64,000 nt of DNA from Dyella choica (GTDB taxonomy: Bacteria; Pseudomonadota; Gammaproteobacteria; Xanthomonadales; Rhodanobacteraceae). How positions within the stretch are numbered: position 1 is the stretch's first letter; the number at the start of each line of letters is the position of its first letter. The translations under genes were made by a program, and so were the position numbers. Below are positions 1 to 64,000 of the stretch, piece by piece. The notes beneath the pieces were generated by a model. It did no database searches, was not told the DNA's origin, and saw only the letters and a list, made by a program, of their open reading frames with translations. The stretch spans positions 372,001 to 436,000 of the forward strand of contig NZ_RYYV01000002.1 of assembly GCF_003977665.1 (NCBI RefSeq), in the 5' to 3' direction.

Positions 1-70
1 TGTGTTTGACTAGTGCCGATTGTGTACACGTCGGAACGGATGCCGACACGACTCTTGGGGTTACGCAGCC

Positions 71-703
71 ATGCTTGAAGAATCGCCTCGCATCCGCGTA
101 CTGATGGTCGACGACCATCCTTTGCTGCGTGAGGGCGTGGCCGCTGTACTAGGCTCGCAAGGCGACATGGAATTGGTGGCCGAGGCGGTTAACGGCGATG
201 AAGCCATTGCCCTTTTTCGCAAGCATCAGCCCGACATCACCCTGATGGACCTGCAGATGCAGGGCATGAACGGCTTGGAAGCCATTCGCACGATACTCGG
301 CGAGTTTCCGCATGCGCGGATCATCGTGCTGACGACCTACCAGGGTGACATGCAGGCCACTCGCGCGCTAAAGGCGGGGGCCGTCGGCTATCTGCTCAAG
401 AGCACGGTGCGCAAGGAGCTGCTGGCCACCATTCGCCAGGTTCATGGCGGGCACCGCCACGTACCCAACGAAGTGGCGCGGGTGATTGCCGAGCACGTGG
501 CCGATGACACGCTGAGCATGCGCGAGCTGCAGGTGCTGGGGCATGTCGCAGGCGGTTTTTCGAACAAGCGCATCGCCATGCACATGGGTATTTCGATCGA
601 AACCGTGAAGACCCATGTGAAGAGCATTCTTGCGAAAGTCAACGCCAGGCATCGCACCGAAGCCGTCATCATCGCCATGCGTCGCGGCATCATCGACGCA
701 TAA
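71..703 (+). CDS. NarL/LuxR-family response regulator
   Basis: A 210-residue cytoplasmic transcription factor. The N-terminal receiver domain (about residues 7-122) shows the acidic pocket in VDDHP, the phospho-acceptor Asp in LMDLQMQGMNG, a Thr-Thr switch in IVLTTY and the conserved Lys in LLKS. The C-terminal GerE-type helix-turn-helix (about 145-205) has the family pattern LSMRELQVLGHVAGGFSNK followed by ISIETVKTHVKSIL. An in-frame start exists at position 20, but it adds a Cys/Arg-rich extension with no family counterpart, so the ATG at 71 is preferred. No sensor kinase is in view; it may lie left of the window. A stem-loop-like GGTAAC/GGTAGC stretch follows the stop. The family call is certain; the target genes are unknown. 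Confidence 0.93.
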   Translation: MLEESPRIRVLMVDDHPLLREGVAAVLGSQGDMELVAEAVNGDEAIALFRKHQPDITLMDLQMQGMNGLEAIRTILGEFPHARIIVLTTYQGDMQATRALKAGAVGYLLKSTVRKELLATIRQVHGGHRHVPNEVARVIAEHVADDTLSMRELQVLGHVAGGFSNKRIAMHMGISIETVKTHVKSILAKVNARHRTEAVIIAMRRGIIDA

Positions 704-736
704 GGCGATGACAAGGTAACCGCGACTGACGGTGAG

Positions 737-1765
737 CTACCTTGTTTGCGGCTGAATGCCAACCTCGGCATGCGCATCCGATTCCTGCTGCATCTGCAAC
801 GCCTGTTTAGCCGCTTTGGCGGTGTGATGATTGCCGTCGTGGTTCCAGCCTGGCGGCATGAGCAGGTACAGCAGCTTGTTGCGTAATCCCGGTGCACGCC
901 ATACGTCGCGCCCCAGCAACCAGAATTCGCCCAGGTAGGCATCCAGCACGCTGTAGGGCTTTACCGGCCGGGTGATGCCGTATTCGATCCGGACATCCTC
1001 GTGCACTTCCATATAGGTGCCGAAGAGACGGTCCCAGATCGGCAGCAGGTTGCAGAAGTTGGTGTCCATGTAGAGCACGTTGCGCGCATGATGAACACGG
1101 TGGTGCGAAGGCGTCAGCACGACACGGTAAAACAGGCCCAGCTGCCCCTTCGGCAATACGTTCTCGCCGAGGTGGATCAGCGACCCCCAGAAACTGTCGA
1201 TGATCACGATCAGCACCAACAGTGGCGGACTCACTCCCAGCAGCATGCAAAGGCTGGTGCGCACGAAGTCGGCATAGACGCCTTCGAGGAAAATGTGCGC
1301 AAAGTTCACCGACAGGTTCATCGCCACCGGCGCATGGTGGGTGGAATGCAAGCACCACAGCAAGCGCACCTTGTGCGCAAGGAAGTGATACACGAAGTGA
1401 GCCAGCTCCCATACCACGTAGCCATACAACAGTCCGTACCAGGTGAGCCCAGCCTGGAACGGGGCAAAGCGGTTGAACAGGCCGATGCACAAGCCGACCA
1501 TGGCAATGCTGAGAAAGGAGCCGATGAAACGGTTCAGCACCATCGTCAGCAGCGGAACCTGGTAATCCTCGCGCTTGATACGGCGCAGCACGATGCCGCG
1601 CGCGAATTCGAAGACCAGCAACAGCGGGACGATCGGCGCGATCAGGCTGCCGAAGCCGTCTACCGTGGACAGCCGGTGGTAATCGCCGGAGGCGAACATC
1701 TGCAGCAAAGGCCCCAGGCCAAAAAAACCCATCAGCTGATCACGGATCCAACCCAAGATATCCAC
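737..1765 (-). CDS. Fatty acid hydroxylase / sterol desaturase family membrane protein
   Basis: A 342-residue integral membrane di-iron enzyme. Several hydrophobic segments surround the three diagnostic His clusters: HFVYHFLAH, HSTHH and HHRVHH. These ligate the di-iron centre in the fatty acid hydroxylase superfamily, which hydroxylates or desaturates sterols, carotenoids or acyl chains. The open frame extends to 1840, but the GTG at 1765 is preferred because GGGGAGGG lies at the right spacing before it and the membrane-like sequence begins there. It converges with the response regulator upstream. The natural substrate cannot be read from sequence. The tail after about residue 310 is polar and Gln-rich. 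Confidence 0.9.
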   Translation of the reverse strand: MDILGWIRDQLMGFFGLGPLLQMFASGDYHRLSTVDGFGSLIAPIVPLLLVFEFARGIVLRRIKREDYQVPLLTMVLNRFIGSFLSIAMVGLCIGLFNRFAPFQAGLTWYGLLYGYVVWELAHFVYHFLAHKVRLLWCLHSTHHAPVAMNLSVNFAHIFLEGVYADFVRTSLCMLLGVSPPLLVLIVIIDSFWGSLIHLGENVLPKGQLGLFYRVVLTPSHHRVHHARNVLYMDTNFCNLLPIWDRLFGTYMEVHEDVRIEYGITRPVKPYSVLDAYLGEFWLLGRDVWRAPGLRNKLLYLLMPPGWNHDGNHHTAKAAKQALQMQQESDAHAEVGIQPQTR

Positions 1766-1899
1766 GGCTGCCCTCCCCGGCGGCGCTACTAGGATTGCCT
1801 TGTCGGCACGGGGATACTCATCCCCACACCAATTTGTCACGATCTAAATGCGAGTGCAAGTGCAATTGGGCGAGACGGCCAGAGCGCGGCGAAAAGCTG

Positions 1900-2817
1900 C
1901 TAGGGCGCGCCTGCGCGCTCAGCGGGAAAACAGTTGCGCAAGAAGCTGTACCAGGATGGCGCCAACGCCGTCGCATGCGACTCGTGCTCGATGACGCGGC
2001 TTGAAAAAAGAAGTCCGTGCAGCGGCTTGCCAGAGGCCAGGCTGATGAACTCGCCAGCCCCCAGCCCCACGAGATTGCGGTAGTAGGAATCGGCGCTGAG
2101 CTCGGACTCGCAGACGGTCAAATGCAACCGGCGACCGGAGTGATCGGCCTGGGCGCGCCATTGGGCCTCGTACTGCTCGAAGACCCTTGAAGTGCCGGAT
2201 CGGATGGCCGGACTGCCCGCACCGATCCGCTGAAAAAGTTCAGAGCGATCGAGCGCTGCATAGATGGAAAAAAGACCGGCGTAGGAATAGCCAAATAGCC
2301 CCGCCGTACGGGCCTTGATCCGGTAGCGCCTGGTCAGCTGTGGATGCAGCTCTTTCGTCAGGAAGGCAAGAAACCGGTCAGCCGCGGGATGCTTGAGGTA
2401 TTGCAGATAAAGCTCAAGCCCGGCTTGATCAAGCATGCCCTGCTCGACCAGGGCTGACATGGCCGCCTCACTGGCGCCTGGCGGGAGCGGCTCGCCGGGA
2501 GGAATCAGATCGCGCGCGCGGACGGCAAGTTGGCGACGGGCGTCTTCCCCCACGTAGCCCACACCTACATGTAGGAATGCCTCGATCGGATGGATGGGAT
2601 CGAATTCCAGCAGGTGAAACACCGCCGTCTGGGGAACGCTTACGTTTCCATCCAGGACATAGATCGCCGGAAAATCGGCATCTGGATGGACCGTGTAGCT
2701 CGCCGGAGTGGTTACCCATACGGCGTGACGCGCCCCCGTGTATTTTGAATCCAGCTCAAAATAACGCGTAAAGGGCAGCGAGGCGGTAAACGGCGGTGAA
2801 AACTCCAGTAGCTCCAT
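1900..2817 (-). CDS. Alpha/beta-hydrolase of the putative esterase (Fes/IroE-like) family, last gene of borosin-like cluster
   Basis: A 305-residue soluble hydrolase. The nucleophile elbow is GYSYAG and the C-terminal EHESHATALAPSW carries the likely catalytic His. This pattern and length fit the siderophore-esterase/enterochelin-esterase-like family. The ATG at 2817 overlaps the TAA stop of the upstream oxygenase (TAATG), so translation is probably coupled; the longer open frame runs back into that gene and is rejected. As the fourth gene of a cluster with an N-methyltransferase and its repeat-bearing substrate, it may release or cleave the modified peptide, or hydrolyse an ester. That role is inference only. 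No signal peptide is visible, so a cytoplasmic location is likely. Confidence 0.85.
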   Translation of the reverse strand: MELLEFSPPFTASLPFTRYFELDSKYTGARHAVWVTTPASYTVHPDADFPAIYVLDGNVSVPQTAVFHLLEFDPIHPIEAFLHVGVGYVGEDARRQLAVRARDLIPPGEPLPPGASEAAMSALVEQGMLDQAGLELYLQYLKHPAADRFLAFLTKELHPQLTRRYRIKARTAGLFGYSYAGLFSIYAALDRSELFQRIGAGSPAIRSGTSRVFEQYEAQWRAQADHSGRRLHLTVCESELSADSYYRNLVGLGAGEFISLASGKPLHGLLFSSRVIEHESHATALAPSWYSFLRNCFPAERAGAP

Positions 2818-3467
2818 TACCGCTGTTTGAACCTGAATCGGATATCGAATGAGATCCGGGTAGACCCGCTGTCGTTGTCCATGGTGCCGTGCATGAGTTC
2901 GCCGCCGCGGAAAATGCACGCCTGGCCATAGGCCATTTGCAGGGGCGCATAATCGCCCCGCCCCACTTCCGATTCGAGATACATGCTGTTGCTACCGGCG
3001 ACCGCTGTAACCGGCAACCACAGATTGACAAGCTCAGCGCGTTGCCCGTATTCGGAATCGACGTGAAAGCGCAAGATGGATTTTGATCCATGAAAATTGA
3101 CGCGTGCCGCCGGGGATGGCTGATACCCCTCGATGGGATAGAGCATTTCCTGGACCGGGCCATACAGCAAGCCGCCGAACAAAGCGTGCGCTGCGACTGA
3201 CAGCGCGTCTTTGAGTTTCTTACTGATCTCCCAGCTGTTTTTCGTGGCTTCATAGTTCGGCACGGGAAGGGTGCCGCCACCGGGATTGAATTGCGGCAGC
3301 AAATGCAAGGTCTCCAACTCGTCCGTGCCCAGGTACTCGGACACCAGGGCGCGAAAATCCCACCGCGAGGTGTCGTAGCTGAAAATAAGCCGATTGGGCA
3401 AAGTGCATGACCCGATCGCGTAGGTTTCGGCACTTGTAAACAAAACGGTATCGGCCAGCCTGTCCAT
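2817..3467 (-). CDS. Putative 2-oxoglutarate/Fe(II)-dependent oxygenase (StrG-like) tailoring enzyme
   Basis: A 216-residue protein. The candidate facial triad is His135-x-Asp137 (RFHVDSEYGQ) and His193 (GGELMHGTMD), with Arg204 eleven residues later as the likely 2-oxoglutarate contact (STRISFDIRF). This spacing is typical of 2OG-Fe(II) oxygenases, and the overall look recalls StrG-type biosynthesis proteins. The ATG at 3467 is chosen because GGGGGA precedes it. The longer frame (start 3545) would translate through a perfect hairpin at 3505-3536, which is better explained as an intergenic terminator/attenuator. It probably hydroxylates or otherwise oxidises the product of the adjacent N-methyltransferase system (inference). 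Its stop overlaps the start of the esterase. Confidence 0.72.
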   Translation of the reverse strand: MDRLADTVLFTSAETYAIGSCTLPNRLIFSYDTSRWDFRALVSEYLGTDELETLHLLPQFNPGGGTLPVPNYEATKNSWEISKKLKDALSVAAHALFGGLLYGPVQEMLYPIEGYQPSPAARVNFHGSKSILRFHVDSEYGQRAELVNLWLPVTAVAGSNSMYLESEVGRGDYAPLQMAYGQACIFRGGELMHGTMDNDSGSTRISFDIRFRFKQR

Positions 3468-3504
3468 GCCTGTCCCCCACACTGAAAAAGCTTGGTGAAC
3501 GATC

Positions 3505-3536
3505 CGAAGGAACGGGCGCCAGCGCCCGTTCCTTCG
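3505..3536 (-). terminator. Perfect 15-bp hairpin between the substrate gene and the tailoring genes
   Basis: Arms 3505-3519 and 3522-3536 are perfectly complementary (CGAAGGAACGGGCGC and its reverse complement) with a 2-nt centre. On the minus strand the stem is followed, after about 14 nt, by CTTTTTC. It lies 15 nt past the stop of the TTEV-repeat protein and ahead of the oxygenase start. It looks like a leaky intrinsic terminator or mRNA-stabilising stem that would lower tailoring-enzyme expression relative to the substrate, as is common in RiPP clusters. Confidence 0.75.
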
Positions 3537-3551
3537 CCGGAGCATGCCCTC

Positions 3552-4475
3552 TCACCGGGTTTCAGAAAGGATGGTGACTTTCTTGACGAGGTCATCGGCA
3601 GCCAGCGCGTCCGCCTCCGGATCGCAAGCAATGGTAGAACCTGGCGATGCCACCGCGTGGGCAACGGCGGCAACGATGGCCTCGACCACTTCAACCACCA
3701 CTTCGGTCACCACTTCCGTAGTCACCTCTGTCGTCACTTCGGTGGTCACTTCCGTCGTGACTTCGGTAGTGACTTCCGTGGTCACTTCAGTGGTGGTCGA
3801 TGATTGCATCATCATCACCAGCAGCACTTGAATAGTGGGCGGGGTGGGTATGGTGGAGGTGGTTCCCGTGACATTGATCTCCGGCGGCTGGTTGCCTCCT
3901 GTCCAGGTCGTGCCGTAGAACGTGAGATCTCCCGAGCTGTCCTTGCTGAATTGCAGGATCATGTTTTGCGGGTTGCCGCCGGTGGTAAACCATGCCAATT
4001 GATCGATCTCGGAGCCCTGGGGCGGTGTCTCGCCGGTATAGTCGTAATTGGAGATCGACGAACCCAGGTAGGTCACGCTGGTTCCATTCACGACCATGGT
4101 GCCGATCGACTGGGTCCCAGGATTGGGATACACGTTGTAAGTACCGTTCCAAGTCGACAGGCTCTGCGTTGCCGTGCTTGCCGAGCCAAAAAGGTTATTG
4201 CTGGTGGGCAAGGGGTCTCCCCCCTGCGCGTAAGTTCCAAGGAAACCGTTCACGCCCGAGCTCTGATAAAAATTCAGGCTGGCGGAACTGGGATTGCCGG
4301 ACGAAGCGCTCCAACTGACGTTGTTTGCGGTGAACTGCGGCGAGTTGATCGCTATGCCATTGACCGTCACCGATTGGGTGGAGACATCGACGACCACTGG
4401 CCCCGGCACGTACGTCGTGCCATCCGGTTGCAGCCAGCTCGTCATGTAGGTTCCGGAATAGTCGATAGTAGCCAT
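3552..4475 (-). CDS. Repeat-bearing substrate protein of a split borosin-like RiPP system (candidate precursor)
   Basis: A 307-residue protein I do not recognise from any named family. Residues 1-100 and 105-210 look like two copies of a beta-rich domain: each has W/Y-x-GTY near its start, V-x-VNG in the middle, then a W-x-x-x-GNP stretch and GT near its end. A Pro/Thr linker leads to a hydrophobic IQVLLVMMMQSS block. Seven tandem TTEV units (residues 228-255) follow, then VTEV, VVEV and a hydrophobic Val/Ala helix, with a charged 28-residue tail. The ATG at 4475 overlaps the methyltransferase stop (TAATG) and has a perfect AAGGAGG site 10 nt upstream. By position and composition it is the likely methylation substrate. 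The Val-rich tract is the obvious candidate core, but which residues are modified is unknown. There is no signal peptide. Confidence 0.8.
   Translation of the reverse strand: MATIDYSGTYMTSWLQPDGTTYVPGPVVVDVSTQSVTVNGIAINSPQFTANNVSWSASSGNPSSASLNFYQSSGVNGFLGTYAQGGDPLPTSNNLFGSASTATQSLSTWNGTYNVYPNPGTQSIGTMVVNGTSVTYLGSSISNYDYTGETPPQGSEIDQLAWFTTGGNPQNMILQFSKDSSGDLTFYGTTWTGGNQPPEINVTGTTSTIPTPPTIQVLLVMMMQSSTTTEVTTEVTTEVTTEVTTEVTTEVTTEVVTEVVVEVVEAIVAAVAHAVASPGSTIACDPEADALAADDLVKKVTILSETR
3687..3794 (-). repeat. Tandem 12-bp repeat encoding TTEV x7, then VTEV and VVEV
   Basis: Nine in-frame 12-nt units lie in the substrate gene. Seven encode TTEV (3711-3794) and two degenerate units encode VTEV and VVEV (3687-3710). 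Thr is encoded by ACC, ACT, ACG and ACA, and Val by GTG and GTC. The units therefore differ at synonymous sites while the amino acids stay fixed. Confidence 0.95.
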
Positions 4476-5779
4476 TACACGTATACCTCCTTGGTGGCTT
4501 GCCGAACGGCCGATGGCGTCGTGGCGTAGCCCTTGTCGATGAGCCATTCCGAAATGTCGCACTCGTAGGCGGCTGGCGACACGTTCCCCTCGTCAAAGGA
4601 TTGCTTGACGGCGTTGAGCTTGTCCCGATAGTCATGGGCAAGCCTGGGGTCAAGCAGGGCGGCGCCTACAAAGCGAGTCGCTTCCTGCAGCGGATCGCGC
4701 TTGAACATCATGCGCGTGACGCCGTGATGCTGAATCAGAAGCTTCCGGCGTTCCTCGGCGCTAAGTCCCGGCCGCGCGTGCACGAAGCCGTTCGGATCGG
4801 CGCGGAAAGCGCGTAAGGCATCCGGGGAAAGCATGAGGTCGAGCAGAGTCTGGTAAAGCGCCTCTGATGCGTGACTGTATTTGTAGCCAGGTGGCGCTTG
4901 ATGTTTCCAGTTGCTGGATCTGGCGCGGGTAGCCAGTTCGGGGTAATTGGCTACATGGCAGATAAGCGGAGAGTTGCGTCCGGGCCCCACCGACTTCAGG
5001 CCAAGCTTCTCGCTCATTTCGGGGTCCGCCGCCTCGGTTCTCGCCGCTTCGATGAAAAAGGTCGAAACGCCCGTCACCTTGCGTGCGATGTCCGGATTCC
5101 TGTATTCGGCCAGCGTGTGGCGATCGATCACCGGATCTCCTGCGAACACATTGGCAACATAGTTGACGACGATGTGATCGGGGCCGTAGATGTCTTCCAG
5201 GTAGTCGAGCAGGACGTTGAACTTGTCATTGACATACCCGCCAAACTTGAAGCCCAGCTCGCCGACGCAACCGACCTGGAAGAGCACGAGGTTGACCGAG
5301 GTATCCACGTTTCGGCGACGGATAAGAAAGTCGGTCGCTTCGTAGATCTGCAGCCCGGGGACGCTGGGGTCGACGCCGAGGTCGGCATAGAGGCAGTCTT
5401 CCGCCGAAACGGCCGGAAGCATTACCGCATCGTAGCCCTCATCCCGCGCAATCTTTATCGCGTTGTGAGATGGGGTGACGAAGACTCCAGGGTGGCCGTA
5501 GAACAGCGCGCAAACATGCTTGCCCGCTCGAACCTCGTCCATGATCCGTTCAATCATCTGGACGTAGGTCATGAGCCGCGCTTTATCGTCGGCGTAATAC
5601 TGGTAGAGATCGAATGAGTTGGGGTTTTGCTGCCGTATCCAGATGTCCGTCACCGGATCGGACGCGGCATAAAGCACGATGTCCGCCTGACGGATATGTG
5701 CCTGCGCCTGCAGGGTGAACTGCCCGACCGCTTTGATGCCGGAACCGATCACGACTAAGCTGCCTTTTTTCTCTGTCAT
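4475..5779 (-). CDS. Borosin-type peptide alpha-N-methyltransferase (tetrapyrrole-methylase fold) with C-terminal helical domain
   Basis: A 434-residue SAM-dependent methyltransferase of the TP-methylase superfamily that methylates backbone amides. Residues 1-250 carry the fold, starting with LVVIGSGI. Tyr59, Tyr62, Arg68, Tyr72 and Tyr94 (in LYQYYADDKARLMTYVQ and FYGHPG) match OphMA Tyr63, Tyr66, Arg72, Tyr76 and Tyr98 at a constant offset of four. Residues 305-357 (LSPDALRAFRADPNGF...) resemble the LigA-like borosin-binding domain that presents substrate in borosins. A second helical segment covers 365-430. Unlike fused fungal borosins, no core follows; the protein ends KEVYV and the substrate is the next gene (TAATG overlap). 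AGGAG lies about 11 nt before the ATG. An in-frame stop lies 31 codons upstream with no start between, fixing the start. Confidence 0.88.
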   Translation of the reverse strand: MTEKKGSLVVIGSGIKAVGQFTLQAQAHIRQADIVLYAASDPVTDIWIRQQNPNSFDLYQYYADDKARLMTYVQMIERIMDEVRAGKHVCALFYGHPGVFVTPSHNAIKIARDEGYDAVMLPAVSAEDCLYADLGVDPSVPGLQIYEATDFLIRRRNVDTSVNLVLFQVGCVGELGFKFGGYVNDKFNVLLDYLEDIYGPDHIVVNYVANVFAGDPVIDRHTLAEYRNPDIARKVTGVSTFFIEAARTEAADPEMSEKLGLKSVGPGRNSPLICHVANYPELATRARSSNWKHQAPPGYKYSHASEALYQTLLDLMLSPDALRAFRADPNGFVHARPGLSAEERRKLLIQHHGVTRMMFKRDPLQEATRFVGAALLDPRLAHDYRDKLNAVKQSFDEGNVSPAAYECDISEWLIDKGYATTPSAVRQATKEVYV

Positions 5780-7489
5780 GCCACCGTGCTCCTTGTCGTA
5801 GGTGTACAGATCCCCATCGAAGCCGGGGGCACCCAGCTTCGCCTGGTCGAATCGTTCGCTTTCCGCGTCCGGTTAGGGACGTACTCACACCATTGCCACG
5901 CTGGCAACCGAATTTTCTTTGCGGGCACTGATGTGCTTAGGCGTGACTGCACATCAAACGTCCGTCCATGATCTTGCATGCCTTCCAGCGCGCCAACTCC
6001 CGCAATGGCGCCCTAGGCGCCCCTGCGAGCTTGCCGCACTGCACGTGCTCGCGCCGCTTCGGTTATCCACCACGCGGTATTGCTATCCCAACTTTGTGCC
6101 GCCAAGGCTTCAATACGCTTGCATCGTGCATCCTCGACCCCCTCCCGGAGATGTCGGATGAGCACGATCGATTCATGGATCGAACCTTGCACAGCCCACC
6201 GGCAACACCGGTGGATTGGCTCGGTGATTCAGGCGATCACAGCTTGAAAGCCACGTCTGCGGATAGGGATCCCCTGTTTGATCCACCACTGTTGCGCCAC
6301 ATCGCTTACCGGGGGCCTAGCCGCGCTGCCGAAAGCAACGCTGTGTCTGGCCGAGCCCGCATATACGCGCTACGCCGCGGGTTCTCCCGCGGCCACGACT
6401 GTGCGACTCCTGACCCGCTTGACTCCTCGCCCAAGATTAAGGGCTTGACGCAGGGGGGCTTGCGCTCGTTTGTGACGAATCGATTTTCTCGTATCTGCTC
6501 GTTAGTCTTGCGTGAAGGCGGAATGAATGCCCCGACAAATATAGGCATGCATGGGCGTCCGCTTGAACCTTCTTTTCCAAAGCTCGATTCATGGAGCGCG
6601 TAGGTAATAAACCCAGCTTTGCGCACGACATCCCAAACCTACGCGCTCGACGCGAAAGCAACGGATGTCGTTTTCATCTGGCTACTCGATACCTTTGTTG
6701 CGTGCAACAGGTTGGCCCCTGCGGCCACAGCGACTATCCATGTCACATTCCGATCACATCCTGCTGTCAGCATCTGGGTCGCGCCCCCGAGAGGCCTGAC
6801 GGCCCTTCGCGCCTTATTGACTTCAATTCAGACGGCGGGCTATGAGCCGTTCGTTGATGAATTCCAAGTCAGTGGGGAAGTTCATCTCACTGGACTTAAT
6901 GGGCGCAAGTGGGGACTTTAGTAGCAGCCGCGACGAGGTGAGCCAGGCTAAGTGCCATCGCCGTCATGGTTTTTTTTGGAATTTGGGTCGCTTCGCTCGC
7001 ATGAATGGGAACTGCCGTATCCCAACTCAAGGTTCGATCAACCGCACGCGTGTGAGGATGAGTCTTGCCTGCCCCGCAAAGGGTCAGTGCCCGTCGATCT
7101 CGGTAAGGGATCAAGCCAAGAAAAGCGCTTTGCGCGCCCGTGGCAAATGCATTGCCGGCTATTCGCCGCCCGCCTTCGCCGGATACTGATGCACTGAGGG
7201 CCACCTCTGCGGCTTCTCAATCAAGCCGGGGCGTGCCTTGACCCGATCCTTTCGCGAACGACCTGCATGCCAGGTCGCGGGTTGGCGTACCCGTCCAGGC
7301 CGTCGCCGTCGTTGCATCAGTCTCTGCGTCATCCATGTCTGCAGGGCAGTCCTGCCGGATGGCCGCGCCCTCACCGGATCTACCGAGTGAATCGAGCCGG
7401 GCCGATCCGAAGGGATGGCTCGGTCCTGCGCGCACCCATTCCAAAAAACCACGCTTCAAATTTCTTTCAAGATTAGGGAGAACCTCAAG
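5780..7489. other. 1.7-kb intergenic stretch without a convincing gene
   Basis: It separates the minus-strand borosin-like cluster from the plus-strand TonB receptor, so it must hold both divergent promoters. Open frames here (for example 5968-6603 plus and 7217-7657 minus) overlap one another on both strands, are rich in Arg, Pro, Cys and Trp, and show no recognisable domain or good ribosome site. No tRNA or repeat was recognised. It could be decayed coding DNA. Confidence 0.6.
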
Positions 7490-10450
7490 ATGTTTCGTGC
7501 GAAGAAGTCCCTGTTGTCCTGTTCGATATTCGCTGCCCTGGGCACGCTTGCCATGACGTCGACCGCTTGCGCTGGCGACATCACCGGCGTCATTACCGAT
7601 CCGGCAAACGGCAAACCCGCGGCCGGCATCGCAGTGCTCAATACGGTCACCGGCCAATCGGTTGAGACCGATGCCTCAGGCCGTTTCCTGATGAACGATC
7701 TCCCTGCGGGCCATTACCTGCTGACCGCAACAACCGCCTCCTCGCACGCACTATCGGCCAGCGTCGATGTTCCCAAGCTAGGGACAGTCACCCCTGCTTT
7801 CAGCGCCGTGGCTACGCTCAACAAAATTTCGGTGGCCGCCAACCGCTACGACGCCAGCCAGATCCAAATGAATGCGGTCAACACCGTCAACGTCCTGTCG
7901 GCCGATGACCTGAAATACACCGCCGTACACAACGTGGCCGAGGCGCTGGCGCTGCTGCCGGGCGTGAATACCTTCAATTCCGGGCAATCGTATTTCGGCG
8001 GTATCGACGGCGCGTCGCGCGGCGAAGGCATGTTCACTTCCGTGCGCGGCCTGAATGCCGAATACAACGTCAACCTGATCAACGGCGTGAGCGTGGCGCA
8101 AGGCATGCCCTACAGCCGTGGCGTGCAGCTGAGCCTGCTGCCGCCATCGGGCATGCAGACCATCGTGCTCAACAAGACCTCCACGGCCGACATGGATGGT
8201 GATGCGATCGGCGGCACCATCGATTTCCGCACTCCCACCGCCTTCGATTTCTCCGCGCCGAGCAGCGGCAGCATCACGGCCAGCGGGCGTATCGAAAGCC
8301 GTGCGCGCGACTATGGCGACAACGGCCTGGGCGGCGGCCTGGCCGGCGAATTCCAGACCAAGTTCGGCGACCAGCACCAGGTCGGCCTCTACGCCAGCGC
8401 GTATTACCAAAGTCGCAACTACGTCAACAGCGAGGCCGCCGGCGCCACCGCGGCATCCGGCGATGGCGCCTGGGCGTTCGCGCATGCCACCGCTGCCGGC
8501 GCCAACGCCGCGGGCTTCGACCCGCAGCGGAACCTGGAAAGCACGGGCATGTACCTGGGCACTTCCTCCGGCTATACCCACCAGTACGGTGGCAATGTCT
8601 CGCTGGACTGGAAGCTGGACGATACCCTCACCGCCTATGCGCGCGCCACTTACGCCTACGCGAAGACCGAGCAGAACACCACTTACCTGCAAATCATTCC
8701 AAAAAACATTTCGTACGCGCAAATTGGCAATACCGGCGTCTACCAGCCCGTCATCGGCCGTATCCCGATGCGCTTCTGGTACGAGACCAATCCGGAAAAG
8801 GCCGATCTGGCCACCTTCCAGGTCGGCGCCGACAAGGTCGTGGGCAGCTGGACCCTTTCGCCCAACCTCTTCTACAGCTTCGGCGACAACGATCGCCCGG
8901 ATCACGTGGAAATCTCCGCGCGCAACGACGAGTACTCATCCGCCGATTTCCCGTATGGCGCCAGCTCGGTGATGATCTACGGCTCCAACGGGTTCGCCTA
9001 TCCGCAACTGACGCCGGCCATGAGCGCACAACTGAGCAGCGTTGCCACCATGTACGCACGGCGTGCCGGCGAACTGACCGAAATCTACAGCGGCCAGGAA
9101 AAGGGCGGCATCAAGTTCGACGCTCGTGACGATTTTGACTCCGGCGCGCTGGCCTCGGTGCAGATGGGCGTGAAATATTCCACCAGCCATCGCGACTTCA
9201 GCAACCGCGACTGGACCACCAGCAAGTACACCGATGGACGCAGCTTCGGTTCGCTGGGCTTGATCGATGGCTATTACTCGTCGGTTTTCCCGGGCATTTA
9301 CCCCTACCCTTCGCCGAAGATGAGCCAGTCGGCGCTCAAGCGCCTGATTGCCGCCAATGTCGTTCCTGGCGACCTTGACACCTGCAGCAATCTCTACGTC
9401 AACAACTGGAATTGCGATACGCAGCGCGCCAACGAAACGGTAAGCGCGGCCTACGCCATGGCGACGTTCAAGTGGGGCAACCTGGAGGTGATACCCGGCA
9501 TGCGCTTCGAGCATACCGATATCCGCAACACGTTCTGGGTCATCCCCCAGGATGCGCAGGGCAACGAGATTCCCGGCTATTTCGCCAAGAATTACACGCA
9601 CTACAACGAACCGCTGCCGAGCGTCTTCGTCAATTACCGGCCGAGCGACAACACGGTGTATCGCGGCGGCATCTGGACCAGCTACACGCGCCCGGCCTTC
9701 ATCCAGCTCGGCGGCGGCTCGCAGATCAGCATCTCGTCCGATGGCGTGACGACGATCAGCGAAGGCAACCCCAACCTCAAGTCGATCTATTCGCTGAACA
9801 TCGACTTCTCGGGCGAGTGGAGCAACCAGCAGGGCGGCCACGCCATGCTGTCGGGCTTCTACAAGAAGCTGTCCCACTACATCTTTGAATCGGGCGGCAA
9901 TCCGGTCAACCCGGCAACGGTGGATGCAGGGGCGATTCAGTACGTGCAGCCGAGGAATGGCGGCGATGGCAAGGTCTACGGCGTCGAAGCGGCTGTGCGC
10001 CAGAAATTCCAGAACTTGCCCACGCCGTTTGATGGCCTCGGCGTTGCCTTCAATGCCACCGGACAAAGGACCTCCGTGAACCTGGGCATGCCCGGCTTCG
10101 AGCACGAGCGCATCCAGAACGCTCCCAATCTGATGGCCAATGCGGAGCTGTTCTATGAAAAGAACGGGCTCTCGATCAACCTCAGCTATCACTACGCCGG
10201 CGCCTACATCTCCACTTACGATTATCTTGGCCAAAATGCTGCCTGGGACGATTTGTGGATCCGGCCGGTCACGCGCCTCGACCTGCATGCCGGTTACGCC
10301 GTCAACGATCACCTGCAGGTCGACATGTCCATCACCAACCTCACGCAGAACTACTCGTATTGGTCGCATATCGGCAAGAACAGCCTGGTCGCTTCGGATA
10401 TCGTCGACTCAGGGATGACCACGCTGCTGACGGCGAAGTATTCGTTCTGA
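7490..10450 (+). CDS. TonB-dependent outer-membrane receptor with N-terminal carboxypeptidase-regulatory-like domain
   Basis: A 986-residue outer-membrane transporter. A signal peptide (MFRAKKSLLSCSIFAALG...ACAG) is followed by a CarboxypepD_reg-like beta domain (about 28-105: GDITGVITDPANGKPAAG). A plug domain follows (about 115-265: TVNVLSADDLKYTAVHNVAEALALLPGV split across the region, and VRGLNAEYNVNLINGV). A long barrel ends in the aromatic TAKYSF expected for BamA-dependent insertion. The ATG at 7490 has GGGAG 9 nt upstream; the longer frame from 7415 adds no signal peptide. Two downstream secreted phosphoesterases suggest it imports a phosphorylated compound, perhaps an inositol phosphate (inference). 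No TonB, ExbB or ExbD lies nearby. Confidence 0.95.
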   Translation: MFRAKKSLLSCSIFAALGTLAMTSTACAGDITGVITDPANGKPAAGIAVLNTVTGQSVETDASGRFLMNDLPAGHYLLTATTASSHALSASVDVPKLGTVTPAFSAVATLNKISVAANRYDASQIQMNAVNTVNVLSADDLKYTAVHNVAEALALLPGVNTFNSGQSYFGGIDGASRGEGMFTSVRGLNAEYNVNLINGVSVAQGMPYSRGVQLSLLPPSGMQTIVLNKTSTADMDGDAIGGTIDFRTPTAFDFSAPSSGSITASGRIESRARDYGDNGLGGGLAGEFQTKFGDQHQVGLYASAYYQSRNYVNSEAAGATAASGDGAWAFAHATAAGANAAGFDPQRNLESTGMYLGTSSGYTHQYGGNVSLDWKLDDTLTAYARATYAYAKTEQNTTYLQIIPKNISYAQIGNTGVYQPVIGRIPMRFWYETNPEKADLATFQVGADKVVGSWTLSPNLFYSFGDNDRPDHVEISARNDEYSSADFPYGASSVMIYGSNGFAYPQLTPAMSAQLSSVATMYARRAGELTEIYSGQEKGGIKFDARDDFDSGALASVQMGVKYSTSHRDFSNRDWTTSKYTDGRSFGSLGLIDGYYSSVFPGIYPYPSPKMSQSALKRLIAANVVPGDLDTCSNLYVNNWNCDTQRANETVSAAYAMATFKWGNLEVIPGMRFEHTDIRNTFWVIPQDAQGNEIPGYFAKNYTHYNEPLPSVFVNYRPSDNTVYRGGIWTSYTRPAFIQLGGGSQISISSDGVTTISEGNPNLKSIYSLNIDFSGEWSNQQGGHAMLSGFYKKLSHYIFESGGNPVNPATVDAGAIQYVQPRNGGDGKVYGVEAAVRQKFQNLPTPFDGLGVAFNATGQRTSVNLGMPGFEHERIQNAPNLMANAELFYEKNGLSINLSYHYAGAYISTYDYLGQNAAWDDLWIRPVTRLDLHAGYAVNDHLQVDMSITNLTQNYSYWSHIGKNSLVASDIVDSGMTTLLTAKYSF

Positions 10451-10515
10451 TCAAAGGTGGAAGGCATGCCCTGCGCGTCGTCGCGCGCGGGGCTTCGATA
10501 GCGAGTGACTGGCTC

Positions 10516-11646
10516 ATGCGAACGAATCAACGCTTTGGCGGTGCGAAATCCATTCTGCTGGCATGCCTGCTTGGCTTCTCAGGCTCGGTGCCCGCAGCGG
10601 CGACGAGCGAATTGCGGCTAAACCAGCTGCAATACCTGGGCAGCCACAACAGTTATCACGCGGGGCTCGCCCCCAGCGAGGCCGTGATCTGGCAGCGCAA
10701 GCACTTCGAGAAGCTGGCGATAGTTGATTACGCGCACCCATCGCTCACCCAACAGCTCGATGACGGCGTGCGGCAAATCGAGCTGGACGTTTATGGCGAC
10801 AGCAAGGGTGGGCGCTATGCACATCCCGCCATCACGGAGCTGGTTAGCGAGGCGGGATTGCCGTCCGATCCGCCCTTCGCCGATCCGGCCACCATGCTGC
10901 GGCCGGGCTACAAGGTGATGCACATCCAGGACCTGGACCAGCGCAGTAATTGCCAACCCTTTACGGCTTGCCTGGCGGAAGTGCGGTCATGGTCGCAGGC
11001 GCACCCGACTCATCTGCCGGTCTTCATCCTGGTCGAAACGGTGCGTTCGAGCCTCGACCAGCCCTTCCCCACGGTCAAGACCGAAGCCTATGACGGCCCC
11101 GCCCTGGATGCGCTGGATGCGGAAATCCGTTCGGTGTTCAAGCGCAAGGAATACATCAGCCCGGACGACGTGCGCGGTCGCTACGCCACCCTGAACCGGG
11201 CCATCCGTGCGCAGGGCTGGCCGACGCTGGCCAGTGTCCGCGGCAAAGTGATCTTTCTGCTGGACCAGCGCTGGGTGGGTCCTGGCTATCTGCAAGGACA
11301 TTCATCCTTGCGCGGAAGAGTGCTGTTTACCAATGCGGCTCCAGGCAGCGACGACGCGGCCTTTACCGAATTGAACGGCGGCGATGCCGCAAGCATCACA
11401 CAGCTGGTCAAACAGGGTTATCTCGTTCGCACACGCACGGATGCCGACCTGCAAGAGCCCAGGCGCAACGATACTCGACGTCGCGACAGCATGATGGAAA
11501 GCGGCGCGCAGCTGCTCAGCACCGACTACCCTGCTGGAGAGCCGGCGACTTCCGGCTATGCGGTAGGTTTTTCCAATCACCTGCCCGCACGCTGCAATCC
11601 GCAAACGGCGCCGGCAGCCTGTCAGAACAGCGAGCTTTCACCGTGA
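10516..11646 (+). CDS. Secreted calcium-dependent phosphoinositide phospholipase C-like protein
   Basis: A 376-residue protein with an N-terminal signal peptide (hydrophobic ILLACLLGFSGSVPAAA, cleavage likely near residue 33). The body shows PI-PLC X-box features: LGSHNSYHAG (first catalytic His), QIELDVYGD (acidic metal ligands), KVMHIQDLD, and a C-terminal DYPAGEP/SGYAVGF segment typical of bacterial Ca2+-dependent PI-PLC proteins. The ATG at 10516 is chosen for the signal peptide; the frame is open back into the TonB receptor gene. It follows the receptor by 65 nt and overlaps the phosphatase start by 4 nt, so the three genes are probably one operon. It likely releases phosphorylated head groups in the periplasm or outside the cell. 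Confidence 0.86.
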   Translation: MRTNQRFGGAKSILLACLLGFSGSVPAAATSELRLNQLQYLGSHNSYHAGLAPSEAVIWQRKHFEKLAIVDYAHPSLTQQLDDGVRQIELDVYGDSKGGRYAHPAITELVSEAGLPSDPPFADPATMLRPGYKVMHIQDLDQRSNCQPFTACLAEVRSWSQAHPTHLPVFILVETVRSSLDQPFPTVKTEAYDGPALDALDAEIRSVFKRKEYISPDDVRGRYATLNRAIRAQGWPTLASVRGKVIFLLDQRWVGPGYLQGHSSLRGRVLFTNAAPGSDDAAFTELNGGDAASITQLVKQGYLVRTRTDADLQEPRRNDTRRRDSMMESGAQLLSTDYPAGEPATSGYAVGFSNHLPARCNPQTAPAACQNSELSP

Positions 11647-12908
11647 GTCCCATGGCCACTCTACCGATTTCAGGGCGACCGCTTGCTCGTGCCGCCAGCC
11701 GATGGCTCGTGCTGATAGCGATGATCCTGCCTGTGTTCCCCGCACAAGCCGATATGCCGTTGCAGCTTGAGCGCGTGGTGCTGCTCTATCGCCATGGCGT
11801 GCGCACTCCCTTGCCGGGGGAAATCCAGTTGGACGAGGTGTCCGGCAAGCCATGGCCGACCTGGCGGCAAGCACCCAGTGAATTGACCCCGCACGGCGCA
11901 GCCGGCGCACGCTTGATGGGGCAGTATGACCGCCAGCGTCTCGCCGCAGCCGGCTTGTTTTCCGTACACGGCTGCCCTACGCCGTCACAGCTGTCGTTCT
12001 GGGCCAACACCGACCAGCGCACCATCGCCAGTGCGCAAGCGCTTGCGCAGGGGTTCGCGCCAGGCTGCCCCATCCAGGTCGGCCATTTGCCGCAGGGAAG
12101 CGAAGATCCCTTGTTCCATCCCATGGAGGCAGGCGCCACGGCATGGAACGCGCACGATGCGGTCACTTCCATCCTGGCCAGCACCGGCGAGCCGGATGCC
12201 TTGACGGAACCGCATGCCGATGCGCTCCAGTTCATGATGACCGTAATGGGTTGCGATCAACGCCACCATCCGGATTGGTGCGAACCGAGCCATTGGCATG
12301 GAACATTGGCGGCACCCACGTCTTCCGAGCGTATGACGCTGAGCGGACCGATTGCCACGACATCCGGCACGGCCGAATCCATCCTCATGGCCTATGCCGA
12401 AGGATTCCCCAACCGCGCGGTGGGCTGGGGCCGGATCAAGCCCGGACAGCTTGAATCCCTTTCGCAGCTCCATGCGCTGCTGTTCGATCTCTACGCGCGA
12501 CCTGACTACATGGCCGAGCGTACCGCCTCGGTGCTCAGCCATCGCATCCTTGGCGTGCTGCAGGACGAGCAAGCGCCACGACTGAACGTATTCGTGGGCA
12601 GCGACAACAACATCGTCGCCCTTGCCTCGGTCCTGCATCTGCATTTCAAAATGCCAAGCTACGCGCAAGATGATCCGCCCATTGGCGGAGCGCTGGGCAT
12701 CGAACTGTGGCGAGAGCCTGGCGGTTCGCAGCGCTACGTGCGCGTCTTTTATCAAGCGCAGAGCCTTCCGCAATTGCGCGCCCTGTCCCACTCACCACCG
12801 GCCACGGTGAGCCTGCTTCCTCCGGCGTGCGTCTCGAACAAAAATGGGCTATGCCGGTTTGCGGATATTCTCCCTCTTCTTCAGCGCGCCGAGGCTCGCG
12901 CGCGTTAG
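11643..12908 (+). CDS. Histidine acid phosphatase (phytase/AppA-like), secreted
   Basis: A 421-residue periplasmic phosphatase. A signal peptide (AASRWLVLIAMILPVFPAQA) precedes the phosphohistidine motif YRHGVRTP. The GTG start at 11643 overlaps the upstream TGA (GTGA), so translation is coupled; an ATG three codons on (11652) is possible. In this family the C-terminal proton-donor motif is normally HD(T/S/N)N. Here the matching segment reads FVGSDNNIVAL, with Ser in place of His while the Asp is kept. Cys residues are spread as in disulfide-bonded AppA relatives. With the PI-PLC and TonB receptor it forms a plausible phytate or phosphoinositide scavenging unit. Activity is uncertain because of the H-to-S change. 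Confidence 0.88.
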   Translation: MSPMATLPISGRPLARAASRWLVLIAMILPVFPAQADMPLQLERVVLLYRHGVRTPLPGEIQLDEVSGKPWPTWRQAPSELTPHGAAGARLMGQYDRQRLAAAGLFSVHGCPTPSQLSFWANTDQRTIASAQALAQGFAPGCPIQVGHLPQGSEDPLFHPMEAGATAWNAHDAVTSILASTGEPDALTEPHADALQFMMTVMGCDQRHHPDWCEPSHWHGTLAAPTSSERMTLSGPIATTSGTAESILMAYAEGFPNRAVGWGRIKPGQLESLSQLHALLFDLYARPDYMAERTASVLSHRILGVLQDEQAPRLNVFVGSDNNIVALASVLHLHFKMPSYAQDDPPIGGALGIELWREPGGSQRYVRVFYQAQSLPQLRALSHSPPATVSLLPPACVSNKNGLCRFADILPLLQRAEARAR

Positions 12909-12913
12909 CAGCG

Positions 12914-12983
12914 CGTAGGCTGGGATGGCAATCCCAGCATCAGGATGCTGCATGGAAAGCTGGGATTGGCATTCCAGCCTACG
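12914..12983. repeat. REP-like inverted repeat, copy A
   Basis: The outer arms CGTAGGCTGG and CCAGCCTACG are perfect complements, and the inner TGGGATGGCAATCCCA segment makes a second stem. It sits between the convergent ends of the phosphatase and the last eCIS cargo gene and could act as a bidirectional terminator. The same element recurs at 37355, 40904 and 63459. Confidence 0.9.
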
Positions 12984-12999
12984 TGCTCCCGTATTCCCA

Positions 13000-14148
13000 T
13001 CAATCCAGTTTGATCCACCACACGCCGTAGCCGCTGGTTTTCACCCCATCGTGGAAATCGTCCTCATGCTGTCGCCAGGCAGGCCGGGTCTCCTCCACGT
13101 CAGACATATTTTTGCTGTTCCCTTGGTTGAAGGCGGGATTCTGGGGAAAAACCCAGTCGTTGTCGTTACCCAGTCCGCCGTTTTGCCGACCAAGCTTGTG
13201 TCCGGCATCCCATAGCTTGCCCGAAGCATAGGAGAAATCGGCTTCGGGATTCTCCACTTCAAAGGCGCCTTTGTTTCCTTTTACCGTTTGACTGACTATC
13301 TTGGCGCTTTTTCCAGTGGCGTAGTCGAAACGAATGCTGTCAGGCTTGTTAGTACTCGCAGCATTGACGTATTCACGAGTCCCCTGACTTGTTCCCGTTC
13401 CGGTATTCAAGTCACTCTTGACCACAAAAAACATATCGCCGCCTAGGAACGATTCTTTTTTTGGCTTTTGCTGGACCACGGCGCCTTGCTCATTCACCAC
13501 GGGATTATTCAAGCGGCCTTTCTTGAACGAATCGACCAAGTGTTTTTGCGCGTCAGCCTCGGGTAGTTGCTCCAACGAAACCTCCCTCAGCCTCCCGCCT
13601 TCCTTTAGCTGAGCAGCGCAAGCCATCGGCCACGCCGTTACTTCCCGCCGCTGCACAGCGCTCCGAGAGGAGGCCAACACACGCGCACCCATGACATCCG
13701 CCTCTCGCTCCAGACCGGCGTTGTCATTGAGCGCAACTCCCGCAAGCTGGGCCGTGGGTTTTACCCGCCCCTGCCGCTGCTGCACAACGTGCCAGGCCTC
13801 ATGCGGCAGGTGCTTTTCCTGCCCCGCCCCAAGATGAATTTCGTTTCCCTGAGCGTAGGCCAAGGCATTCAATTGCGCCGGCTTGGCGGAATTACGATGC
13901 ACGACGACATCGCCCATATCCATCCCCGACGCAGCCTCGATGCCGGCCCGCAATGGCGAGGGCAAGCCATTTGGCTTGTGCTCCGCTGAGCGATCGGCGC
14001 GCAATTGCGCCAGCTGGCGCTGCTGTGCCACCTGGCGGGAGCTTGCATCCACCCGTCGTTGCAGGGGTGAAGTGGCGTGAGAGTCTGCGAAAGATGCCGG
14101 TGTTGAATTGGCCATTGTCTGCCGTACAGGCGCCGCTAACTTGCTCAT
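13000..14148 (-). CDS. eCIS cargo: DUF4157 domain plus DNA/RNA non-specific nuclease-like C-terminus
   Basis: A 382-residue putative toxin. Residues 28-49 hold the motif LQRRVDASSRQVAQQRQLAQL (in two parts: LQRRVDASSRQ, VAQQRQLAQL) shared with the other cargos here. Residues 60-140 are a DUF4157 domain, the hallmark of eCIS-associated effectors, with zincin-like HEAWH. The C-terminal 150 residues have AGHKLGRQNGGLGND and WVFPQNPAFNQGN, resembling His-Asn nucleases of the non-specific DNA/RNA endonuclease type. GGGGAAGG precedes the ATG. It is last in the eCIS transcription unit. No immunity-like gene follows, which fits cargo aimed at foreign cells. The nuclease role is inferred from motif spacing. 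Confidence 0.82.
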   Translation of the reverse strand: MSKLAAPVRQTMANSTPASFADSHATSPLQRRVDASSRQVAQQRQLAQLRADRSAEHKPNGLPSPLRAGIEAASGMDMGDVVVHRNSAKPAQLNALAYAQGNEIHLGAGQEKHLPHEAWHVVQQRQGRVKPTAQLAGVALNDNAGLEREADVMGARVLASSRSAVQRREVTAWPMACAAQLKEGGRLREVSLEQLPEADAQKHLVDSFKKGRLNNPVVNEQGAVVQQKPKKESFLGGDMFFVVKSDLNTGTGTSQGTREYVNAASTNKPDSIRFDYATGKSAKIVSQTVKGNKGAFEVENPEADFSYASGKLWDAGHKLGRQNGGLGNDNDWVFPQNPAFNQGNSKNMSDVEETRPAWRQHEDDFHDGVKTSGYGVWWIKLD

Positions 14149-14170
14149 TGCCTTCCCCTTGTCGTGCGCG

Positions 14171-14983
14171 TCAGTTCAGTCTGATCCACCATGCCCCGCC
14201 ACCGCTCTCCGCCACGCCTTCGTAGAACGAATCCTCATGCGCCCGCCATAAGGGATGCCTCTTTTCCTCATTGTTCATGTTCTTGTTGTTTCCCTGATTG
14301 ATGGCCGGATTCTGCGGAAAAACCCAGTCCTTGGCATTGCCAAGCCCACCGTTTTGCCGCCCCAACTTGTGCCCCGCATCCCAATAGTTGCCATTGTCGT
14401 AGGCCTTATCGGCTTGGGGATTATCTACGTCGTCTATAACATCGTCGCGCTGTGTCACCGTCGTTTTGGCCACTTTGCCACTCTTACCGGTGGCGTAGTC
14501 GAAACTGATGCTTTCGGGTTTCGGGGTGTTGGGCTCGTTGACATACTTGCGCGTCGCCTTGCTGGTGTCCGTTCCGGTATCGAGGTCTTTCTTGGTCACC
14601 GTAAAAAGATCGCCATTCGAATACGATTCCTTGTGGGGGCGGCGCTGAACCAAGGCCCCCGCGGCGTTCACCACGGGGTTCTTGACCTGGCCTTTCTTGA
14701 ACGAATCCGCCAAGTGCTTGTGCTTTTCCTCTTCCGACAGGGTGTCAAGCGGCACCTCCGCAACACCCTCGCCATTGGCCGGCGGGATAGCACCCGCAAG
14801 CTGTTGCTGCCCGTCTGGTGGAAGCATGTTGCCCTGCATCTGCGAAAGCTTCTGTCGCTGCGCCACTTGCCTGGCGCTCCCATCGATCCGGCGCTGCATG
14901 GGATGCGAGGCACCGCTGCCCATGGCGAATGACGCAGGCTCGGCGCTTGCCTCATGGTGATCGGCGCAGACGCTTTGCTTCAT
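14171..14983 (-). CDS. eCIS cargo: nuclease-like paralogue lacking DUF4157
   Basis: A 270-residue putative toxin paralogous to its downstream neighbour over the last 190 residues: KHLADSFKKGQVKNPVVN, FDYATGKSGK, DAGHKLGRQNGGLGN, WVFPQNPAINQGNNKNM. The catalytic-looking His and Asn are therefore conserved in both. The N-terminus keeps the common motif (MQRRIDGSARQVAQRQKLSQ), but the DUF4157 domain is absent. GGGAGGG lies 9 nt before the ATG. It sits 22 nt from the next gene. Duplication followed by gain or loss of DUF4157 is the simplest history. Confidence 0.78.
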   Translation of the reverse strand: MKQSVCADHHEASAEPASFAMGSGASHPMQRRIDGSARQVAQRQKLSQMQGNMLPPDGQQQLAGAIPPANGEGVAEVPLDTLSEEEKHKHLADSFKKGQVKNPVVNAAGALVQRRPHKESYSNGDLFTVTKKDLDTGTDTSKATRKYVNEPNTPKPESISFDYATGKSGKVAKTTVTQRDDVIDDVDNPQADKAYDNGNYWDAGHKLGRQNGGLGNAKDWVFPQNPAINQGNNKNMNNEEKRHPLWRAHEDSFYEGVAESGGGAWWIRLN

Positions 14984-15003
14984 GACGATGCCCTCCCGAT
15001 GCC

Positions 15004-15843
15004 CTAGTAGCCCGCCAGCCAGCCAAGCCCACCCAACACGGCGCCTCCGACTAGCGCCCCCGCCGCGACGGGAGCGAGGGCCAAGCCGCCCAGGCCAAGC
15101 CCCACCGCGGCTCCCGCGAGGGCGCCAATACCACCGATGGCTCCCAAGGCCTTTGAGCCGGCTCCAGGAAAGCTGCCGGCCGAATTTATTTTCTCTTCGT
15201 CATTGACTTCACCCTTGACGGACAGCGGAATCTTCTTGATCCGCTCCTTGTGGACATTTTTGTCGCCACTCAACGACTTCACGATCTCGGCCGCTGCATC
15301 ATCGCCCATGTCCTGCGTTTCAACTTTGTAGGTCACGTCTTCGCCTACGTTGGCATCTTCCATTTCCTGATTGAAGCCCTGCTCCATCTTTTCCTCCCAC
15401 TCCCCTTGTTCGAATGCCACGCTCCACGGCCGAACATTGCTGTTATTGCCTACGCCGCCGATCCTTTTCGGGATCATGTGAGCGCTCATGCAGCGCCACG
15501 ACCAGCCCAGTTCATCCAGGGTTTCATTCACGTCGCTTGCAATCTTGCTGTTGGCATCCTTTCCCCCAGCGCTGAGACTTTTGGGCCAGCTGTGCGCGTC
15601 GAATCCGGCCGGCCTTTTCACCGTTTTCGTATAGGTCAGGCATTGAATCGGAGCATCTGCATTGGCGCTGGGCAACGAAGCGGATTTTTGCAGTTGCCTG
15701 ACGTGCGCCTGTTGTGCCGTCTGCCGGGAGCTTGCGTCCACCCGCCGCTGCAGCAGCGGCGCGGCTTGCACGCCGGCACGTGACGCCGGTGCCGAATGGG
15801 GCGTCTCTCGTCTGGTCGGCATGGCTTGCATGGTCATCGCCAT
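15004..15843 (-). CDS. eCIS cargo: HNH-like domain with C-terminal glycine-rich hydrophobic tail
   Basis: A 279-residue putative toxin. The shared N-terminal motif appears as LQRRVDASSRQTAQQ near residue 33. The middle holds AHMIPKRIGGVGNNSNVRPW, which looks like the start of an HNH-type nuclease fold (AH...GG...N.RP). The last 65 residues are Gly/Ala-rich and hydrophobic, perhaps membrane-inserting. The ATG at 15843 is chosen because GAGGAGGG sits just upstream; an earlier ATG at 15861 overlaps the preceding gene. Function is tentative; the motif and genomic position support eCIS cargo. Confidence 0.7.
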   Translation of the reverse strand: MAMTMQAMPTRRETPHSAPASRAGVQAAPLLQRRVDASSRQTAQQAHVRQLQKSASLPSANADAPIQCLTYTKTVKRPAGFDAHSWPKSLSAGGKDANSKIASDVNETLDELGWSWRCMSAHMIPKRIGGVGNNSNVRPWSVAFEQGEWEEKMEQGFNQEMEDANVGEDVTYKVETQDMGDDAAAEIVKSLSGDKNVHKERIKKIPLSVKGEVNDEEKINSAGSFPGAGSKALGAIGGIGALAGAAVGLGLGGLALAPVAAGALVGGAVLGGLGWLAGY

Positions 15844-15853
15844 TTGGCCCTCC

Positions 15854-16459
15854 TCAGGCACTTGGGCGCCGCATCAGGATGGAGAAATCATCCGCCACAT
15901 AACCGGCCACGAGCTCCGCCGCCGGATCGAGCGTTCGGCAAAAAGCCAGAATGTCCAGGGGATCCCGGCCGCACAGCACGTGGGTGGCTTCGAACACATT
16001 CGCGTCCAGCAGGTTGAAGGCGATGCCGCGTGTGGCAGCCTCCCACATCTGCCGGATCAGGTTGTAGGGATAGAGCGCATTGCTGTTGCGATAGCTCATC
16101 GCACCCGATGCGAGTACATAGTCCACTTCCGGCAGCACCGCATTGAGCATGTCGGCCTGCACGAATCCGGTGCGAGGCAAGTGTCCATGGCGCCGGCGCG
16201 CCTCCTCGATGAACTCCGGCATATGATCGACCCCGAGGTAGGCAAGCTCGGTAAATCGCGAATCCAGGAAAGGCTTCAGATCGCCGTAGCCGCAGCCCAG
16301 ATCCAGCACCTTGCAGCCGCTCATGTCACCGACGCGGCACAGCACGTCGAAACGCAGACGCTGGCTTTCGGGCGTGCGCCAACCCAACGCGCATCGCTTG
16401 GGGTCACCGATGCGGCGGCGGTGGAATTGCAGGACAGCAGCCTTTTCAAACAATTCCAT
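15854..16459 (-). CDS. Class I SAM-dependent methyltransferase within the eCIS cargo block
   Basis: A 201-residue soluble protein with the Rossmann motif I VLDLGCGYGDLKPF, followed by LGVDHMPEFI (acidic residue binding the SAM ribose) and FVQADMLN. Its substrate cannot be told from sequence. GAGGGG lies upstream of consecutive GTG-ATG codons at 16462/16459; the open frame extends to 16492. It overlaps or abuts the next cargo gene and lies within the same transcription unit, so it may modify an eCIS component or cargo, or may itself be cargo. It lacks the shared QRR...RQ motif, which argues against the latter. Confidence 0.78.
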   Translation of the reverse strand: MELFEKAAVLQFHRRRIGDPKRCALGWRTPESQRLRFDVLCRVGDMSGCKVLDLGCGYGDLKPFLDSRFTELAYLGVDHMPEFIEEARRRHGHLPRTGFVQADMLNAVLPEVDYVLASGAMSYRNSNALYPYNLIRQMWEAATRGIAFNLLDANVFEATHVLCGRDPLDILAFCRTLDPAAELVAGYVADDFSILMRRPSA

Positions 16460-16533
16460 CACGCTTGTAGCCCCTCGTGCGATTTGCGACACGCACCCGC
16501 GACGGCGTCATGGCCACGCCCGGCCGAATCCCG

Positions 16534-16731
16534 TTACTTGTCCTTGCCCTTCTTCGGCGGCGGCGTTTTTCCTTTCGGCTTGGCGTCACCCTTGAGCTGC
16601 GCGATATGCGCCGCTTCGCTCGCCTGCCTGGGCGTTGCGGCCAGCTTTCGCTGCACCGCGCCCGCACCCTCGCCCTGTCCCGCCGCCGGTTCGGCGGCCA
16701 TCTTGGTTTGCGTCGGTTTGTTCGTCTTCAT
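16534..16731 (-). CDS. 65-residue protein with the cargo N-terminal motif and a basic tail
   Basis: A small protein with no recognised domain. Residues 26-48 (VQRKLAATPRQASEAAHIAQ...) align with the N-terminal motif of the three cargo proteins downstream, and the rest is Ala/Gly- and Lys/Pro-rich, ending KKGKDK. Its ATG overlaps the stop of the large upstream gene (ATGA). It is essentially a free-standing copy of the motif. It could be a loading adaptor, a decoy, or the remnant of a cargo that lost its toxin domain. Confidence 0.68.
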   Translation of the reverse strand: MKTNKPTQTKMAAEPAAGQGEGAGAVQRKLAATPRQASEAAHIAQLKGDAKPKGKTPPPKKGKDK

Positions 16732-19091
16732 GGATTCTCCACCCTTGGTTTGAGCATGTGATAGGCAATCGTGGCGATCAGCGCCACCAACAGCACGCCC
16801 AGCAGCGCATTGCCCCGGCGAACCTGCACCAGGGCCGGGTCACCCACCAGCAGCAAGGCCCCCAACCCCAGGAAGGCGATGGCGCCCAGCAACAGACCCA
16901 ACTGGTAAGGCAGGCCGACCTGCCGGATGCGACAGCTGGACCGGTAGAACGCGAACGCGATCAGCCACAGCAACAACAGCCCTTCGGCGGCCATGCGCAA
17001 CGGCCAGCGGTAATCGCAGATCCATGCGTTCAACTTTTCCGTGCGCAGGTGGCGCGCCAGGAACATGGCGCGGATGCGCCCCGCGATCATGGGACCGGAC
17101 TTCTGCCCCATGTCCGGTGCGGCCCAGAAGCCGGTGCCGCCGAAGTTGTCGGAAGCGTAAGCCAGGTTTTCGGTCAGTTCGTATTCGCTGTGGGCGCCGC
17201 TGGAAACAATCGGAACCACGCGGTGCAGCAGCATGCGGGTATCCACCTCTTCAAGGCTCTGGTCCTTGTCGATGGTGGAAATCACATCGCGCATGCTGCG
17301 TTCGGTGGGCTGCGTCAGCAGCAGCAAATAACGCACCGTAAGATTGGTGTTGCTGAGGTAGCGGGCACTGTCGCCGGCGGCATACTGGCCGCGCGAAGAG
17401 GGGGCTTCGGCCTGGCGCACGAATTGGTTCATTTCGGCGACTTGCCAACTCGCATCGGGGGCGGTCAGGTCCGCATCGCGCAGCACGATGTTGAGCACGT
17501 ATGGGCGGCTACGCTGGCGCAATTCCTTGATCAGCGCCTGGATCTGCTGATCGCGATAGCGAATGAACGCCGGACGCAGCGGATCTTTCGCGTCCGGGAT
17601 CCGGTCCAGGTAGAGCGTCAGGCCGTTGCCGTAACGCTCGACGCGGGCAAAGCCCGGCACCCAGGCATGGCTGCGCGAGGCCAGGTCGGGAAGCGGCGTG
17701 TCGATGAAATCGGCCGCCTCCGTAGCCAATCGCGTGGTGCTGCGCGCAATGTCGTCGTCACCGGCGGTTTTCAGGAATTGCCAATCGTTGTGGTAAATCG
17801 TGAAGTCCAGGGCGGTGCGGTGTTGTTGCGCCTCGACGATGAAATCGGTTTGCGGGGAAGCATTCCAGGCCGGCTCGACCAGGTCGCCATTGTCCTTATA
17901 CCAAAGCGCAAACACGCTGATGCGCGAGAGCAGGCTGAAATCCAGCCGCACCGGCTGGTCCTGGTTGTGCCAGAACGGATAGAAGCCGTAGACCTCGCCG
18001 GTGAGCTCGCGTACGCAGCCGCAGCCCTTGCCACTCCATTTGGGTGCCGCCGGATTCAACAGCGAATGCGACTCCATGGCCTTGTCGATCAGCAGGTTGC
18101 GCAAGGCCGGACTCATCAGCCATTGCGGCAGCTGTTTCCATGGCAGCGGGTCGCGTGGCAGGTAGTCGTCCTGCTTGGCCAGCTTCGCCCAGTCGGGCGG
18201 GCAATCGCTTGCATTGATGGTCGGCGCCGGGCGCCCCTGCTTGCTGGCGGCCGCAACGATCAGTGCCTCGGAGAAGCGGCACAATCGCGTATCGAGCGCT
18301 GCAGCGAACAGCTCACGCCCGGGATACTCCACGCCGAGCAAGGGTTCCAGCATGCGTTGGAACTGCGCCTTGGCGTCGTCCTCGATCGCGGCATCGCCTT
18401 GCGGGGCGGTGTCGTCGTTCGGATCGCCCTGCCCGTTGTCATCCGCTTCGTCGGCCGGCGCCTCGCCGCCAGCCTTGGCGGCATCCGCGGACATCTGCTT
18501 CAGCTCATCGAGGACGTCTTTGTCCTTGAAGATGGCGTCGGAGAGCATGTACGTGTCCATCTCGGACTCCGGTGAAGACGGCGCCGCCAAGGTGTCGGCG
18601 AGCGGCAACGTACTCAACGGTTTGGGCGGCAGCGGCGGCTTGGGCGGCGCCGGCTTGGGAGGTACCGGCGGGACTGGACGCACCGGCGGCGCGGGCTGCC
18701 AGGGCGCGATGATCGTCAGCCGATAGGTCTGCTGCGCCGTGCAGCCATGGTGATCGCGCACGCTGGCCATGAATACCGCGATATACGGCAAGGAACTCGG
18801 CGCTCCGGCCAAGGTGCCGTCGGTGCTGAGCGTAATGCCGGGCGGAAGGCTGCCGGAGTGATAGCTGTATGGCGGCACGCCACCGGTAGCGCGTATGACG
18901 TAGTGATACGGCTGGCCGATCGTGCCATCCGGCAATGTCGTCACGCTGCTGCCCAGTTGCAACGGGTCTACGTTGGTGCAGGAAACAGCTCTTGCCGCGC
19001 CCGGCGCCATGGCAAGCATCATCAACACTATGCCGCAGCAACGCAGAACGAGTTTACGTAAGCTGCTGCCAGAGAACAGGAACGGCATCAT
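16728..19091 (-). CDS. Membrane-anchored protein with putative Ig-like domain and GH18-like domain, eCIS-linked
   Basis: A 787-residue protein. A signal peptide or anchor (VLRCCGIVLMMLAMAPGAARA) leads to a He_PIG/putative-Ig-type domain (about 40-128: GQPYHYVIRATGGVPPYSY, LPPGITLSTDGTLAGAPSS). A Pro-rich linker (130-165) and an acidic stretch (205-240) follow. Around 365-640 is a domain starting GEVYGFYPFWHNQ with LSRISVFALWY, which resembles GH18-type glycosidase barrels. Two or three C-terminal transmembrane helices end the protein. The catalytic DxxDxDxE motif of active chitinases is not evident, so it may be non-catalytic. The start overlaps the AAA+ stop (ATGA); a longer frame reading back into the ATPase gene is a shadow. 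It may help release or anchor eCIS particles (inference). Confidence 0.7.
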   Translation of the reverse strand: MMPFLFSGSSLRKLVLRCCGIVLMMLAMAPGAARAVSCTNVDPLQLGSSVTTLPDGTIGQPYHYVIRATGGVPPYSYHSGSLPPGITLSTDGTLAGAPSSLPYIAVFMASVRDHHGCTAQQTYRLTIIAPWQPAPPVRPVPPVPPKPAPPKPPLPPKPLSTLPLADTLAAPSSPESEMDTYMLSDAIFKDKDVLDELKQMSADAAKAGGEAPADEADDNGQGDPNDDTAPQGDAAIEDDAKAQFQRMLEPLLGVEYPGRELFAAALDTRLCRFSEALIVAAASKQGRPAPTINASDCPPDWAKLAKQDDYLPRDPLPWKQLPQWLMSPALRNLLIDKAMESHSLLNPAAPKWSGKGCGCVRELTGEVYGFYPFWHNQDQPVRLDFSLLSRISVFALWYKDNGDLVEPAWNASPQTDFIVEAQQHRTALDFTIYHNDWQFLKTAGDDDIARSTTRLATEAADFIDTPLPDLASRSHAWVPGFARVERYGNGLTLYLDRIPDAKDPLRPAFIRYRDQQIQALIKELRQRSRPYVLNIVLRDADLTAPDASWQVAEMNQFVRQAEAPSSRGQYAAGDSARYLSNTNLTVRYLLLLTQPTERSMRDVISTIDKDQSLEEVDTRMLLHRVVPIVSSGAHSEYELTENLAYASDNFGGTGFWAAPDMGQKSGPMIAGRIRAMFLARHLRTEKLNAWICDYRWPLRMAAEGLLLLWLIAFAFYRSSCRIRQVGLPYQLGLLLGAIAFLGLGALLLVGDPALVQVRRGNALLGVLLVALIATIAYHMLKPRVENP

Positions 19092-20449
19092 GCTACCGTC
19101 CTCCCTTCCTTGCTCAATTCCTTGGCCAGCGCCATGCGCAAATGGGCTGCGCCGACTTGCGCCGTACCGCTGCGCGCGGCCTGCAGCACAGCGAAGCGCA
19201 ACACGTTTACGATCGCACCGCCCGACAGTACGTGCTGTTCGGCGATCGCCTCGAGGTCGACGTCCGGCGCGAGACGCCCATTCTGCGGCAGCAGGCCGCG
19301 CCATAGCCGAAGGCGTTGGTCGGCGTCGGGCATCGGGAAATACACCATCGACTGGAAGCGGCGCGAAAACGCCTCGTCGATGTTGCCGCGCAAATTGCTG
19401 GCCAGAATCACCACCCCGGGAAAGTCCTCCACTCGTTGCAACAAATAGGCGATTTCCTGGTTGGCATGCCGGTCGTTGCTGTTCTGCACGGCACTGCGCT
19501 TGCCGAACAACGCATCGGCTTCGTCGAAGAACAGCACCCAATGCCGGCTCTGCGCCTGGTCGAACACGCGCGCCAGGTTTTTCTCGGTCTCGCCGATGTA
19601 CTTGGACACCACCATCGACAGGTCGATGCGATAGACGTCCACGCCGGCGCTTTGGCCCAGCAGTGTCGCGGTCAGCGTCTTGCCCGTTCCTGGCGGTCCA
19701 TAGAACAGACTGCGATAGCCGGGCTTGACCGCGCGGCCCAGGCCCCAGTCGCGCATCAGTTCGGGCCCTCGATGCATCCAGGTCTGGATCACGCTGATTT
19801 CGTCGAACACGTCCGCGGTCAGCACCAGGTCCGACCAGTCGAGGTCGGTGGTGATGCGCTTGGCCGGGAACTGGATGTTGTAGTCGGGCTTGTGCCATAC
19901 ACCGGTCTGCAGGCGTTGCAATGTTTCAGCGCTGACGCTCAGCGCACCGCTGAGTTGCGGCTCGTTGCTGGCGCCTTCGCAGTCCAGGCGCAGGATGTCG
20001 CGAGCCATGAAGGGACGCTGCGGATCGAACAGGTCGAACAGCGCGATGCGCCGCGCGAGATCGTCGCCGGCCACCAGGAACGCCGCGGTCTCGCCGGTGG
20101 GCAGGAAACCGCCATGGCGCTGCGCCTTCCAGCCGCCGAATTCGGTGAAGCCGCGATCGAGGTTCTGGTTGCGCACGAACAGTAGATCGAGCACGCCGGG
20201 CCGCAGGTGCGGCGCCAGGGCCAGCGCCAGCACGGCGCGTTCGGCCGCAAGCAGGCCCTGCTCGTCAATCAGTTGGGCCAGCGCGCTGCCGGGTGGCAAA
20301 GACGGCGGCGGCGGCGCTGCGTCAAATCCTTGTGCCTGCTGCTGAAAATGCTGTTCCAGGCGCAGGTTGAGCACCGCTTCCAGCCAGTCGAGCTCCAGGC
20401 TCAGAGCCGCTGCATGCAGCGCGTAGCGATCGTCAACGCCAGTCGACAT
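19088..20449 (-). CDS. eCIS AAA+ ATPase (Afp15-like)
   Basis: A 453-residue ATPase. Walker A is FYGPPGTGKT, Walker B is VLFFDEADALFGKR, and FSRRFQSMVYFP holds the arginine-finger region. The N-terminal 200 residues are a variable domain. Every Afp/PVC-type eCIS has one such ATPase, thought to act in assembly or disassembly in the cytoplasm. Its start lies 17 nt inside the tape-measure gene, and its stop overlaps the next gene by 4 nt. Confidence 0.93.
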   Translation of the reverse strand: MSTGVDDRYALHAAALSLELDWLEAVLNLRLEQHFQQQAQGFDAAPPPPSLPPGSALAQLIDEQGLLAAERAVLALALAPHLRPGVLDLLFVRNQNLDRGFTEFGGWKAQRHGGFLPTGETAAFLVAGDDLARRIALFDLFDPQRPFMARDILRLDCEGASNEPQLSGALSVSAETLQRLQTGVWHKPDYNIQFPAKRITTDLDWSDLVLTADVFDEISVIQTWMHRGPELMRDWGLGRAVKPGYRSLFYGPPGTGKTLTATLLGQSAGVDVYRIDLSMVVSKYIGETEKNLARVFDQAQSRHWVLFFDEADALFGKRSAVQNSNDRHANQEIAYLLQRVEDFPGVVILASNLRGNIDEAFSRRFQSMVYFPMPDADQRLRLWRGLLPQNGRLAPDVDLEAIAEQHVLSGGAIVNVLRFAVLQAARSGTAQVGAAHLRMALAKELSKEGRTVA

Positions 20450-22280
20450 GGATCGCTCCTTTCATCCACGGCAGCTTGATCGTTGCGTAGCTCCAGGGCA
20501 GCCGGTCCAGCAGCACGTCGAACGGACCGGGCTGGACTTTCAGGCGCCAGTGTTCGCCCTCGTGCGCTTCGTGCTCGACCAGCCGGCCGATACGCTGCAT
20601 GAAGGTCTGGCGCAATCCTCGCGCCGTGGTGCTGCCCAGGGCCTTCCAGTGCGCGACCACGGCGGACAGCAGGCTGTCGAGCGTGGGCATGATGTGATCC
20701 AGCGGCAGCGCCGGCGGCACCGCTTCGTCGATCGGCACGCCGCACAACAATTTGTTGAGCACCCATTCGTGCTCTTCGCTATCGGCATGGCCGTCGCTGA
20801 GATACGCCAGGCAATGCACAGCGCGGTATTGCGCCTCTTCATCCACGAATGCATCGCCTTCGAGCAGGCCAAGCATGCCGAACAATCGCGGCGCGTAATT
20901 GGCCAGCAGCACCAGGCCCGCGTTGGCGATGTAGATCGCTTCGTTGTCCGGATGGTCGTCGGCGGGCGATATGGTGCCGTCGCCATTGCGGCTTGTGCGA
21001 ATGCGCGGTGGTTCAGCCTGCTCGGCCGATACGCGCGAGGGCGACGATGAGGGCCGGCCGCCCGCAAGCAGCGGATCGACCGCAGCCGGTTCTTCGGCCA
21101 AGGCTTGCAGGGCCTTTTGCCATACGCCCTGCCAGGCAACATGGTCCTGCGGCACGCGATCGGTTTCACCCAGGTAGGCCAGGCTGTAGTCGAGCAGATA
21201 GGTCTGCAAGGGCGAAAGCCCCAGGCCCGCCTCGCGCACGCGAGGATCCATCTGATGCGCAAGGGCGAACTGGCGCAGAGATTCATGCCAGATCGCGCTG
21301 AGGATCACTTCTTCCATGGGTTTGCTGGCCGCCGCTTCGCGATGAGCGCTGTCGGCCTCATCGCGCAGTGCCTGCCAGTGCAAGTCGGGTTGCGGGCCCA
21401 GCAGGCGCGACTGCACGCCGCGCAGCAAACTGCGCCGCAAGCCCGACGCTCCCCATGCCGGCGCAGCCGCATCCATCAAGATGCCGATCCGGAAGGCCTC
21501 GCTTTCACCCAATTGCGCGAGCAGCGTGCCACCCAAGGCAGCCATCAAACGCTGTACACGTGCAATGCCTAAGATACTTCCGCCCTGCCCCCACAAAGCA
21601 TGCAAGCCAGCTACGCGCCAGGCTTGCCGCACTTGCCCAAGCTGATAGGTGCTGAGGCGTCCTTGCGCGCGCAGCGGTTCCAGCACGCTGCTGTCCAGAT
21701 CTTCCAGCGCATGCGCCAGCTCGGCATGGCGCAAGGCCAGCAAGGCCTGCAAACCGTGGCATGGCGTGATGTGTCCGAGCCGGCGCAGCGTACGGTCGGC
21801 GTGCGGCAAGCGTAGTAGCGCCGGCCAGAGCCGCGGACCCAGGCGCCGCGTCAGGCTGGTCAGCCAATCGGCCATGGCGCCTGCGGCCTGCGGCGCCATC
21901 GACCAGTGCAGCCGGCCATGTTCAAGGTAATACAGGAAATGCACCAGCTCCCGATCATCGACGTGGCTTGCCGATGCTCTGGCACGGCCATCGGCCAGAT
22001 CCTGCTGTTGCAGGCGCTGCAAGGCGATGTCGACCGCCTCCTCCAATCGTCGCCCCCATGCATCGGTGTCGGCGGTCGTAGTCAGATCCCCCAACTCGAT
22101 CTCCAGTTGATCGATACGCCACACTTCACCGCGTGCGGACAAACGCTCGAACAGCGCATCCAGCACCCGCGCGCCCGGGCCGCGCAGAAACTCGCTCAAT
22201 CGCTGCTGTTGCGCCAGACCGGCATGGCGGTCATGGCTGCGGCACGACCACTGCAGGGTTTCGATCACATGGCGGCTCAT
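20433..22280 (-). CDS. eCIS tape-measure protein (Afp14-like, CIS_TMP)
   Basis: A 615-residue protein. The opening HVIETLQWSCRSHDRH... and the C-terminal block LPWSYATIKLPWMKGAIHV are the recognisable ends of contractile-injection-system tape-measure proteins, which set sheath length and occupy the tube lumen. It also has the typical NEAIYIANAGLVLLANYAPR segment near residue 440. Its start overlaps the Afp12-like stop by 4 nt. At this length a fairly short particle is expected, though length is not directly calibrated here. Confidence 0.9.
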   Translation of the reverse strand: MSRHVIETLQWSCRSHDRHAGLAQQQRLSEFLRGPGARVLDALFERLSARGEVWRIDQLEIELGDLTTTADTDAWGRRLEEAVDIALQRLQQQDLADGRARASASHVDDRELVHFLYYLEHGRLHWSMAPQAAGAMADWLTSLTRRLGPRLWPALLRLPHADRTLRRLGHITPCHGLQALLALRHAELAHALEDLDSSVLEPLRAQGRLSTYQLGQVRQAWRVAGLHALWGQGGSILGIARVQRLMAALGGTLLAQLGESEAFRIGILMDAAAPAWGASGLRRSLLRGVQSRLLGPQPDLHWQALRDEADSAHREAAASKPMEEVILSAIWHESLRQFALAHQMDPRVREAGLGLSPLQTYLLDYSLAYLGETDRVPQDHVAWQGVWQKALQALAEEPAAVDPLLAGGRPSSSPSRVSAEQAEPPRIRTSRNGDGTISPADDHPDNEAIYIANAGLVLLANYAPRLFGMLGLLEGDAFVDEEAQYRAVHCLAYLSDGHADSEEHEWVLNKLLCGVPIDEAVPPALPLDHIMPTLDSLLSAVVAHWKALGSTTARGLRQTFMQRIGRLVEHEAHEGEHWRLKVQPGPFDVLLDRLPWSYATIKLPWMKGAIHVDWR

Positions 22281-24829
22281 GCGGCGCCCCTCGCGTCATC
22301 GGGCCTGACCGCTTCCAGGTGCCGCCACAGCAGCCAGCGCAGCAGGCGCGTCCAGTCCTCCAGGCGGCGCTCTGCCGCGTCGCGCTCGCCGCTCGAGGAA
22401 AGCATCGCCGCACAATGCGCCTGCTTGGCATCCAGCCACGCCGCATAGCTGCGTTCGAATCGCAGCAGCGCCGCAGCGTCCAGCCATAAAGTCTGCAAGC
22501 GCAAATGGGCGGGCGCGTTCAACGCCAGCGTTTCCATCGCAACGCGGCGGAACGATGCACTGTTTCCGCGCGCGGTCCATGCCGGAAACACGGCCGTCAC
22601 GCGATAACGGTAGAAGTCATCCGGTATGTCCGGGTCGCTACCACTGAGTGGACGCAGCAAGACATGCTCGACCAGGTGAAAGCCTTCGCATTCGAGCTGC
22701 AGCCGGCAGGCGAATTCATGCAGGCAGATCGCTGCCGCTTCCGGCGAAAGGCGCGCAGAGCGTAGCTGCAGGCGCCAGCAAGGCCCCTTGTCGTCACTGG
22801 CGAGCCAGACGGCACCCGCATCCATGTGCTTATAACGCTCTGCATGAACTGCACTACGCAACAGCGCGGGAGGCAATGCGCGCAGGTCCAGCTCGGGAAA
22901 GTGCAAGGCAAGGACCCGTGCGGCGCCGGCCAAATCCTTGCCCATGCTATCCAGCACCCGCTGGCGGCGTGGACTGAACAGCACGGGCGGCTGCGTTTTC
23001 GCCGGGAGCGCGTCTGTGGCGGCAGCAGCATCCGCTTCCGCCGTCAATCCGATTTGCGCCTCGCTCATGGCGGGCAGCAGCAGGCGGCTGTGGTGATATT
23101 TGAACGCCAGCAACAGACTTGCCCGCTGCTGCAGTGCCGAGGTATTGCCGCGTCGGCCGAGCGAACGGCGGCTGTAGTCGATAGCGCCATGCCGGTCGCG
23201 CGTAAGCGTGGCGATACGTAGCAGCATCAGGCGTTTCTGTTCGAACAGATGCCGGCGCCACGCCTCGGCGCCGAAATACCAGCCGAACGGGCGAATGCTG
23301 CCCTGCCAGCACCCCTCGCCGTACAGCGCGAGCAAGTGGTCGAGCACACGCCCGCGCCGCTCCAGCACATCGTCGGCGGAGGCGAACACGTTTTCGCGAA
23401 TCTGCTCGCGATCCATCGTGTAGAGCACATCGAGCCCGGCGATGTGCTCGTCGCCGAGCACTTGCCAGGCGTAGCTCGCCATCGGTTTGCCGACCATCGT
23501 ATAGAGCTTGCGCAGATGGTGGGTTTGCGCATCGCCGTGCGCCAGCCATTGCTCCAGTAGCGCCAGGTAGGCATGAAATTGCGCGGCTTCCGCCGCATGG
23601 ATGGGCGCACCGGTCAGATCGACGCGCTCGCGATAAATGGGCGGCAACTGATGTTGCAGCGATACGTACGCCTCAGGCGGCAGATACTCACCTTGTGGCC
23701 GCGCCAACGGCGAGCCGGTCGCGGTGGGCGCGCTGTCGGCGGCGGCGCGGCCATCGGCATTGCGGCGCAGGTCGTCCAGGCGCTGCAGCAAAGCATCCTG
23801 CGCGATCCCGATCGGCACGCCGCGTCGCTTGATCTGCCACGCCGCCACCGCTTCCGGCTGGTCCGGCCAGCGCAGGCGCAATACCCAATCATCCCCATGG
23901 CGTGGCAAGGCGCCGCCGGAACCATCCAGTCCATGCGCGTCCAGGCTGATGTCGCTGACTTCGAGCACGCCATCGACGCCCAGCGCAATGCGTGCCAGAT
24001 CACCGAAATACACCCGACTCTCCAGGTCGCGTTCGAGGCTGTCGGTATCGATCCAACCCTGTCGCATGCGTGGGCCGTCCAACGCGTCGGCCAACGATAC
24101 CGCGCCATCCTGCGCAACCAGGCGAGCCATCAGCGACAGGCGCCGCGGAGCCGCGTCGATGTGCTCGGCGCAGCGCGCCACCAACTCGGCCAGAATCTCC
24201 TCCGGCGTGCGCGCACCCTCGATGCTCAAGTTCAATTGCAGCGTGCACCAGCGCGGCTTGAGTACGCTGGGCAAGGCCGCCAGGTCTTCGCCGAGACTGC
24301 GCTGCGCCCAATATGCACGCGCCGCCGCAGCGGTAGCCGTTTCCGCGTGCGTGGTAAGCGCTTCCAGGTCCATGCGCCACAGGCCATTGCTGTCCGGCAA
24401 GGAGGCATGCACCTGCAGCGCGCCCGGCACGCGGTCGAGCAGCCAGCGCATGTAGTCCATGCTTGTGCAGGGCCGGCACGGCAGGATTTCTTCCGCCGCG
24501 CGCAGGCCCAGCCGACGGTAATGGATGCGACCGTCCGGGGCCGCCAGCAGATCCACCAGCGGCTGCTGCGCGCCGAATAGATTCTCGGTCAGCGCATAGC
24601 ACAGCGCATCCAGCAGGGTGACGCCGGGGTCGTGGTAGTTGAAGTCGGTCCACTGCTCGCCGCTGAGCGCCTGCAGGAAGGTCAGCGCCCGATCGCGCAG
24701 GGCCTCGTAGGCAAACGGATCATCGCCGCGATGCCGCGCGATCAGCGCGGGCGAAGGCCCCACTGACGGTTTGGCGGGGTCCGTAGCGGGAGTTGCAATA
24801 CCCGTGCTGGCATCGATCCGCGCGTTCAC
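22277..24829 (-). CDS. eCIS baseplate protein (Afp12-like)
   Basis: An 850-residue baseplate component. The segment FNYHDPGVTLLDALCYAL matches the gpJ/Afp12-type signature DPGxTLLE. The GTG at 24829 overlaps the TGA of the upstream gene (GTGA) and has GAGGGG 4-5 nt before it, so the longer frame to 24964 is rejected. It lies between the fibre-like gene and the tape-measure gene as in Afp and PVC loci. Confidence 0.87.
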   Translation of the reverse strand: MNARIDASTGIATPATDPAKPSVGPSPALIARHRGDDPFAYEALRDRALTFLQALSGEQWTDFNYHDPGVTLLDALCYALTENLFGAQQPLVDLLAAPDGRIHYRRLGLRAAEEILPCRPCTSMDYMRWLLDRVPGALQVHASLPDSNGLWRMDLEALTTHAETATAAAARAYWAQRSLGEDLAALPSVLKPRWCTLQLNLSIEGARTPEEILAELVARCAEHIDAAPRRLSLMARLVAQDGAVSLADALDGPRMRQGWIDTDSLERDLESRVYFGDLARIALGVDGVLEVSDISLDAHGLDGSGGALPRHGDDWVLRLRWPDQPEAVAAWQIKRRGVPIGIAQDALLQRLDDLRRNADGRAAADSAPTATGSPLARPQGEYLPPEAYVSLQHQLPPIYRERVDLTGAPIHAAEAAQFHAYLALLEQWLAHGDAQTHHLRKLYTMVGKPMASYAWQVLGDEHIAGLDVLYTMDREQIRENVFASADDVLERRGRVLDHLLALYGEGCWQGSIRPFGWYFGAEAWRRHLFEQKRLMLLRIATLTRDRHGAIDYSRRSLGRRGNTSALQQRASLLLAFKYHHSRLLLPAMSEAQIGLTAEADAAAATDALPAKTQPPVLFSPRRQRVLDSMGKDLAGAARVLALHFPELDLRALPPALLRSAVHAERYKHMDAGAVWLASDDKGPCWRLQLRSARLSPEAAAICLHEFACRLQLECEGFHLVEHVLLRPLSGSDPDIPDDFYRYRVTAVFPAWTARGNSASFRRVAMETLALNAPAHLRLQTLWLDAAALLRFERSYAAWLDAKQAHCAAMLSSSGERDAAERRLEDWTRLLRWLLWRHLEAVRPDDARGAA

Positions 24830-25632
24830 CGCTGCCCCTCGTCCATGTGCGGGTCGAACCACAGCTGCGTGACGTGCGCCTTGATCACGATGCCACGGCC
24901 ATAATCGCAACCGGTGCGTATCTGCAATCGGTACGCGGCATTGCGGCCGCTGCTGCCGCGCCAACGCAATTGCAGGCGGTCGCAGCGACGCGCGTAAAAC
25001 GCATTGGTGCTGCGGATGCCGCGCTTGCGATTGAGAAAATCGAGTATGCCCAGCGTGGGGTTGTAGGTATTGAGCGCGACTGCGTGCATCAGGGCGAACC
25101 TTCCCTTGCCCTGGTGACCGGCACCGGCCGTCAGCTCGAACGCCTGGCAGCCCTCCAGGTCGTCGGTCAGGTCATGCCATTCGCCGTCCGCCGGCAAAGG
25201 CTTGGGCGTCGCGCGCGCATAACTGCCGCGCCGCCCCTTGCTGCGCAGCACGCCGTCGACATCGAGGGTGGCTTCGGGTGCGGCAGTGCGGACGCCGATG
25301 CGCCCGGCCGGATCGAGACACCACAATGGCGTGGCGGCTTCCGCTTGGGCTTCCTGTGACGGTTCGGTGTTGCTGCGGATCAGCAACTGCCCTTGCGCTC
25401 CGCCGAAACCTACCGACCACAAGGGCTGGTCCGGATCCTGGTCGCGAAAGAAACTCAGCAAGGCTTCGTAACCCGCAGCGGCGGACACTTCGAAGCCACG
25501 CTCGACCGACTTGCGGAATCCCTCGTCGCTCATGTTGAGCATCGAGTCGATCAGGTCGGCAAAATGCTCCTGCGTCGGCAGCGCGCCGTCGCTGAAGTAG
25601 CCTCGCAGCGACTCTCGGTTGCGAATGGTCAT
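24826..25632 (-). CDS. eCIS fibre-like or baseplate-associated protein
   Basis: A 268-residue protein. The N-terminus (LPTQEHFADLIDSMLNMSDEG) and the middle (LCLDPAGRIGVRT...ATLDVDGVLRSKGRRGS) carry the GRIGIGT...TLDVxGxxR pattern found in tail-fibre and baseplate-associated proteins. The C-terminal half is beta-rich. Its ATG overlaps the Afp11-like stop (ATGA). It sits where Afp12/13-region genes are found; a role in target recognition is possible but not shown. Confidence 0.62.
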   Translation of the reverse strand: MTIRNRESLRGYFSDGALPTQEHFADLIDSMLNMSDEGFRKSVERGFEVSAAAGYEALLSFFRDQDPDQPLWSVGFGGAQGQLLIRSNTEPSQEAQAEAATPLWCLDPAGRIGVRTAAPEATLDVDGVLRSKGRRGSYARATPKPLPADGEWHDLTDDLEGCQAFELTAGAGHQGKGRFALMHAVALNTYNPTLGILDFLNRKRGIRSTNAFYARRCDRLQLRWRGSSGRNAAYRLQIRTGCDYGRGIVIKAHVTQLWFDPHMDEGQR

Positions 25633-28600
25633 GGCGTCCCCTGCCCGGTGGCCGGCGGCGCGCTGCCCAGGATGAAAGTTCCGCCGATTTCAAGCTTGCC
25701 CACGCCGGTGGCCTGTACGCCGCGCGTAGATGGCACGCCGATCAATTCGATCAGGTGGCGCGGCGTCGGCAAGACCAGGCTCCAGGGTTGCACGGGGCGA
25801 ACCTGTCTCACCGCGGCGCCGTCGCGGGCACGCGCCGTATCCAGCAACTGATAAGTGTTGCTGTCGCTACGCACGATATGCAGCAGCGACATGGCACCCA
25901 CCACTTCGACTTCGTCCAGTTCGCGTAAGCGTGCTTCGATCGCCTCGGCGCGCACGTCCCAATCGAAGTTGGCGCGGCAGCCGTCGGCATGCCATGGCGA
26001 GAGGAATTCGACGATGACCTGGTTGATGCGGATCAGCGCCGCGCCCGGGTGCACACCGCGAGCAAGACGCAAAGCGCAGCGCACCTGGATGCGCTCATAG
26101 ACCGCGTTGCGCACCACGATACGTATGCCGGGCGCGCTGCGTTCGCGCAGATGGGAAGCCATTTCCTCCAGCACCGCCGCGTCGAAACGCGGCGCCTCGG
26201 TGCTGTGGAACAACGCGCCCTGGCGCGGCGCGGGCACCACTACCACCAGCGCCCCTCCGGGCTGGCCGGACAGGGCCGCGGTCGGCGCCTCGCCATTGGC
26301 GAAGCATTTCACTTTGTACACGGTGGGGAATGCGTCCAGCAGCAGACGTTCGTAATCCCATGGCGTGCTGGCCCGGTTCTTGTGGCGCAAACGCTCGGCA
26401 CTGCGTACCCGCAGCATGTCGGCCGCTTCCGGCTGGCCCAGCCCGAATGACGGTCCCACCTGCTGGATCGTGCGCAAGCCGCCGATCGGGTGCAGCGGAG
26501 TGCGAATGGTGCCCGGCGGCAGCGATGTGCACGGCTCGTTGGCGCGCCGCGGATGCACCCGCCGCGCCGTCACCGCCTGGGTATACACACCGTACAAACC
26601 AGCCAGGCGCTCAAGCACGCCATCGGCACTCAGGCGCAGCCAATAGCAACTGCCGGGCAATTGCGGGCAATCGCAGCTCATGCCATCCGGCAGGTCGAGC
26701 AAGACGATGCCGCTGCGCAGGAAGCCCAGCGTGCCGTCCGCCAGCGTGCGATCGGTTTCCAGCGTGCGCCAGCCCTTTTCACGCCATACTGCCCACGATA
26801 GCTGTGGCAATGCCGCCTGCCAGCATTCCTCTGCACTTTCCGCACGCAGATGGAAATACAAGCTGAGCGCGCCAGCAGGGTTTGAGCCGGACAGCCCCAG
26901 GTACAAGTTGCCGTCGTTGAAATAGCGGGGCAGCAACGGCACTCCGTCCATGCCTGGCCGCGCGCGTGGGATGTCGTGGCCGAACGGATGCAGGTGGAAC
27001 AGTCGCCCCGGTGCTGACGCCTGCGCCATCTGATTGAGCGAAATGCGCTGGCTGGCGAAGTAGTCGAGCGAGATCTGCTCCACCGCAGGAGTGTAGGGTT
27101 CCTGCGGCAACGGCACCTTCAGTTTGGCGCGCTTCAAGCGTGCGTTGACGGTCAGCGCTTCCGACAGCAGGCGCGGATACAAGGCATGGCCGAAAGCTGC
27201 GCCCGGCGCGCACAGTTCCAGCCTGAAAAAACCGTTGCGGGTGGTGGTGCCGTAGACGAATGGCTCGGGAACGCGCGTCTGGGGACGGTGATAGAGCGCC
27301 AGGTCCGTTTCCGGCAACGACAGGGTGACGGTGTCTTGCACGTGGCGCTCGCCGCGGAACAGGCTCATGGAGTCGCCGCTGCCGCCACGCCACTGGCCAT
27401 CGCGCAGCAGCTCCGGGCGGACCTGGAAGGCCGCCGCCGACCACTCGCCCGGATAGCCGTGATAGCGCGTAGCAAAACCGCCTTCTTCAGCCGGCAGTTG
27501 CCCCCAACGCAGGTTTACCCGCAGCGCCCGCAACGGCTTGGCGGCGAGTTCTTCGTTGCCGAACAGGCAATAGGCACCCAAGCCCGGAATCGGTCCGAAC
27601 GGCATGAACGGCTTGCCCGCATCCAGCCGGCCCAGCTGGTTGTACAGCACTATGTCGCGCACGCCGGTGACCTGGGTGGACAGCACGATGTCATGCAGGA
27701 TCAACTGCTGCAGCAGGCTATAGGCATACAGCCGCGTGCGGTTCTGCAGAGTAAGCCTCAGCGCCGGCTGCGCCGGCCACATATCGCCGTGAACGGCAGC
27801 CTTGCATGGCACGATCGGCGGTTGCTCCTGGCCCACGTGCATCAGCAGTTCGATCGAGCCGCCGAAGCCAAACCCGGCGTCGCTGCGCCGCCGCGCCAAC
27901 ACGTCACCCGGTACCAGCCAGCCGCCGACCACGCTGAACTCGGCGCGCCAGACGCCGCGAAAGACCCGCTCGAAAATCAATCCGCGATCGGGCAAGCCAT
28001 GGCCTGCCGCATCGCCATCGGCGTGTTCATGCGGATGGATCAGGATCAATGGATCATCGATTTCGACCACCGCCAGGCCATCGTTGCCGAGCAAGCCGGC
28101 CGCATGCTTGCGCAAGGCCTCCACATCCAGCGGATGCAATTCCTCGCGGCCGGCAATCAGCCATACCGCGAACAGACGGCCCAGGTTTTGATGGAACTGC
28201 CGTATGTCATCTGTTGCCAGGCAACACGCAAGCAGATAACACAAGCGCACATCGCCTGCCGGACGCGGCGCGCGCGACCAGGCGGCATTCGCCCGTTGCT
28301 CGACGCTGGCCAAGTCCGATGACAGGCGACGGCTGGGATGATGGCGCGCTTCGCTGCGATCAAGCGCCGCGAACACCCGTCCCAGCCACGCCGCATCGCG
28401 TTGCTGTTCATTGCAGCGAAGCAAGCTCGCCAACGCTTCGTCATCGTTGGCAGGGTGCGACAGGCGCAACAAGACTTGCACGCGACGATCGCCTTCCTTC
28501 AGCGCCAACATCGGCGAGGCCAGCGCAAAGCCCAGCGTCGCATTCTGCGCATTCGCCGCGGAACCTTTCGCATGGCCGCCGAGCAGCGGCCACCAGGGCG

Positions 28601-29660
28601 GGTTTTCCGCGTAGGCCGCATCCGGCGGCATCAGCGCAATCGCCTGCGCCATCACCCTGGTCGCATAAGCGAAATCCTTCTCGGGCGAGATCAGTGCATC
28701 ACGCTCCAGCCTTACGCTGTAAAGTGCCGCCACTGCGCTATCGGTAACCTCCAGCGCCTGCTCGGCGGCAAATTCGATCGCCTTGCCGTCGATGTCCTTG
28801 CCGCCGACAAAACAGGCGCCACGCGATACCTGCACCGGCGCGGCAAAACGCGGATCGCGTTCGAAACGCAAATATACCCGCTCATGCGTCGGCGGCCGCG
28901 AACGCATGCGCAGCAAGTCGAGGTAATAGAAATCGGTGACGCGCTCGGGAAAGCGGTTGATCACCGTTCGCGATTCCTGATACAGCTGCAATGCAGCCAG
29001 CAACAGCCCGGCCGCCGGTTCATGCTTGCCGTTGAGCAGGCTTTGAGGCAATTGCGCCAGAGCCAACGGACGCAGGCGAGAAATCGCCACGCACAAAGCC
29101 CCCCACAGACGACGCAACACTTGCGTGCGTTGACTGGCATCCCCTTCGGCGACGACCGCGCCTGCATTGCCTGCATCCACGCGCCATACCGGATGCAACC
29201 GCCTGGTTTCTACCTGCTCCATGCCGTAGCAGCGCACTGCTTCCTGCAAGCCATCGCGCAAACCGCTGCCGACGGCCGCCATCATCGCCTGCAGCAGCTG
29301 CGTCGCCGTTGGCGTATCGTGCCGGGCAAGCCATTGGCACCAGTCGTCGAAACGGAACAGCAACTGGCGCACTCGCCACCACAGATGGCGTTCGCCGGCC
29401 CATGGCCATGCCTGCGCAAAGCCTTCCTGTACGCTCGCCAGCGGGAACGACGCGATTTCGGCCAGCAAGACGCTTTCATCGCGCTTGAGCGCATCGTCCC
29501 AACAGCCGGCATCGCTGCCGTCGCGTGTGGCAAAACGCAACTGCGCCGCAAGCCCGAGCGTGAGGCGAATTCGCTCGGCCAGCGTAATCTCGTCCGGCAC
29601 GATATAGCCGGGCCGGAGTGCGGCGGAGAGGCGTTGATCCTGTTGCGTACCTGCGCTCAT
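25629..29660 (-). CDS. eCIS large baseplate protein (Afp11-like, gpJ-related)
   Basis: A 1343-residue baseplate wedge protein, the largest in the locus, as expected for Afp11/Pvc11. Its C-terminal third has the baseplate-assembly features RNRASTPWDYERLLLDAF, FPTVYKVKCF and RIQVRCALRL. The N-terminal two-thirds are poorly characterised in the family. It lies directly after the gp25-like gene (13-nt gap) and overlaps the next start (ATGA). No strong ribosome site is seen. Confidence 0.9.
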   Translation of the reverse strand: MSAGTQQDQRLSAALRPGYIVPDEITLAERIRLTLGLAAQLRFATRDGSDAGCWDDALKRDESVLLAEIASFPLASVQEGFAQAWPWAGERHLWWRVRQLLFRFDDWCQWLARHDTPTATQLLQAMMAAVGSGLRDGLQEAVRCYGMEQVETRRLHPVWRVDAGNAGAVVAEGDASQRTQVLRRLWGALCVAISRLRPLALAQLPQSLLNGKHEPAAGLLLAALQLYQESRTVINRFPERVTDFYYLDLLRMRSRPPTHERVYLRFERDPRFAAPVQVSRGACFVGGKDIDGKAIEFAAEQALEVTDSAVAALYSVRLERDALISPEKDFAYATRVMAQAIALMPPDAAYAENPPWWPLLGGHAKGSAANAQNATLGFALASPMLALKEGDRRVQVLLRLSHPANDDEALASLLRCNEQQRDAAWLGRVFAALDRSEARHHPSRRLSSDLASVEQRANAAWSRAPRPAGDVRLCYLLACCLATDDIRQFHQNLGRLFAVWLIAGREELHPLDVEALRKHAAGLLGNDGLAVVEIDDPLILIHPHEHADGDAAGHGLPDRGLIFERVFRGVWRAEFSVVGGWLVPGDVLARRRSDAGFGFGGSIELLMHVGQEQPPIVPCKAAVHGDMWPAQPALRLTLQNRTRLYAYSLLQQLILHDIVLSTQVTGVRDIVLYNQLGRLDAGKPFMPFGPIPGLGAYCLFGNEELAAKPLRALRVNLRWGQLPAEEGGFATRYHGYPGEWSAAAFQVRPELLRDGQWRGGSGDSMSLFRGERHVQDTVTLSLPETDLALYHRPQTRVPEPFVYGTTTRNGFFRLELCAPGAAFGHALYPRLLSEALTVNARLKRAKLKVPLPQEPYTPAVEQISLDYFASQRISLNQMAQASAPGRLFHLHPFGHDIPRARPGMDGVPLLPRYFNDGNLYLGLSGSNPAGALSLYFHLRAESAEECWQAALPQLSWAVWREKGWRTLETDRTLADGTLGFLRSGIVLLDLPDGMSCDCPQLPGSCYWLRLSADGVLERLAGLYGVYTQAVTARRVHPRRANEPCTSLPPGTIRTPLHPIGGLRTIQQVGPSFGLGQPEAADMLRVRSAERLRHKNRASTPWDYERLLLDAFPTVYKVKCFANGEAPTAALSGQPGGALVVVVPAPRQGALFHSTEAPRFDAAVLEEMASHLRERSAPGIRIVVRNAVYERIQVRCALRLARGVHPGAALIRINQVIVEFLSPWHADGCRANFDWDVRAEAIEARLRELDEVEVVGAMSLLHIVRSDSNTYQLLDTARARDGAAVRQVRPVQPWSLVLPTPRHLIELIGVPSTRGVQATGVGKLEIGGTFILGSAPPATGQGTP

Positions 29661-29673
29661 GGCATGACCGGAT

Positions 29674-30084
29674 TCAGGCTCGCACCGGATTGGTGGCCTG
29701 GTGCAGGTAGAACGGATAGACCAGGTTGTGCCGCGTGTTGGTGCTGCGAATGGTGTAGTCGATCAGGATCTGAAGTCTTCCGTTCATCGCGTCGACCAAG
29801 GGGGCATCAATCCGGTTCAGGCTGATGCGCGGCTCATAGAACAGGATCGCCTTGCGGATCGCCTCCTTGATCTGGGTGACGGTCTGCTCGCTGGCTTCCT
29901 CGAACACCATGCGCCGCAAGTCGCTGCCGTACTTGGGCAGCATCACCCGTTCGCCCGGGTGCGTAGCCAGCAGGATGCGCAGGCTTTCGGCGATGTCGTC
30001 CGCGTCGGCCACCATCACCACCTCTTTGGTCCGCGGGTCGAACCGCGGCGGGAAACTCCACCCACGCCCCAGGAAGCCGGCCAT
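29674..30084 (-). CDS. eCIS gp25-like baseplate wedge protein (Afp9-like)
   Basis: A 136-residue protein of the GPW/gp25 family. It opens with FLGRGWSFPPRF, then ESLRILLATHPGERVMLPKYGSDL, the diagnostic gp25 core with the EPR-like motif FYEPRISL later. The ATG at 30084 has GGAGG 6 nt upstream and begins 2 nt after the PAAR stop. The longer open frame is a shadow of the PAAR gene. Confidence 0.94.
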   Translation of the reverse strand: MAGFLGRGWSFPPRFDPRTKEVVMVADADDIAESLRILLATHPGERVMLPKYGSDLRRMVFEEASEQTVTQIKEAIRKAILFYEPRISLNRIDAPLVDAMNGRLQILIDYTIRSTNTRHNLVYPFYLHQATNPVRA

Positions 30085-30086
30085 GT

Positions 30087-30386
30087 TCAACCTCCGATCA
30101 TGACCGTGGGACAGCCGAGCACGATGCTGCCGCCGTGCGCCGTGGTGTCGCCAATACGCGCGGCCGGCCGCCCGCTGATCATCACCGTGGCCGAGCCTTT
30201 GACGATCGAATCCGGCGGGCCGACGCAGGTGGCCATGTCGCCCACCACGGCCGCCGGCAGCTTGCCGATCATCACGGTGGGTACGCACGGCCCGCTGATC
30301 GGGCCGCCAACGTGCGGCACCGGCGGTACGCCCGGCGTCACCATCGGGCAAGTGTGCATATCGGTCAGGCGGGCGGCAGGCGGCAT
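30087..30386 (-). CDS. PAAR-motif spike-tip protein (Afp10-like)
   Basis: A 99-residue cone-shaped tip protein. Three or more repeats of the V-M-I-(G/S) x-x-P-A-A type (VMIGKLPAAVVGDMATC, VMISGRPAARIGDTTAHGG, PTVMIGG) mark the PAAR fold. Conserved His and Cys residues (MHTCPM, TAHGGS) would bind the zinc ion that sharpens the VgrG-like spike. The ATG at 30386 has GAGGT upstream, overlapping the end of the spike gene. Confidence 0.95.
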   Translation of the reverse strand: MPPAARLTDMHTCPMVTPGVPPVPHVGGPISGPCVPTVMIGKLPAAVVGDMATCVGPPDSIVKGSATVMISGRPAARIGDTTAHGGSIVLGCPTVMIGG

Positions 30387-30394
30387 CGGATACC

Positions 30395-32182
30395 TCAATT
30401 GATCATGACCATCGCGCCCTTGACCGTGGTCTGTCCGGCGGCGGAAAGCTCGGCGGTGGCCGAGCCCTTGCCGGTGAACCCCACCTGGGCTTCGCATGTG
30501 ACGTTGAGCCCGGTCGCCTTCAGCTCGGCCTGGGCATTGATGTTGATCGCCGCATTCGCGGTGATCGTTACCCCGCCCTGCGCGGTGAGCTTGATGTCGG
30601 ACTGGCTGTTCAAGGCTATGCCCGCACTGGACAGCTTGATGCTGTTGTTGTGCTGGTCCTGCACGGTGATGGACTGGTTCTTGTCGTCGAGCACCACCTG
30701 GTTCTTGCCCGGCGTGATTACAGTGATGATCTTGTCCTGCTCGTTGAACTCGATCTTGTGCAGGCAGCGTGTGACGATCGCCTTGGTGTTGTTCTGCGCT
30801 TCGAGTGTGTAGGGCGGCTTGCGCGAACTGCTGTACAGCGACCCGAGCACCACCGGATGACTGGGATCGCCGTTGAGGTAGGCCAGCAGGACTTCATCGC
30901 CGACTTCCGGCAGGAAGAACGCGCCAAACGCATTGGAAGCATAGAACTGCAGCAGCCGCGCCCAGACACCCTGGGTCTGCGCCTGCAGCACCGGCACGTT
31001 GACCTGGATGCGCTGCTCACCTTCCGGATCACCGTCGAGCTTGAGCACCACGCCGATCTGCAAGCCGCTCACGCCGGGCAGCAAACCACCGTTGAGCGGC
31101 GCAGTGACGTCTTCGCGTTCCACGTGCCAGAACGGCCGCAGGCCGAATTCCACTTCCGTGGTCCAGCTGCCGTTACTGAGGTTGTGCTCAACTGTCGACA
31201 CGTAGACTGATCCGCTGAAACGCGCGCCGACGCCTTTCGCCTCGATCAGGCTGTCGGGCACCGCACTGGCGTTGCCGCGAAAGCGCATGCGCCCCCGAAT
31301 GCGCGCCAGGGCGGCCTTCTGTTGCGCGGCCTTGGCCCAGTCGGTCAGGGTCGCCATCGGCTGGGTGGCGCCGGTTTGCAGGATGTAAGTAGCGGGACTG
31401 GCTACCTGCGCCAAGGTCGCGCCGCTAAGATTGCCCTGCGCGTTGAGGCTGACGGGGCTGGCCGAACTGCCCTGCACTACCGCCTGTTGCTTGGGATCCC
31501 AGGATACCGCCTGCACCGCGGTGTACTGGGTACGTGCATCGATGTCCGCCTCGAACGACATCAAGTCGATACCCCAGGTCGTCGACAGCACCGCCGAGCC
31601 GGAGGTCTTGGGCGCTTTCACGCTCACCTTTCCCGCGTCGACGTTGACCAGCAGGCCGTTGGCGTCGGCGCGCGCCAGCATGAAATCCCAGTCGCTGCAG
31701 TAGAACTGCACCAGTTCGTCGTACTGGGTGCTGGTGCTGGCCACGTCCGCCGAGAGGCCATGGTTGCCGATCAGGCTGCTGATGATGTCGCTGTCTTTTT
31801 GCTGCAAGTAGTTGGCATTGCTGCGTCCGATGGTCATCTTGGCGGCCGCGTCGCGGCATTCGATCACCAGGCGCGAACTGCCATTGCCTTCGATCTTCAC
31901 GCTATGGCGCACCACGATACCGGTGAACAGCGGCGCCTCGCTGTTGCCGTAACCGGCGTTGATGGTCAGCTCGACGCCAGGCGCAAAGGTGGCCGCGTCA
32001 CTCAGCTTGAACTGGCCGGTGGGCATGTCGCCGTCGGCGAGCACGATCTCGGCCCAGGAGATGCGGTTGATCGCACGGCGCACGGTAACGGCTACGACTG
32101 GCAACGTGGTAAGCGCTGCACCGCCAGCGATGACGCTGACGCGGACGGGACCGTCGGTATTGGCGTTGGGAGAATCGGCCAT
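30395..32182 (-). CDS. VgrG-like spike protein (Afp8-like)
   Basis: A 595-residue trimeric spike protein fusing gp27- and gp5-like parts. The middle OB-fold region has FFLPEVGDEVLLAYLNGDPS and HPVVLGSLY, the standard VgrG signature. The C-terminal 130 residues show the regular beta-helix pattern (INAQAELKATGLNV). No toxin extension is fused to the end. Afp7- and PAAR-like genes flank it. Confidence 0.95.
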   Translation of the reverse strand: MADSPNANTDGPVRVSVIAGGAALTTLPVVAVTVRRAINRISWAEIVLADGDMPTGQFKLSDAATFAPGVELTINAGYGNSEAPLFTGIVVRHSVKIEGNGSSRLVIECRDAAAKMTIGRSNANYLQQKDSDIISSLIGNHGLSADVASTSTQYDELVQFYCSDWDFMLARADANGLLVNVDAGKVSVKAPKTSGSAVLSTTWGIDLMSFEADIDARTQYTAVQAVSWDPKQQAVVQGSSASPVSLNAQGNLSGATLAQVASPATYILQTGATQPMATLTDWAKAAQQKAALARIRGRMRFRGNASAVPDSLIEAKGVGARFSGSVYVSTVEHNLSNGSWTTEVEFGLRPFWHVEREDVTAPLNGGLLPGVSGLQIGVVLKLDGDPEGEQRIQVNVPVLQAQTQGVWARLLQFYASNAFGAFFLPEVGDEVLLAYLNGDPSHPVVLGSLYSSSRKPPYTLEAQNNTKAIVTRCLHKIEFNEQDKIITVITPGKNQVVLDDKNQSITVQDQHNNSIKLSSAGIALNSQSDIKLTAQGGVTITANAAININAQAELKATGLNVTCEAQVGFTGKGSATAELSAAGQTTVKGAMVMIN

Positions 32183-32185
32183 CGC

Positions 32186-32875
32186 TCAACCCAGCGGCGG
32201 AAAGTGCAGCAACAGGCCCGGCCTGAGCGCGCGGAACGCGTGCAGGCCGTTGAAGCGGGCCACGTCCACGTAATAGCTGCTGTCGCCGTAGATTCGATGG
32301 CACAGCAAGGGCAGCGTATCGCCGTCCCTTACCACCACCGCGTGACTCAGGTCCGGCGACGACTGGTTGGCCTCCAGCGCCGCTTCCTGCGTGGATTTAT
32401 AGCCCTGGAACGACATCGTCGCCTTGGCGCGCAGCGGCGTGCCGTTGGGGCGGAACAAGCTGTATTCGATGTTGAAGGTGGTGAGCCGCCCGAAAAACAG
32501 CAGCGTTCCCCACAGAATCTGCACCACATTCGGCTCGTGCTGCTGGCCGTTATAGGTGTACACGACCGCATTCAACAGGTCGAGCTGGTCCTGGACTTCC
32601 GCCAGGCTGACGCTGTCCGGAAGCGGCACCACGCCGGTGCCGTCGAATACCGTGGAAAAATCCAGGTTGCCCGGCTGCATGCGCGCGAAGTTTCGTCCGC
32701 TGCCGGTATCGCCCATCGGCACGCAGCCGCCGTAGTCAGTCTTACGCGCCATGCTCAGCTCGGATGGGTTGATCAGCAGCGAGATCGATGCGCCATCCGG
32801 TGTGGGCGTATCACCGCCGCTGCTGCACGCGGTGATCTTCAGCTGGGATTTGGCGGCGGAAAGGCTGTTTGGCAT
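32186..32875 (-). CDS. eCIS tube-initiator/adaptor with LysM domain (Afp7-like)
   Basis: A 229-residue protein that links tube to spike. The N-terminal part has LINPSELSMARKTDYGG, the beginning shared by Afp7/Pvc7 proteins. The C-terminal 50 residues are a LysM-like module (VRDGDTLPLLCHRIYGDSSY). The start directly follows the DUF5908 stop. Confidence 0.9.
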   Translation of the reverse strand: MPNSLSAAKSQLKITACSSGGDTPTPDGASISLLINPSELSMARKTDYGGCVPMGDTGSGRNFARMQPGNLDFSTVFDGTGVVPLPDSVSLAEVQDQLDLLNAVVYTYNGQQHEPNVVQILWGTLLFFGRLTTFNIEYSLFRPNGTPLRAKATMSFQGYKSTQEAALEANQSSPDLSHAVVVRDGDTLPLLCHRIYGDSSYYVDVARFNGLHAFRALRPGLLLHFPPLG

Positions 32876-33091
32876 TCATCGCTCCCGCATCCGCTCGAAC
32901 TCCGCCGCGATCAACGCTCGCGTGCGCTGGCGTTCCTCGCTGCCGCCCAGCTCGCCTTCGCAGTTGCCGCAATCCTCGCAGTCTTCGTCCTTCGCGGAGG
33001 CGGCTTTCGGGTCCTTTTTCTGCAGCACGGACTGCCCGGCATCGTTGTCGATGCTCGACTTGATCACCATCTGGCGAATTTCGATAGTCAC
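32876..33091 (-). CDS. DUF5908 small eCIS protein (Afp6-like)
   Basis: A 71-residue protein. The N-terminus TIEIRQMVIKSSI is the diagnostic DUF5908 strand found only in eCIS loci. A CEDCGNCEG motif with three closely spaced Cys is a local oddity and could bind metal. The start codon is GTG at 33091 with GGGA upstream. Confidence 0.87.
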   Translation of the reverse strand: MTIEIRQMVIKSSIDNDAGQSVLQKKDPKAASAKDEDCEDCGNCEGELGGSEERQRTRALIAAEFERMRER

Positions 33092-33104
33092 GAATCGTAT
33101 CCCG

Positions 33105-33605
33105 CTATAGGTCTTGCCTGGTCACCGTCTGATAGGCCAGTTCGATCGTCTCCAACGCCACCTCGTTCTTGGTGGAGTTGAACGTGTCGATCTCCCAGCG
33201 CACCGGATAGACGTTGCTGAACGACCAGCCGCGCAAGGGATTGGCCTTTTCATCCAGCAGTTTCACTTCCAGCGTCGCCAACTGGATCTGCACCGACAGG
33301 CCGCCCCCCAGCGTGCGCTGGCACCAACCCACCAGGGCGGACTCTTTCGACGCGACCCCCCGCTTGAGCGTAAGTCGCTTTTGCTTCACGCCGGTGGGCA
33401 GCTGATGCACGAAGCGGTTTTCGCCGCCTTCGCGCAATTCGTCCACCTCCATGTTCATCTCGATGCCGGCCACTTCCTGGAACGAACTGTCCGGACCCGA
33501 CGAAGCATCCCCCAGCTTCACGCTGAAGCGGAACGCCGCCGGCAGCGCTGGTGCATAGGGATCGACGTAATTCGGGTCGTCGGGCGGAAACCCCGGATTA
33601 GCCAT
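33105..33605 (-). CDS. eCIS inner tube protein (Afp5-like)
   Basis: A 166-residue phage-tail-tube-like protein (T4gp19 family). It shows FRFSVKLGDAS, FQEVAGIEMNMEVDELREGG and LKRGVA, and the C-terminal pattern NEVALETIELAYQTV. It overlaps the other tube gene by 8 nt and is a divergent paralogue of it, as in Afp where Afp5 caps the tube at the baseplate. Confidence 0.93.
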   Translation of the reverse strand: MANPGFPPDDPNYVDPYAPALPAAFRFSVKLGDASSGPDSSFQEVAGIEMNMEVDELREGGENRFVHQLPTGVKQKRLTLKRGVASKESALVGWCQRTLGGGLSVQIQLATLEVKLLDEKANPLRGWSFSNVYPVRWEIDTFNSTKNEVALETIELAYQTVTRQDL

Positions 33606-34056
33606 TGGCGATGGTCAGGCCTTCGTGAACGATCTCGATGGTCTCGATCGCCACCTCGTTGCCCTGCGCCTTGAGGTCGGTGCCGGTGATCTTGCTCGGC
33701 CAGGCGTTGGCCAGCGTCCACACCATGGTCGGCTTGCCGGATTCGTCCAGCAGGCTGATCGTTACCGGCAGGCGCTTGATCGTGTTCATCTTGATCTTGT
33801 TGAACCAGTCCCAGAACTTGTTGTCGCCCTTGAACACGCCCTTCTTCATGGTGACGTTGCTGTATTTCTTCAGCCCCGGCATCTTGATCGTCGAGTAGAC
33901 CGGGCTGTTGCCGTGGCGATACTCGATCGGCTGCGCCTCGACATCGAGCCCGGACACTTCCTCGAACGACATCACCGCCGAATCCCACTTCACCTCGAAG
34001 TAGAACTTGGGCATCGGCCATACGTTTGTTGACTGCTGCGAACCATCGTCTGCCAT
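33598..34056 (-). CDS. eCIS major inner tube protein (Afp1-like)
   Basis: A 152-residue tube subunit. FYFEVKWDSAVMSFEEVSGLD, split as FYFEVKWDS and FEEVSGLDVEAQPIEYR, together with MKKGVFKGD and NEVAIETIEIVHEGL, is the canonical T4gp19-like signature. It is the likely main tube because it directly follows the sheath gene. Confidence 0.95.
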   Translation of the reverse strand: MADDGSQQSTNVWPMPKFYFEVKWDSAVMSFEEVSGLDVEAQPIEYRHGNSPVYSTIKMPGLKKYSNVTMKKGVFKGDNKFWDWFNKIKMNTIKRLPVTISLLDESGKPTMVWTLANAWPSKITGTDLKAQGNEVAIETIEIVHEGLTIANG

Positions 34057-34121
34057 ACGAATACTCCGTCAATGCAAAGGTGGGGCGATACGCGGCGGGC
34101 GTCATGCGACGCCCGCGCCGA

Positions 34122-35693
34122 TCACGATTTCTGCATCTGCTGCTGGAAGGTGATCTCGATGAACTCGGCCGGGCGCACCATCGCCACCAGCACGGTGACG
34201 CGCAGGATGCCTTCGAGGATGTCGTCCGGGGTCATCGTTTCGCCCAGGCCGCAATGCACGCTGAAGGCGTCGTCCGGCACCGCTCCGGCGAGACCGCCGC
34301 GCTTCCAGATGCTGGTGAGGAAGTTCTGGATCATGCTCTTGATGGTGACCCAGGTGTTGGCCACGTTCGGTTCGAACACCAGCGCCTTGGCCGCCAGCTT
34401 GCAGGATTCCTCCAGCATGATCATGGTGCGGCGCACGTTGATGTAGCGCCAGTCCAGGCTGTTGCCATCGAGCGTTCTCGCGCCCCAGACCAGCACGCCT
34501 TCGCCGATGAAGGTGCGGATCGCGTTGATCGATTTACCCTGCGTGGTGACGTTGAGGTCTTCCTGGTCCACCGCGGAGATGGTCACGGCCGGCGACACCA
34601 CGCCGGACAGGCTGACGTTGGCCGGAGCCTTCCAAACGCCGCGACTGTTGTCCACCATGGTGTAGATGCCGGCCATCGCGGGACTGGGCACCATCAGGTT
34701 GAGCTTGCCCTTGACCAGGTCCATCACCGTGTTGAACAGCGGGCTGATGGTGCTGAGCGTCTTGTTGAGCAGGGCCTTGTTGGCGAGGATCACATCGTCG
34801 GTGGGCGCCGGCTGCACCTTGGTCCAATCCTTGGCAATGTCAGCAATCGCCTGGATTTGTTCCTTGTCCTTGAGCGTAGCGCCATCCGGCGCGGTCTCAG
34901 GCAGGCCCAGCTCATTACGTAGCAGCAACTGCAGCACGTCGGCGGAGGCGATGTTTTCGTAGCTCAGTTCCTTGTCGCCCACCACGGTGGTATTGAGCCA
35001 CGGATAATAGGCCGCCGCGAAATTCAGGAAATTGATGCCCAGGCTGTTGCGGAACAGGTCGACCGGATCGCCGCCCGGATCGTTGCGCGGCTTGTCGCCG
35101 CCCCAGACATCCAGGATCGCCACGCGATTCTTCATTTTTTCGCCGCAGTGCTGCAGCATGCTCTGCTGCAAGGTATTGCAGTCCGGCTGCTTGAGCAGCA
35201 CCGCTTCGGGAATCAGCACCATCGTCGGCTCTTGCTCCTTGAGCAGTTCGTCGATGCCGCGGTTGAACTTGTCCGGATCCAGGTCCGACTCGTAGTCCCC
35301 GACCGAAACGATGTAGCAAGGTCCTCCCCCGTTCTGGAAGAAATGACGCATGGCGTTGTAAAGCGTGTAGCGACCGCCGTCCTTGCCTGCCGGCTGTTCC
35401 AGCACATATTCGGTAGGCTTTTTGTCCTTGCCCGCGGCCTTGAAATCCGCCAGTACCGACGGATCGGTCTTTTCCACGATGTTGAAGTGCGGATTGGGAC
35501 CGAAGCCGAAGTACTGGTGGTACTCGGCCATCGAGCTGATGCGCCAGGGTTTGAAGGAAAGTGGCTTGCTGCGATTGTCGGCCATCTGAGTATGGCCGAT
35601 GAATGCGGGTACGGCGGTCGCCACTTCCACCACCGAGTTGGGAAACGCATTCTTCTCGACGATATAGACACCCGGTGTCTTCATTGCACCCAT
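34122..35693 (-). CDS. eCIS contractile sheath protein (Afp2/3/4-like)
   Basis: A 523-residue tail sheath. The start TPGVYIVEKNAFPNSVVEV...FIGHT is the classic sheath N-terminus, and the end carries GETMTPDDILEGILRVTVLVA, quoted here only in part as TPDDILEGILRV, followed by RPAEFIEITFQQQMQ. GGAG lies 7 nt before the ATG at 35693. Only one sheath gene is present, whereas Afp has three. Confidence 0.96.
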   Translation of the reverse strand: MGAMKTPGVYIVEKNAFPNSVVEVATAVPAFIGHTQMADNRSKPLSFKPWRISSMAEYHQYFGFGPNPHFNIVEKTDPSVLADFKAAGKDKKPTEYVLEQPAGKDGGRYTLYNAMRHFFQNGGGPCYIVSVGDYESDLDPDKFNRGIDELLKEQEPTMVLIPEAVLLKQPDCNTLQQSMLQHCGEKMKNRVAILDVWGGDKPRNDPGGDPVDLFRNSLGINFLNFAAAYYPWLNTTVVGDKELSYENIASADVLQLLLRNELGLPETAPDGATLKDKEQIQAIADIAKDWTKVQPAPTDDVILANKALLNKTLSTISPLFNTVMDLVKGKLNLMVPSPAMAGIYTMVDNSRGVWKAPANVSLSGVVSPAVTISAVDQEDLNVTTQGKSINAIRTFIGEGVLVWGARTLDGNSLDWRYINVRRTMIMLEESCKLAAKALVFEPNVANTWVTIKSMIQNFLTSIWKRGGLAGAVPDDAFSVHCGLGETMTPDDILEGILRVTVLVAMVRPAEFIEITFQQQMQKS

Positions 35694-35714
35694 CGCGGGG
35701 CTCCTGTCAGTGGA

Positions 35715-36488
35715 TTAACTATGGACAAAAATTTCCGACACGCTGGTCGGTTCGCCGCGCACCGTTTCGCGCCACAAGCGCTGCGGCGTAGCGCCCGGCA
35801 ATCTCGAAATCAGGACTCGTTCCGGCGCCTCGGTCACGTCGCGCAGCTGAAAGCGCTGTGGCGGCCGCTCACGCAAGGCAATCGGCGTAGTGGAATGCAC
35901 GGCGAGCGCGGACTGTCCGTTCGGCAGGCGCTCCTCGGCAGGTGCAGTAAATGCCACCTCGCCGCGCTGGTCGACGATCGACAGCGCCCGGCCACGCCAG
36001 TCGCCGGTCAGCAGGTATTTCCAGATCGTGCTGCGGCTGTGCATGCACAGTCGATAGGTGCCACCCAGTGACGACGTCCAGGCTTCAAAATCGCCATTGG
36101 CGTCGAGCGGCAACGCGATGATGGCCCAGGGGGCGGAGGCGCCGGCAGGTACGGCCAACAATGGTGCAGGCAGCGCGCCGTCATCCTCTACGCCAGCTGG
36201 CGAGCTGACCATGCCAGTGTAGAAGGCACACACTGCATCGGTCGATCGCACGTCGAAGCGCAGCTGGCGCGGCTCGTCGCCGTCCATTCGCTCGCTCCAG
36301 ATTCCCTGCCACTGCGATTCAGGCGCGCTGATCGCCAGGCTGCGCCCATCCGCGCGCAGCAACATGTCGAAGCGTCGCAGAAAAGCCGCGGTTTCAGCAT
36401 GCGGCTGGAACACCAAATGGTGCGCACCGCCATCGGCAAAATAGTCGTGGCGGACGTCGACGCTAGCAAAGGGGCGATACCGCTGCAT
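35715..36488 (-). CDS. Unrecognised eCIS-locus protein between cap and sheath genes
   Basis: A 257-residue protein of unknown family. No signal peptide or membrane segment is visible. It is rich in Arg, Asp and Trp, with beta-type spacing (VRHDYFADGGAHHLVFQP near the start, SAPESQWQGIWSERMDGDEP near residue 60). It lies 43 nt after the cap gene and 21 nt before the sheath, so it is in the operon. It could be a second cap or sheath-stabilising component; nothing in the sequence proves it. Confidence 0.72.
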   Translation of the reverse strand: MQRYRPFASVDVRHDYFADGGAHHLVFQPHAETAAFLRRFDMLLRADGRSLAISAPESQWQGIWSERMDGDEPRQLRFDVRSTDAVCAFYTGMVSSPAGVEDDGALPAPLLAVPAGASAPWAIIALPLDANGDFEAWTSSLGGTYRLCMHSRSTIWKYLLTGDWRGRALSIVDQRGEVAFTAPAEERLPNGQSALAVHSTTPIALRERPPQRFQLRDVTEAPERVLISRLPGATPQRLWRETVRGEPTSVSEIFVHS

Positions 36489-36531
36489 GGTCAGCCGCTC
36501 CGCTGCATCGTTGCGCGATCCACGGCGATCA

Positions 36532-37107
36532 TCACGGCATGGCCTCGGTTTCAGTCTGGCTGATCACCGGGTCGCGGCTGTGGACGATGTTGCTGTCGAG
36601 CGTGATCAGACGCACGCGGAACAGCGCAGACGGCAGGTAACGCCCGCCATGGATGCTCCAGAGACTGTGCATCTCCTGGCTGCTCAGGTTCTCCATGTTC
36701 AAGGCCAGGCGTTCCAGGCGCGAGTCCATGCCCGGCGTGTTCTGGTGATCGAACACTACGTTGCCCTGGAAGAAAGCGATCGCCCCGGCAAGAAACTTTA
36801 ACGCCTCCGGGTAATGACTGCCGCTGAAATTGGCCGCGCACATCACCAGCAGGTTCAGGTAAACCGGCGCTGCGTTCTGGACGTGGCTGTTCGAGGACGC
36901 CTGCAGCGCCTTCGCGGAGCGGTGCGCCAGGGTGTCGCGCTCGACCCCGCTGAGAAACAGCACCAGCTTGCCCGTCGCGAGCACCACCGGCGCGCCACCG
37001 AGCTCCAGCAGGTTGGACACGACCACGACATCCTCCGCCACATGGAAATTTCTCCGAAAGTGGTCGTTGAGGTGTGCCGCAAGATGCTCAAGTGCCCGAT
37101 CGATCAC
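36532..37107 (-). CDS. eCIS tail-terminator/cap protein (Afp16-like, DUF4255)
   Basis: A 191-residue protein. MIDRALEHLAAHLNDHF and VVVSNLLELGG at the start, then PVYLNLLVMCAANFSGSHY and ALKFLAGAIAFFQGNVVF, match DUF4255 (Pvc16/Afp16), which caps the tube and sheath at the distal end. It is the first gene of the eCIS transcription unit. The promoter should lie in 37108-37462. Confidence 0.93.
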   Translation of the reverse strand: MIDRALEHLAAHLNDHFRRNFHVAEDVVVVSNLLELGGAPVVLATGKLVLFLSGVERDTLAHRSAKALQASSNSHVQNAAPVYLNLLVMCAANFSGSHYPEALKFLAGAIAFFQGNVVFDHQNTPGMDSRLERLALNMENLSSQEMHSLWSIHGGRYLPSALFRVRLITLDSNIVHSRDPVISQTETEAMP

Positions 37108-37240
37108 TACCCGCCCCTGTCCGTCTCCATGCCCCTGCGCCGCCGTCCCGCTCGCGCCCTGGAAGGCCCAGCAGGCTCAAAGCAGATCCGGAACATTCCG
37201 AAGAGGTTCGGTTAGGTTACGCCGCCCCGCCCCCACCCCC

Positions 37241-37259
37241 TATCAGCAATTTGCTGATA
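37241..37259. promoter_or_regulatory. 19-nt palindrome upstream of the eCIS operon (candidate operator)
   Basis: TATCAGCAA and TTGCTGATA are perfect complements around a single T. It lies 134 bp before the cap-gene start, in the only sizeable gap ahead of the eCIS. It may be a binding site for the adjacent NarL-type regulator, but no regulator specificity can be read from it. Confidence 0.45.
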
Positions 37260-37354
37260 TTGACCTCCGCTTTGCTGAGCCGCACAGGCGCAGGCCAAGG
37301 CGGCGACAAGGCCGCCGGGATTCATGGCTGTCCAGGGGAAATCCGCGCAAGTGG

Positions 37355-37428
37355 GTAGGCTGGGATGCCAATCCCAGCATCGCGCGGTTTGCATGCATGG
37401 CAATGCTGGGTTTCGCAACCCAGCCTAC
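37355..37428. repeat. REP-like inverted repeat, copy B
   Basis: The GTAGGCTGGG arm at 37355 is complementary to CCCAGCCTAC ending at 37428, with an inner ATGCCAATCCCAGCAT stretch. It lies just past the stop of the response regulator gene and ahead of the eCIS promoter region, so it may end the two-component transcript. Confidence 0.9.
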
Positions 37429-37462
37429 GCGCAACCGGTTGCCGGTGCGCGACATGCCGCAC

Positions 37463-38113
37463 TCAATCGAGCGCGGCCATGCCCTCTTTGACGGCGTAGC
37501 GGGTCAACTCGGCAACGCTACGGATATTGAGCTTGCGAAAGACATGTGACCGGTGTGTTGCAACCGTCTTGGCGCTGATGTGCAGCCGATTGGCTACCTG
37601 TTGGGTGGAACAGCCTTCGGCCAGCAGCCGGGTGATTTCCCGCTCGCGCCAGGTCAGCGGCGGAGGCGCCCAGGCCGGATCGCTTCTGCTGGACTCGCGG
37701 TACGCGCTCATGATGGGCGCAACCAATTCGGCGCTGAAAAAAATCTGTCCGTTGTACGTATGGCGGATCGCACGCACCAGTTCGTCGTAACAGTTTTCCT
37801 TCAGTACATAGCCCGACGCACCCGCTTCCATCGCCATCAACACCTGTCGCGGCTGGGCGCTGGCCGAAAGGCACAGCACTTTGCAAGGCAGCAATTCACT
37901 GCGCACGCGCCGGGCCATCTCGATGCCATTCATCAACGGCATGGAGACGTCGGCAATGACCACGTCGGGTGAATATGCCCGGGCAAGGCGCAGCAAGTCC
38001 ACGCCATGACCGGCATGCCCAAGCAGCTCAATGTCGGGCTCACGCTGCAGCAGCGCCGCCAGCCCCTCGCGCAGCATGAGGTGATCGTCGCCAAGCACCA
38101 CCCGCACCTTCAT
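37463..38113 (-). CDS. NarL/LuxR-family response regulator adjacent to eCIS
   Basis: A 216-residue regulator. The receiver domain has GDDH, phospho-acceptor Asp in VVIADVSMPLMNG, LCLSAS and VLKE. The GerE domain has LTWREREITRLLAEGCSTQQ and ISAKTVATHRSHVF. Its ATG at 38113 overlaps the kinase stop (ATGA). It is co-directional with, and only 355 bp upstream of, the eCIS operon, so it is the leading candidate for controlling it (inference). Confidence 0.93.
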   Translation of the reverse strand: MKVRVVLGDDHLMLREGLAALLQREPDIELLGHAGHGVDLLRLARAYSPDVVIADVSMPLMNGIEMARRVRSELLPCKVLCLSASAQPRQVLMAMEAGASGYVLKENCYDELVRAIRHTYNGQIFFSAELVAPIMSAYRESSRSDPAWAPPPLTWREREITRLLAEGCSTQQVANRLHISAKTVATHRSHVFRKLNIRSVAELTRYAVKEGMAALD

Positions 38114-38862
38114 CGCGCCGCTTCCCGGCCGGACAGCCGCACGACGCGCCTGCCCGGCCAGCCCTGTTCCGCGAAATGGCCCGGCCAACGCATACACACG
38201 TGCACCCCAGCACCCGGGCTGGTGTTCAAAAGGAAGGTCGCATCGACCCGGGCCAGGCGTTCGGGCATCGCGCCAAGGCCAAGGCTGCCGCTGACGCTGT
38301 GCCGCTGATAGACCGCCACCGGATCGAAGCCAGGACCGTTATCGCTCACCGTCAGCTCGAAGCCGTTGGCCAGCGCGGTCAAGGCAAGCTCCACGTTCGC
38401 ACCTGGCGCATGCTTGCAGGTGTTGAGCAACAGTTCCTGCACCGCTTGCAACACCACCATGGCAACCGGCGGCGGCGGCTCGCTGACCGGATCATCGCAA
38501 TCGATGCCCAGCGCCAGGCCGGTAAAGGAAGAAAGCCGGTGCCCCAGGTGGATCAGCGAGGTACTGAACGACATGGTCTTTTCCACCGCAACGGCGCTAC
38601 CCCACTCGTCCAGCAGCTGCCGCGTGCCGCGCAACGCCTCGCTCGCCAACGCACGAATGCTGTCGAGCAGACCGGCGTCTGCGCCACCCTGGGCATGCCT
38701 GGCCTGATCCAGTTCCAGCAGCGCCAAGGCCATCAATTGCGCAGGACCATCATGCAGCCGCTGCATCAGTCGCGTGGCGATTTGCGCAGTCATCCCTGAC
38801 GGTGATGCCCGGCGCAAGGGCACAGCTCCCTCGCCGTCGACCATCTTTTGCGTTAGTGACAT
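38110..38862 (-). CDS. Soluble HisKA_3-type histidine kinase
   Basis: A 250-residue NarX/UhpB-type kinase with no transmembrane segment or obvious sensor domain. The dimerisation helix with the phospho-His is RLMQRLHDGPAQLMALAL. The ATPase domain shows the N-box NTCKHA and the G-boxes VSDNGPGFDP and GSLGLGAMPERL. The ATG at 38862 is preferred over 38895 because a GGGGG stretch sits just upstream. Without a sensor domain, its signal probably comes from a partner protein or from inside the cell. Confidence 0.88.
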   Translation of the reverse strand: MSLTQKMVDGEGAVPLRRASPSGMTAQIATRLMQRLHDGPAQLMALALLELDQARHAQGGADAGLLDSIRALASEALRGTRQLLDEWGSAVAVEKTMSFSTSLIHLGHRLSSFTGLALGIDCDDPVSEPPPPVAMVVLQAVQELLLNTCKHAPGANVELALTALANGFELTVSDNGPGFDPVAVYQRHSVSGSLGLGAMPERLARVDATFLLNTSPGAGVHVCMRWPGHFAEQGWPGRRVVRLSGREAAR

Positions 38863-38895
38863 TCCCCATACCCCCTGTGCCACTGCTGATCTCAA

Positions 38896-39707
38896 CCAGA
38901 TCGGCGTCTAACCGGGCGCGCTACGCCAGCGCACGCTTTCGCGAGACGAAACGCCACACTGGCACGCCAAGGTATGCAAAACAGGCATGCAAGCATGGGC
39001 GTGCCAACCGGCAACGCTTTACATCAGCACAATGACGGCAACCGGCATGCGCACACCGCATTCCATTCGGGCGAACGAGCCGTCGATAACAAAGAAGTGT
39101 TGGCCTGCATCCATCGTCCTGGCGTCGAGCGTCGAGCGTTCGGCAATTCCCCCCGGAGATACCGGCGCCCATGTTCGCATTGATGCTCGTCGTGCAGCAA
39201 CAAAACTTGTGGCACAAATGCGCTACAAGCTTGATGCATCGCAAGTCCATACGGAAAGGAAGGCTTCTTCACAAAGTCATCACGCGAATCCACCTTTGTC
39301 CCGCACACCACAGCCGAGGCTACGTTTGATGACGGCGGCCGTTCTTCCGCCATGGTTGCGATGACGGAAGAAGCTCTCTCGCTCGCGGCACAAGAAGTTC
39401 GACGTGCGCGCCATTCCCGACGTTTCGCTCTGTCCAGGTAGGGATTGCTGTCGGCATCGCGTCGTCTTGAATGACAGGTAATCCATGCACGGGTGGCACG
39501 TGGCTGCACGCATATTGCAAGCGTGCTTCGCCCATCCATGGCGCTGGCATTGCGTGATCGGATTTATCTGCCTGGGGAGACTTGCCAAAACGCGCCGGCG
39601 ATGGCCAAGGCACCAACGGTGCCCCAGCGTCATCGCCCTGATGCTGGCGACGATGAATTCGGGTAGTCCCCAAGAAAACCAAACGCTAACCATCCAAGGA
39701 GAGATGT
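38896..39707. other. Intergenic region, about 0.8 kb, no convincing gene
   Basis: It lies between the divergent kinase gene and the secreted protein at 39708. Overlapping open frames on both strands (for example 38921-39250 and 39280-39717 minus) are Cys/Arg/His-rich, with no domain and no good ribosome site. The promoters of both flanking genes must be here. Confidence 0.55.
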
Positions 39708-40838
39708 ATGCCATCAAGAATGAGGTTTCGCGTCCGCCACCTGGCCCTCGCCGCTACCGTCTCCGGTCTTTTGACCGCGGCAACCGCATCGCCCACCGTT
39801 GCCGCAACTTCGACCAACAACGTCAATGCATGGGCAGCCAAAGCATCGCTGGCTCGTTGGCACGAAACGATCAAGCATCTGCCGCCACCTGCCGAAGGCT
39901 GTTTCCATGCCGCCTACCCCAGCGTCATCTGGAGGAAAATCGGCTGCGGCGCAAAGCCCACTTATCGCTCCACCACGCGATGGAAGCGCGTATACACGGC
40001 CGACGGGATGAAGATGATTCCCGACACGGCCGGTGGCGGCAACGACTACGCCGCCCAGACCGCCAACACCACCATCTCGGCCGTAGGGAGTTTCCCCCAG
40101 GTACAGGGAGTGACGTCCGAGAGCGGAGTCAACGTACCTTTCGGCGGCAGTGAAAGCAACGGCATCATCGGTCTCAACCAATACACGTTGCAATTGAATA
40201 CCGACATCAACGCATCCTCGGCGGCTTGCGCCAATTTCGGCTATCAAAGCTGCCAGGTGTGGGTGCAATTCATCTATTCCACCAACAACAACGGCAACAT
40301 CACGCCGGCACAGCCCCAGGTATTCATTCAGAACTGGGTGTTTCCGTCGCAAAACGACTATGCGGCCAGCGGCTGCCCCAATGGCTGGATCGACGCAAGC
40401 AATGCCAATGCGGGACAGTATCAATGCTTCGTCAATAGCCAAGGCACCAACGTGCCCGCGGTCGACGCCACCCAGCTTGGCAGCCTGAAACTGTCCGGCA
40501 CCTCGTCGGCCAACGGAAACGATACGGCCACCTTCACCTACGGTACGGACGCCTATTCCGCGAGCGAACCGGACAGCACCAATGATCTTTCTGCCTGGTG
40601 GAGCCAGTCGGAGTTCAACGTCGTCGGCAATGCTGGCGGATCGGAAGCGCAGTTCAACAGTGGATCATCCATCACGGTCAATGTTGCCGTGGAAGATGGC
40701 ACCACCAACGCACCAAGCTGCCTCTCCAGCGCTGGCACCACGGGAGAAACCAACAACTTGAGTCTCGGCTCGTGCGCAGCGTCACAGGGCTCATCCGACG
40801 GTACCGCGCCGTCCATTCAGTTCACGGAATCGAACTGA
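39708..40838 (+). CDS. Secreted protein of unknown function
   Basis: A 376-residue exported protein. The signal peptide (HLALAATVSGLLTAATASPTVAA) is followed by a Ser/Thr/Asn/Gly-rich, beta-rich mature part with six or so Cys in pairs (SAACANFGYQSCQVWVQF, ASGCPNGWIDASN, PSCLSS, LGSCAAS). That suggests disulfide-bonded extracellular structure. I do not recognise the family. AAGGAGAG lies 4 nt before the ATG. It stands alone, followed by a terminator-like stem and a REP copy. Composition resembles secreted hydrolases and lectins, but no catalytic motif is clear. Confidence 0.8.
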   Translation: MPSRMRFRVRHLALAATVSGLLTAATASPTVAATSTNNVNAWAAKASLARWHETIKHLPPPAEGCFHAAYPSVIWRKIGCGAKPTYRSTTRWKRVYTADGMKMIPDTAGGGNDYAAQTANTTISAVGSFPQVQGVTSESGVNVPFGGSESNGIIGLNQYTLQLNTDINASSAACANFGYQSCQVWVQFIYSTNNNGNITPAQPQVFIQNWVFPSQNDYAASGCPNGWIDASNANAGQYQCFVNSQGTNVPAVDATQLGSLKLSGTSSANGNDTATFTYGTDAYSASEPDSTNDLSAWWSQSEFNVVGNAGGSEAQFNSGSSITVNVAVEDGTTNAPSCLSSAGTTGETNNLSLGSCAASQGSSDGTAPSIQFTESN

Positions 40839-40871
40839 TTGACGAGGATCAATGCAAGGATGACGGGTCGC

Positions 40872-40895
40872 AAAGTCGGGCAAGAGCCCGGCTTT
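40872..40895 (+). terminator. Terminator-like stem after the secreted protein gene
   Basis: AAAGTCGGGC (40872-40881) pairs with GCCCGGCTTT (40886-40895) with one G-T wobble and a 4-nt AAGA loop. A short T run ends the right arm. It lies about 35 nt past the stop codon. Confidence 0.6.
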
Positions 40896-40903
40896 GCGGC
40901 CAG

Positions 40904-40970
40904 GTAGGCTGGGACGGCAATCCCAACACCAGGATGCCGGGTGGAAGCTGGGATTATCATCCCAGCCTAC
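40904..40970. repeat. REP-like inverted repeat, copy C
   Basis: The GTAGGCTGGGA arm at 40904 pairs with TCCCAGCCTAC ending at 40970. It lies between the convergent ends of the secreted protein gene and the chorismate mutase gene. Confidence 0.9.
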
Positions 40971-41004
40971 GCGGAGCCAGACGCGCATAGATACGTGGAA
41001 TCGA

Positions 41005-41601
41005 TCAAGGCCTGGCAGTAGCACGGCAGAAATCGCCAAAACTGCGCATCAATGCCAGATGATGCAACCCATCGAGCCGGTCGTTGTGTGCAGCCTCGTC
41101 GACAGCCTGGGCTATGGCAGCTTTACAGTAAGGGGAGTCCGGCACCTCTTTACTCGACGCAAGAGCTTGCAAAAGCCGCTTTTGGAGATCGTCAAGCTGT
41201 TTTCTGAGTCGTGCAAGGTCCGGCGGAGGAAGATCAGGTGCGCGGCCTTGCAATTGCCAGACAGAAAGCAACGCATACTGCACCAGCTTGTTCGATTCGA
41301 TTTGTGCCGCAAAGAAGCGCTCTGCATCGTCCGGATTCAAACCATAGGTGGGCGCCTGCCTGCGCACCTCGTCAATAACTTCCTTTTCGCGCTGCGCATC
41401 CTCAACGGCTTTGCCGCTATACCATTTGCTCAGTGCCACCTGATCCCCTATGGCATTGCGCTCAACGACAAGTGCAGGCAGCTCCATCATGTTGGGAGAG
41501 ACCCATGTCGTGGATGTCGTCGTCGCGCCGACCGTGAGGGGCAGAGTAGCCATCATGGCTGCTTCAACCAGCAGTGCGACGGCGCGTATCTTCATGTCCA
41601 T
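41005..41601 (-). CDS. Secreted chorismate mutase (AroQ-gamma type)
   Basis: A 198-residue periplasmic or exported enzyme converting chorismate to prephenate. A signal peptide (AVALLVEAAMMATLPLTVGA) precedes the AroQ helix with ERNAIGDQVALSKW, then DAQREKEVIDEVRRQA, FFAAQIESNKLVQY and the C-terminal extension with paired Cys (YCKAA, FCRAT) typical of the gamma class. The start lies 26 nt after the ADP-ribosyltransferase stop in the same direction, so the two may be co-transcribed. Exported chorismate mutases in other bacteria lack a known biosynthetic role and are linked to host interaction. Confidence 0.9.
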   Translation of the reverse strand: MDMKIRAVALLVEAAMMATLPLTVGATTTSTTWVSPNMMELPALVVERNAIGDQVALSKWYSGKAVEDAQREKEVIDEVRRQAPTYGLNPDDAERFFAAQIESNKLVQYALLSVWQLQGRAPDLPPPDLARLRKQLDDLQKRLLQALASSKEVPDSPYCKAAIAQAVDEAAHNDRLDGLHHLALMRSFGDFCRATARP

Positions 41602-41627
41602 GCTTCAAAACCCTTCTTGCCTACCCG

Positions 41628-42461
41628 TCATTCGAACAAATGGAGATTGATGGCACTGGCCGCTCTATTGCGGAGCATGGGCTTGCAATAGGCATTGTAA
41701 TCAGGCTCCGTATTCGCGCGTGTCAGCGAAGTATTCGGCCGGCTCATGCAGGCGCAGGCCCCCAAAAAGGTCGCCGCTATCGTTACCGATGTGCCGGCCT
41801 GCGGCGGGCGAGGCGTAACAGCGACAGGAAACGCAATCCTCGCATCCAGCGGATCCGGATTGGCGTGAGTCTGCGGAACGCCATCATAGCTATTATTCTG
41901 CTGACGGCTGCCCGGCACTTCCTCGTAGCTTCGGCTCGAAGCATTCCACCTATATCTGGTCGCTTCCCGGATCAGAGAGCGATTTATTCCACCCAACGCG
42001 ACGTACTCACCTTCCGTCGTCATGGCCGGCCCCGTAGCTAACATGGATAAACCAGCACGGCCACTTATCCATCGGTCCGGATTGACCAAGGCGGCACGGT
42101 GCGTAGCGAGGGCATCATGGAAATCAAGGGTTGCCCTAATCGTATAGATCCAGACATCCTGACGAGTCTCGGAGAACGAACGCGCCGCAAATTGGCGTGC
42201 TCGCTCGAATTGGTCCGCAACGCTTACATAGGCGGAGTCGGATGTTCCTGCAAGCAGCAGATCTCCCGTACCACATGATAGTCCCATTTCGTGATTAGCT
42301 AAATCACGATTGCCACCCCAGGATGGGAAACCCGTGGTGAATAGGCCGTTCGGTCCAAGCGGCGGCCTGGAGTCGGCTCGATAGACGAAATCGGGTGGTA
42401 CGGCATACGCGAGCATCGAGATCAACATCAACAAAAACATCAATATGCTTCTGCCAATCAT
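41628..42461 (-). CDS. Pertussis-toxin S1-like ADP-ribosyltransferase (A subunit)
   Basis: A 277-residue exported toxin A subunit. After a signal peptide (MIGRSILMFLLMLISMLAYA), the mature part starts VPPDFVYRADSRPP, matching the NAD-binding start of pertussis toxin S1 with Arg28 in the place of S1 Arg9. Further matches are GF-x-x-WGGN, His57 and Cys63 (ANHEMGLSC; S1 His35, Cys41), the STS-like TSDSAYVS, and the catalytic Glu152 in EGEYVALGG (S1 Glu129 in SEYL). A C-terminal LGACACMSR fits the S1 Cys201 disulfide partner. GGAGGG lies 8 nt before the ATG at 42461. Four small secreted genes lie directly upstream. Host target unknown. Confidence 0.9.
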   Translation of the reverse strand: MIGRSILMFLLMLISMLAYAVPPDFVYRADSRPPLGPNGLFTTGFPSWGGNRDLANHEMGLSCGTGDLLLAGTSDSAYVSVADQFERARQFAARSFSETRQDVWIYTIRATLDFHDALATHRAALVNPDRWISGRAGLSMLATGPAMTTEGEYVALGGINRSLIREATRYRWNASSRSYEEVPGSRQQNNSYDGVPQTHANPDPLDARIAFPVAVTPRPPQAGTSVTIAATFLGACACMSRPNTSLTRANTEPDYNAYCKPMLRNRAASAINLHLFE

Positions 42462-42525
42462 CGGCAACACCCTCCATCAAAGAAACCGTAGAACCTGCCG
42501 CCCAGGCCCACCGCTACCGGCTCGG

Positions 42526-42882
42526 CTACGATGACGGCTGACGCTTTACGTCCAGCTCGTCAAAATCATCGCAGCGAGTCCCATTGTTATCGATGACATC
42601 GACCTTGTAGGCCATGTTCATGGCGTACATGGCCAAATCGAATAAAGCTTTGCCGCGAGGCGTTCCAAGGTCTACCCGCCGACCTTTGTCGGTGCGCTGA
42701 AACTCAGCCCCGCTGTCGAAATAAGGCTTGTCACTCACCAGAATGGACCAACCCGCACTGTTCGTCTCTTCAAATTGACGAAGGGAACTCATGCCAACGA
42801 TATACACACCCTGCTTGCAAGGGGTGCCTCGGGCACCGACGGGAGCGCCGGCCAGTATGAACATTCCCACCCAAAAGGCCAT
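42526..42882 (-). CDS. Putative toxin B subunit 1
   Basis: A 118-residue exported protein with signal peptide AFWVGMFILAGAPVGARG. The mature part shares with its neighbours a pattern of an early Cys (PCKQGVYIVGMSS), (A/N)GW-hydrophobic (SAGWSILVSDKPYF), an alanine-rich helix (GKALFDLAMYAMNM) and a late Cys (RCDDFDEL). This arrangement, about 90 residues with one disulfide, fits a small OB-fold toxin B subunit. The start at 42882 is chosen for the signal peptide; no strong ribosome site is seen. It is 64 nt upstream of the A-subunit start. Family assignment is inferred from fold-like pattern and context. Confidence 0.7.
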   Translation of the reverse strand: MAFWVGMFILAGAPVGARGTPCKQGVYIVGMSSLRQFEETNSAGWSILVSDKPYFDSGAEFQRTDKGRRVDLGTPRGKALFDLAMYAMNMAYKVDVIDNNGTRCDDFDELDVKRQPSS

Positions 42883-43054
42883 TACCGGAATGCCACGGTT
42901 GCGGAAACTCCGAATTAGTTCAGAGCTTCCGCGGACCAGAGAAGGCTCGTCGCAGATCGGGTACGCAAATGCTCGATCTGGCGCAGCCGAGTCTTGGCAT
43001 GCACTGGACTTAAGCGCGTCCGAAAAATTCGTGACGGACTTTTTCAGACCATTC

Positions 43055-43423
43055 TTAAGAATTGGATTCTTCGAGTCTCTGAAAATCGTCACAAAACATG
43101 CTTCCGTAAATATCGTCGACATCGACCGGGTGCCCCATGTTCATGGCGTTCATGGCCATTGAAAAGGTAAATCTCCCCCAATCCTTATTGAGATCGAGCC
43201 TTCCACCTATATCGCTTGAATACCTATGCGCCGTACCATCAAAGTAAGGTTTGCTGCTGACCCAGACAGCCCACCCATTGGCGTTGTCAGCACGTGATGA
43301 TTCGATCCCGACCAGATATCCCTCTGCGCAATTAGGGCCAGCGCCAGCCGAGACGCCAGTGCACGCCACGCTTAAAAACACTGCAAGACCAGCCTTCTTG
43401 ATCATCGTCCAAACCCCATTCAT
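43055..43423 (-). CDS. Putative toxin B subunit 2
   Basis: A 122-residue exported protein (signal MIKKAGLAVFLSVACTGVSA). It is clearly related to subunit 1: NANGWAVWVSSKPYFDGT, FSMAMNAMNMGHPVDV, FCDDFQRLE. The ATG at 43423 overlaps the stop of the preceding gene (ATGA); an internal ATG at 43405 would give a more standard signal peptide. One N-terminal and one C-terminal Cys remain after signal cleavage. Confidence 0.72.
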   Translation of the reverse strand: MNGVWTMIKKAGLAVFLSVACTGVSAGAGPNCAEGYLVGIESSRADNANGWAVWVSSKPYFDGTAHRYSSDIGGRLDLNKDWGRFTFSMAMNAMNMGHPVDVDDIYGSMFCDDFQRLEESNS

Positions 43424-43770
43424 GGAACACGAAAAATGTCTATTTCGTCGATGCTTTCGCAGTTCGTACTAAAATTATCCACCAGCCTGACCTGGTAGTT
43501 GTTGTTCATGGCGTTTATGGCAAGCGCATAGAGCGCCCGCCCACGCTCGTCCGTATTGCTCGCCCTGTCCTTGTTGATCTTTATCGACGAGCCAGCCGCC
43601 CCGGTAAACGGCGAATCGCCCACAGCGATAATCCACCCCTTCGATAGATACCCGCCAACGATCATGCTGTTACTGACATATCTTATATACTTTTTGTCAT
43701 AACAGACTCTTGAATTAGCCATAGGCGGCCATAGCAGGACCATAGAAATAAAACACAGCGCGCATTTCAT
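43420..43770 (-). CDS. Putative toxin B subunit 3
   Basis: A 116-residue exported protein (signal MKCALCFISMVLLWPPMANS). It shares SKGWIIAVGDSPFTG, RALYALAINAMNNNYQVRLV and a late Cys (NCESIDEIDIF) with subunits 1 and 2 but is divergent elsewhere. Base composition here is notably richer in A and T than in the surrounding genome. The overlap with the next gene suggests translational coupling. Confidence 0.7.
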   Translation of the reverse strand: MKCALCFISMVLLWPPMANSRVCYDKKYIRYVSNSMIVGGYLSKGWIIAVGDSPFTGAAGSSIKINKDRASNTDERGRALYALAINAMNNNYQVRLVDNFSTNCESIDEIDIFRVP

Positions 43771-43790
43771 GCAATGTCTACCATTGAATG

Positions 43791-44156
43791 CTATTCCACG
43801 GTAATGCTGTCAAACCCAAAGGCACCAGCCTCAGCCTGACATGCCGCACTATTGTTAAGCCTGAAAGTCACAAGGTCATTGTGCCGCCTCGCCTCCTTGA
43901 GAAGGTCCAGCATCGCTTCACCCTCGGCGGTACGCAAAGGCAGATTGGCGGCCATGCTTTTGACATTTCCGTCGTTATCGACAATCGAAACACCCCATCC
44001 ATTCGCACCACTGCCATAGGCGCCGACTTGTATGGTCTTGACGGCTACTCTTTCGGCGCAAATGGCATCGGCCGCCACTACAGGCCTGGCACCAACCAGC
44101 GCAATGCCAACCATTGTAAAAATGGACGTCAAAGGATTCATGATATTTAGCCGCAC
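43791..44156 (-). CDS. Putative toxin B subunit 4
   Basis: A 121-residue exported protein (signal LTSIFTMVGIALVGARPVVA). It is the most divergent copy: GANGWGVSIVDND and the helix GEAMLDLLKEARRHNDLVTF align with the others, with Cys at the N-terminus (AICAERV) and near the C-terminus (AACQAE). An internal ATG at 44141 is an alternative start. Confidence 0.62.
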   Translation of the reverse strand: MRLNIMNPLTSIFTMVGIALVGARPVVAADAICAERVAVKTIQVGAYGSGANGWGVSIVDNDGNVKSMAANLPLRTAEGEAMLDLLKEARRHNDLVTFRLNNSAACQAEAGAFGFDSITVE

Positions 44157-44362
44157 GCTCCGTCAAAACTCATGCCCGATATCTGATTGCCCGGAAGACC
44201 CTTGGATGAGTGGATCTTGCCGCAGAATCCGGTGCTAACTTTTTGAACAATCGCCATGCATTCTAGAGACGATTTGTTTGTGAGGCATTTCATCCGCGGC
44301 GGTAATTGTTGCGTGGCATTGCCAAATTGGCCGCAAGGATCAAGCTTGCCATGACCTGCCAT
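44147..44362 (-). CDS. Possible 71-residue Cys-rich small protein
   Basis: An open frame whose stop overlaps subunit 4 by 10 nt. Five Cys in 71 residues (DPCG, MKCLTN, LECMAI, GFCGK, GACG) look like an extracellular protein, but there is no signal peptide and an in-frame stop lies three codons before the ATG, so no longer version exists. It might be the truncated 3' end of a fifth exported subunit or chance coding. Low confidence. Confidence 0.3.
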   Translation of the reverse strand: MAGHGKLDPCGQFGNATQQLPPRMKCLTNKSSLECMAIVQKVSTGFCGKIHSSKGLPGNQISGMSFDGACG

Positions 44363-44418
44363 GCAACCTCATGGTGGCGTCCATCGCACTACACCGATCC
44401 CGTGCTTTTCCGACATCT

Positions 44419-45105
44419 TCAAGAGGCCGTGTGCGAAACGGCAGGCTCCGAAACGTTGGGCTGCACGCATCGCACGATGGTATCGGCAATCTGCTTCGCC
44501 GCGTTTTTGACGGCTTTTTCCTGATCACGCCCGGCAAGCACTACCTTCGCCGCAATCGCATAAGGATTGAGCATGATGATGGCCCCGGGCATATGCCCTC
44601 CGCTGCCCTCGGCTACGCTCTGCAGCGATTGTCCCGGTTTGGCGAGATCATCGATGGCCACCGCGACCTGCAAGCTGCTATGGCCGGCGCCAAAGCCGAT
44701 CATGGCGCGCCGCGCGACATTGCCCTGGTCGACGGAAAGAAATACGCCATGGACATTCCAGCCGGTTTTCGGCAATTCGGCACCAGGCTGCGTGCGGCGC
44801 GCATCGATACCGGCTTTTTTGAGATCTTTGGTCAGCGTTTCCGCCATCAGTGCGCTTATTTCCTGCGCTTGCGCCTGCGGGTCCTTGTGCCGCCGCAGCA
44901 AACCGCCCTGAAGCGCTCCGCCGAGCAAACCACGAGAGGCATTACCGTCCTGTTCCGGCAATGCATCGAGTTCGAAGTTCGAAACATACACGACAGGCGC
45001 ATCCGGCCTGGGCAGCGACGCACTGTCCGTTGCCACGGAGCACGTGCACGCAGCGAATGCGGACCACGCGGCCAGGATGGATAGATGGCGGAACCGGATC
45101 TTCAT
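44419..45105 (-). CDS. DUF4410 family lipoprotein-like protein
   Basis: A 228-residue exported protein. The signal segment LSILAAWSAFAACTCS holds a possible lipobox Cys. The body has VYVSNFELDA, MAETLTKDLKKAGIDA and a Gly-rich AMIGFGAGHSSLQVAV segment, the DUF4410 pattern. Function of the family is unknown. An ATG four codons upstream (45117) is an alternative start. It is co-directional with the toxin genes but separated by a small gap. Confidence 0.78.
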   Translation of the reverse strand: MKIRFRHLSILAAWSAFAACTCSVATDSASLPRPDAPVVYVSNFELDALPEQDGNASRGLLGGALQGGLLRRHKDPQAQAQEISALMAETLTKDLKKAGIDARRTQPGAELPKTGWNVHGVFLSVDQGNVARRAMIGFGAGHSSLQVAVAIDDLAKPGQSLQSVAEGSGGHMPGAIIMLNPYAIAAKVVLAGRDQEKAVKNAAKQIADTIVRCVQPNVSEPAVSHTAS

Positions 45106-45433
45106 GGCTTGCTCCATGCGAAGATGGGACGAGCACCTGACCAGACGCCATCCATCCTGGATGGCTCCCAGATCATTTACTCGTGCAGATCATTTATTCG
45201 TGCTCATGACTTACTTGGTCCGAGGCTCGACTTAGCAGCATACACCGCACCGCTGGAGCTTTTACTTGAGTAGACACCTAAATGAGACAAAGCCACGGAC
45301 CAGTCCGTCGTCCATGTGAATCCCTCGACACGATGACACTGGCATGCTGCGTGTTGACGCCAACTAGGAAGAGCGTGACAGCGAAGCAAATGAGATTGTC
45401 TAACACTTGGCAGTCGACGTAGCATCCCATTTG
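45106..45433. other. Divergent intergenic region before the metal-efflux operon
   Basis: About 330 bp between the minus-strand DUF4410 gene and the plus-strand efflux operon. A short direct repeat (GATCATTTACTCGTGCAGATCATTTATTCGTGC, read as two GATCATTTA-TCGTGC units) occurs at 45171-45203. It probably holds both promoters; no metal-regulator site was identified with confidence. Confidence 0.45.
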
Positions 45434-45811
45434 ATGAAGCACGCTTACCCGTCCCTACTGCCTCGCTTGCGCCGCCACCGCGGTCTGTGGACAGTGGCCG
45501 TGATCGTGTTGCTTTTCAAGCTGGTCACCAGTTCCATTTGCCTTGCCGATGCGCCGACGTCTCCATCATTTCGGGAACCTGCATCAGTCGTACGAGCGTC
45601 GATGACCCAGGCGTCCGTGCCGGCGCACGAAGAATGCCTGCTCGGTGAAGCAGGCGAATGTCACTGCGCATGCGCGGACAATATGCCCATACCTGTCAGC
45701 ATGGCCTGGCTACTGCCTTCCACTGACGTGTCGTTCACACCTGCTGCAATTTCTCCAGGGACGGCTCCGGACCGCACCTGGTCGCTGCTGCGGCCACCTA
45801 TCTTCGCCTGA
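45434..45811 (+). CDS. Small membrane/exported protein at the head of the czc-type operon
   Basis: A 125-residue protein with one N-terminal hydrophobic segment (TVAVIVLLFKLVTSSICLA). It has a Cys/His cluster (EECLLGEAGECHCACAD) in the exported part that could bind metal. It has no named family known to me, but small proteins of this kind often precede CzcC in Xanthomonadales. An ATG at 45407 is the alternative start. It lies 71 nt before the CzcC-like gene. Confidence 0.7.
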   Translation: MKHAYPSLLPRLRRHRGLWTVAVIVLLFKLVTSSICLADAPTSPSFREPASVVRASMTQASVPAHEECLLGEAGECHCACADNMPIPVSMAWLLPSTDVSFTPAAISPGTAPDRTWSLLRPPIFA

Positions 45812-45882
45812 AGACACCGACTTGCCGTGACGCGGCCTGACGCCGCGCCACGCTTCGTTTCTGGTTTCAGGAGATGGTTTTC

Positions 45883-47178
45883 ATGGCCTTCTTACGCCGG
45901 GCACCTACAGGTGCCGTCTGTTTGCTGTGTGTGTTATTGCCGGTTGTCACGTCCGCGCCCGCGTGCTTTGCATCGACGTCATCGGCGGCGAGCGGTATCG
46001 ACACCGCTGCTGCATGGCGAGAACCCGTCCGTGCGCTATGGATGACCAGCCCGGATGTGCAGGCAGCTCGCGCCGACCTGGAGGCTGCGCGCGCACGCGC
46101 TCGTGCGGCAGACCAGCCACTTTACAACCCGGTGTTGGCCATCGATGCGGAAAACGCCGACGTGAACCGGCGTACGGCACAGCTGAGCCTCACGCTGGAT
46201 GTGTCAGGCAAGCGTCGCGCACGCACCTCGCGTGACCTGGCGGAATTGCATGTTGCGCAAGCAGCTTACGATATGCAACGTCAATCAGTAGCCCAACGTT
46301 GGCTCAAAGCCTGTTCTGCCGTGTCATTGGCCACTCGCCAACGCGAGCTTGGCCAGCAGCGAGTTGCACTCATGCAACGCTTCGACGACCTGGCTGCCGA
46401 ACGGCTGAGGTTGGGCGATATCAGCAGCCCTGAACGGGATTTGGCGGGGCTGGCGTTGGGGGAGGCGCAAGTGCATCAAGCTACCCTTGCCGGCAACGAG
46501 GCCGCGAACCGTGCCGCATTGCTTGCTCTCGCCGTCAACACCCAAGCAATTGCTTCGCCACCCTGGCTGCGCGGCCTTCCGCCCAGCGAAGCGGACGTGG
46601 TGGCTCACGCCGTGGAAGATCTACCCCAGACAGTGCAGGCGCAATCGCGCGCAGCAAGCGCCGAGGCAGCCATTCAGATCGCGCAGCGCAATCAGATTCC
46701 CGATCCCACCGTCAGCCTGACCGGCGGGCGCGTTCGTGCGGGCCCTGTTACCGACCACGTCATCGGCGTCAGCGTGAGCATCCCTTTGCCCGTGCTCAAT
46801 AATGGGCGCGCCGAAGTGGATGCTGCCCGCGCGGATGCAGACGCTGCCATCGCCAGCCTGCAAGCCGAACGCCTGCGTGCGCGAGCCACGCTGCAAGAAG
46901 CGCAGGCACGCTACGAAGCGCTACGCCACGCGGCCGCATCGTTCCAGCGCAGCCGTGCCGCGGCATTCCAGCAGCGCACCGTTTTATTGGAAAAACTTTG
47001 GCGCGCGGGCGAAATCAGCACCTCCGATTACCTCGTGCAACTCAAGCAGAGCCTGGATACCGCACTCTCCGGTTTCGAGCTGGAAAACCAGACCTGGCAG
47101 GCCTGGTTCGATTACCTCACTGCCGCGGGCCGTCTGAACGACTGGATCGATGGCCGCGCTCAGGAGACCGCTCCATGA
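45883..47178 (+). CDS. czcC: CzcC-like outer-membrane efflux protein (TolC family)
   Basis: A 431-residue outer-membrane channel of a tripartite RND system. A signal peptide (GAVCLLCVLLPVVTSAPA) precedes two OEP-type repeats rich in Ala, Gln and Arg heptads; the VSLTGGRVRAGPVTDHVIGV and IPLPVLNNGRAEVDAARAD stretches are typical. AGGAG sits 9 nt before the ATG at 45883, whereas the ATG at 45874 is too close to it. The stop overlaps CzcB (ATGA). Confidence 0.9.
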   Translation: MAFLRRAPTGAVCLLCVLLPVVTSAPACFASTSSAASGIDTAAAWREPVRALWMTSPDVQAARADLEAARARARAADQPLYNPVLAIDAENADVNRRTAQLSLTLDVSGKRRARTSRDLAELHVAQAAYDMQRQSVAQRWLKACSAVSLATRQRELGQQRVALMQRFDDLAAERLRLGDISSPERDLAGLALGEAQVHQATLAGNEAANRAALLALAVNTQAIASPPWLRGLPPSEADVVAHAVEDLPQTVQAQSRAASAEAAIQIAQRNQIPDPTVSLTGGRVRAGPVTDHVIGVSVSIPLPVLNNGRAEVDAARADADAAIASLQAERLRARATLQEAQARYEALRHAAASFQRSRAAAFQQRTVLLEKLWRAGEISTSDYLVQLKQSLDTALSGFELENQTWQAWFDYLTAAGRLNDWIDGRAQETAP

Positions 47179-48263
47179 AGACATGGCTTTTTTCGCTTGG
47201 CGCCGGTTTATATCTCACGTCGGGCACGTTCGCCTTCGCCAGCGCGCAGTTGGCGCCCTCCACCCTGAAGCTCGACGCAGCAGCCGTCCAACAAGCCGGC
47301 ATCGTCATGGCGAAAGCGCAGTTGCGGCCTTTTTCCGACGAGCTGAAGGCACCGGGCGAAGTAAAGATCGACGCCTATACCACTGTACTGGTATCGCCTC
47401 GCATCGACTCGCAAGTCGTGGCACGCAAGACCAGGCTTGGTGATCTCGTCAAAGCCGGCGAGCCGCTCGTCACTCTCTCCAGCGTAGACGTTGCCGAAAC
47501 GGAAAGCGCCTTGATCATGGCCGAGCAGGATTGGCAACGCATCGCCGCACTCGGACCGCAAGCGGTTTCGGCGCGCCGCTATAACGAGGCCAAGGTGCAA
47601 CGCGACCAGGCACGCGCCAAGCTGCTCGCCTATGGTTTGTCCGAGGGACAAATCCAGGCGGTGCTGCGCGGCGGGTCGGCCAGGGCGGACGGCAGCTATG
47701 CGTTGTTGTCGCCCGTCGCCGGCCGCATCACGTCGGATGATTTTATCGTCGGCGAACGTATCCAGCCCGGTCGCCCGCTCTTCACCATCGTCGATGAAGA
47801 CACCGTCTGGGTGGACGCGCAATTGCCTCCGGCCGATGCCGGGCAGGTTTCAGCGGGCGACGCGGCGCGCATCCTCGCGCACGACACGGCCTTCCCCGGC
47901 ACCGTATTGCAGCGCTCCCATCAGACCAACGAACGTACCCGTACCTCGTTGGTGCGCATCAAGGTCAACAATGCCAGGGATGCCCTGCATCCGGGTGAGC
48001 TCGTCGACGTGCGTATCGCCGTCGCCGTCGGCAATCAGGTGCTGGCCGTGCCCAGCGAGGCCATCGTGCTGCTGCAAAACCAGCCCACGGTGTTTGTCGA
48101 CCAGGGACAGGGGCAGTTCGAACCCGCTCCGGTCGTCACCGGCGAGACGCGCCAGGGGTGGATCGAGATCAAGGATGGCCTGAAGGTCGGCACGCCGTAT
48201 GTTCGCGATGGCGCCTTCACCCTCAAGGCACGCTTGTTGCGCTCGCTGCTGGGGGAAGAGTGA
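47175..48263 (+). CDS. czcB: CzcB-like periplasmic adaptor (membrane fusion protein)
   Basis: A 362-residue adaptor linking the inner-membrane pump to the outer-membrane channel. A signal peptide (FSLGAGLYLTSGTFAFASA) leads to the lipoyl-like half-motifs (VSPRIDSQVVARKTRLGDLV, SPVAGRITSDDFIVGERI), the alpha-hairpin between them and the beta-barrel (PGELVDVRIAVAVGNQVLAV). There are no His-rich metal-binding extensions. Its stop overlaps the pump start (TGATG). Confidence 0.92.
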   Translation: MKTWLFSLGAGLYLTSGTFAFASAQLAPSTLKLDAAAVQQAGIVMAKAQLRPFSDELKAPGEVKIDAYTTVLVSPRIDSQVVARKTRLGDLVKAGEPLVTLSSVDVAETESALIMAEQDWQRIAALGPQAVSARRYNEAKVQRDQARAKLLAYGLSEGQIQAVLRGGSARADGSYALLSPVAGRITSDDFIVGERIQPGRPLFTIVDEDTVWVDAQLPPADAGQVSAGDAARILAHDTAFPGTVLQRSHQTNERTRTSLVRIKVNNARDALHPGELVDVRIAVAVGNQVLAVPSEAIVLLQNQPTVFVDQGQGQFEPAPVVTGETRQGWIEIKDGLKVGTPYVRDGAFTLKARLLRSLLGEE

Positions 48264-51200
48264 TGCTGGAACGCCTGGTTGAACTCTCTCTTCGTTACAA
48301 GCTGCTGGTGCTGATCGCCTTTGCAGTAACGGGTTTCCTCGGGCTCAAGGCCTTGCGCCAGCTGCCCATCGACGCCTTTCCAGACGTAACGCCGGTCCAG
48401 GTCAATGTCTACACCGAAGCCCCGGGGCTGGCCGCAGAAGACGTGGAGCAATTGCTGAGCACACCGGTGGAGTCGGCCTTGGCAGGCTTGCCCAAAGTGC
48501 AGGAAATCCGCTCGGTAAGCCTGTTCGGCTTGTCGTACGTGTCGATCTACTTCGACGACGGCATGGATATCTATTTCGCGCGCCAGCTGGTCAACGAGCG
48601 CCTGCAGCAAGTGGGCGACCGCCTGCCGCAAGGCTACGGAAAACCCGAGATGGGACCGAATACCTCCGGCCTGGGCCAGGTGTTCTGGTATACCGTGGAG
48701 CGTACCGACAACACGCTCAAATCGGTCGAGGGCGAGGCACCCAGCGACAGGGATCTGCGCACCCTGCAAGACTGGACAGTACGCATGATCCTGCGCACGG
48801 CACCGGGGGTGGACGATGTAACGTCCTGGGGCGGCCAGGAAAAGCAATATCAGCTGCGTATCGATCCGATCAAGCTGATCGCCTACCAGCTCGGCTTCAA
48901 GGATGTGATCGAGGCCCTGCAGAAGAACAATGCCCAGGTGGGTGGCAGTTTCGTCGATATCGGACGCGAGCAATATCTGGTGCGCGGCCTGGGCCTGGTA
49001 CGGAACGCTGCCGACATCGGCGCTATCGTGCTGAAGAGCGAAGGCGGTACACCGATCCATATCCGCGATGTCGCTGCGGTCACCGAGGCCGACGCCCCGC
49101 GCACGGGGGCCATTACTCGTGACGGCAAGGAAGTGGTGCTGGGCCAGGCCTTGGCCCGGATTGGCGAAAATGCGAAGAACGTGGTCGATGCGGTGAAGGC
49201 GAAGCTGGCGACGGTCAAGCAAGCGCTGCCTGTCGGCGCGGTGATCAAGCCGGTGTATGAGCGCACCGATCTGGTCAACGCCGCCGTGACGACCGCCGTG
49301 CGCGCGCTGGTGGAAGGATCCATCCTGGTGACGCTGATCCTGTTGCTGTTCCTGGGCGAATTGCGCAGTGCCATGGTGGTGGTAGCCGCCTTGCCGCTGG
49401 CGATGCTGATCGCCTTCCTCTGCATGGAGCAGGCCGGCCTTTCGGCCAACTTGATGTCACTGGCCGGCTTGGCGATCGGCATTGGCATGATGGTGGATGG
49501 CGCCGTGGTGATGGTGGAGAACGCATTTCGCATCATGGCCGAACGCAAGGCGCATGGCTTGCCGGAAGACCGCACCTCGGCCGTGCTGGCCGCGGCACGC
49601 GAAGTCGCCAATCCGATCGCCTTTGCTGTCCTGATCATCATCGTGGTGTTTCTGCCGCTGTTCAGCCTGCAAGGACTGGAAGGCAAGATGTTCAAGCCCA
49701 TGGCCTTCAACATCAGCTTTGCCATGGCCGGCTCGCTGGTGTTGGCGCTGACCTTGGTGCCGGTACTGGCGGCACTGCTGCTCAAGCCGAAGGAAGAGAC
49801 CGACACCCGCTTGATGGCTTTTCTCAAGCGCCGCTATGCCATCGCACTGACCTGGTCGCTGGCGCGGCGCAAGACGGTACTCGCGATTACCGCAGCCACA
49901 GGGTTGGCGAGCCTTGCGCTGTTCCCCTTTCTTGGCAAGGAATTCATGCCAACGCTTCAGGAAGGAGCGATCATGTGGCGCATCACCTCCATCCCTTCGG
50001 CCTCGCTGGAAGAGTCCGTCGACCTTTCCAAGCGCGTGGAAGCGCTGATCAAGCAGGACTTTCCTGAAGTGGATACCACGCTCGCCATGATCGGCCGCGC
50101 CGAGAAGGGCGAAACGGCGGACGTCAACTACATGGAGGTCTACACGCCGCTCAAACCGGACGATCAATGGCGCGCGGGACAAACCCTGGACACCATCCGC
50201 GTCTCGATGCAAAAGGCATTGAGCGAAGCGCTTCCCACTGCCGTCGTGAGCTACACCCAGCCCATCCAGATGCGGATCGAGGAACTGATCTCCGGCGTGC
50301 GCGCCACCCTCGCACTCAAGCTCTACGGCAACGACCTGAGTGAACTCGACCAGCTCAGCAGCCGCATCAACCAAGTGCTCGCCCAGGTGCCAGGCGTCAC
50401 CGGGCTGTCGCTGGAAGCGAATATCGGCAAACCGCAGATCCGTATCCAGGTCGACCGCGATGCACTCGCCCGCTACGGGCTCAACGCTGACGACGTACTC
50501 ACCGTCGTCAAAAACGGCATCGGTGGCGAACCAGTGTCGAGCCTGCTGGATGGCGTACGGCGTTTCGATATCGCCGTACGGCTGGATGAGGCGGACAAGG
50601 ATTCCCTGCAGGCGATCAGGCGCATCCCGATTCGGACGCCCGATGGATCTGTGCTCCAGTTGTCGCAGATCGCCGAAATCACTCAGGCAGACGGTTATTC
50701 TTTCATCCGCCGCGAACAGCTACAGCGCTACGCCGTCATCCAGATGGACGTGCGCGGTCGCGACATCGACGGATTTGTCCGCGACGCCAACGCAGCCATC
50801 GCTCAAAAGGTGAAATTGCCGGCGGGCTACTACACCCAATGGGGTGGTGCTTTCGAAAACCAGCAACGCGCCTTGAAGCGGCTGTCGCTGATCATTCCCG
50901 CAACGATCCTGTTCATTTTTGTCCTGCTTTACACCGCTTTCCGTTCGGTTAGGCACGCCACGTTGATCCTCGCCAACGTGCCATTTGCCAGCATGGGCGG
51001 CATAGTCGGGCTGGCCATTACAGGCCAGTATCTTTCGGTTCCTTCAGCCATCGGCTTCATCGCGGTATTTGGCGTTGCGATGCTCAACGGCATCGTACTC
51101 ATAAGCTTTCTGAACAAGCAGCGTGAACAAGGGCTTTCGGTTCGCGAGGCCGTCGTCCGTGGCACTGCCCTGCGTTTGCGCCCGGTCTTGATGACCGCGA

Positions 51201-51394
51201 GCGTTGCCATTCTTGGCTTGGTGCCGATGCTGCTGTCCACCGGCGTAGGGGCGGAAACCCAGCGCCCGCTCGCCACGGTGGTGGTTGGCGGCCTGATCAC
51301 TTCGACGGTGCTCACGCTGATTTTGCTGCCGATGCTCTACGACTGGATGGAGCAGCACGACCTGAATCGGCGCATTACAGAACGCTCACCATGA
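48263..51394 (+). CDS. czcA: CzcA/CusA-like heavy-metal RND efflux pump
   Basis: A 1043-residue inner-membrane proton/metal antiporter with twelve predicted membrane segments in two halves. The HME family signature in TM4 appears as LAIGIGMMVDGAVVMVENAF, close to the AIG-x3-D-G-A-x3-VEN variant rather than the DFG form of the best-known Zn/Co/Cd pumps. Other family blocks are LRQLPIDAFPDVTPVQVNVY, GLPKVQEIRS and FIAVFGVAMLNGIVL. Metal specificity is therefore uncertain. It starts at 48263; the frame is open earlier but inside CzcB. Confidence 0.95.
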   Translation: MLERLVELSLRYKLLVLIAFAVTGFLGLKALRQLPIDAFPDVTPVQVNVYTEAPGLAAEDVEQLLSTPVESALAGLPKVQEIRSVSLFGLSYVSIYFDDGMDIYFARQLVNERLQQVGDRLPQGYGKPEMGPNTSGLGQVFWYTVERTDNTLKSVEGEAPSDRDLRTLQDWTVRMILRTAPGVDDVTSWGGQEKQYQLRIDPIKLIAYQLGFKDVIEALQKNNAQVGGSFVDIGREQYLVRGLGLVRNAADIGAIVLKSEGGTPIHIRDVAAVTEADAPRTGAITRDGKEVVLGQALARIGENAKNVVDAVKAKLATVKQALPVGAVIKPVYERTDLVNAAVTTAVRALVEGSILVTLILLLFLGELRSAMVVVAALPLAMLIAFLCMEQAGLSANLMSLAGLAIGIGMMVDGAVVMVENAFRIMAERKAHGLPEDRTSAVLAAAREVANPIAFAVLIIIVVFLPLFSLQGLEGKMFKPMAFNISFAMAGSLVLALTLVPVLAALLLKPKEETDTRLMAFLKRRYAIALTWSLARRKTVLAITAATGLASLALFPFLGKEFMPTLQEGAIMWRITSIPSASLEESVDLSKRVEALIKQDFPEVDTTLAMIGRAEKGETADVNYMEVYTPLKPDDQWRAGQTLDTIRVSMQKALSEALPTAVVSYTQPIQMRIEELISGVRATLALKLYGNDLSELDQLSSRINQVLAQVPGVTGLSLEANIGKPQIRIQVDRDALARYGLNADDVLTVVKNGIGGEPVSSLLDGVRRFDIAVRLDEADKDSLQAIRRIPIRTPDGSVLQLSQIAEITQADGYSFIRREQLQRYAVIQMDVRGRDIDGFVRDANAAIAQKVKLPAGYYTQWGGAFENQQRALKRLSLIIPATILFIFVLLYTAFRSVRHATLILANVPFASMGGIVGLAITGQYLSVPSAIGFIAVFGVAMLNGIVLISFLNKQREQGLSVREAVVRGTALRLRPVLMTASVAILGLVPMLLSTGVGAETQRPLATVVVGGLITSTVLTLILLPMLYDWMEQHDLNRRITERSP

Positions 51395-51623
51395 GCAAGA
51401 TCTGGGTCACCATACTTCGTAGTACGCATTGGTCCCATGTGGATTCCGCGCCGGCCTCCAATGAGGCCGTCCTCTCGTTTCTTTCCAACCAGGGCAAAAG
51501 TGTCCCTGAGAAGGTCGCCACGCCATGCGCGTATGAAAACAGGCCGGCCAAGCCAAGCCCATTTCGCTGCGACGAATTTTGCGACGCCCCTTTGCACGCC
51601 GTGCGGCTCGCGGCTGGAGCGTC

Positions 51624-54600
51624 TCAATGGCTGGAGCGTGTGGCTGCTGTCAATGCCGAGATCGCTTCCTCCAGCGGCTTCATGACGATTTTCGACGTAT
51701 CTTGCTGCTCCAATTGCGCTTGAATTGCCGTCGCCAACGACACAATGCCCGAAAGCTTGAACAGTCTGGCAACACCGAGAATGCGGTGCACGGCATTCCA
51801 GGCACGCCTCCAGTCCTGGCCATTCATCGCCCGCACCGCCACGTCCAGTTCCTGCTCAAGATCCGTCAGGATGCGGTCGCGCAACCATGGCCACTCTTCC
51901 GCGGGAATGCTCGCCGGTGGCAGTATGGGAGGCGTCGAAAGTTCGGGCGCACCGAATACTTGCTGCAAAAGCGCGCGAAGCCGGTCGATCTCCATCGGCT
52001 TCAACAGCACCGTATCCGCACCGGCATCCAGGCATGCCTGCTGTTGTGGCTCCATGGCGTTGGCGGTGAGTGCGACCAGACAGACCCGCCGTGCCGTGCC
52101 CGCTTCACGCGCACGGATGTGGCGGATCAAGGTTTCACCATCCATTTCCGGCATGGCGCAATCGGTGATCACCAGCTGGTAAGCATGTTTTTCGTAGGCC
52201 TTCCAGGCTTGCATACCATCGTCGGCGGTATCGAATGCCTGCACGCCGAGCGCCTGGAGCTGGCGGGTCAGCAACTCCAGGTTGAGGGACTGGTCTTCCA
52301 CCAGAAGGATCGAATGGGCCGGAACGTCCCATGCTTGCCGGGAACCGGATGCTGCCGATGCGACGTGGGTGATCGACCGCCTGGAGTCACTGTCCGTCGA
52401 CATTTCCGTGGCGCCGTTCGCGCTCTTGTCGACCGGCAACTCAAGCGTTACTTCCATGCTGGTCCCCTTGCCGACTGCGCTGTGCAGACTGATGCTTCCA
52501 CCCATCGCTTCAACCAGCCGCTTGCAGATGGCCAGCCCAAGGCCGGTCCCGCCGTGATGACGAACACCGGCCTGCACAAAAGGCTCGAACAGGCGTGCCT
52601 GTTCTGCCTCATCGATACCGACGCCGGTATCTCGCACGGCGACGGTCAGTCTCTGAGTCAGGGTCAGCGGATCAACGGACAGCGCTTCCACCGCCACCTC
52701 GATGCTGCCGCTATCCGTGAACTTCAGCGCGTTGCCTACGAGGTTCAGCAGCACCTGGGCGAGGCGTTGCCCATCGCCGACATGGCCGGCCGCCACCAGC
52801 GAGCTGACCAGTATGTCGAAACGCAGGCCCTTGCGGCGCATTTCCGGTGCAAACAAGCCAACAACACTGTCAATGACTTCGCGCAGTGAAAACGGACTGT
52901 GCTCGATAGTCAGGCGGCTGGATTGACTCTTCGAAAAATCCAGCACGTCGTTGAGTATCCGCAGCAGCGTAGCCGCGGCGCCGCGGGCCATGTCGAGCAA
53001 GTGCTGGTCATCCGCGTGCATGCGCGATCGGTCCATCAACTCCAGGACGCCGATGACACCGCTCATGGGCGTGCGAATTTCATGACTCATGGTGGCCAGG
53101 AACACGTCTTTCACGCGTGCAGCCCGTTCGGCTTCCTGCTTGGCGCGGGCCAGCGACTCTGCCTGTAGCTTGAGCTGGGTCACATCGCCCAGATAACCGG
53201 TATAGATGCAGCCTTCTTCCGTACTCTGATGGCATACGGCTTCGAGTCGAACCCACACTTGGGAACCGTCTTCACGAGCAAGTACCAGCTCCTGCTCGAC
53301 GCAGGTGTGATGTCGCCGGGCGTGAAGCAGCGCCCGCCAAAGACGCCAGCGCGCCGATGGAGACACCGAAGGCAACCAGCGCGGCGAATTCGACATCAGC
53401 TCGTCTTGCGAAAATCCAGTCAGTGTCTCGGCATAAGGGTTGATAAAGACCGGTAAAAAGCCTTTCCCAGGCACATAGCGCACCTGAAACAGCACGGCCG
53501 GCAGCATGTCGGTCAATTCGATCAGCTGCCGTTTCAGCGCGCGCTGCTGCCGCTCCATGGCGCGCAAAGGGGAAACGTCGACTAGGATGCCCAGCACGGC
53601 GCGAGGCCGCTCCTTTTCCTCGCGCACCATCTGCAACCAGTAGATAACGTCATGCAGATCTCCCGAATGGGACCGGTACTGCAGCTCGCCATGAGCCAGC
53701 TTTCCGGTCGAAAGGACTTCTCGCGTGAGCGCTTCCAGCCGGTCGTTACTGGCCGTCTGCATGGGATGGACTTCGCTTGCGGTTCGGCCGATCAGATCCT
53801 TGGCCTGGCGGCCCACGATCTGCTGGAAGGCGGAATTGACCATGACGTAGCGGCCCTGCAGGTCCTTCACGAACACTGGCGTGGGCAACGTAGCCATCAT
53901 CGACTCAAGAAAGCGGAGCTGGAATTGAAGCTCTTGCTGCGCCTGGCGGCGCCGATAAATCTCCCTGCGCAGATAGACGATGATCAGCCCCAGGACGATG
54001 ATCGAGACGAAGATCACCAGGCCGATCGGCGTCAATACTTCCCATAAAGTGCGGCGCGGTACGCCATATTCCAGCGACGTCGGCAGCCAGGTATTTTGAA
54101 CGCGCTCGCGTTCTTCTTCGGGAATGGCCTTCAGTACCCTGTCCATCAATACGCGCAAGGGTTCGTATTGAGGCGCCAGGCCAAAGCTCAGCGAGCGGCT
54201 ATAACCGGTCGCCCCGGATACATAAAGGACGCCAGCATGGCTCTGGCGGATCAGACGCTGTGCAACACCGAGATTGCCGACGAACGCATCAACCTGGCCG
54301 CGGGCGACCAGCTGCAGACCATCCTGCACGGACTTGACCAGCACGCGCTGGAAGGCGATCGACGTATTCAAGCCAGGAGACGGCCCGGTTCCGCCGTTGT
54401 CGACCTGGGCTACGCGCAGGCCGTCAAGATCATGGATATCCTCGAGCCGGCGTCCGTTTTTGGCCACGATCACTTCGGGATAGTTGATATAGGCTTGCGT
54501 CAGGACAAACGCAGCCGTGAGCTGGCTGGTGTTCGACACCGCCACCAGCACCTCGATCTGCCCATTGTTGGCCATCCCTACCGTGTCGACCCAGGACGGG

Positions 54601-54920
54601 CTGTCCACGCGCTGCACCTTGATATGCAGACTCTGGACGATGTATTGGAGGTAGTTCGCCGAAATGCCATCCAATTGGCCTTTACGGTTCACGAAGGCAT
54701 AGGGCGCCCAATTGGGGTCCATGCCCAGCCGCAACGTCGGCAGTCCGGCCAGATAGGCGCGCTCGTGGGCCGTCAACGGAATATGCAGATCATAACTGGC
54801 CGCATTGCGGGGGCCCTCCACGAACTGCGCATCAGCAAACGCGGAGCCTGCCAGCGCCCACGCGCAGAACGCCAAAATCCGCGCCAGGCGCAGGCGCCTC
54901 ATCACCTCTTGGAGCCTCAT
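51624..54920 (-). CDS. BvgS/EvgS-like unorthodox hybrid sensor kinase
   Basis: A 1098-residue membrane phosphorelay protein. Domains in order: N-terminal signal/anchor; one periplasmic Venus-flytrap (SBP_bac_3) domain about 45-285 (LRLGMDPNWAPYAFVNRKG); a transmembrane helix about 295-320 (VIFVSIIVLGLIIVYL); two PAS domains (about 335-450 and 465-590); HisKA with FLATMSHEIRTPMSGVIG; HATPase with NALKFTDSG and GGTGLGLAI; a receiver (LLVEDQSLNLELL, VITDCAMPEMDG); and a C-terminal HPt with His in NAVHRILGVAR. BvgS has two flytrap domains; here one is clear. No partner regulator is adjacent. Confidence 0.92.
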   Translation of the reverse strand: MRLQEVMRRLRLARILAFCAWALAGSAFADAQFVEGPRNAASYDLHIPLTAHERAYLAGLPTLRLGMDPNWAPYAFVNRKGQLDGISANYLQYIVQSLHIKVQRVDSPSWVDTVGMANNGQIEVLVAVSNTSQLTAAFVLTQAYINYPEVIVAKNGRRLEDIHDLDGLRVAQVDNGGTGPSPGLNTSIAFQRVLVKSVQDGLQLVARGQVDAFVGNLGVAQRLIRQSHAGVLYVSGATGYSRSLSFGLAPQYEPLRVLMDRVLKAIPEEERERVQNTWLPTSLEYGVPRRTLWEVLTPIGLVIFVSIIVLGLIIVYLRREIYRRRQAQQELQFQLRFLESMMATLPTPVFVKDLQGRYVMVNSAFQQIVGRQAKDLIGRTASEVHPMQTASNDRLEALTREVLSTGKLAHGELQYRSHSGDLHDVIYWLQMVREEKERPRAVLGILVDVSPLRAMERQQRALKRQLIELTDMLPAVLFQVRYVPGKGFLPVFINPYAETLTGFSQDELMSNSPRWLPSVSPSARWRLWRALLHARRHHTCVEQELVLAREDGSQVWVRLEAVCHQSTEEGCIYTGYLGDVTQLKLQAESLARAKQEAERAARVKDVFLATMSHEIRTPMSGVIGVLELMDRSRMHADDQHLLDMARGAAATLLRILNDVLDFSKSQSSRLTIEHSPFSLREVIDSVVGLFAPEMRRKGLRFDILVSSLVAAGHVGDGQRLAQVLLNLVGNALKFTDSGSIEVAVEALSVDPLTLTQRLTVAVRDTGVGIDEAEQARLFEPFVQAGVRHHGGTGLGLAICKRLVEAMGGSISLHSAVGKGTSMEVTLELPVDKSANGATEMSTDSDSRRSITHVASAASGSRQAWDVPAHSILLVEDQSLNLELLTRQLQALGVQAFDTADDGMQAWKAYEKHAYQLVITDCAMPEMDGETLIRHIRAREAGTARRVCLVALTANAMEPQQQACLDAGADTVLLKPMEIDRLRALLQQVFGAPELSTPPILPPASIPAEEWPWLRDRILTDLEQELDVAVRAMNGQDWRRAWNAVHRILGVARLFKLSGIVSLATAIQAQLEQQDTSKIVMKPLEEAISALTAATRSSH

Positions 54921-55419
54921 AGCCCTACCTTTCGCCGGTGCCAGAGCCCAGATCGACGGGGCGATCCGGGTCCAGCCATTCCTGATGGGTGGTCACCCGC
55001 CACGGCTATTCTGCCATGGGTTTCCACTGCCTCGCGCTGGCGGACGCCACGACGAAAAATGGGGCATTCATCGGCCACAACAAGCCGGGGAATGATGATT
55101 TTTCCACTAATCCTGACGCCGTCTTAGCACAATGGCCAAGCTCAGACTTCAAATAGCCCGGCAAGTTGCATCCGGGATGTCACGAATGGCGGTCATGCCG
55201 CGTTGCCATCAGGCTCCCAATAGTCCACCCATCTGCGCGCGACGTGGAAGATTTCTGCTCCAGACGCATGGCTGCGCGCGCTGTGAAAGAGAAGCCATTG
55301 ATCAGTCAATCCAGTGGCCGCGCATGCCACATCGGCCGCTCCGATGGACAGCGGCCAAAAGCCAGCGCAGAGGATTTCAACTCGAGCACAATCCACGGGC
55401 ATCCCATTCATGAGTACCG
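54921..55419. other. Intergenic/ambiguous 0.5 kb
   Basis: An open frame at 55193-55453 (minus) overlaps the next gene's stop but has no ribosome site or recognisable domain. Nothing else is supported. The kinase promoter should be at its left end. Confidence 0.4.
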
Positions 55420-55761
55420 CTATAGTCGATGGCGAGTAGCGCATTTCAAACAAAGATTTTCATCGAATATGAAATCTATGGCGTAATTCAAAGGTTCGCC
55501 GACGCAAATATCATTGGCGCAAAATGGCATCCAATATTCCACTACATGGTATCGCCATCGAAGATCACCGCCCCCGCTTTCGATGACATCCGGCTGACCA
55601 AGACGCATTTCGACGTGCTTGCATTTTGTCATAGCGGGAGGAAACTCCCTGGCGAAGGTGGCATCATCACATCTTATCCAGCCAGCCAGTCGAATGGGCG
55701 AGCAAGAAGTATCAAACTTGAACAGAGCCATCCATTTATCGACCAGCCTTGACCTAGGCAT
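55420..55761 (-). CDS. Small hypothetical protein with strong ribosome binding site
   Basis: A 113-residue soluble protein of unknown family. It has a compact, evenly mixed sequence with many Trp, Cys and His (YHVVEYWMPFCANDICVG). No signal peptide is present. A perfect AAGGAGG lies 8 nt before the ATG, which is the main argument that it is real. Base composition is richer in A and T than its neighbours, suggesting acquired DNA. Confidence 0.62.
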   Translation of the reverse strand: MPRSRLVDKWMALFKFDTSCSPIRLAGWIRCDDATFAREFPPAMTKCKHVEMRLGQPDVIESGGGDLRWRYHVVEYWMPFCANDICVGEPLNYAIDFIFDENLCLKCATRHRL

Positions 55762-56186
55762 ATCTCATTCCTCCTTGATAGATCAACCACTCCGTGATTC
55801 CCAAGACGGATCGGCATCCTGCTAACCGACATTGATGCAAAACGATCCATCACAAATGAATATGAACAACACAACGATGGCAAACAACAAAAGGCAATCC
55901 AGCCAACATTTCTTTACGATGTCCATATACCCCCTTCCTTATACTTACCGTGAATTACCATCACCCAAATCAACGATCAAAAGCCAGATCATCAATGTAA
56001 CCACCCCTGCGCGACAGGTGCCTTTTGCCGTTCTTTTTCGCGACGGAAACGCTGACTTACGTACGTCATACCCCTGCTCGCCACATCGAGACGAGGGATA
56101 TACGACACACGATTCACAATCCGCATGAGGATAAAGTGAACCTATTTTTCAAATATTACTATGCGCTATAAATGGGTTTCAGACGA
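55762..56186. other. AT-rich intergenic stretch
   Basis: About 0.4 kb of markedly AT-rich sequence before the sensor kinase stop. The open frame 55832-56128 (plus) begins with a Met/Asn-rich run and has no domain, and is not supported. A foreign or decayed segment is possible. Confidence 0.45.
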
Positions 56187-57536
56187 TTACAAGCTCACCG
56201 CACGCTTGACTGTCACGCCACCCCGCTTCAGCACCAGCAATGCTTCGGTTCCACCACCATTCCGATTCTTCAATTGAAAACTTCCTCCATGCAAGCGCAC
56301 CAGCCGGTCCACGATCGCCAAGCCCAGGCCAGTCCCGGCAGCACTCGAACGACCGACGTCCGCACGAACGAAAGGACGTATCAAATACCTGGGGTCTTGA
56401 TCGAGCGGCAATCCAGGTCCACGGTCCAATACAGCCAGATGGACCCGTCCATGGGCACACCAGGTCTTGACCTCGAGGTCGGCGCCACCATATTTGCAGG
56501 CGTTATCCATCAGATTGGTGATGATTCGCGACATCGCCACGGGCCTGAATCGCAACATGAGCGGCCCGCCCAGATTCAAGTGAAAAGCGTGTCCGCTTTC
56601 ACTGAATAATTCCGCCAGTTGCCGAATCAGGGCGTTCAAATCGCCTTCGAGCGGCGCTTCCAGATGATTGTTTCTTATGTAATCGATGAACTGGCTGATA
56701 ATGGCGTCGATCTGGTTGATGTAGCGAACATGGGTTTCCTCTCCCGCATGCCCATCCATGGCCAGCGCCAGCCGTAGTTTGGTCAGTGGCGTACGAATAT
56801 CATGGGAAACGCCCGCCAGCATCACCGCGCGCGTCGACTCCATTTCCTCCAGGCTGGCCATCATCATGTTGAATTGCTCGGCAACGTCCGCCAGCTCGCT
56901 CGTACTGTATTCGCCAAGTCGTTCCGGACGTGCGCCATCCCGCACCTTTCTCGCTGCCGCTGCAATATCCTGTAGCGGCTTGCTAAGCCGTTGCTGAATC
57001 AGGAACGCCGCAGTCATGGCGAGCGAGGTGATGAGCACCGAAATCATCACTCTTGATAAGGTGATTCGCCACTGCAGCGGCGGCCCTACGCGGGACGCGA
57101 TCCAGTAATAGCGCCCGCCAACATTGATATGGGCCAGCAATTGCGGATGCGGCTGATTACGCCAGCGAATGGCTATGCCTGGCTTCACGTTGCGCTGAAT
57201 GGTGTCGAAGAACAAGGCAGCAAGCATGCTCTTGGGGCGAGGCTCCTCTGCCGGAGGATCACCCGTCAGGATCTTCATCTGACCGCTTTGGTTGATGCTG
57301 TCGATGTATTTGTCCCGCTGCGCCAGATCCTGGTCCGCGCTGACTGCATCCAGGACATTCAGCTGCGAAGCGACCAGCACCCCCAGCTCGATGACCCGGG
57401 GGCGTTGCATGAAATCGAAGACGAGCATGCTGGACACGTGCACCGTCACTGCCAGGGATACGAGCAAAACCAGGTTTCTTCCCAGCAGGGTCCGAGGCCA
57501 GAACTTAAGCTGGGTCACAGTCGGGTACAAAGACAT
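56187..57536 (-). CDS. EnvZ-like sensor histidine kinase
   Basis: A 449-residue inner-membrane kinase. Two transmembrane segments (LVLLVSLAVTVHVSSMLVF near 20-40 and VMISVLITSLAMTAAFLI near 175) flank a periplasmic domain. A HAMP domain follows, then HisKA with the phospho-His in MLAGVSHDIRTPLTKLRLAL. HATPase shows NLMDNACKYGG, DRGPGLP and GTGLGLAIV. The ATG at 57536 is 32 nt inside the response-regulator gene, and the longer frame to 57650 is its shadow. EnvZ-like by the HDIRTPLTKLRLA motif. Confidence 0.92.
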   Translation of the reverse strand: MSLYPTVTQLKFWPRTLLGRNLVLLVSLAVTVHVSSMLVFDFMQRPRVIELGVLVASQLNVLDAVSADQDLAQRDKYIDSINQSGQMKILTGDPPAEEPRPKSMLAALFFDTIQRNVKPGIAIRWRNQPHPQLLAHINVGGRYYWIASRVGPPLQWRITLSRVMISVLITSLAMTAAFLIQQRLSKPLQDIAAAARKVRDGARPERLGEYSTSELADVAEQFNMMMASLEEMESTRAVMLAGVSHDIRTPLTKLRLALAMDGHAGEETHVRYINQIDAIISQFIDYIRNNHLEAPLEGDLNALIRQLAELFSESGHAFHLNLGGPLMLRFRPVAMSRIITNLMDNACKYGGADLEVKTWCAHGRVHLAVLDRGPGLPLDQDPRYLIRPFVRADVGRSSAAGTGLGLAIVDRLVRLHGGSFQLKNRNGGGTEALLVLKRGGVTVKRAVSL

Positions 57537-58227
57537 AGCCGATGCCCCAGACGGTGCGGATATAGCGTGGCTTGCGTGGTTCTTCCTCGATCTTCCGGCG
57601 CAGGCGCAACACTTGTACATCCAGGCTTCGGTCCATGGATTCGTGGTCACGTCCGTGGATCTTTTCCAGCAGATGGTCGCGACTCAGCGGCCGGTGCGGA
57701 TTGGAAGCAAAGACCCGCAACAACTGAAACTCCATGCTTGACAGGGTGATCGCCTCAGCGCCCCGCGTCAGCCGCATTTTCGATACGTTCAAGGCGAACG
57801 GCCCGAAAGCCTTGATCTCGTCGTCGTCCCACGTGGAGTCGGTATGCAGCATGCGTTGGCGCCGGAACATGGCGCGCAAGCGCGCGACCAGTTCACGCGG
57901 GTCGAAGGGTTTGGACAGGTAGTCGTCAGCGCCCATTTCGAGACCGAGGATGCGATCGATCGGGTCGCCCCGTGCGGTCAGCATCAGCACCGGAATGGTT
58001 TGCCCCGCGGCACGCAGGCGCCGGCAAACGGACAAACCGTCCTCGCCCGGCATCATCAGATCCAGTACCAGTGCATCGTAGGGTTCGCGTTGCAGATACC
58101 GATCGAGCTGCTCAGGATTTTCCACGGCGCGCACGTCAAAGCCGTGATCTCCCAGGTAGCGGCGAAGCATGCTACGCAGTTCGGCATCATCGTCCAGTAC
58201 CAAGACTCGGGGGGGCCCGTCATTCAC
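57505..58227 (-). CDS. OmpR-like response regulator
   Basis: A 240-residue winged-helix transcription factor. The receiver has LVLDDDAELR, the phospho-acceptor Asp in ALVLDLMMPGEDG, LMLTARG and YLSKPFDPREL. The C-terminal DNA-binding domain has LTRGAEAITLSSMEFQLLRV and RTVWGIGYVF. The GTG at 58227 is preferred because AAGGAG lies 6 nt upstream and the length fits OmpR; an ATG at 58269 is possible. The kinase gene overlaps its end. Confidence 0.93.
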   Translation of the reverse strand: MNDGPPRVLVLDDDAELRSMLRRYLGDHGFDVRAVENPEQLDRYLQREPYDALVLDLMMPGEDGLSVCRRLRAAGQTIPVLMLTARGDPIDRILGLEMGADDYLSKPFDPRELVARLRAMFRRQRMLHTDSTWDDDEIKAFGPFALNVSKMRLTRGAEAITLSSMEFQLLRVFASNPHRPLSRDHLLEKIHGRDHESMDRSLDVQVLRLRRKIEEEPRKPRYIRTVWGIGYVFVPDCDPA

Positions 58228-58398
58228 AGCTAACTCCTTGCTGATCGATCTGACGGACACCTGTTTCATGGCCGAAAGATCAAGCACCATTCTGGCCCAT
58301 CCACACACCGCCTTCCTATGCCTGTAAGAGTTTGTAACAACTTCCCGCGGCACGCGGCATAATTCTCATCCTAACACGTGACTGAGTTCAGCCATCCC

Positions 58399-59016
58399 TT
58401 ACGCACGGCTGGAGGAAAGAACCAGCTTCAGGCCCAGCGCGCAAAAGCCGGCGGCAAAGCTGCGCCGCAACCATGCTGTGACCTGGGGCCGTGCAAGCAC
58501 GTATGTCCGCATGAACGACGCAAACACACCGTAGATCGCAAAGGTCACCAGTGTCATCAGCATGAAGACCGCACCGAGCGCCAAAAGCCGCAGCATGGGC
58601 GACGGATCGTCCCTGGCGATGAACTGGGGCAGAAAGGCCAGGAAGAAGATCGGCAGCTTCGGATTGAGCAGATTGAGCAGGACGGCCGAGCCGATCATCT
58701 GCAAAGGCGGGCGCGCCGCATCGTCCTGGCGCGGATCAAGCGCACTGCGGTCGCGCAGCGTGCGCCAGGCCATATATAGCAGATAGGCGGCGCCGAGGTA
58801 TTTCAATAGCCCGAAGGCGAACTCACTGGTGCGGAAGAGAGCTGCCAGTCCAAGTACGGCAACCGCCATATGCGGTAGGATGCCGAGGGTGCAGCCGATG
58901 GCCGCCAACAGGCTGGCGCGTGCGCCGCGCGACAACCCGATCGACACCGTATAAAGCACCCCCGTTCCTGGGGATGCCACGACCAGGAATGACGTGAGAA
59001 GAAATTCGGCGTTCAT
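58399..59016 (-). CDS. LysE/RhtB family amino-acid exporter
   Basis: A 205-residue inner-membrane protein with about six hydrophobic helices. The N-terminal VVASPGTGVLYTVSIGLSRG is the LysE/RhtB signature (PGPxxxxxxxxGxxxG variant), and AAYLLYMAWRTLRDRSA and NLLNPKLPIFFLAFLPQF are family blocks. It is divergent in arrangement from nothing obvious; the substrate is probably an amino acid or derivative but cannot be specified. Confidence 0.9.
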   Translation of the reverse strand: MNAEFLLTSFLVVASPGTGVLYTVSIGLSRGARASLLAAIGCTLGILPHMAVAVLGLAALFRTSEFAFGLLKYLGAAYLLYMAWRTLRDRSALDPRQDDAARPPLQMIGSAVLLNLLNPKLPIFFLAFLPQFIARDDPSPMLRLLALGAVFMLMTLVTFAIYGVFASFMRTYVLARPQVTAWLRRSFAAGFCALGLKLVLSSSRA

Positions 59017-59180
59017 ACGCCGACATCCGCGACTTCGTTCGTTCGTATGGAACCAGCCGGAACTCTACTGCCCGTGACCATGCGTGTCTCTCCTCGTGAA
59101 AGCGGGAAAGACGTCACGATCGCAAACCCGGCCGCATGCCGTCTTGAAGAATATTGCAGCCGCGGATGCCTCGAGATGCA

Positions 59181-59978
59181 CTAAGCCAGGGCGGCGTGGT
59201 AGCGCGCCGGCGTAATGCCGAGCTGGCGAACGAAAGCGCGGGTCAAATGGCTCTGGTCGGCAAATCCGCTAAGCGCAGCTGCCTCGGCAGCACAATGCCC
59301 TTGCGCCAGACATCGCCTGGCCAAGCGAACCCGCTGCTGGATACGGTACGCGTGCGGAGTGGTGCCCATGTCGCGCATGAAGCCCCGGATCAGTTGAAAG
59401 CGGCTCATGCCACAGGCCGCTGCCAACTCGCACAAAGGAGTGGCCGCATCCGGCTCGGCGTCGATCCATTCAACCGCTCGCGCGATCGCCGGTGATGTAC
59501 GCGGCAGCCGCGGCCCACTCATGCGATATCGCTGCATGATACGCACTAGGCAGGCAAGCAGCTGCTCTTGGGCGTCATCGCAGCTTGCGCCGACAGATTC
59601 CAGCGAGCCCAGCAGCTTTATCACCTCCGCTGCCAAGGAACGGTCTCGCGCGACGGGCCGAAACTCCACGTCGCCACCGCCCAGTTCATCGGCCAGCTCG
59701 CGCAGCACCAGGCTGGGTTCGAGATAAAGAATATGCCACTCACGCGCGCCGCCGATCGGTGATCCATCGTGCATCTCGCCAGGATTCACCATGATCACAT
59801 CGCCCACGGCGGATTCCACCGTACCTGCCCCGCTCCAGGATTTCTGGGCGCCGGCGGTGATCACGCCGATGCCGAACTGATCGTGCGCATGGCGGGGAAA
59901 CGCATGCTCGCTGAACAGAGACCAGGCTTCCACGCCAGGCAGGCGGGATCGGTGCGGAATGATCTGATGGGTTTTCAT
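59181..59978 (-). CDS. AraC-family transcriptional regulator
   Basis: A 265-residue regulator. The N-terminal cupin-like sensing domain has FPRHAHDQFGIGVI and MVNPGEMHDGSP. The C-terminal domain has two helix-turn-helix units: LCELAAACGMSRFQLIRGF and AAEAAALSGFADQSHLTRAF, followed by GITPARY. The ATG at 59978 is chosen on homology-style length although no clear ribosome site precedes it. It is co-directional with the LysE-type exporter 165 bp downstream, which it may control. Confidence 0.9.
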   Translation of the reverse strand: MKTHQIIPHRSRLPGVEAWSLFSEHAFPRHAHDQFGIGVITAGAQKSWSGAGTVESAVGDVIMVNPGEMHDGSPIGGAREWHILYLEPSLVLRELADELGGGDVEFRPVARDRSLAAEVIKLLGSLESVGASCDDAQEQLLACLVRIMQRYRMSGPRLPRTSPAIARAVEWIDAEPDAATPLCELAAACGMSRFQLIRGFMRDMGTTPHAYRIQQRVRLARRCLAQGHCAAEAAALSGFADQSHLTRAFVRQLGITPARYHAALA

Positions 59979-60092
59979 CGAGGCTGACAACTGCGAGTGC
60001 TCGGCCGTTTCGTCCGCCAAGATACGCCAAACGGGCCTGTCTCGCACAGCGTGCAGGCAGTATGCATGACACAAATCAGAGCATCCCTAGGA

Positions 60093-60321
60093 AAGCTCTG
60101 GATTTATTCAGAGCTTCCGCGGTGCAAGGATGCACCGCCCACGAATCAAGCACGTAAGTGCTTGATTCGTGGTAGTGGCGTGCGGACAAATCCGCAGGGA
60201 GCGGATTTGGCCAGCCCATGGCTGGCCCGTAGGGCTTGCTCCAGGAATGGAGCAAGCACATGCGTCGCGCGACGCGTCTGAAAAAAACCAGGACGGATTT
60301 TTTGACCATCCCTAGGGATGG
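60093..60321. repeat. Array of eight consecutive hairpins/palindromes
   Basis: Perfect stems in order: 60093-60116 (8 bp), 60119-60138 (8 bp), 60139-60172 (15 bp, 4-nt loop), 60187-60209 (9 bp), 60210-60226 (7 bp), 60234-60257 (10 bp), palindrome 60262-60275, palindrome 60306-60321. The first six are nearly head to tail. The array fills the gap between the AraC gene and the LysM gene. Confidence 0.9.
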
Positions 60322-60389
60322 CCCCAATGGACGCTGTTGAGCGTTTGCTTCCCAATAGGGGTCTTTCCCCACTGATACAAAGGCAGCAC

Positions 60390-63300
60390 ATGATCCCGCG
60401 CGACTTTGATGCCTCCGCCGCCGTCACCGCACAAACCACGCAATCGCAACAGCCATCGCAGCAGCCGCAACAATATCGCGTGCAACGCACTGATACATCC
60501 GTGGATGACATCGCAAAGCATTTTGCGGTCACAACAGATGCCATAGTGCATGCCAACCCGGGCAAGTTCGACCAATCTTTGAAGGTCATGCCCGGCGATG
60601 TACTGACGATTCCGGCGAGCGATCCCTCCAGCTCATCCCCCCGCGATGCGACCGCGCCCGCCACGACACCGCAACAACAGGTGGACAAGGCGTTGGCGGA
60701 CTTGCATGCGGCAGAGCAGACCAGCCCGCACAATCGCATGGAGGCTCAGGCTCTGGCTGACTCGCGCGCCCAACTGCAGGATAAGCTCAACCAAGCAGTG
60801 GACGCCGAGGTCCAGGCACGCCTCAGCGAGAAACCTCCCGTCGACACTTCGCTCACGCCGCAGCAACGCAAGGAACTGGGCGAGACCGCTCCCAGTGAAG
60901 CCGACCGCGCAGCGGGCATCCGCCAGGACATCGTCGATCACTACAAGGGTGACGCCGATGTGCAGCAAGCGGTGGATACGCAGGAGGCGAATACGATCCT
61001 GCGCAATGTCGACCAGGCAACCTGGTACACCAATCCCAAGGAAAAGCTGCAAGCGCTGGATGCGGAGCTGCAATCGGCCTCCTCCGACCAGGTGCGTTCG
61101 ATTGCAGGCCGGCAGAGCACCTATCTCGGCATCGTGAAAGCTGCCTCCGACTGGGCCGCGCAGCCGTTCAACGGCAATACCCAGTTCCAAAACGACGGTC
61201 AGTTCGCGAAGGCTGCGCAGGGCGCGGACGATGCCTCCGCCCGCTACGTGGATATGCTGTCCGGCATTTCGTCGCAGCAAATGCGTGCCGACCTGATCGC
61301 GAACGCAACGCCACAGCTCGACCAGCTGGCTCATTTCGCCTCTTATTACCTCGGCGCGGACCAGAACCAGCACGTGAGCAACGCCATGACGAATCTTTCG
61401 TCCGTGGTCGGCATCCTGGGGCAACAGGACCGGGCCGCTGCGCAATCGCTGGCCGGCGACCTGGTCGACCACATGACCATCGGACGCGCCTGGACCGGGG
61501 GGGACAGCAAAATAGAATTGCTCACCGACGCGGTGAAACAGTCCAGCGATCCGACGCTGGCCTTGAGCATCATCGATCACGTACGCGGCAATGGCAAAGA
61601 CCCCATCGCGAACAACTGGGCCGACAACGCACGCGGCCAAGTGTTTCAGGCGGTCGCCGATTCGCGCAACAAGGTGGGTGCGGACCTGCAGGGCTACGTC
61701 AGCCTGACCGGCGAATTGGGCAGCCTGATCGCCAAGGAAGGCCAATCGATGACGGCGGATCAGCTGAACCAGGCCATCGACGCCTACAGTAAACACAAGG
61801 GCGCACAGTGGGAACAGAACGTGGCTCAGTCACAGCAGCAGCTGGCGGCTGACGGCAAGTCGCTGTTATCGCAGGAGGCGGCCTTGGGTGCCTGGTTTGC
61901 CAACCACCCTGACGACGCCGATGCTGCAGGCAACAACATAAAATCGCTGGTGAACGATCAGAGTGCCCAGGCCGCCATAAAGCTTGCAGTGCAATTCGAT
62001 CCGACGCTTATGCAAGGCGAACAGGGTCAGAACATGATTACCTTCATGGCGCAGGCCGGCAAGGTCGCCGACCAGGGAGGTCGCAAGATGATCCAGGAGC
62101 TAGGCACTAATTACGTCAAGGGGCGCATGAGTCAGATCAGCAGCGAGCTGGCCGCGAACAATGACATTGCCACTCGCTCAAAGGCGCTCGACGAACTGAC
62201 CGAACTGGGTAACAACAAATCGCTCGCCGCCATGCTGGGCTTGAGCGACGCCAAGGTGGTCGACCTGAAATCCGCCACCGACTTGCTCAAGAAGAACATC
62301 AATGATTACAGCGCGCTGTCCGACGCAGCCAAGAGCCCCGATACGCTCAAGGCGGCCCTGCAGAGCAATCTTGATGACACCAAAAACGCGCTTTCAGGGA
62401 TCAAGGGGTTTGCCAGCGGCACGCCGATCAGCAACGTATTTCGCGCGTTCAGTGTCGCCGCGGCGGGCTTCAGCATGGTCAACGCCTACGACAAGGCAGG
62501 CACGCCCAATCAGAATCCGAACGGGTGGGTTCAAGCGCGCAACGATCTGTCGGCCTTCGCAAGCACCGTCGGCTTCTCCCAGAAGACGGTGGGACTGGCA
62601 ACCAGTATGGGCTTGGTCGGTCGTGACAGCCTGATAGGCAAACTTGGCGCGCGCGGGGTGGACCACTTCGCCAATTATCTGTCGGGCGGCATCGACGTAT
62701 GGAAGGCCGGCGAAGATTTCAACAAGGGCGACAACACCGAGGGCGGGCTGTATGCGATGACAGGCGTTGGTTCGATCATGTGGGCGGCAGGCAATGCAGC
62801 TGCCGGCGGCGAGGGCATGTTTGCCGGCGCCCTCGCCGGCGGCGCCGAGGCGGGCAGTTGGGCCGGTCCGATCGGCATCGGCCTCGTCGCGCTGGGCACC
62901 ATGGGACTGATGGCGTACCAGGACAAGAAAGCCAACGATCAGGCAGTGCCGGGCCGCGATGCGTTCCTGCAAGGACTTGGCTACAACAAGAGTGCGGCCA
63001 ATGCTCTTGCAGCGTGGCATAGCAACGACGATGCTGCGCCTACAAGCATGCTGATGCGCTACGGCGAACTGCATGGCCTGAATCCGCAGCAGACCATGAC
63101 CTGGTTCAATGGCCTCAACGCGGACCAGCAGAAAACGTTTGCCGGCGCCATGCTGTCTGCGCTGGACACCGTGGGCGGCGATGCGAGCAAGTTCCAGGCG
63201 ACGTCCAAGAACGACCACAATTGGGACGACATGGCCCAACACAACGAGTTGCTCACCGGCAACGTCGACCATGGTATTTTCGGCAGCGGCCCCGGGGTTT

Positions 63301-63419
63301 TGCTGGACGGAAGTTTCATGGCCTCAACCGGCTTTCCGGTGAATACCGAAGAGCAACCTGATTCGGCACATCAGCTCGACATAACGCTACAGGACCTGCT
63401 CGGGGCGAATCCGGCTTGA
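60390..63419 (+). CDS. Large LysM-containing protein, possible secreted effector
   Basis: A 1009-residue protein without a signal peptide. A LysM module lies near the N-terminus (about residues 26-75: YRVQRTDTSVDDIAKHFAVT, VMPGDVLTIP). A long Ala/Gln/Asp-rich helical body fills about 75-770. A Gly/Ala-rich hydrophobic region follows about 790-870 (GSIMWAAGNAAAGGEGMFAG), with a compact C-terminal domain. I do not recognise the body. Large Ala/Gln-rich LysM proteins lacking signals are seen among type III- or type VI-delivered proteins, but no secretion genes are adjacent. AAGG lies 7 nt before the ATG at 60390; the frame is open from 60318, inside the hairpin array. Confidence 0.75.
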   Translation: MIPRDFDASAAVTAQTTQSQQPSQQPQQYRVQRTDTSVDDIAKHFAVTTDAIVHANPGKFDQSLKVMPGDVLTIPASDPSSSSPRDATAPATTPQQQVDKALADLHAAEQTSPHNRMEAQALADSRAQLQDKLNQAVDAEVQARLSEKPPVDTSLTPQQRKELGETAPSEADRAAGIRQDIVDHYKGDADVQQAVDTQEANTILRNVDQATWYTNPKEKLQALDAELQSASSDQVRSIAGRQSTYLGIVKAASDWAAQPFNGNTQFQNDGQFAKAAQGADDASARYVDMLSGISSQQMRADLIANATPQLDQLAHFASYYLGADQNQHVSNAMTNLSSVVGILGQQDRAAAQSLAGDLVDHMTIGRAWTGGDSKIELLTDAVKQSSDPTLALSIIDHVRGNGKDPIANNWADNARGQVFQAVADSRNKVGADLQGYVSLTGELGSLIAKEGQSMTADQLNQAIDAYSKHKGAQWEQNVAQSQQQLAADGKSLLSQEAALGAWFANHPDDADAAGNNIKSLVNDQSAQAAIKLAVQFDPTLMQGEQGQNMITFMAQAGKVADQGGRKMIQELGTNYVKGRMSQISSELAANNDIATRSKALDELTELGNNKSLAAMLGLSDAKVVDLKSATDLLKKNINDYSALSDAAKSPDTLKAALQSNLDDTKNALSGIKGFASGTPISNVFRAFSVAAAGFSMVNAYDKAGTPNQNPNGWVQARNDLSAFASTVGFSQKTVGLATSMGLVGRDSLIGKLGARGVDHFANYLSGGIDVWKAGEDFNKGDNTEGGLYAMTGVGSIMWAAGNAAAGGEGMFAGALAGGAEAGSWAGPIGIGLVALGTMGLMAYQDKKANDQAVPGRDAFLQGLGYNKSAANALAAWHSNDDAAPTSMLMRYGELHGLNPQQTMTWFNGLNADQQKTFAGAMLSALDTVGGDASKFQATSKNDHNWDDMAQHNELLTGNVDHGIFGSGPGVLLDGSFMASTGFPVNTEEQPDSAHQLDITLQDLLGANPA

Positions 63420-63427
63420 GCCTCTGC

Positions 63428-63456
63428 TCCCTCCCCTACGTGTAGTGGGGGAGGGA
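63428..63456 (+). terminator. Hairpin after the LysM protein gene
   Basis: TCCCTCCCC (63428-63436) pairs perfectly with GGGGAGGGA (63448-63456). It begins 9 nt past the stop codon. There is no T tract, so it may act as a processing or REP-associated stem rather than a classic terminator. Confidence 0.55.
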
Positions 63457-63458
63457 AC

Positions 63459-63532
63459 GTAGGCTAGGATGACAATCCCAGCATCGTGAAGGTTGCATGT
63501 AGGGCGACGCTGGGTTTGACAACCCAGCTTAC
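63459..63532. repeat. REP-like inverted repeat, copy D
   Basis: GTAGGCTAGGAT at 63459 opens the copy and AACCCAGCTTAC closes it at 63532. Two changes from the other copies (CTAGG, GCTTAC) break the outer stem, so this is a decaying copy. It lies between convergent genes. Confidence 0.82.
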
Positions 63533-63547
63533 GATTGACACTCCCGC

Positions 63548-64000
63548 CTACGCGCCTACGCTCCACATGTACCGCGGCGGCTGGCGGCGGCGAAACTCGG
63601 CGAAATCCACCTGTTTCGGATAAGTCGCCGCACGTGCTGTACGCAAATCACGGCGATCACCGCGCCAATAGCGGCAGCGGCGGCTACGCGGCCGGCGCCG
63701 GCGACGCATTGCGGCGATGGCGGCACGGCGGCGGCGACCCTGCTCGCGCTGTTCATCGGTCTGTTCCGTTTGCTCGCCGTAAGTGCTGCTGATGCGCAGC
63801 TCCTGCAATCCTTCGCCGCTACGTCGCGAGGCGGCACGCTGCTCCTGCCCGATCGGATCGATCCGCTGCAGCCGATCATGCACCAGCGAAAAGGCCATGC
63901 TGCGCCCTGCCCCGAGGTCGATCACCTTGGTGTCACGCTGGCTTGCGGCAAGGGCGGCGAGCGCCTGCGGATCGACCAAGGGTGACGACGCAGCTGTCCC
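63548..64000 (-). CDS. 3' part of an unrecognised gene running off the window
   Basis: The frame is open from the right edge to a stop at 63548, so only the last 150 codons are in view. The part near the edge has TKVIDLGAGRSMAFSLVHDR, then a Gln/Glu-rich segment, an Arg-rich stretch (about 20 Arg in 45 residues) and a C-terminus VDFAEFRRRQPPRYMW. The Arg-rich middle could also reflect a frameshift or shadow coding. Family unknown. Confidence 0.45.
   Translation of the reverse strand, partial: GTAASSPLVDPQALAALAASQRDTKVIDLGAGRSMAFSLVHDRLQRIDPIGQEQRAASRRSGEGLQELRISSTYGEQTEQTDEQREQGRRRRAAIAAMRRRRRPRSRRCRYWRGDRRDLRTARAATYPKQVDFAEFRRRQPPRYMWSVGA

Follow-up and report, generated by a model that had tools for sequence, protein, structure and literature searches.

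The cluster described here comprises four genes on the minus strand, read from 5779 to 1900 of the window, i.e. of the whole 64,000-nucleotide stretch of DNA that was analyzed. They encode a methyltransferase, a protein of 307 residues, a 2OG oxygenase-like protein and an esterase-family protein. All features named in a first-pass annotation of this DNA were recovered, on the minus strand, from the sequence and its open reading frames where they had been placed. They are given below together with those defined in this work.

4475..5779, minus strand: borosin-type peptide backbone N-methyltransferase, 434 aa, with MT domain, borosin-binding domain (BBD or clasp) and helical domain H
5000..5779, minus strand: MT domain, residues 1-260, by phmmer alignment to dbOphM and structure match to OphA
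4694..4885, minus strand: borosin-binding (clasp) domain, residues 299-362, by profile A7 and helices in the model
4478..4693, minus strand: helical domain H, residues 363-434, by profile matches and helices in the model
3552..4475, minus strand: putative precursor or substrate, 307 aa, by sequence and orthologues
4179..4466, minus strand: beta-unit 1 of the putative substrate, by the beta-unit profile
3870..4157, minus strand: beta-unit 2 of the putative substrate, by the beta-unit profile
3801..3842, minus strand: short hydrophobic block PPTIQVLLVMMMQS of the putative substrate, by sequence
3711..3794, minus strand: run of seven TTEV units, putative core, by repeat analysis and orthologue comparison
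3648..3710, minus strand: Val-rich continuation VTEVVVEVVEAIVAAVAHAVA, possibly part of the core, by orthologue comparison
3555..3647, minus strand: C-terminal tail SPGST..., perhaps a follower, by orthologue comparison
2817..3545, minus strand: putative 2OG-Fe(II) oxygenase, 242 aa as called, with H161, D163, H219 and R230
1900..2820, minus strand: esterase-family alpha/beta hydrolase (PF00756), by Pfam match

The substrate gene is coupled to the enzyme gene, its ATG overlapping the enzyme's TAA as TAATG. The 307-residue protein carries the hydrophobic block, the seven TTEV units and then the Val-rich units; a Pfam search with it gave no match. Two beta-rich domains had been proposed for this protein, and two matches to our beta-unit profile were found, the term 'beta-rich' being a reading of the sequence. 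The esterase predicted downstream matches PF00756 with E 5.2e-13. Elsewhere in the window, minus-strand genes at 13000-36488 account for part of an extracellular contractile injection system (eCIS): a tape measure protein (PF19268, 3.8e-88), proteins of sheath and baseplate type, an eCIS core domain (PF13699) and a nuclease-like protein whose match is just under the Pfam cut-off. Positions 7415-12908 encode a TonB-dependent receptor, a PF16670 protein of the Ca2+-dependent phosphoinositide phospholipase C family and a histidine phosphatase, which may together form an operon for scavenging phosphate or phytate.

The phmmer alignment, the clasp profile and the structure search agree on the borosin-family identity of the enzyme. 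The enzyme has Tyr59, Tyr62, Arg68, Tyr72 and Tyr94, all displaced by the same 4 positions from their dbOphM equivalents in the phmmer alignment, and we take their OphMA counterparts to be Tyr63, Tyr66, Arg72, Tyr76 and Tyr98. Across 23 aligned sequences including that of the window, Y62, R68, Y72 and Y94 are invariant and Y59 occurs in at least 90%. Residues 3-260 of the enzyme model, a coverage corresponding to the MT domain, match the OphA structure in the structure search, which did not place the enzyme with the porphyrin methylases. The helical clasp is present by sequence profile, and the binding domain lies on the enzyme as had been proposed: profile A7 matches OphMA 319-379 (best 4e-12) and SonA (best 7e-4). 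In the structure model, helices within residues 306-359 make up the clasp region and helices 363-433 form domain H, an extra helical domain after the BBD which goes beyond the first-pass annotation. The enzyme is an alpha-N-methyltransferase of the OphMA/SonM borosin family that has the active-site Tyr/Arg set and carries the borosin-binding domain itself.

The best solved relatives of the enzyme by sequence and, for the MT domain, by fold are the fungal fused proteins OphMA/dbOphMA, in which MT and clasp follow in the same order. Their core is fused to the enzyme, whereas that of the window would lie on the next protein, behind the beta-units. Separate genes for enzyme and substrate, as in the window, are found in Shewanella SonM/SonA (type IV). 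SonM has 263 aa and no clasp, its precursor has about 75 aa, and the BBD is carried by SonA (PMC8429565); in the window, in contrast, a related BBD sits on the enzyme. The SonM residues Y58, R67, Y71 and Y93 (PMC8429565) appear to correspond to active-site residues of the window enzyme, a pairing made in this analysis. Within the window's own family, matches to the enzyme at 1e-20 or better occur in 162 of 233 genomes, and the substrate was found in one of 197, the window's own. The source genome encodes three further borosin-type methyltransferases (G000:C56:20635-21312, C11:42376-43002 and C23:6416-7105) adjoined by putative precursors of 94, 127 and 98 aa, respectively; another neighbouring protein appears by eye to be secreted, and these loci are probably of the common split borosin kind.

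Furthermore, relatives were collected by a contig scan, of which the best 80 of at least 531 confirmed loci were kept. Among these 80, the whole arrangement recurs in three: an alphaproteobacterial MAG (L056), Sphingomonas sp. ATCC 31555 (L057) and Burkholderia arboris LMG 24066 (L058), with enzymes 81%, 66% and 66% identical to that of the window, respectively. B. arboris MEC_B345 (L052) is a further record of the same species as L058. The orthologous substrates have 306-309 residues, with starts chosen here, and six to eight exact TTEV units, and a 2OG oxygenase follows each substrate in L056, L057 and L058. The enzymes of the window and these three loci form one clade (SH-aLRT 100) in a tree of 87 rows built by a quick method, in which L052 is not included. 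Of the loci fetched, L056, the nearest relative, is the only one with an esterase next to the cluster. The Sphingomonas cluster is followed, at 10093-12714 of L057, by a sugar/MFS-type transporter and an alanine racemase, possibly by chance.

The beta-unit profile detected 66 units in 39 ORFs of 39 loci, most of these ORFs being the enzymes of relatives. The modules follow the order MT, BBD, H, beta-units, hydrophobic segment and acidic repeat, and this chain is uncut in L055 and L059. In L060 and L064 the break falls between BBD and H, with H near the substrate N terminus; in the window clade it separates H from the first beta-unit, and in L061 it follows the last beta-unit. Domain H is internal in the fused L059; first-round matches of its profile are weak (6e-4 for L064, 8e-4 to 1.4e-3 for L060 and L059), and those in L055 and L061 appear after iteration only and prove little by themselves. 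That uncut relatives share the module order of the window had not been part of the first-pass account. L053, L054, L063, L065 and others pair a fused MT...beta enzyme with a separate VDVDIDVD-type repeat protein, mostly of 530-1090 residues. In L059 (6422-9424, Erwinia phyllosphaerae), all modules lie in one 1000-residue ORF with AEVAEV repeats near the N terminus and at the C terminus. L080 has a 94-residue DVDVDIDI-repeat ORF (9787-10071) between fused enzyme and 2OG oxygenase; it is the smallest acidic-repeat partner listed by our detector and a handy test substrate.

As to its class, the cluster is a split borosin as had been annotated, with the enzyme separate from a large putative substrate and a stop codon between enzyme and repeat. 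The main novelty claim made for it, an unprecedented architecture, was too strong, since Class 2, in which one protein combines MT and BBD and a second one carries the core, is already in print (PMC11395268). The window agrees with that class, with MT and BBD together on the enzyme and the core presumably on the 307-residue protein. The same source recounts borosin types 0-X and adds type XI (PMC11395268). With its core not fused and the stop codon in between, the cluster falls outside types I-III, and with an enzyme of 434 aa that has a clasp and a substrate of 307 aa it falls outside type IV. Alternating acidic residues are reported for type III cores (PMC11395268), and the putative core of the window resembles, by description, those of the type III proteins KchMA and AboMA in alternating acidic and other residues; KchMA and AboMA are fused, whereas in the window a gene break separates domain H from the first beta-unit. 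We see about even chances that the cluster has no architectural novelty and is an ordinary member of a type already defined, probably type VII or one related to type VIII. The printed Class 2 fits such a reading, and so do the recovery by a type III probe of methyltransferases belonging to types VII and VIII (PMC11395268) and the VD-repeat relatives, e.g. L063, whose roughly 175 residues after the repeat (by eye) agree with the about 160 residues after the core given as the mark of type VIII (PMC11395268). Only 52 residues follow the last TTEV in the window substrate, however, so that by this printed mark it differs from type VIII.

The 2OG oxygenase proposed for the third gene has HxD...H, the metal triad of such enzymes, and the Arg that binds 2OG in them. 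Its match to NCBIfam TIGR04324 (E 3.5e-10) is below the curated cut-off, and that to Pfam PhyH reaches 0.052 only; Met27, at 3467, is an alternative start. Conservation over 30 ORFs from 29 loci is 97% for H161 and D163 and 100% for H219 and R230. The association of this family with the beta-units was counted over 85 loci (the window and 84 relatives, L052-L135) at detection thresholds set in this analysis, 80 of the counted loci having been drawn by likeness to the enzyme group of the window; L001-L051 were left out because their flanks are only about 1.5 kb. A member of the oxygenase family lies in reach in 28 of 39 beta-unit clusters as compared to 1 of 46 loci without beta-units, and an acidic-repeat ORF in 31 of 39 as compared to 0 of 46. 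For the 67 loci with adequate flanks the counts are 24/33 vs 1/34 and 27/33 vs 0/34, respectively. Fisher P values over all 85 loci (1.7e-12 for the oxygenase, 4e-16 for the acidic repeat) ignore kinship and overstate the association since the loci are related. The repeat detector misses some cases, such as an upstream ORF with VDVVDLDV in L072 and an acidic tail in L055. The 11 beta-unit clusters without an oxygenase in reach include L060 and L064, the two other loci with TTDV/TTEV substrates, both on short contigs. This wide tie goes beyond the first-pass annotation, and no description of an oxygenase tied to acidic-repeat borosins was found in the parts of the literature searched, which excluded Imani 2022, Cho 2022 and Lee 2024.

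The seven TTEV units form a single run, residues 228-255 of the substrate, which TRF reports as a 12-base tandem array at 3699-3788 or 3711-3794. Compared with the three orthologues, its identity is 0.92-0.96 at pN 0.02-0.08 and pS 0.62-0.80. Since a short stretch picked by its motif was compared, this conservation follows in part from the definition, unlike the occurrence of the run in all four lineages. For the beta-units the corresponding identity is 0.50-0.76, for the Val-rich part 0.47-0.67 and for the C-terminal tail (residues 271-307) 0.22-0.57. The TTEV repeat is under selection. It is rather unlikely that the core consists of the hydrophobic block (residues 212-225) only, with the TTEV run as an unmodified charged spacer or solubility tail. 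Such a block precedes the repeat in all four aligned loci, and the borosin methyltransferases of Quijano et al. acted on primarily hydrophobic cores (PMC11285071). However, the block is among the least conserved parts, with its region (residues 208-226) at 0.26-0.74 identity (35% to L057, 26% to L058 and 74% to L056), so that its character is kept and its sequence is not, whereas the repeat is nearly constant despite the high synonymous divergence, and an acidic repeat lies nearby or in the same ORF in most beta-unit clusters, as counted above. We consider it improbable that the enzyme has another target and the 307-residue protein a structural or surface role. Its acidic tract and beta-rich units would suit such a role, and the VD repeat of L063 weakly resembles regions of Sdr adhesins (2.4e-6, well short of the curated cut-off and probably through composition only); the TAATG overlap, a one-base overlap of the corresponding genes at 8305 in L056, the unchanged order of enzyme, substrate and 2OG oxygenase in the window, L056, L057, L058 and also L052, the union of beta-units, acidic repeat and enzyme in one polypeptide in L055 and L059 and an N terminus in which no signal sequence was seen by eye all argue against it. 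That the TTEV array, although a twelve-base tandem repeat, is a functionless product of slippage is barely conceivable, since all seven units are distinct in DNA and differ at 58% of third positions compared (positions 1 and 2 never differ by construction, the units having been picked by exact motif), which argues against recent slippage, and since the same run stands in three other lineages with the pN and pS values given above.

In 31 substrate blocks, acid-to-acid distances of 2 (566), 4 (120) and 6 (19) stand against odd distances of 1 (6), 3 (37), 5 (8) and 7 (2), and at least 90% of the acids share one parity in 22 of the 31. From the window's clade only the window itself passes this cut, because the cut runs into the Val-rich end; with a narrower cut, every acid falls on the majority parity in the window, L052, L056, L057 and L058. 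In an extended strand the acids would thus line one face, and Val/Ile/Thr the opposite one. In many VD-type loci, the VD repeat is broken by a short hydrophobic insert (FLAVV, FIAVV, ALVVV etc.), in L063/L065 and others at about substrate residues 354-432, across which the acid spacing mostly stays even, L069 and L081 being exceptions.

Overall, we regard it as likely that the cluster encodes a split borosin pathway of the Class 2 arrangement, in which the enzyme methylates the tract of the 307-residue protein and the oxygenase then acts. The enzyme, by its homology, would be an OphMA-like dimer with its own binding domain, and the separate 307-residue protein would be its substrate, given that the two genes are coupled in an operon and occur together and that the protein is homologous to the C-terminal half of fused relatives. 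Holding or presenting the substrate is the probable role of the beta-units. The enzyme would thread the hydrophobic block and the TTEV/Val tract and methylate backbone nitrogens in the N-to-C direction, as reported for L63 and I65 of SonA (PMC8429565). By analogy with SonA, AboMA and KchMA, methylation would fall mostly on the uncharged Thr and Val. KchMA receives up to 11 methylations at residues 742-796, mostly on nonpolar residues and on some Asp, acidic residues are not methylated in the engineered KchMA-TEV, and AboMA methylates non-charged residues only (PMC11395268). Against methylation of the tract speaks that the TTEV units contain Thr and Glu, whereas KchMA-TEV leaves acidic residues and AboMA charged ones unmethylated. 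The 2OG oxygenase may then hydroxylate the same tract or help methylation along. In the pythonamide system, a proteusin, backbone N-methylation of Val by EreM is aided by the Fe(II)/2OG oxygenase EreI, which EreM needs for later methylations (PMC9505594, PMC11285071); EreM is FkbM-like and said to be outside the borosin family (PMC11285071), unlike the window enzyme. The esterase would be a local extra. Repeated N-methylation of the TTEV tract, followed by hydroxylation, is by these analogies the most likely outcome; the parts of the literature searched contained no report of methylation of the window protein or its orthologues.

As far as checked, the shared module order with the gene break at differing points and the link of a 2OG oxygenase family to beta-unit clusters are new. 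For the broad family we tentatively suggest one colinear chain, MT-BBD-H-beta-units-hydrophobic segment-acidic repeat, divided between enzyme and substrate at points that vary with the lineage. Instead of a small macrocycle, the product might be a long beta-strand polymer, doubly modified and blocked along one edge, in which acids point to one side and Val/Ile/Thr to the opposite side, with N-methyl groups on alternate residues and hydroxyl groups added by the linked 2OG oxygenase. While the general kind is known, the site of the gene cut, the repeat and the partner oxygenase make the cluster a useful variant, a small gene set whose probable function is to methylate a separate protein on its backbone, along a short repeat. 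The homologous clusters with their differing cut points are a natural test of what covalent linkage contributes to iterative backbone N-methylation, and from the linked oxygenase a second modification would be expected in acidic repeat cores. An enzyme acting in trans and walking along a long repeat would be a tool to make N-methylated peptides.
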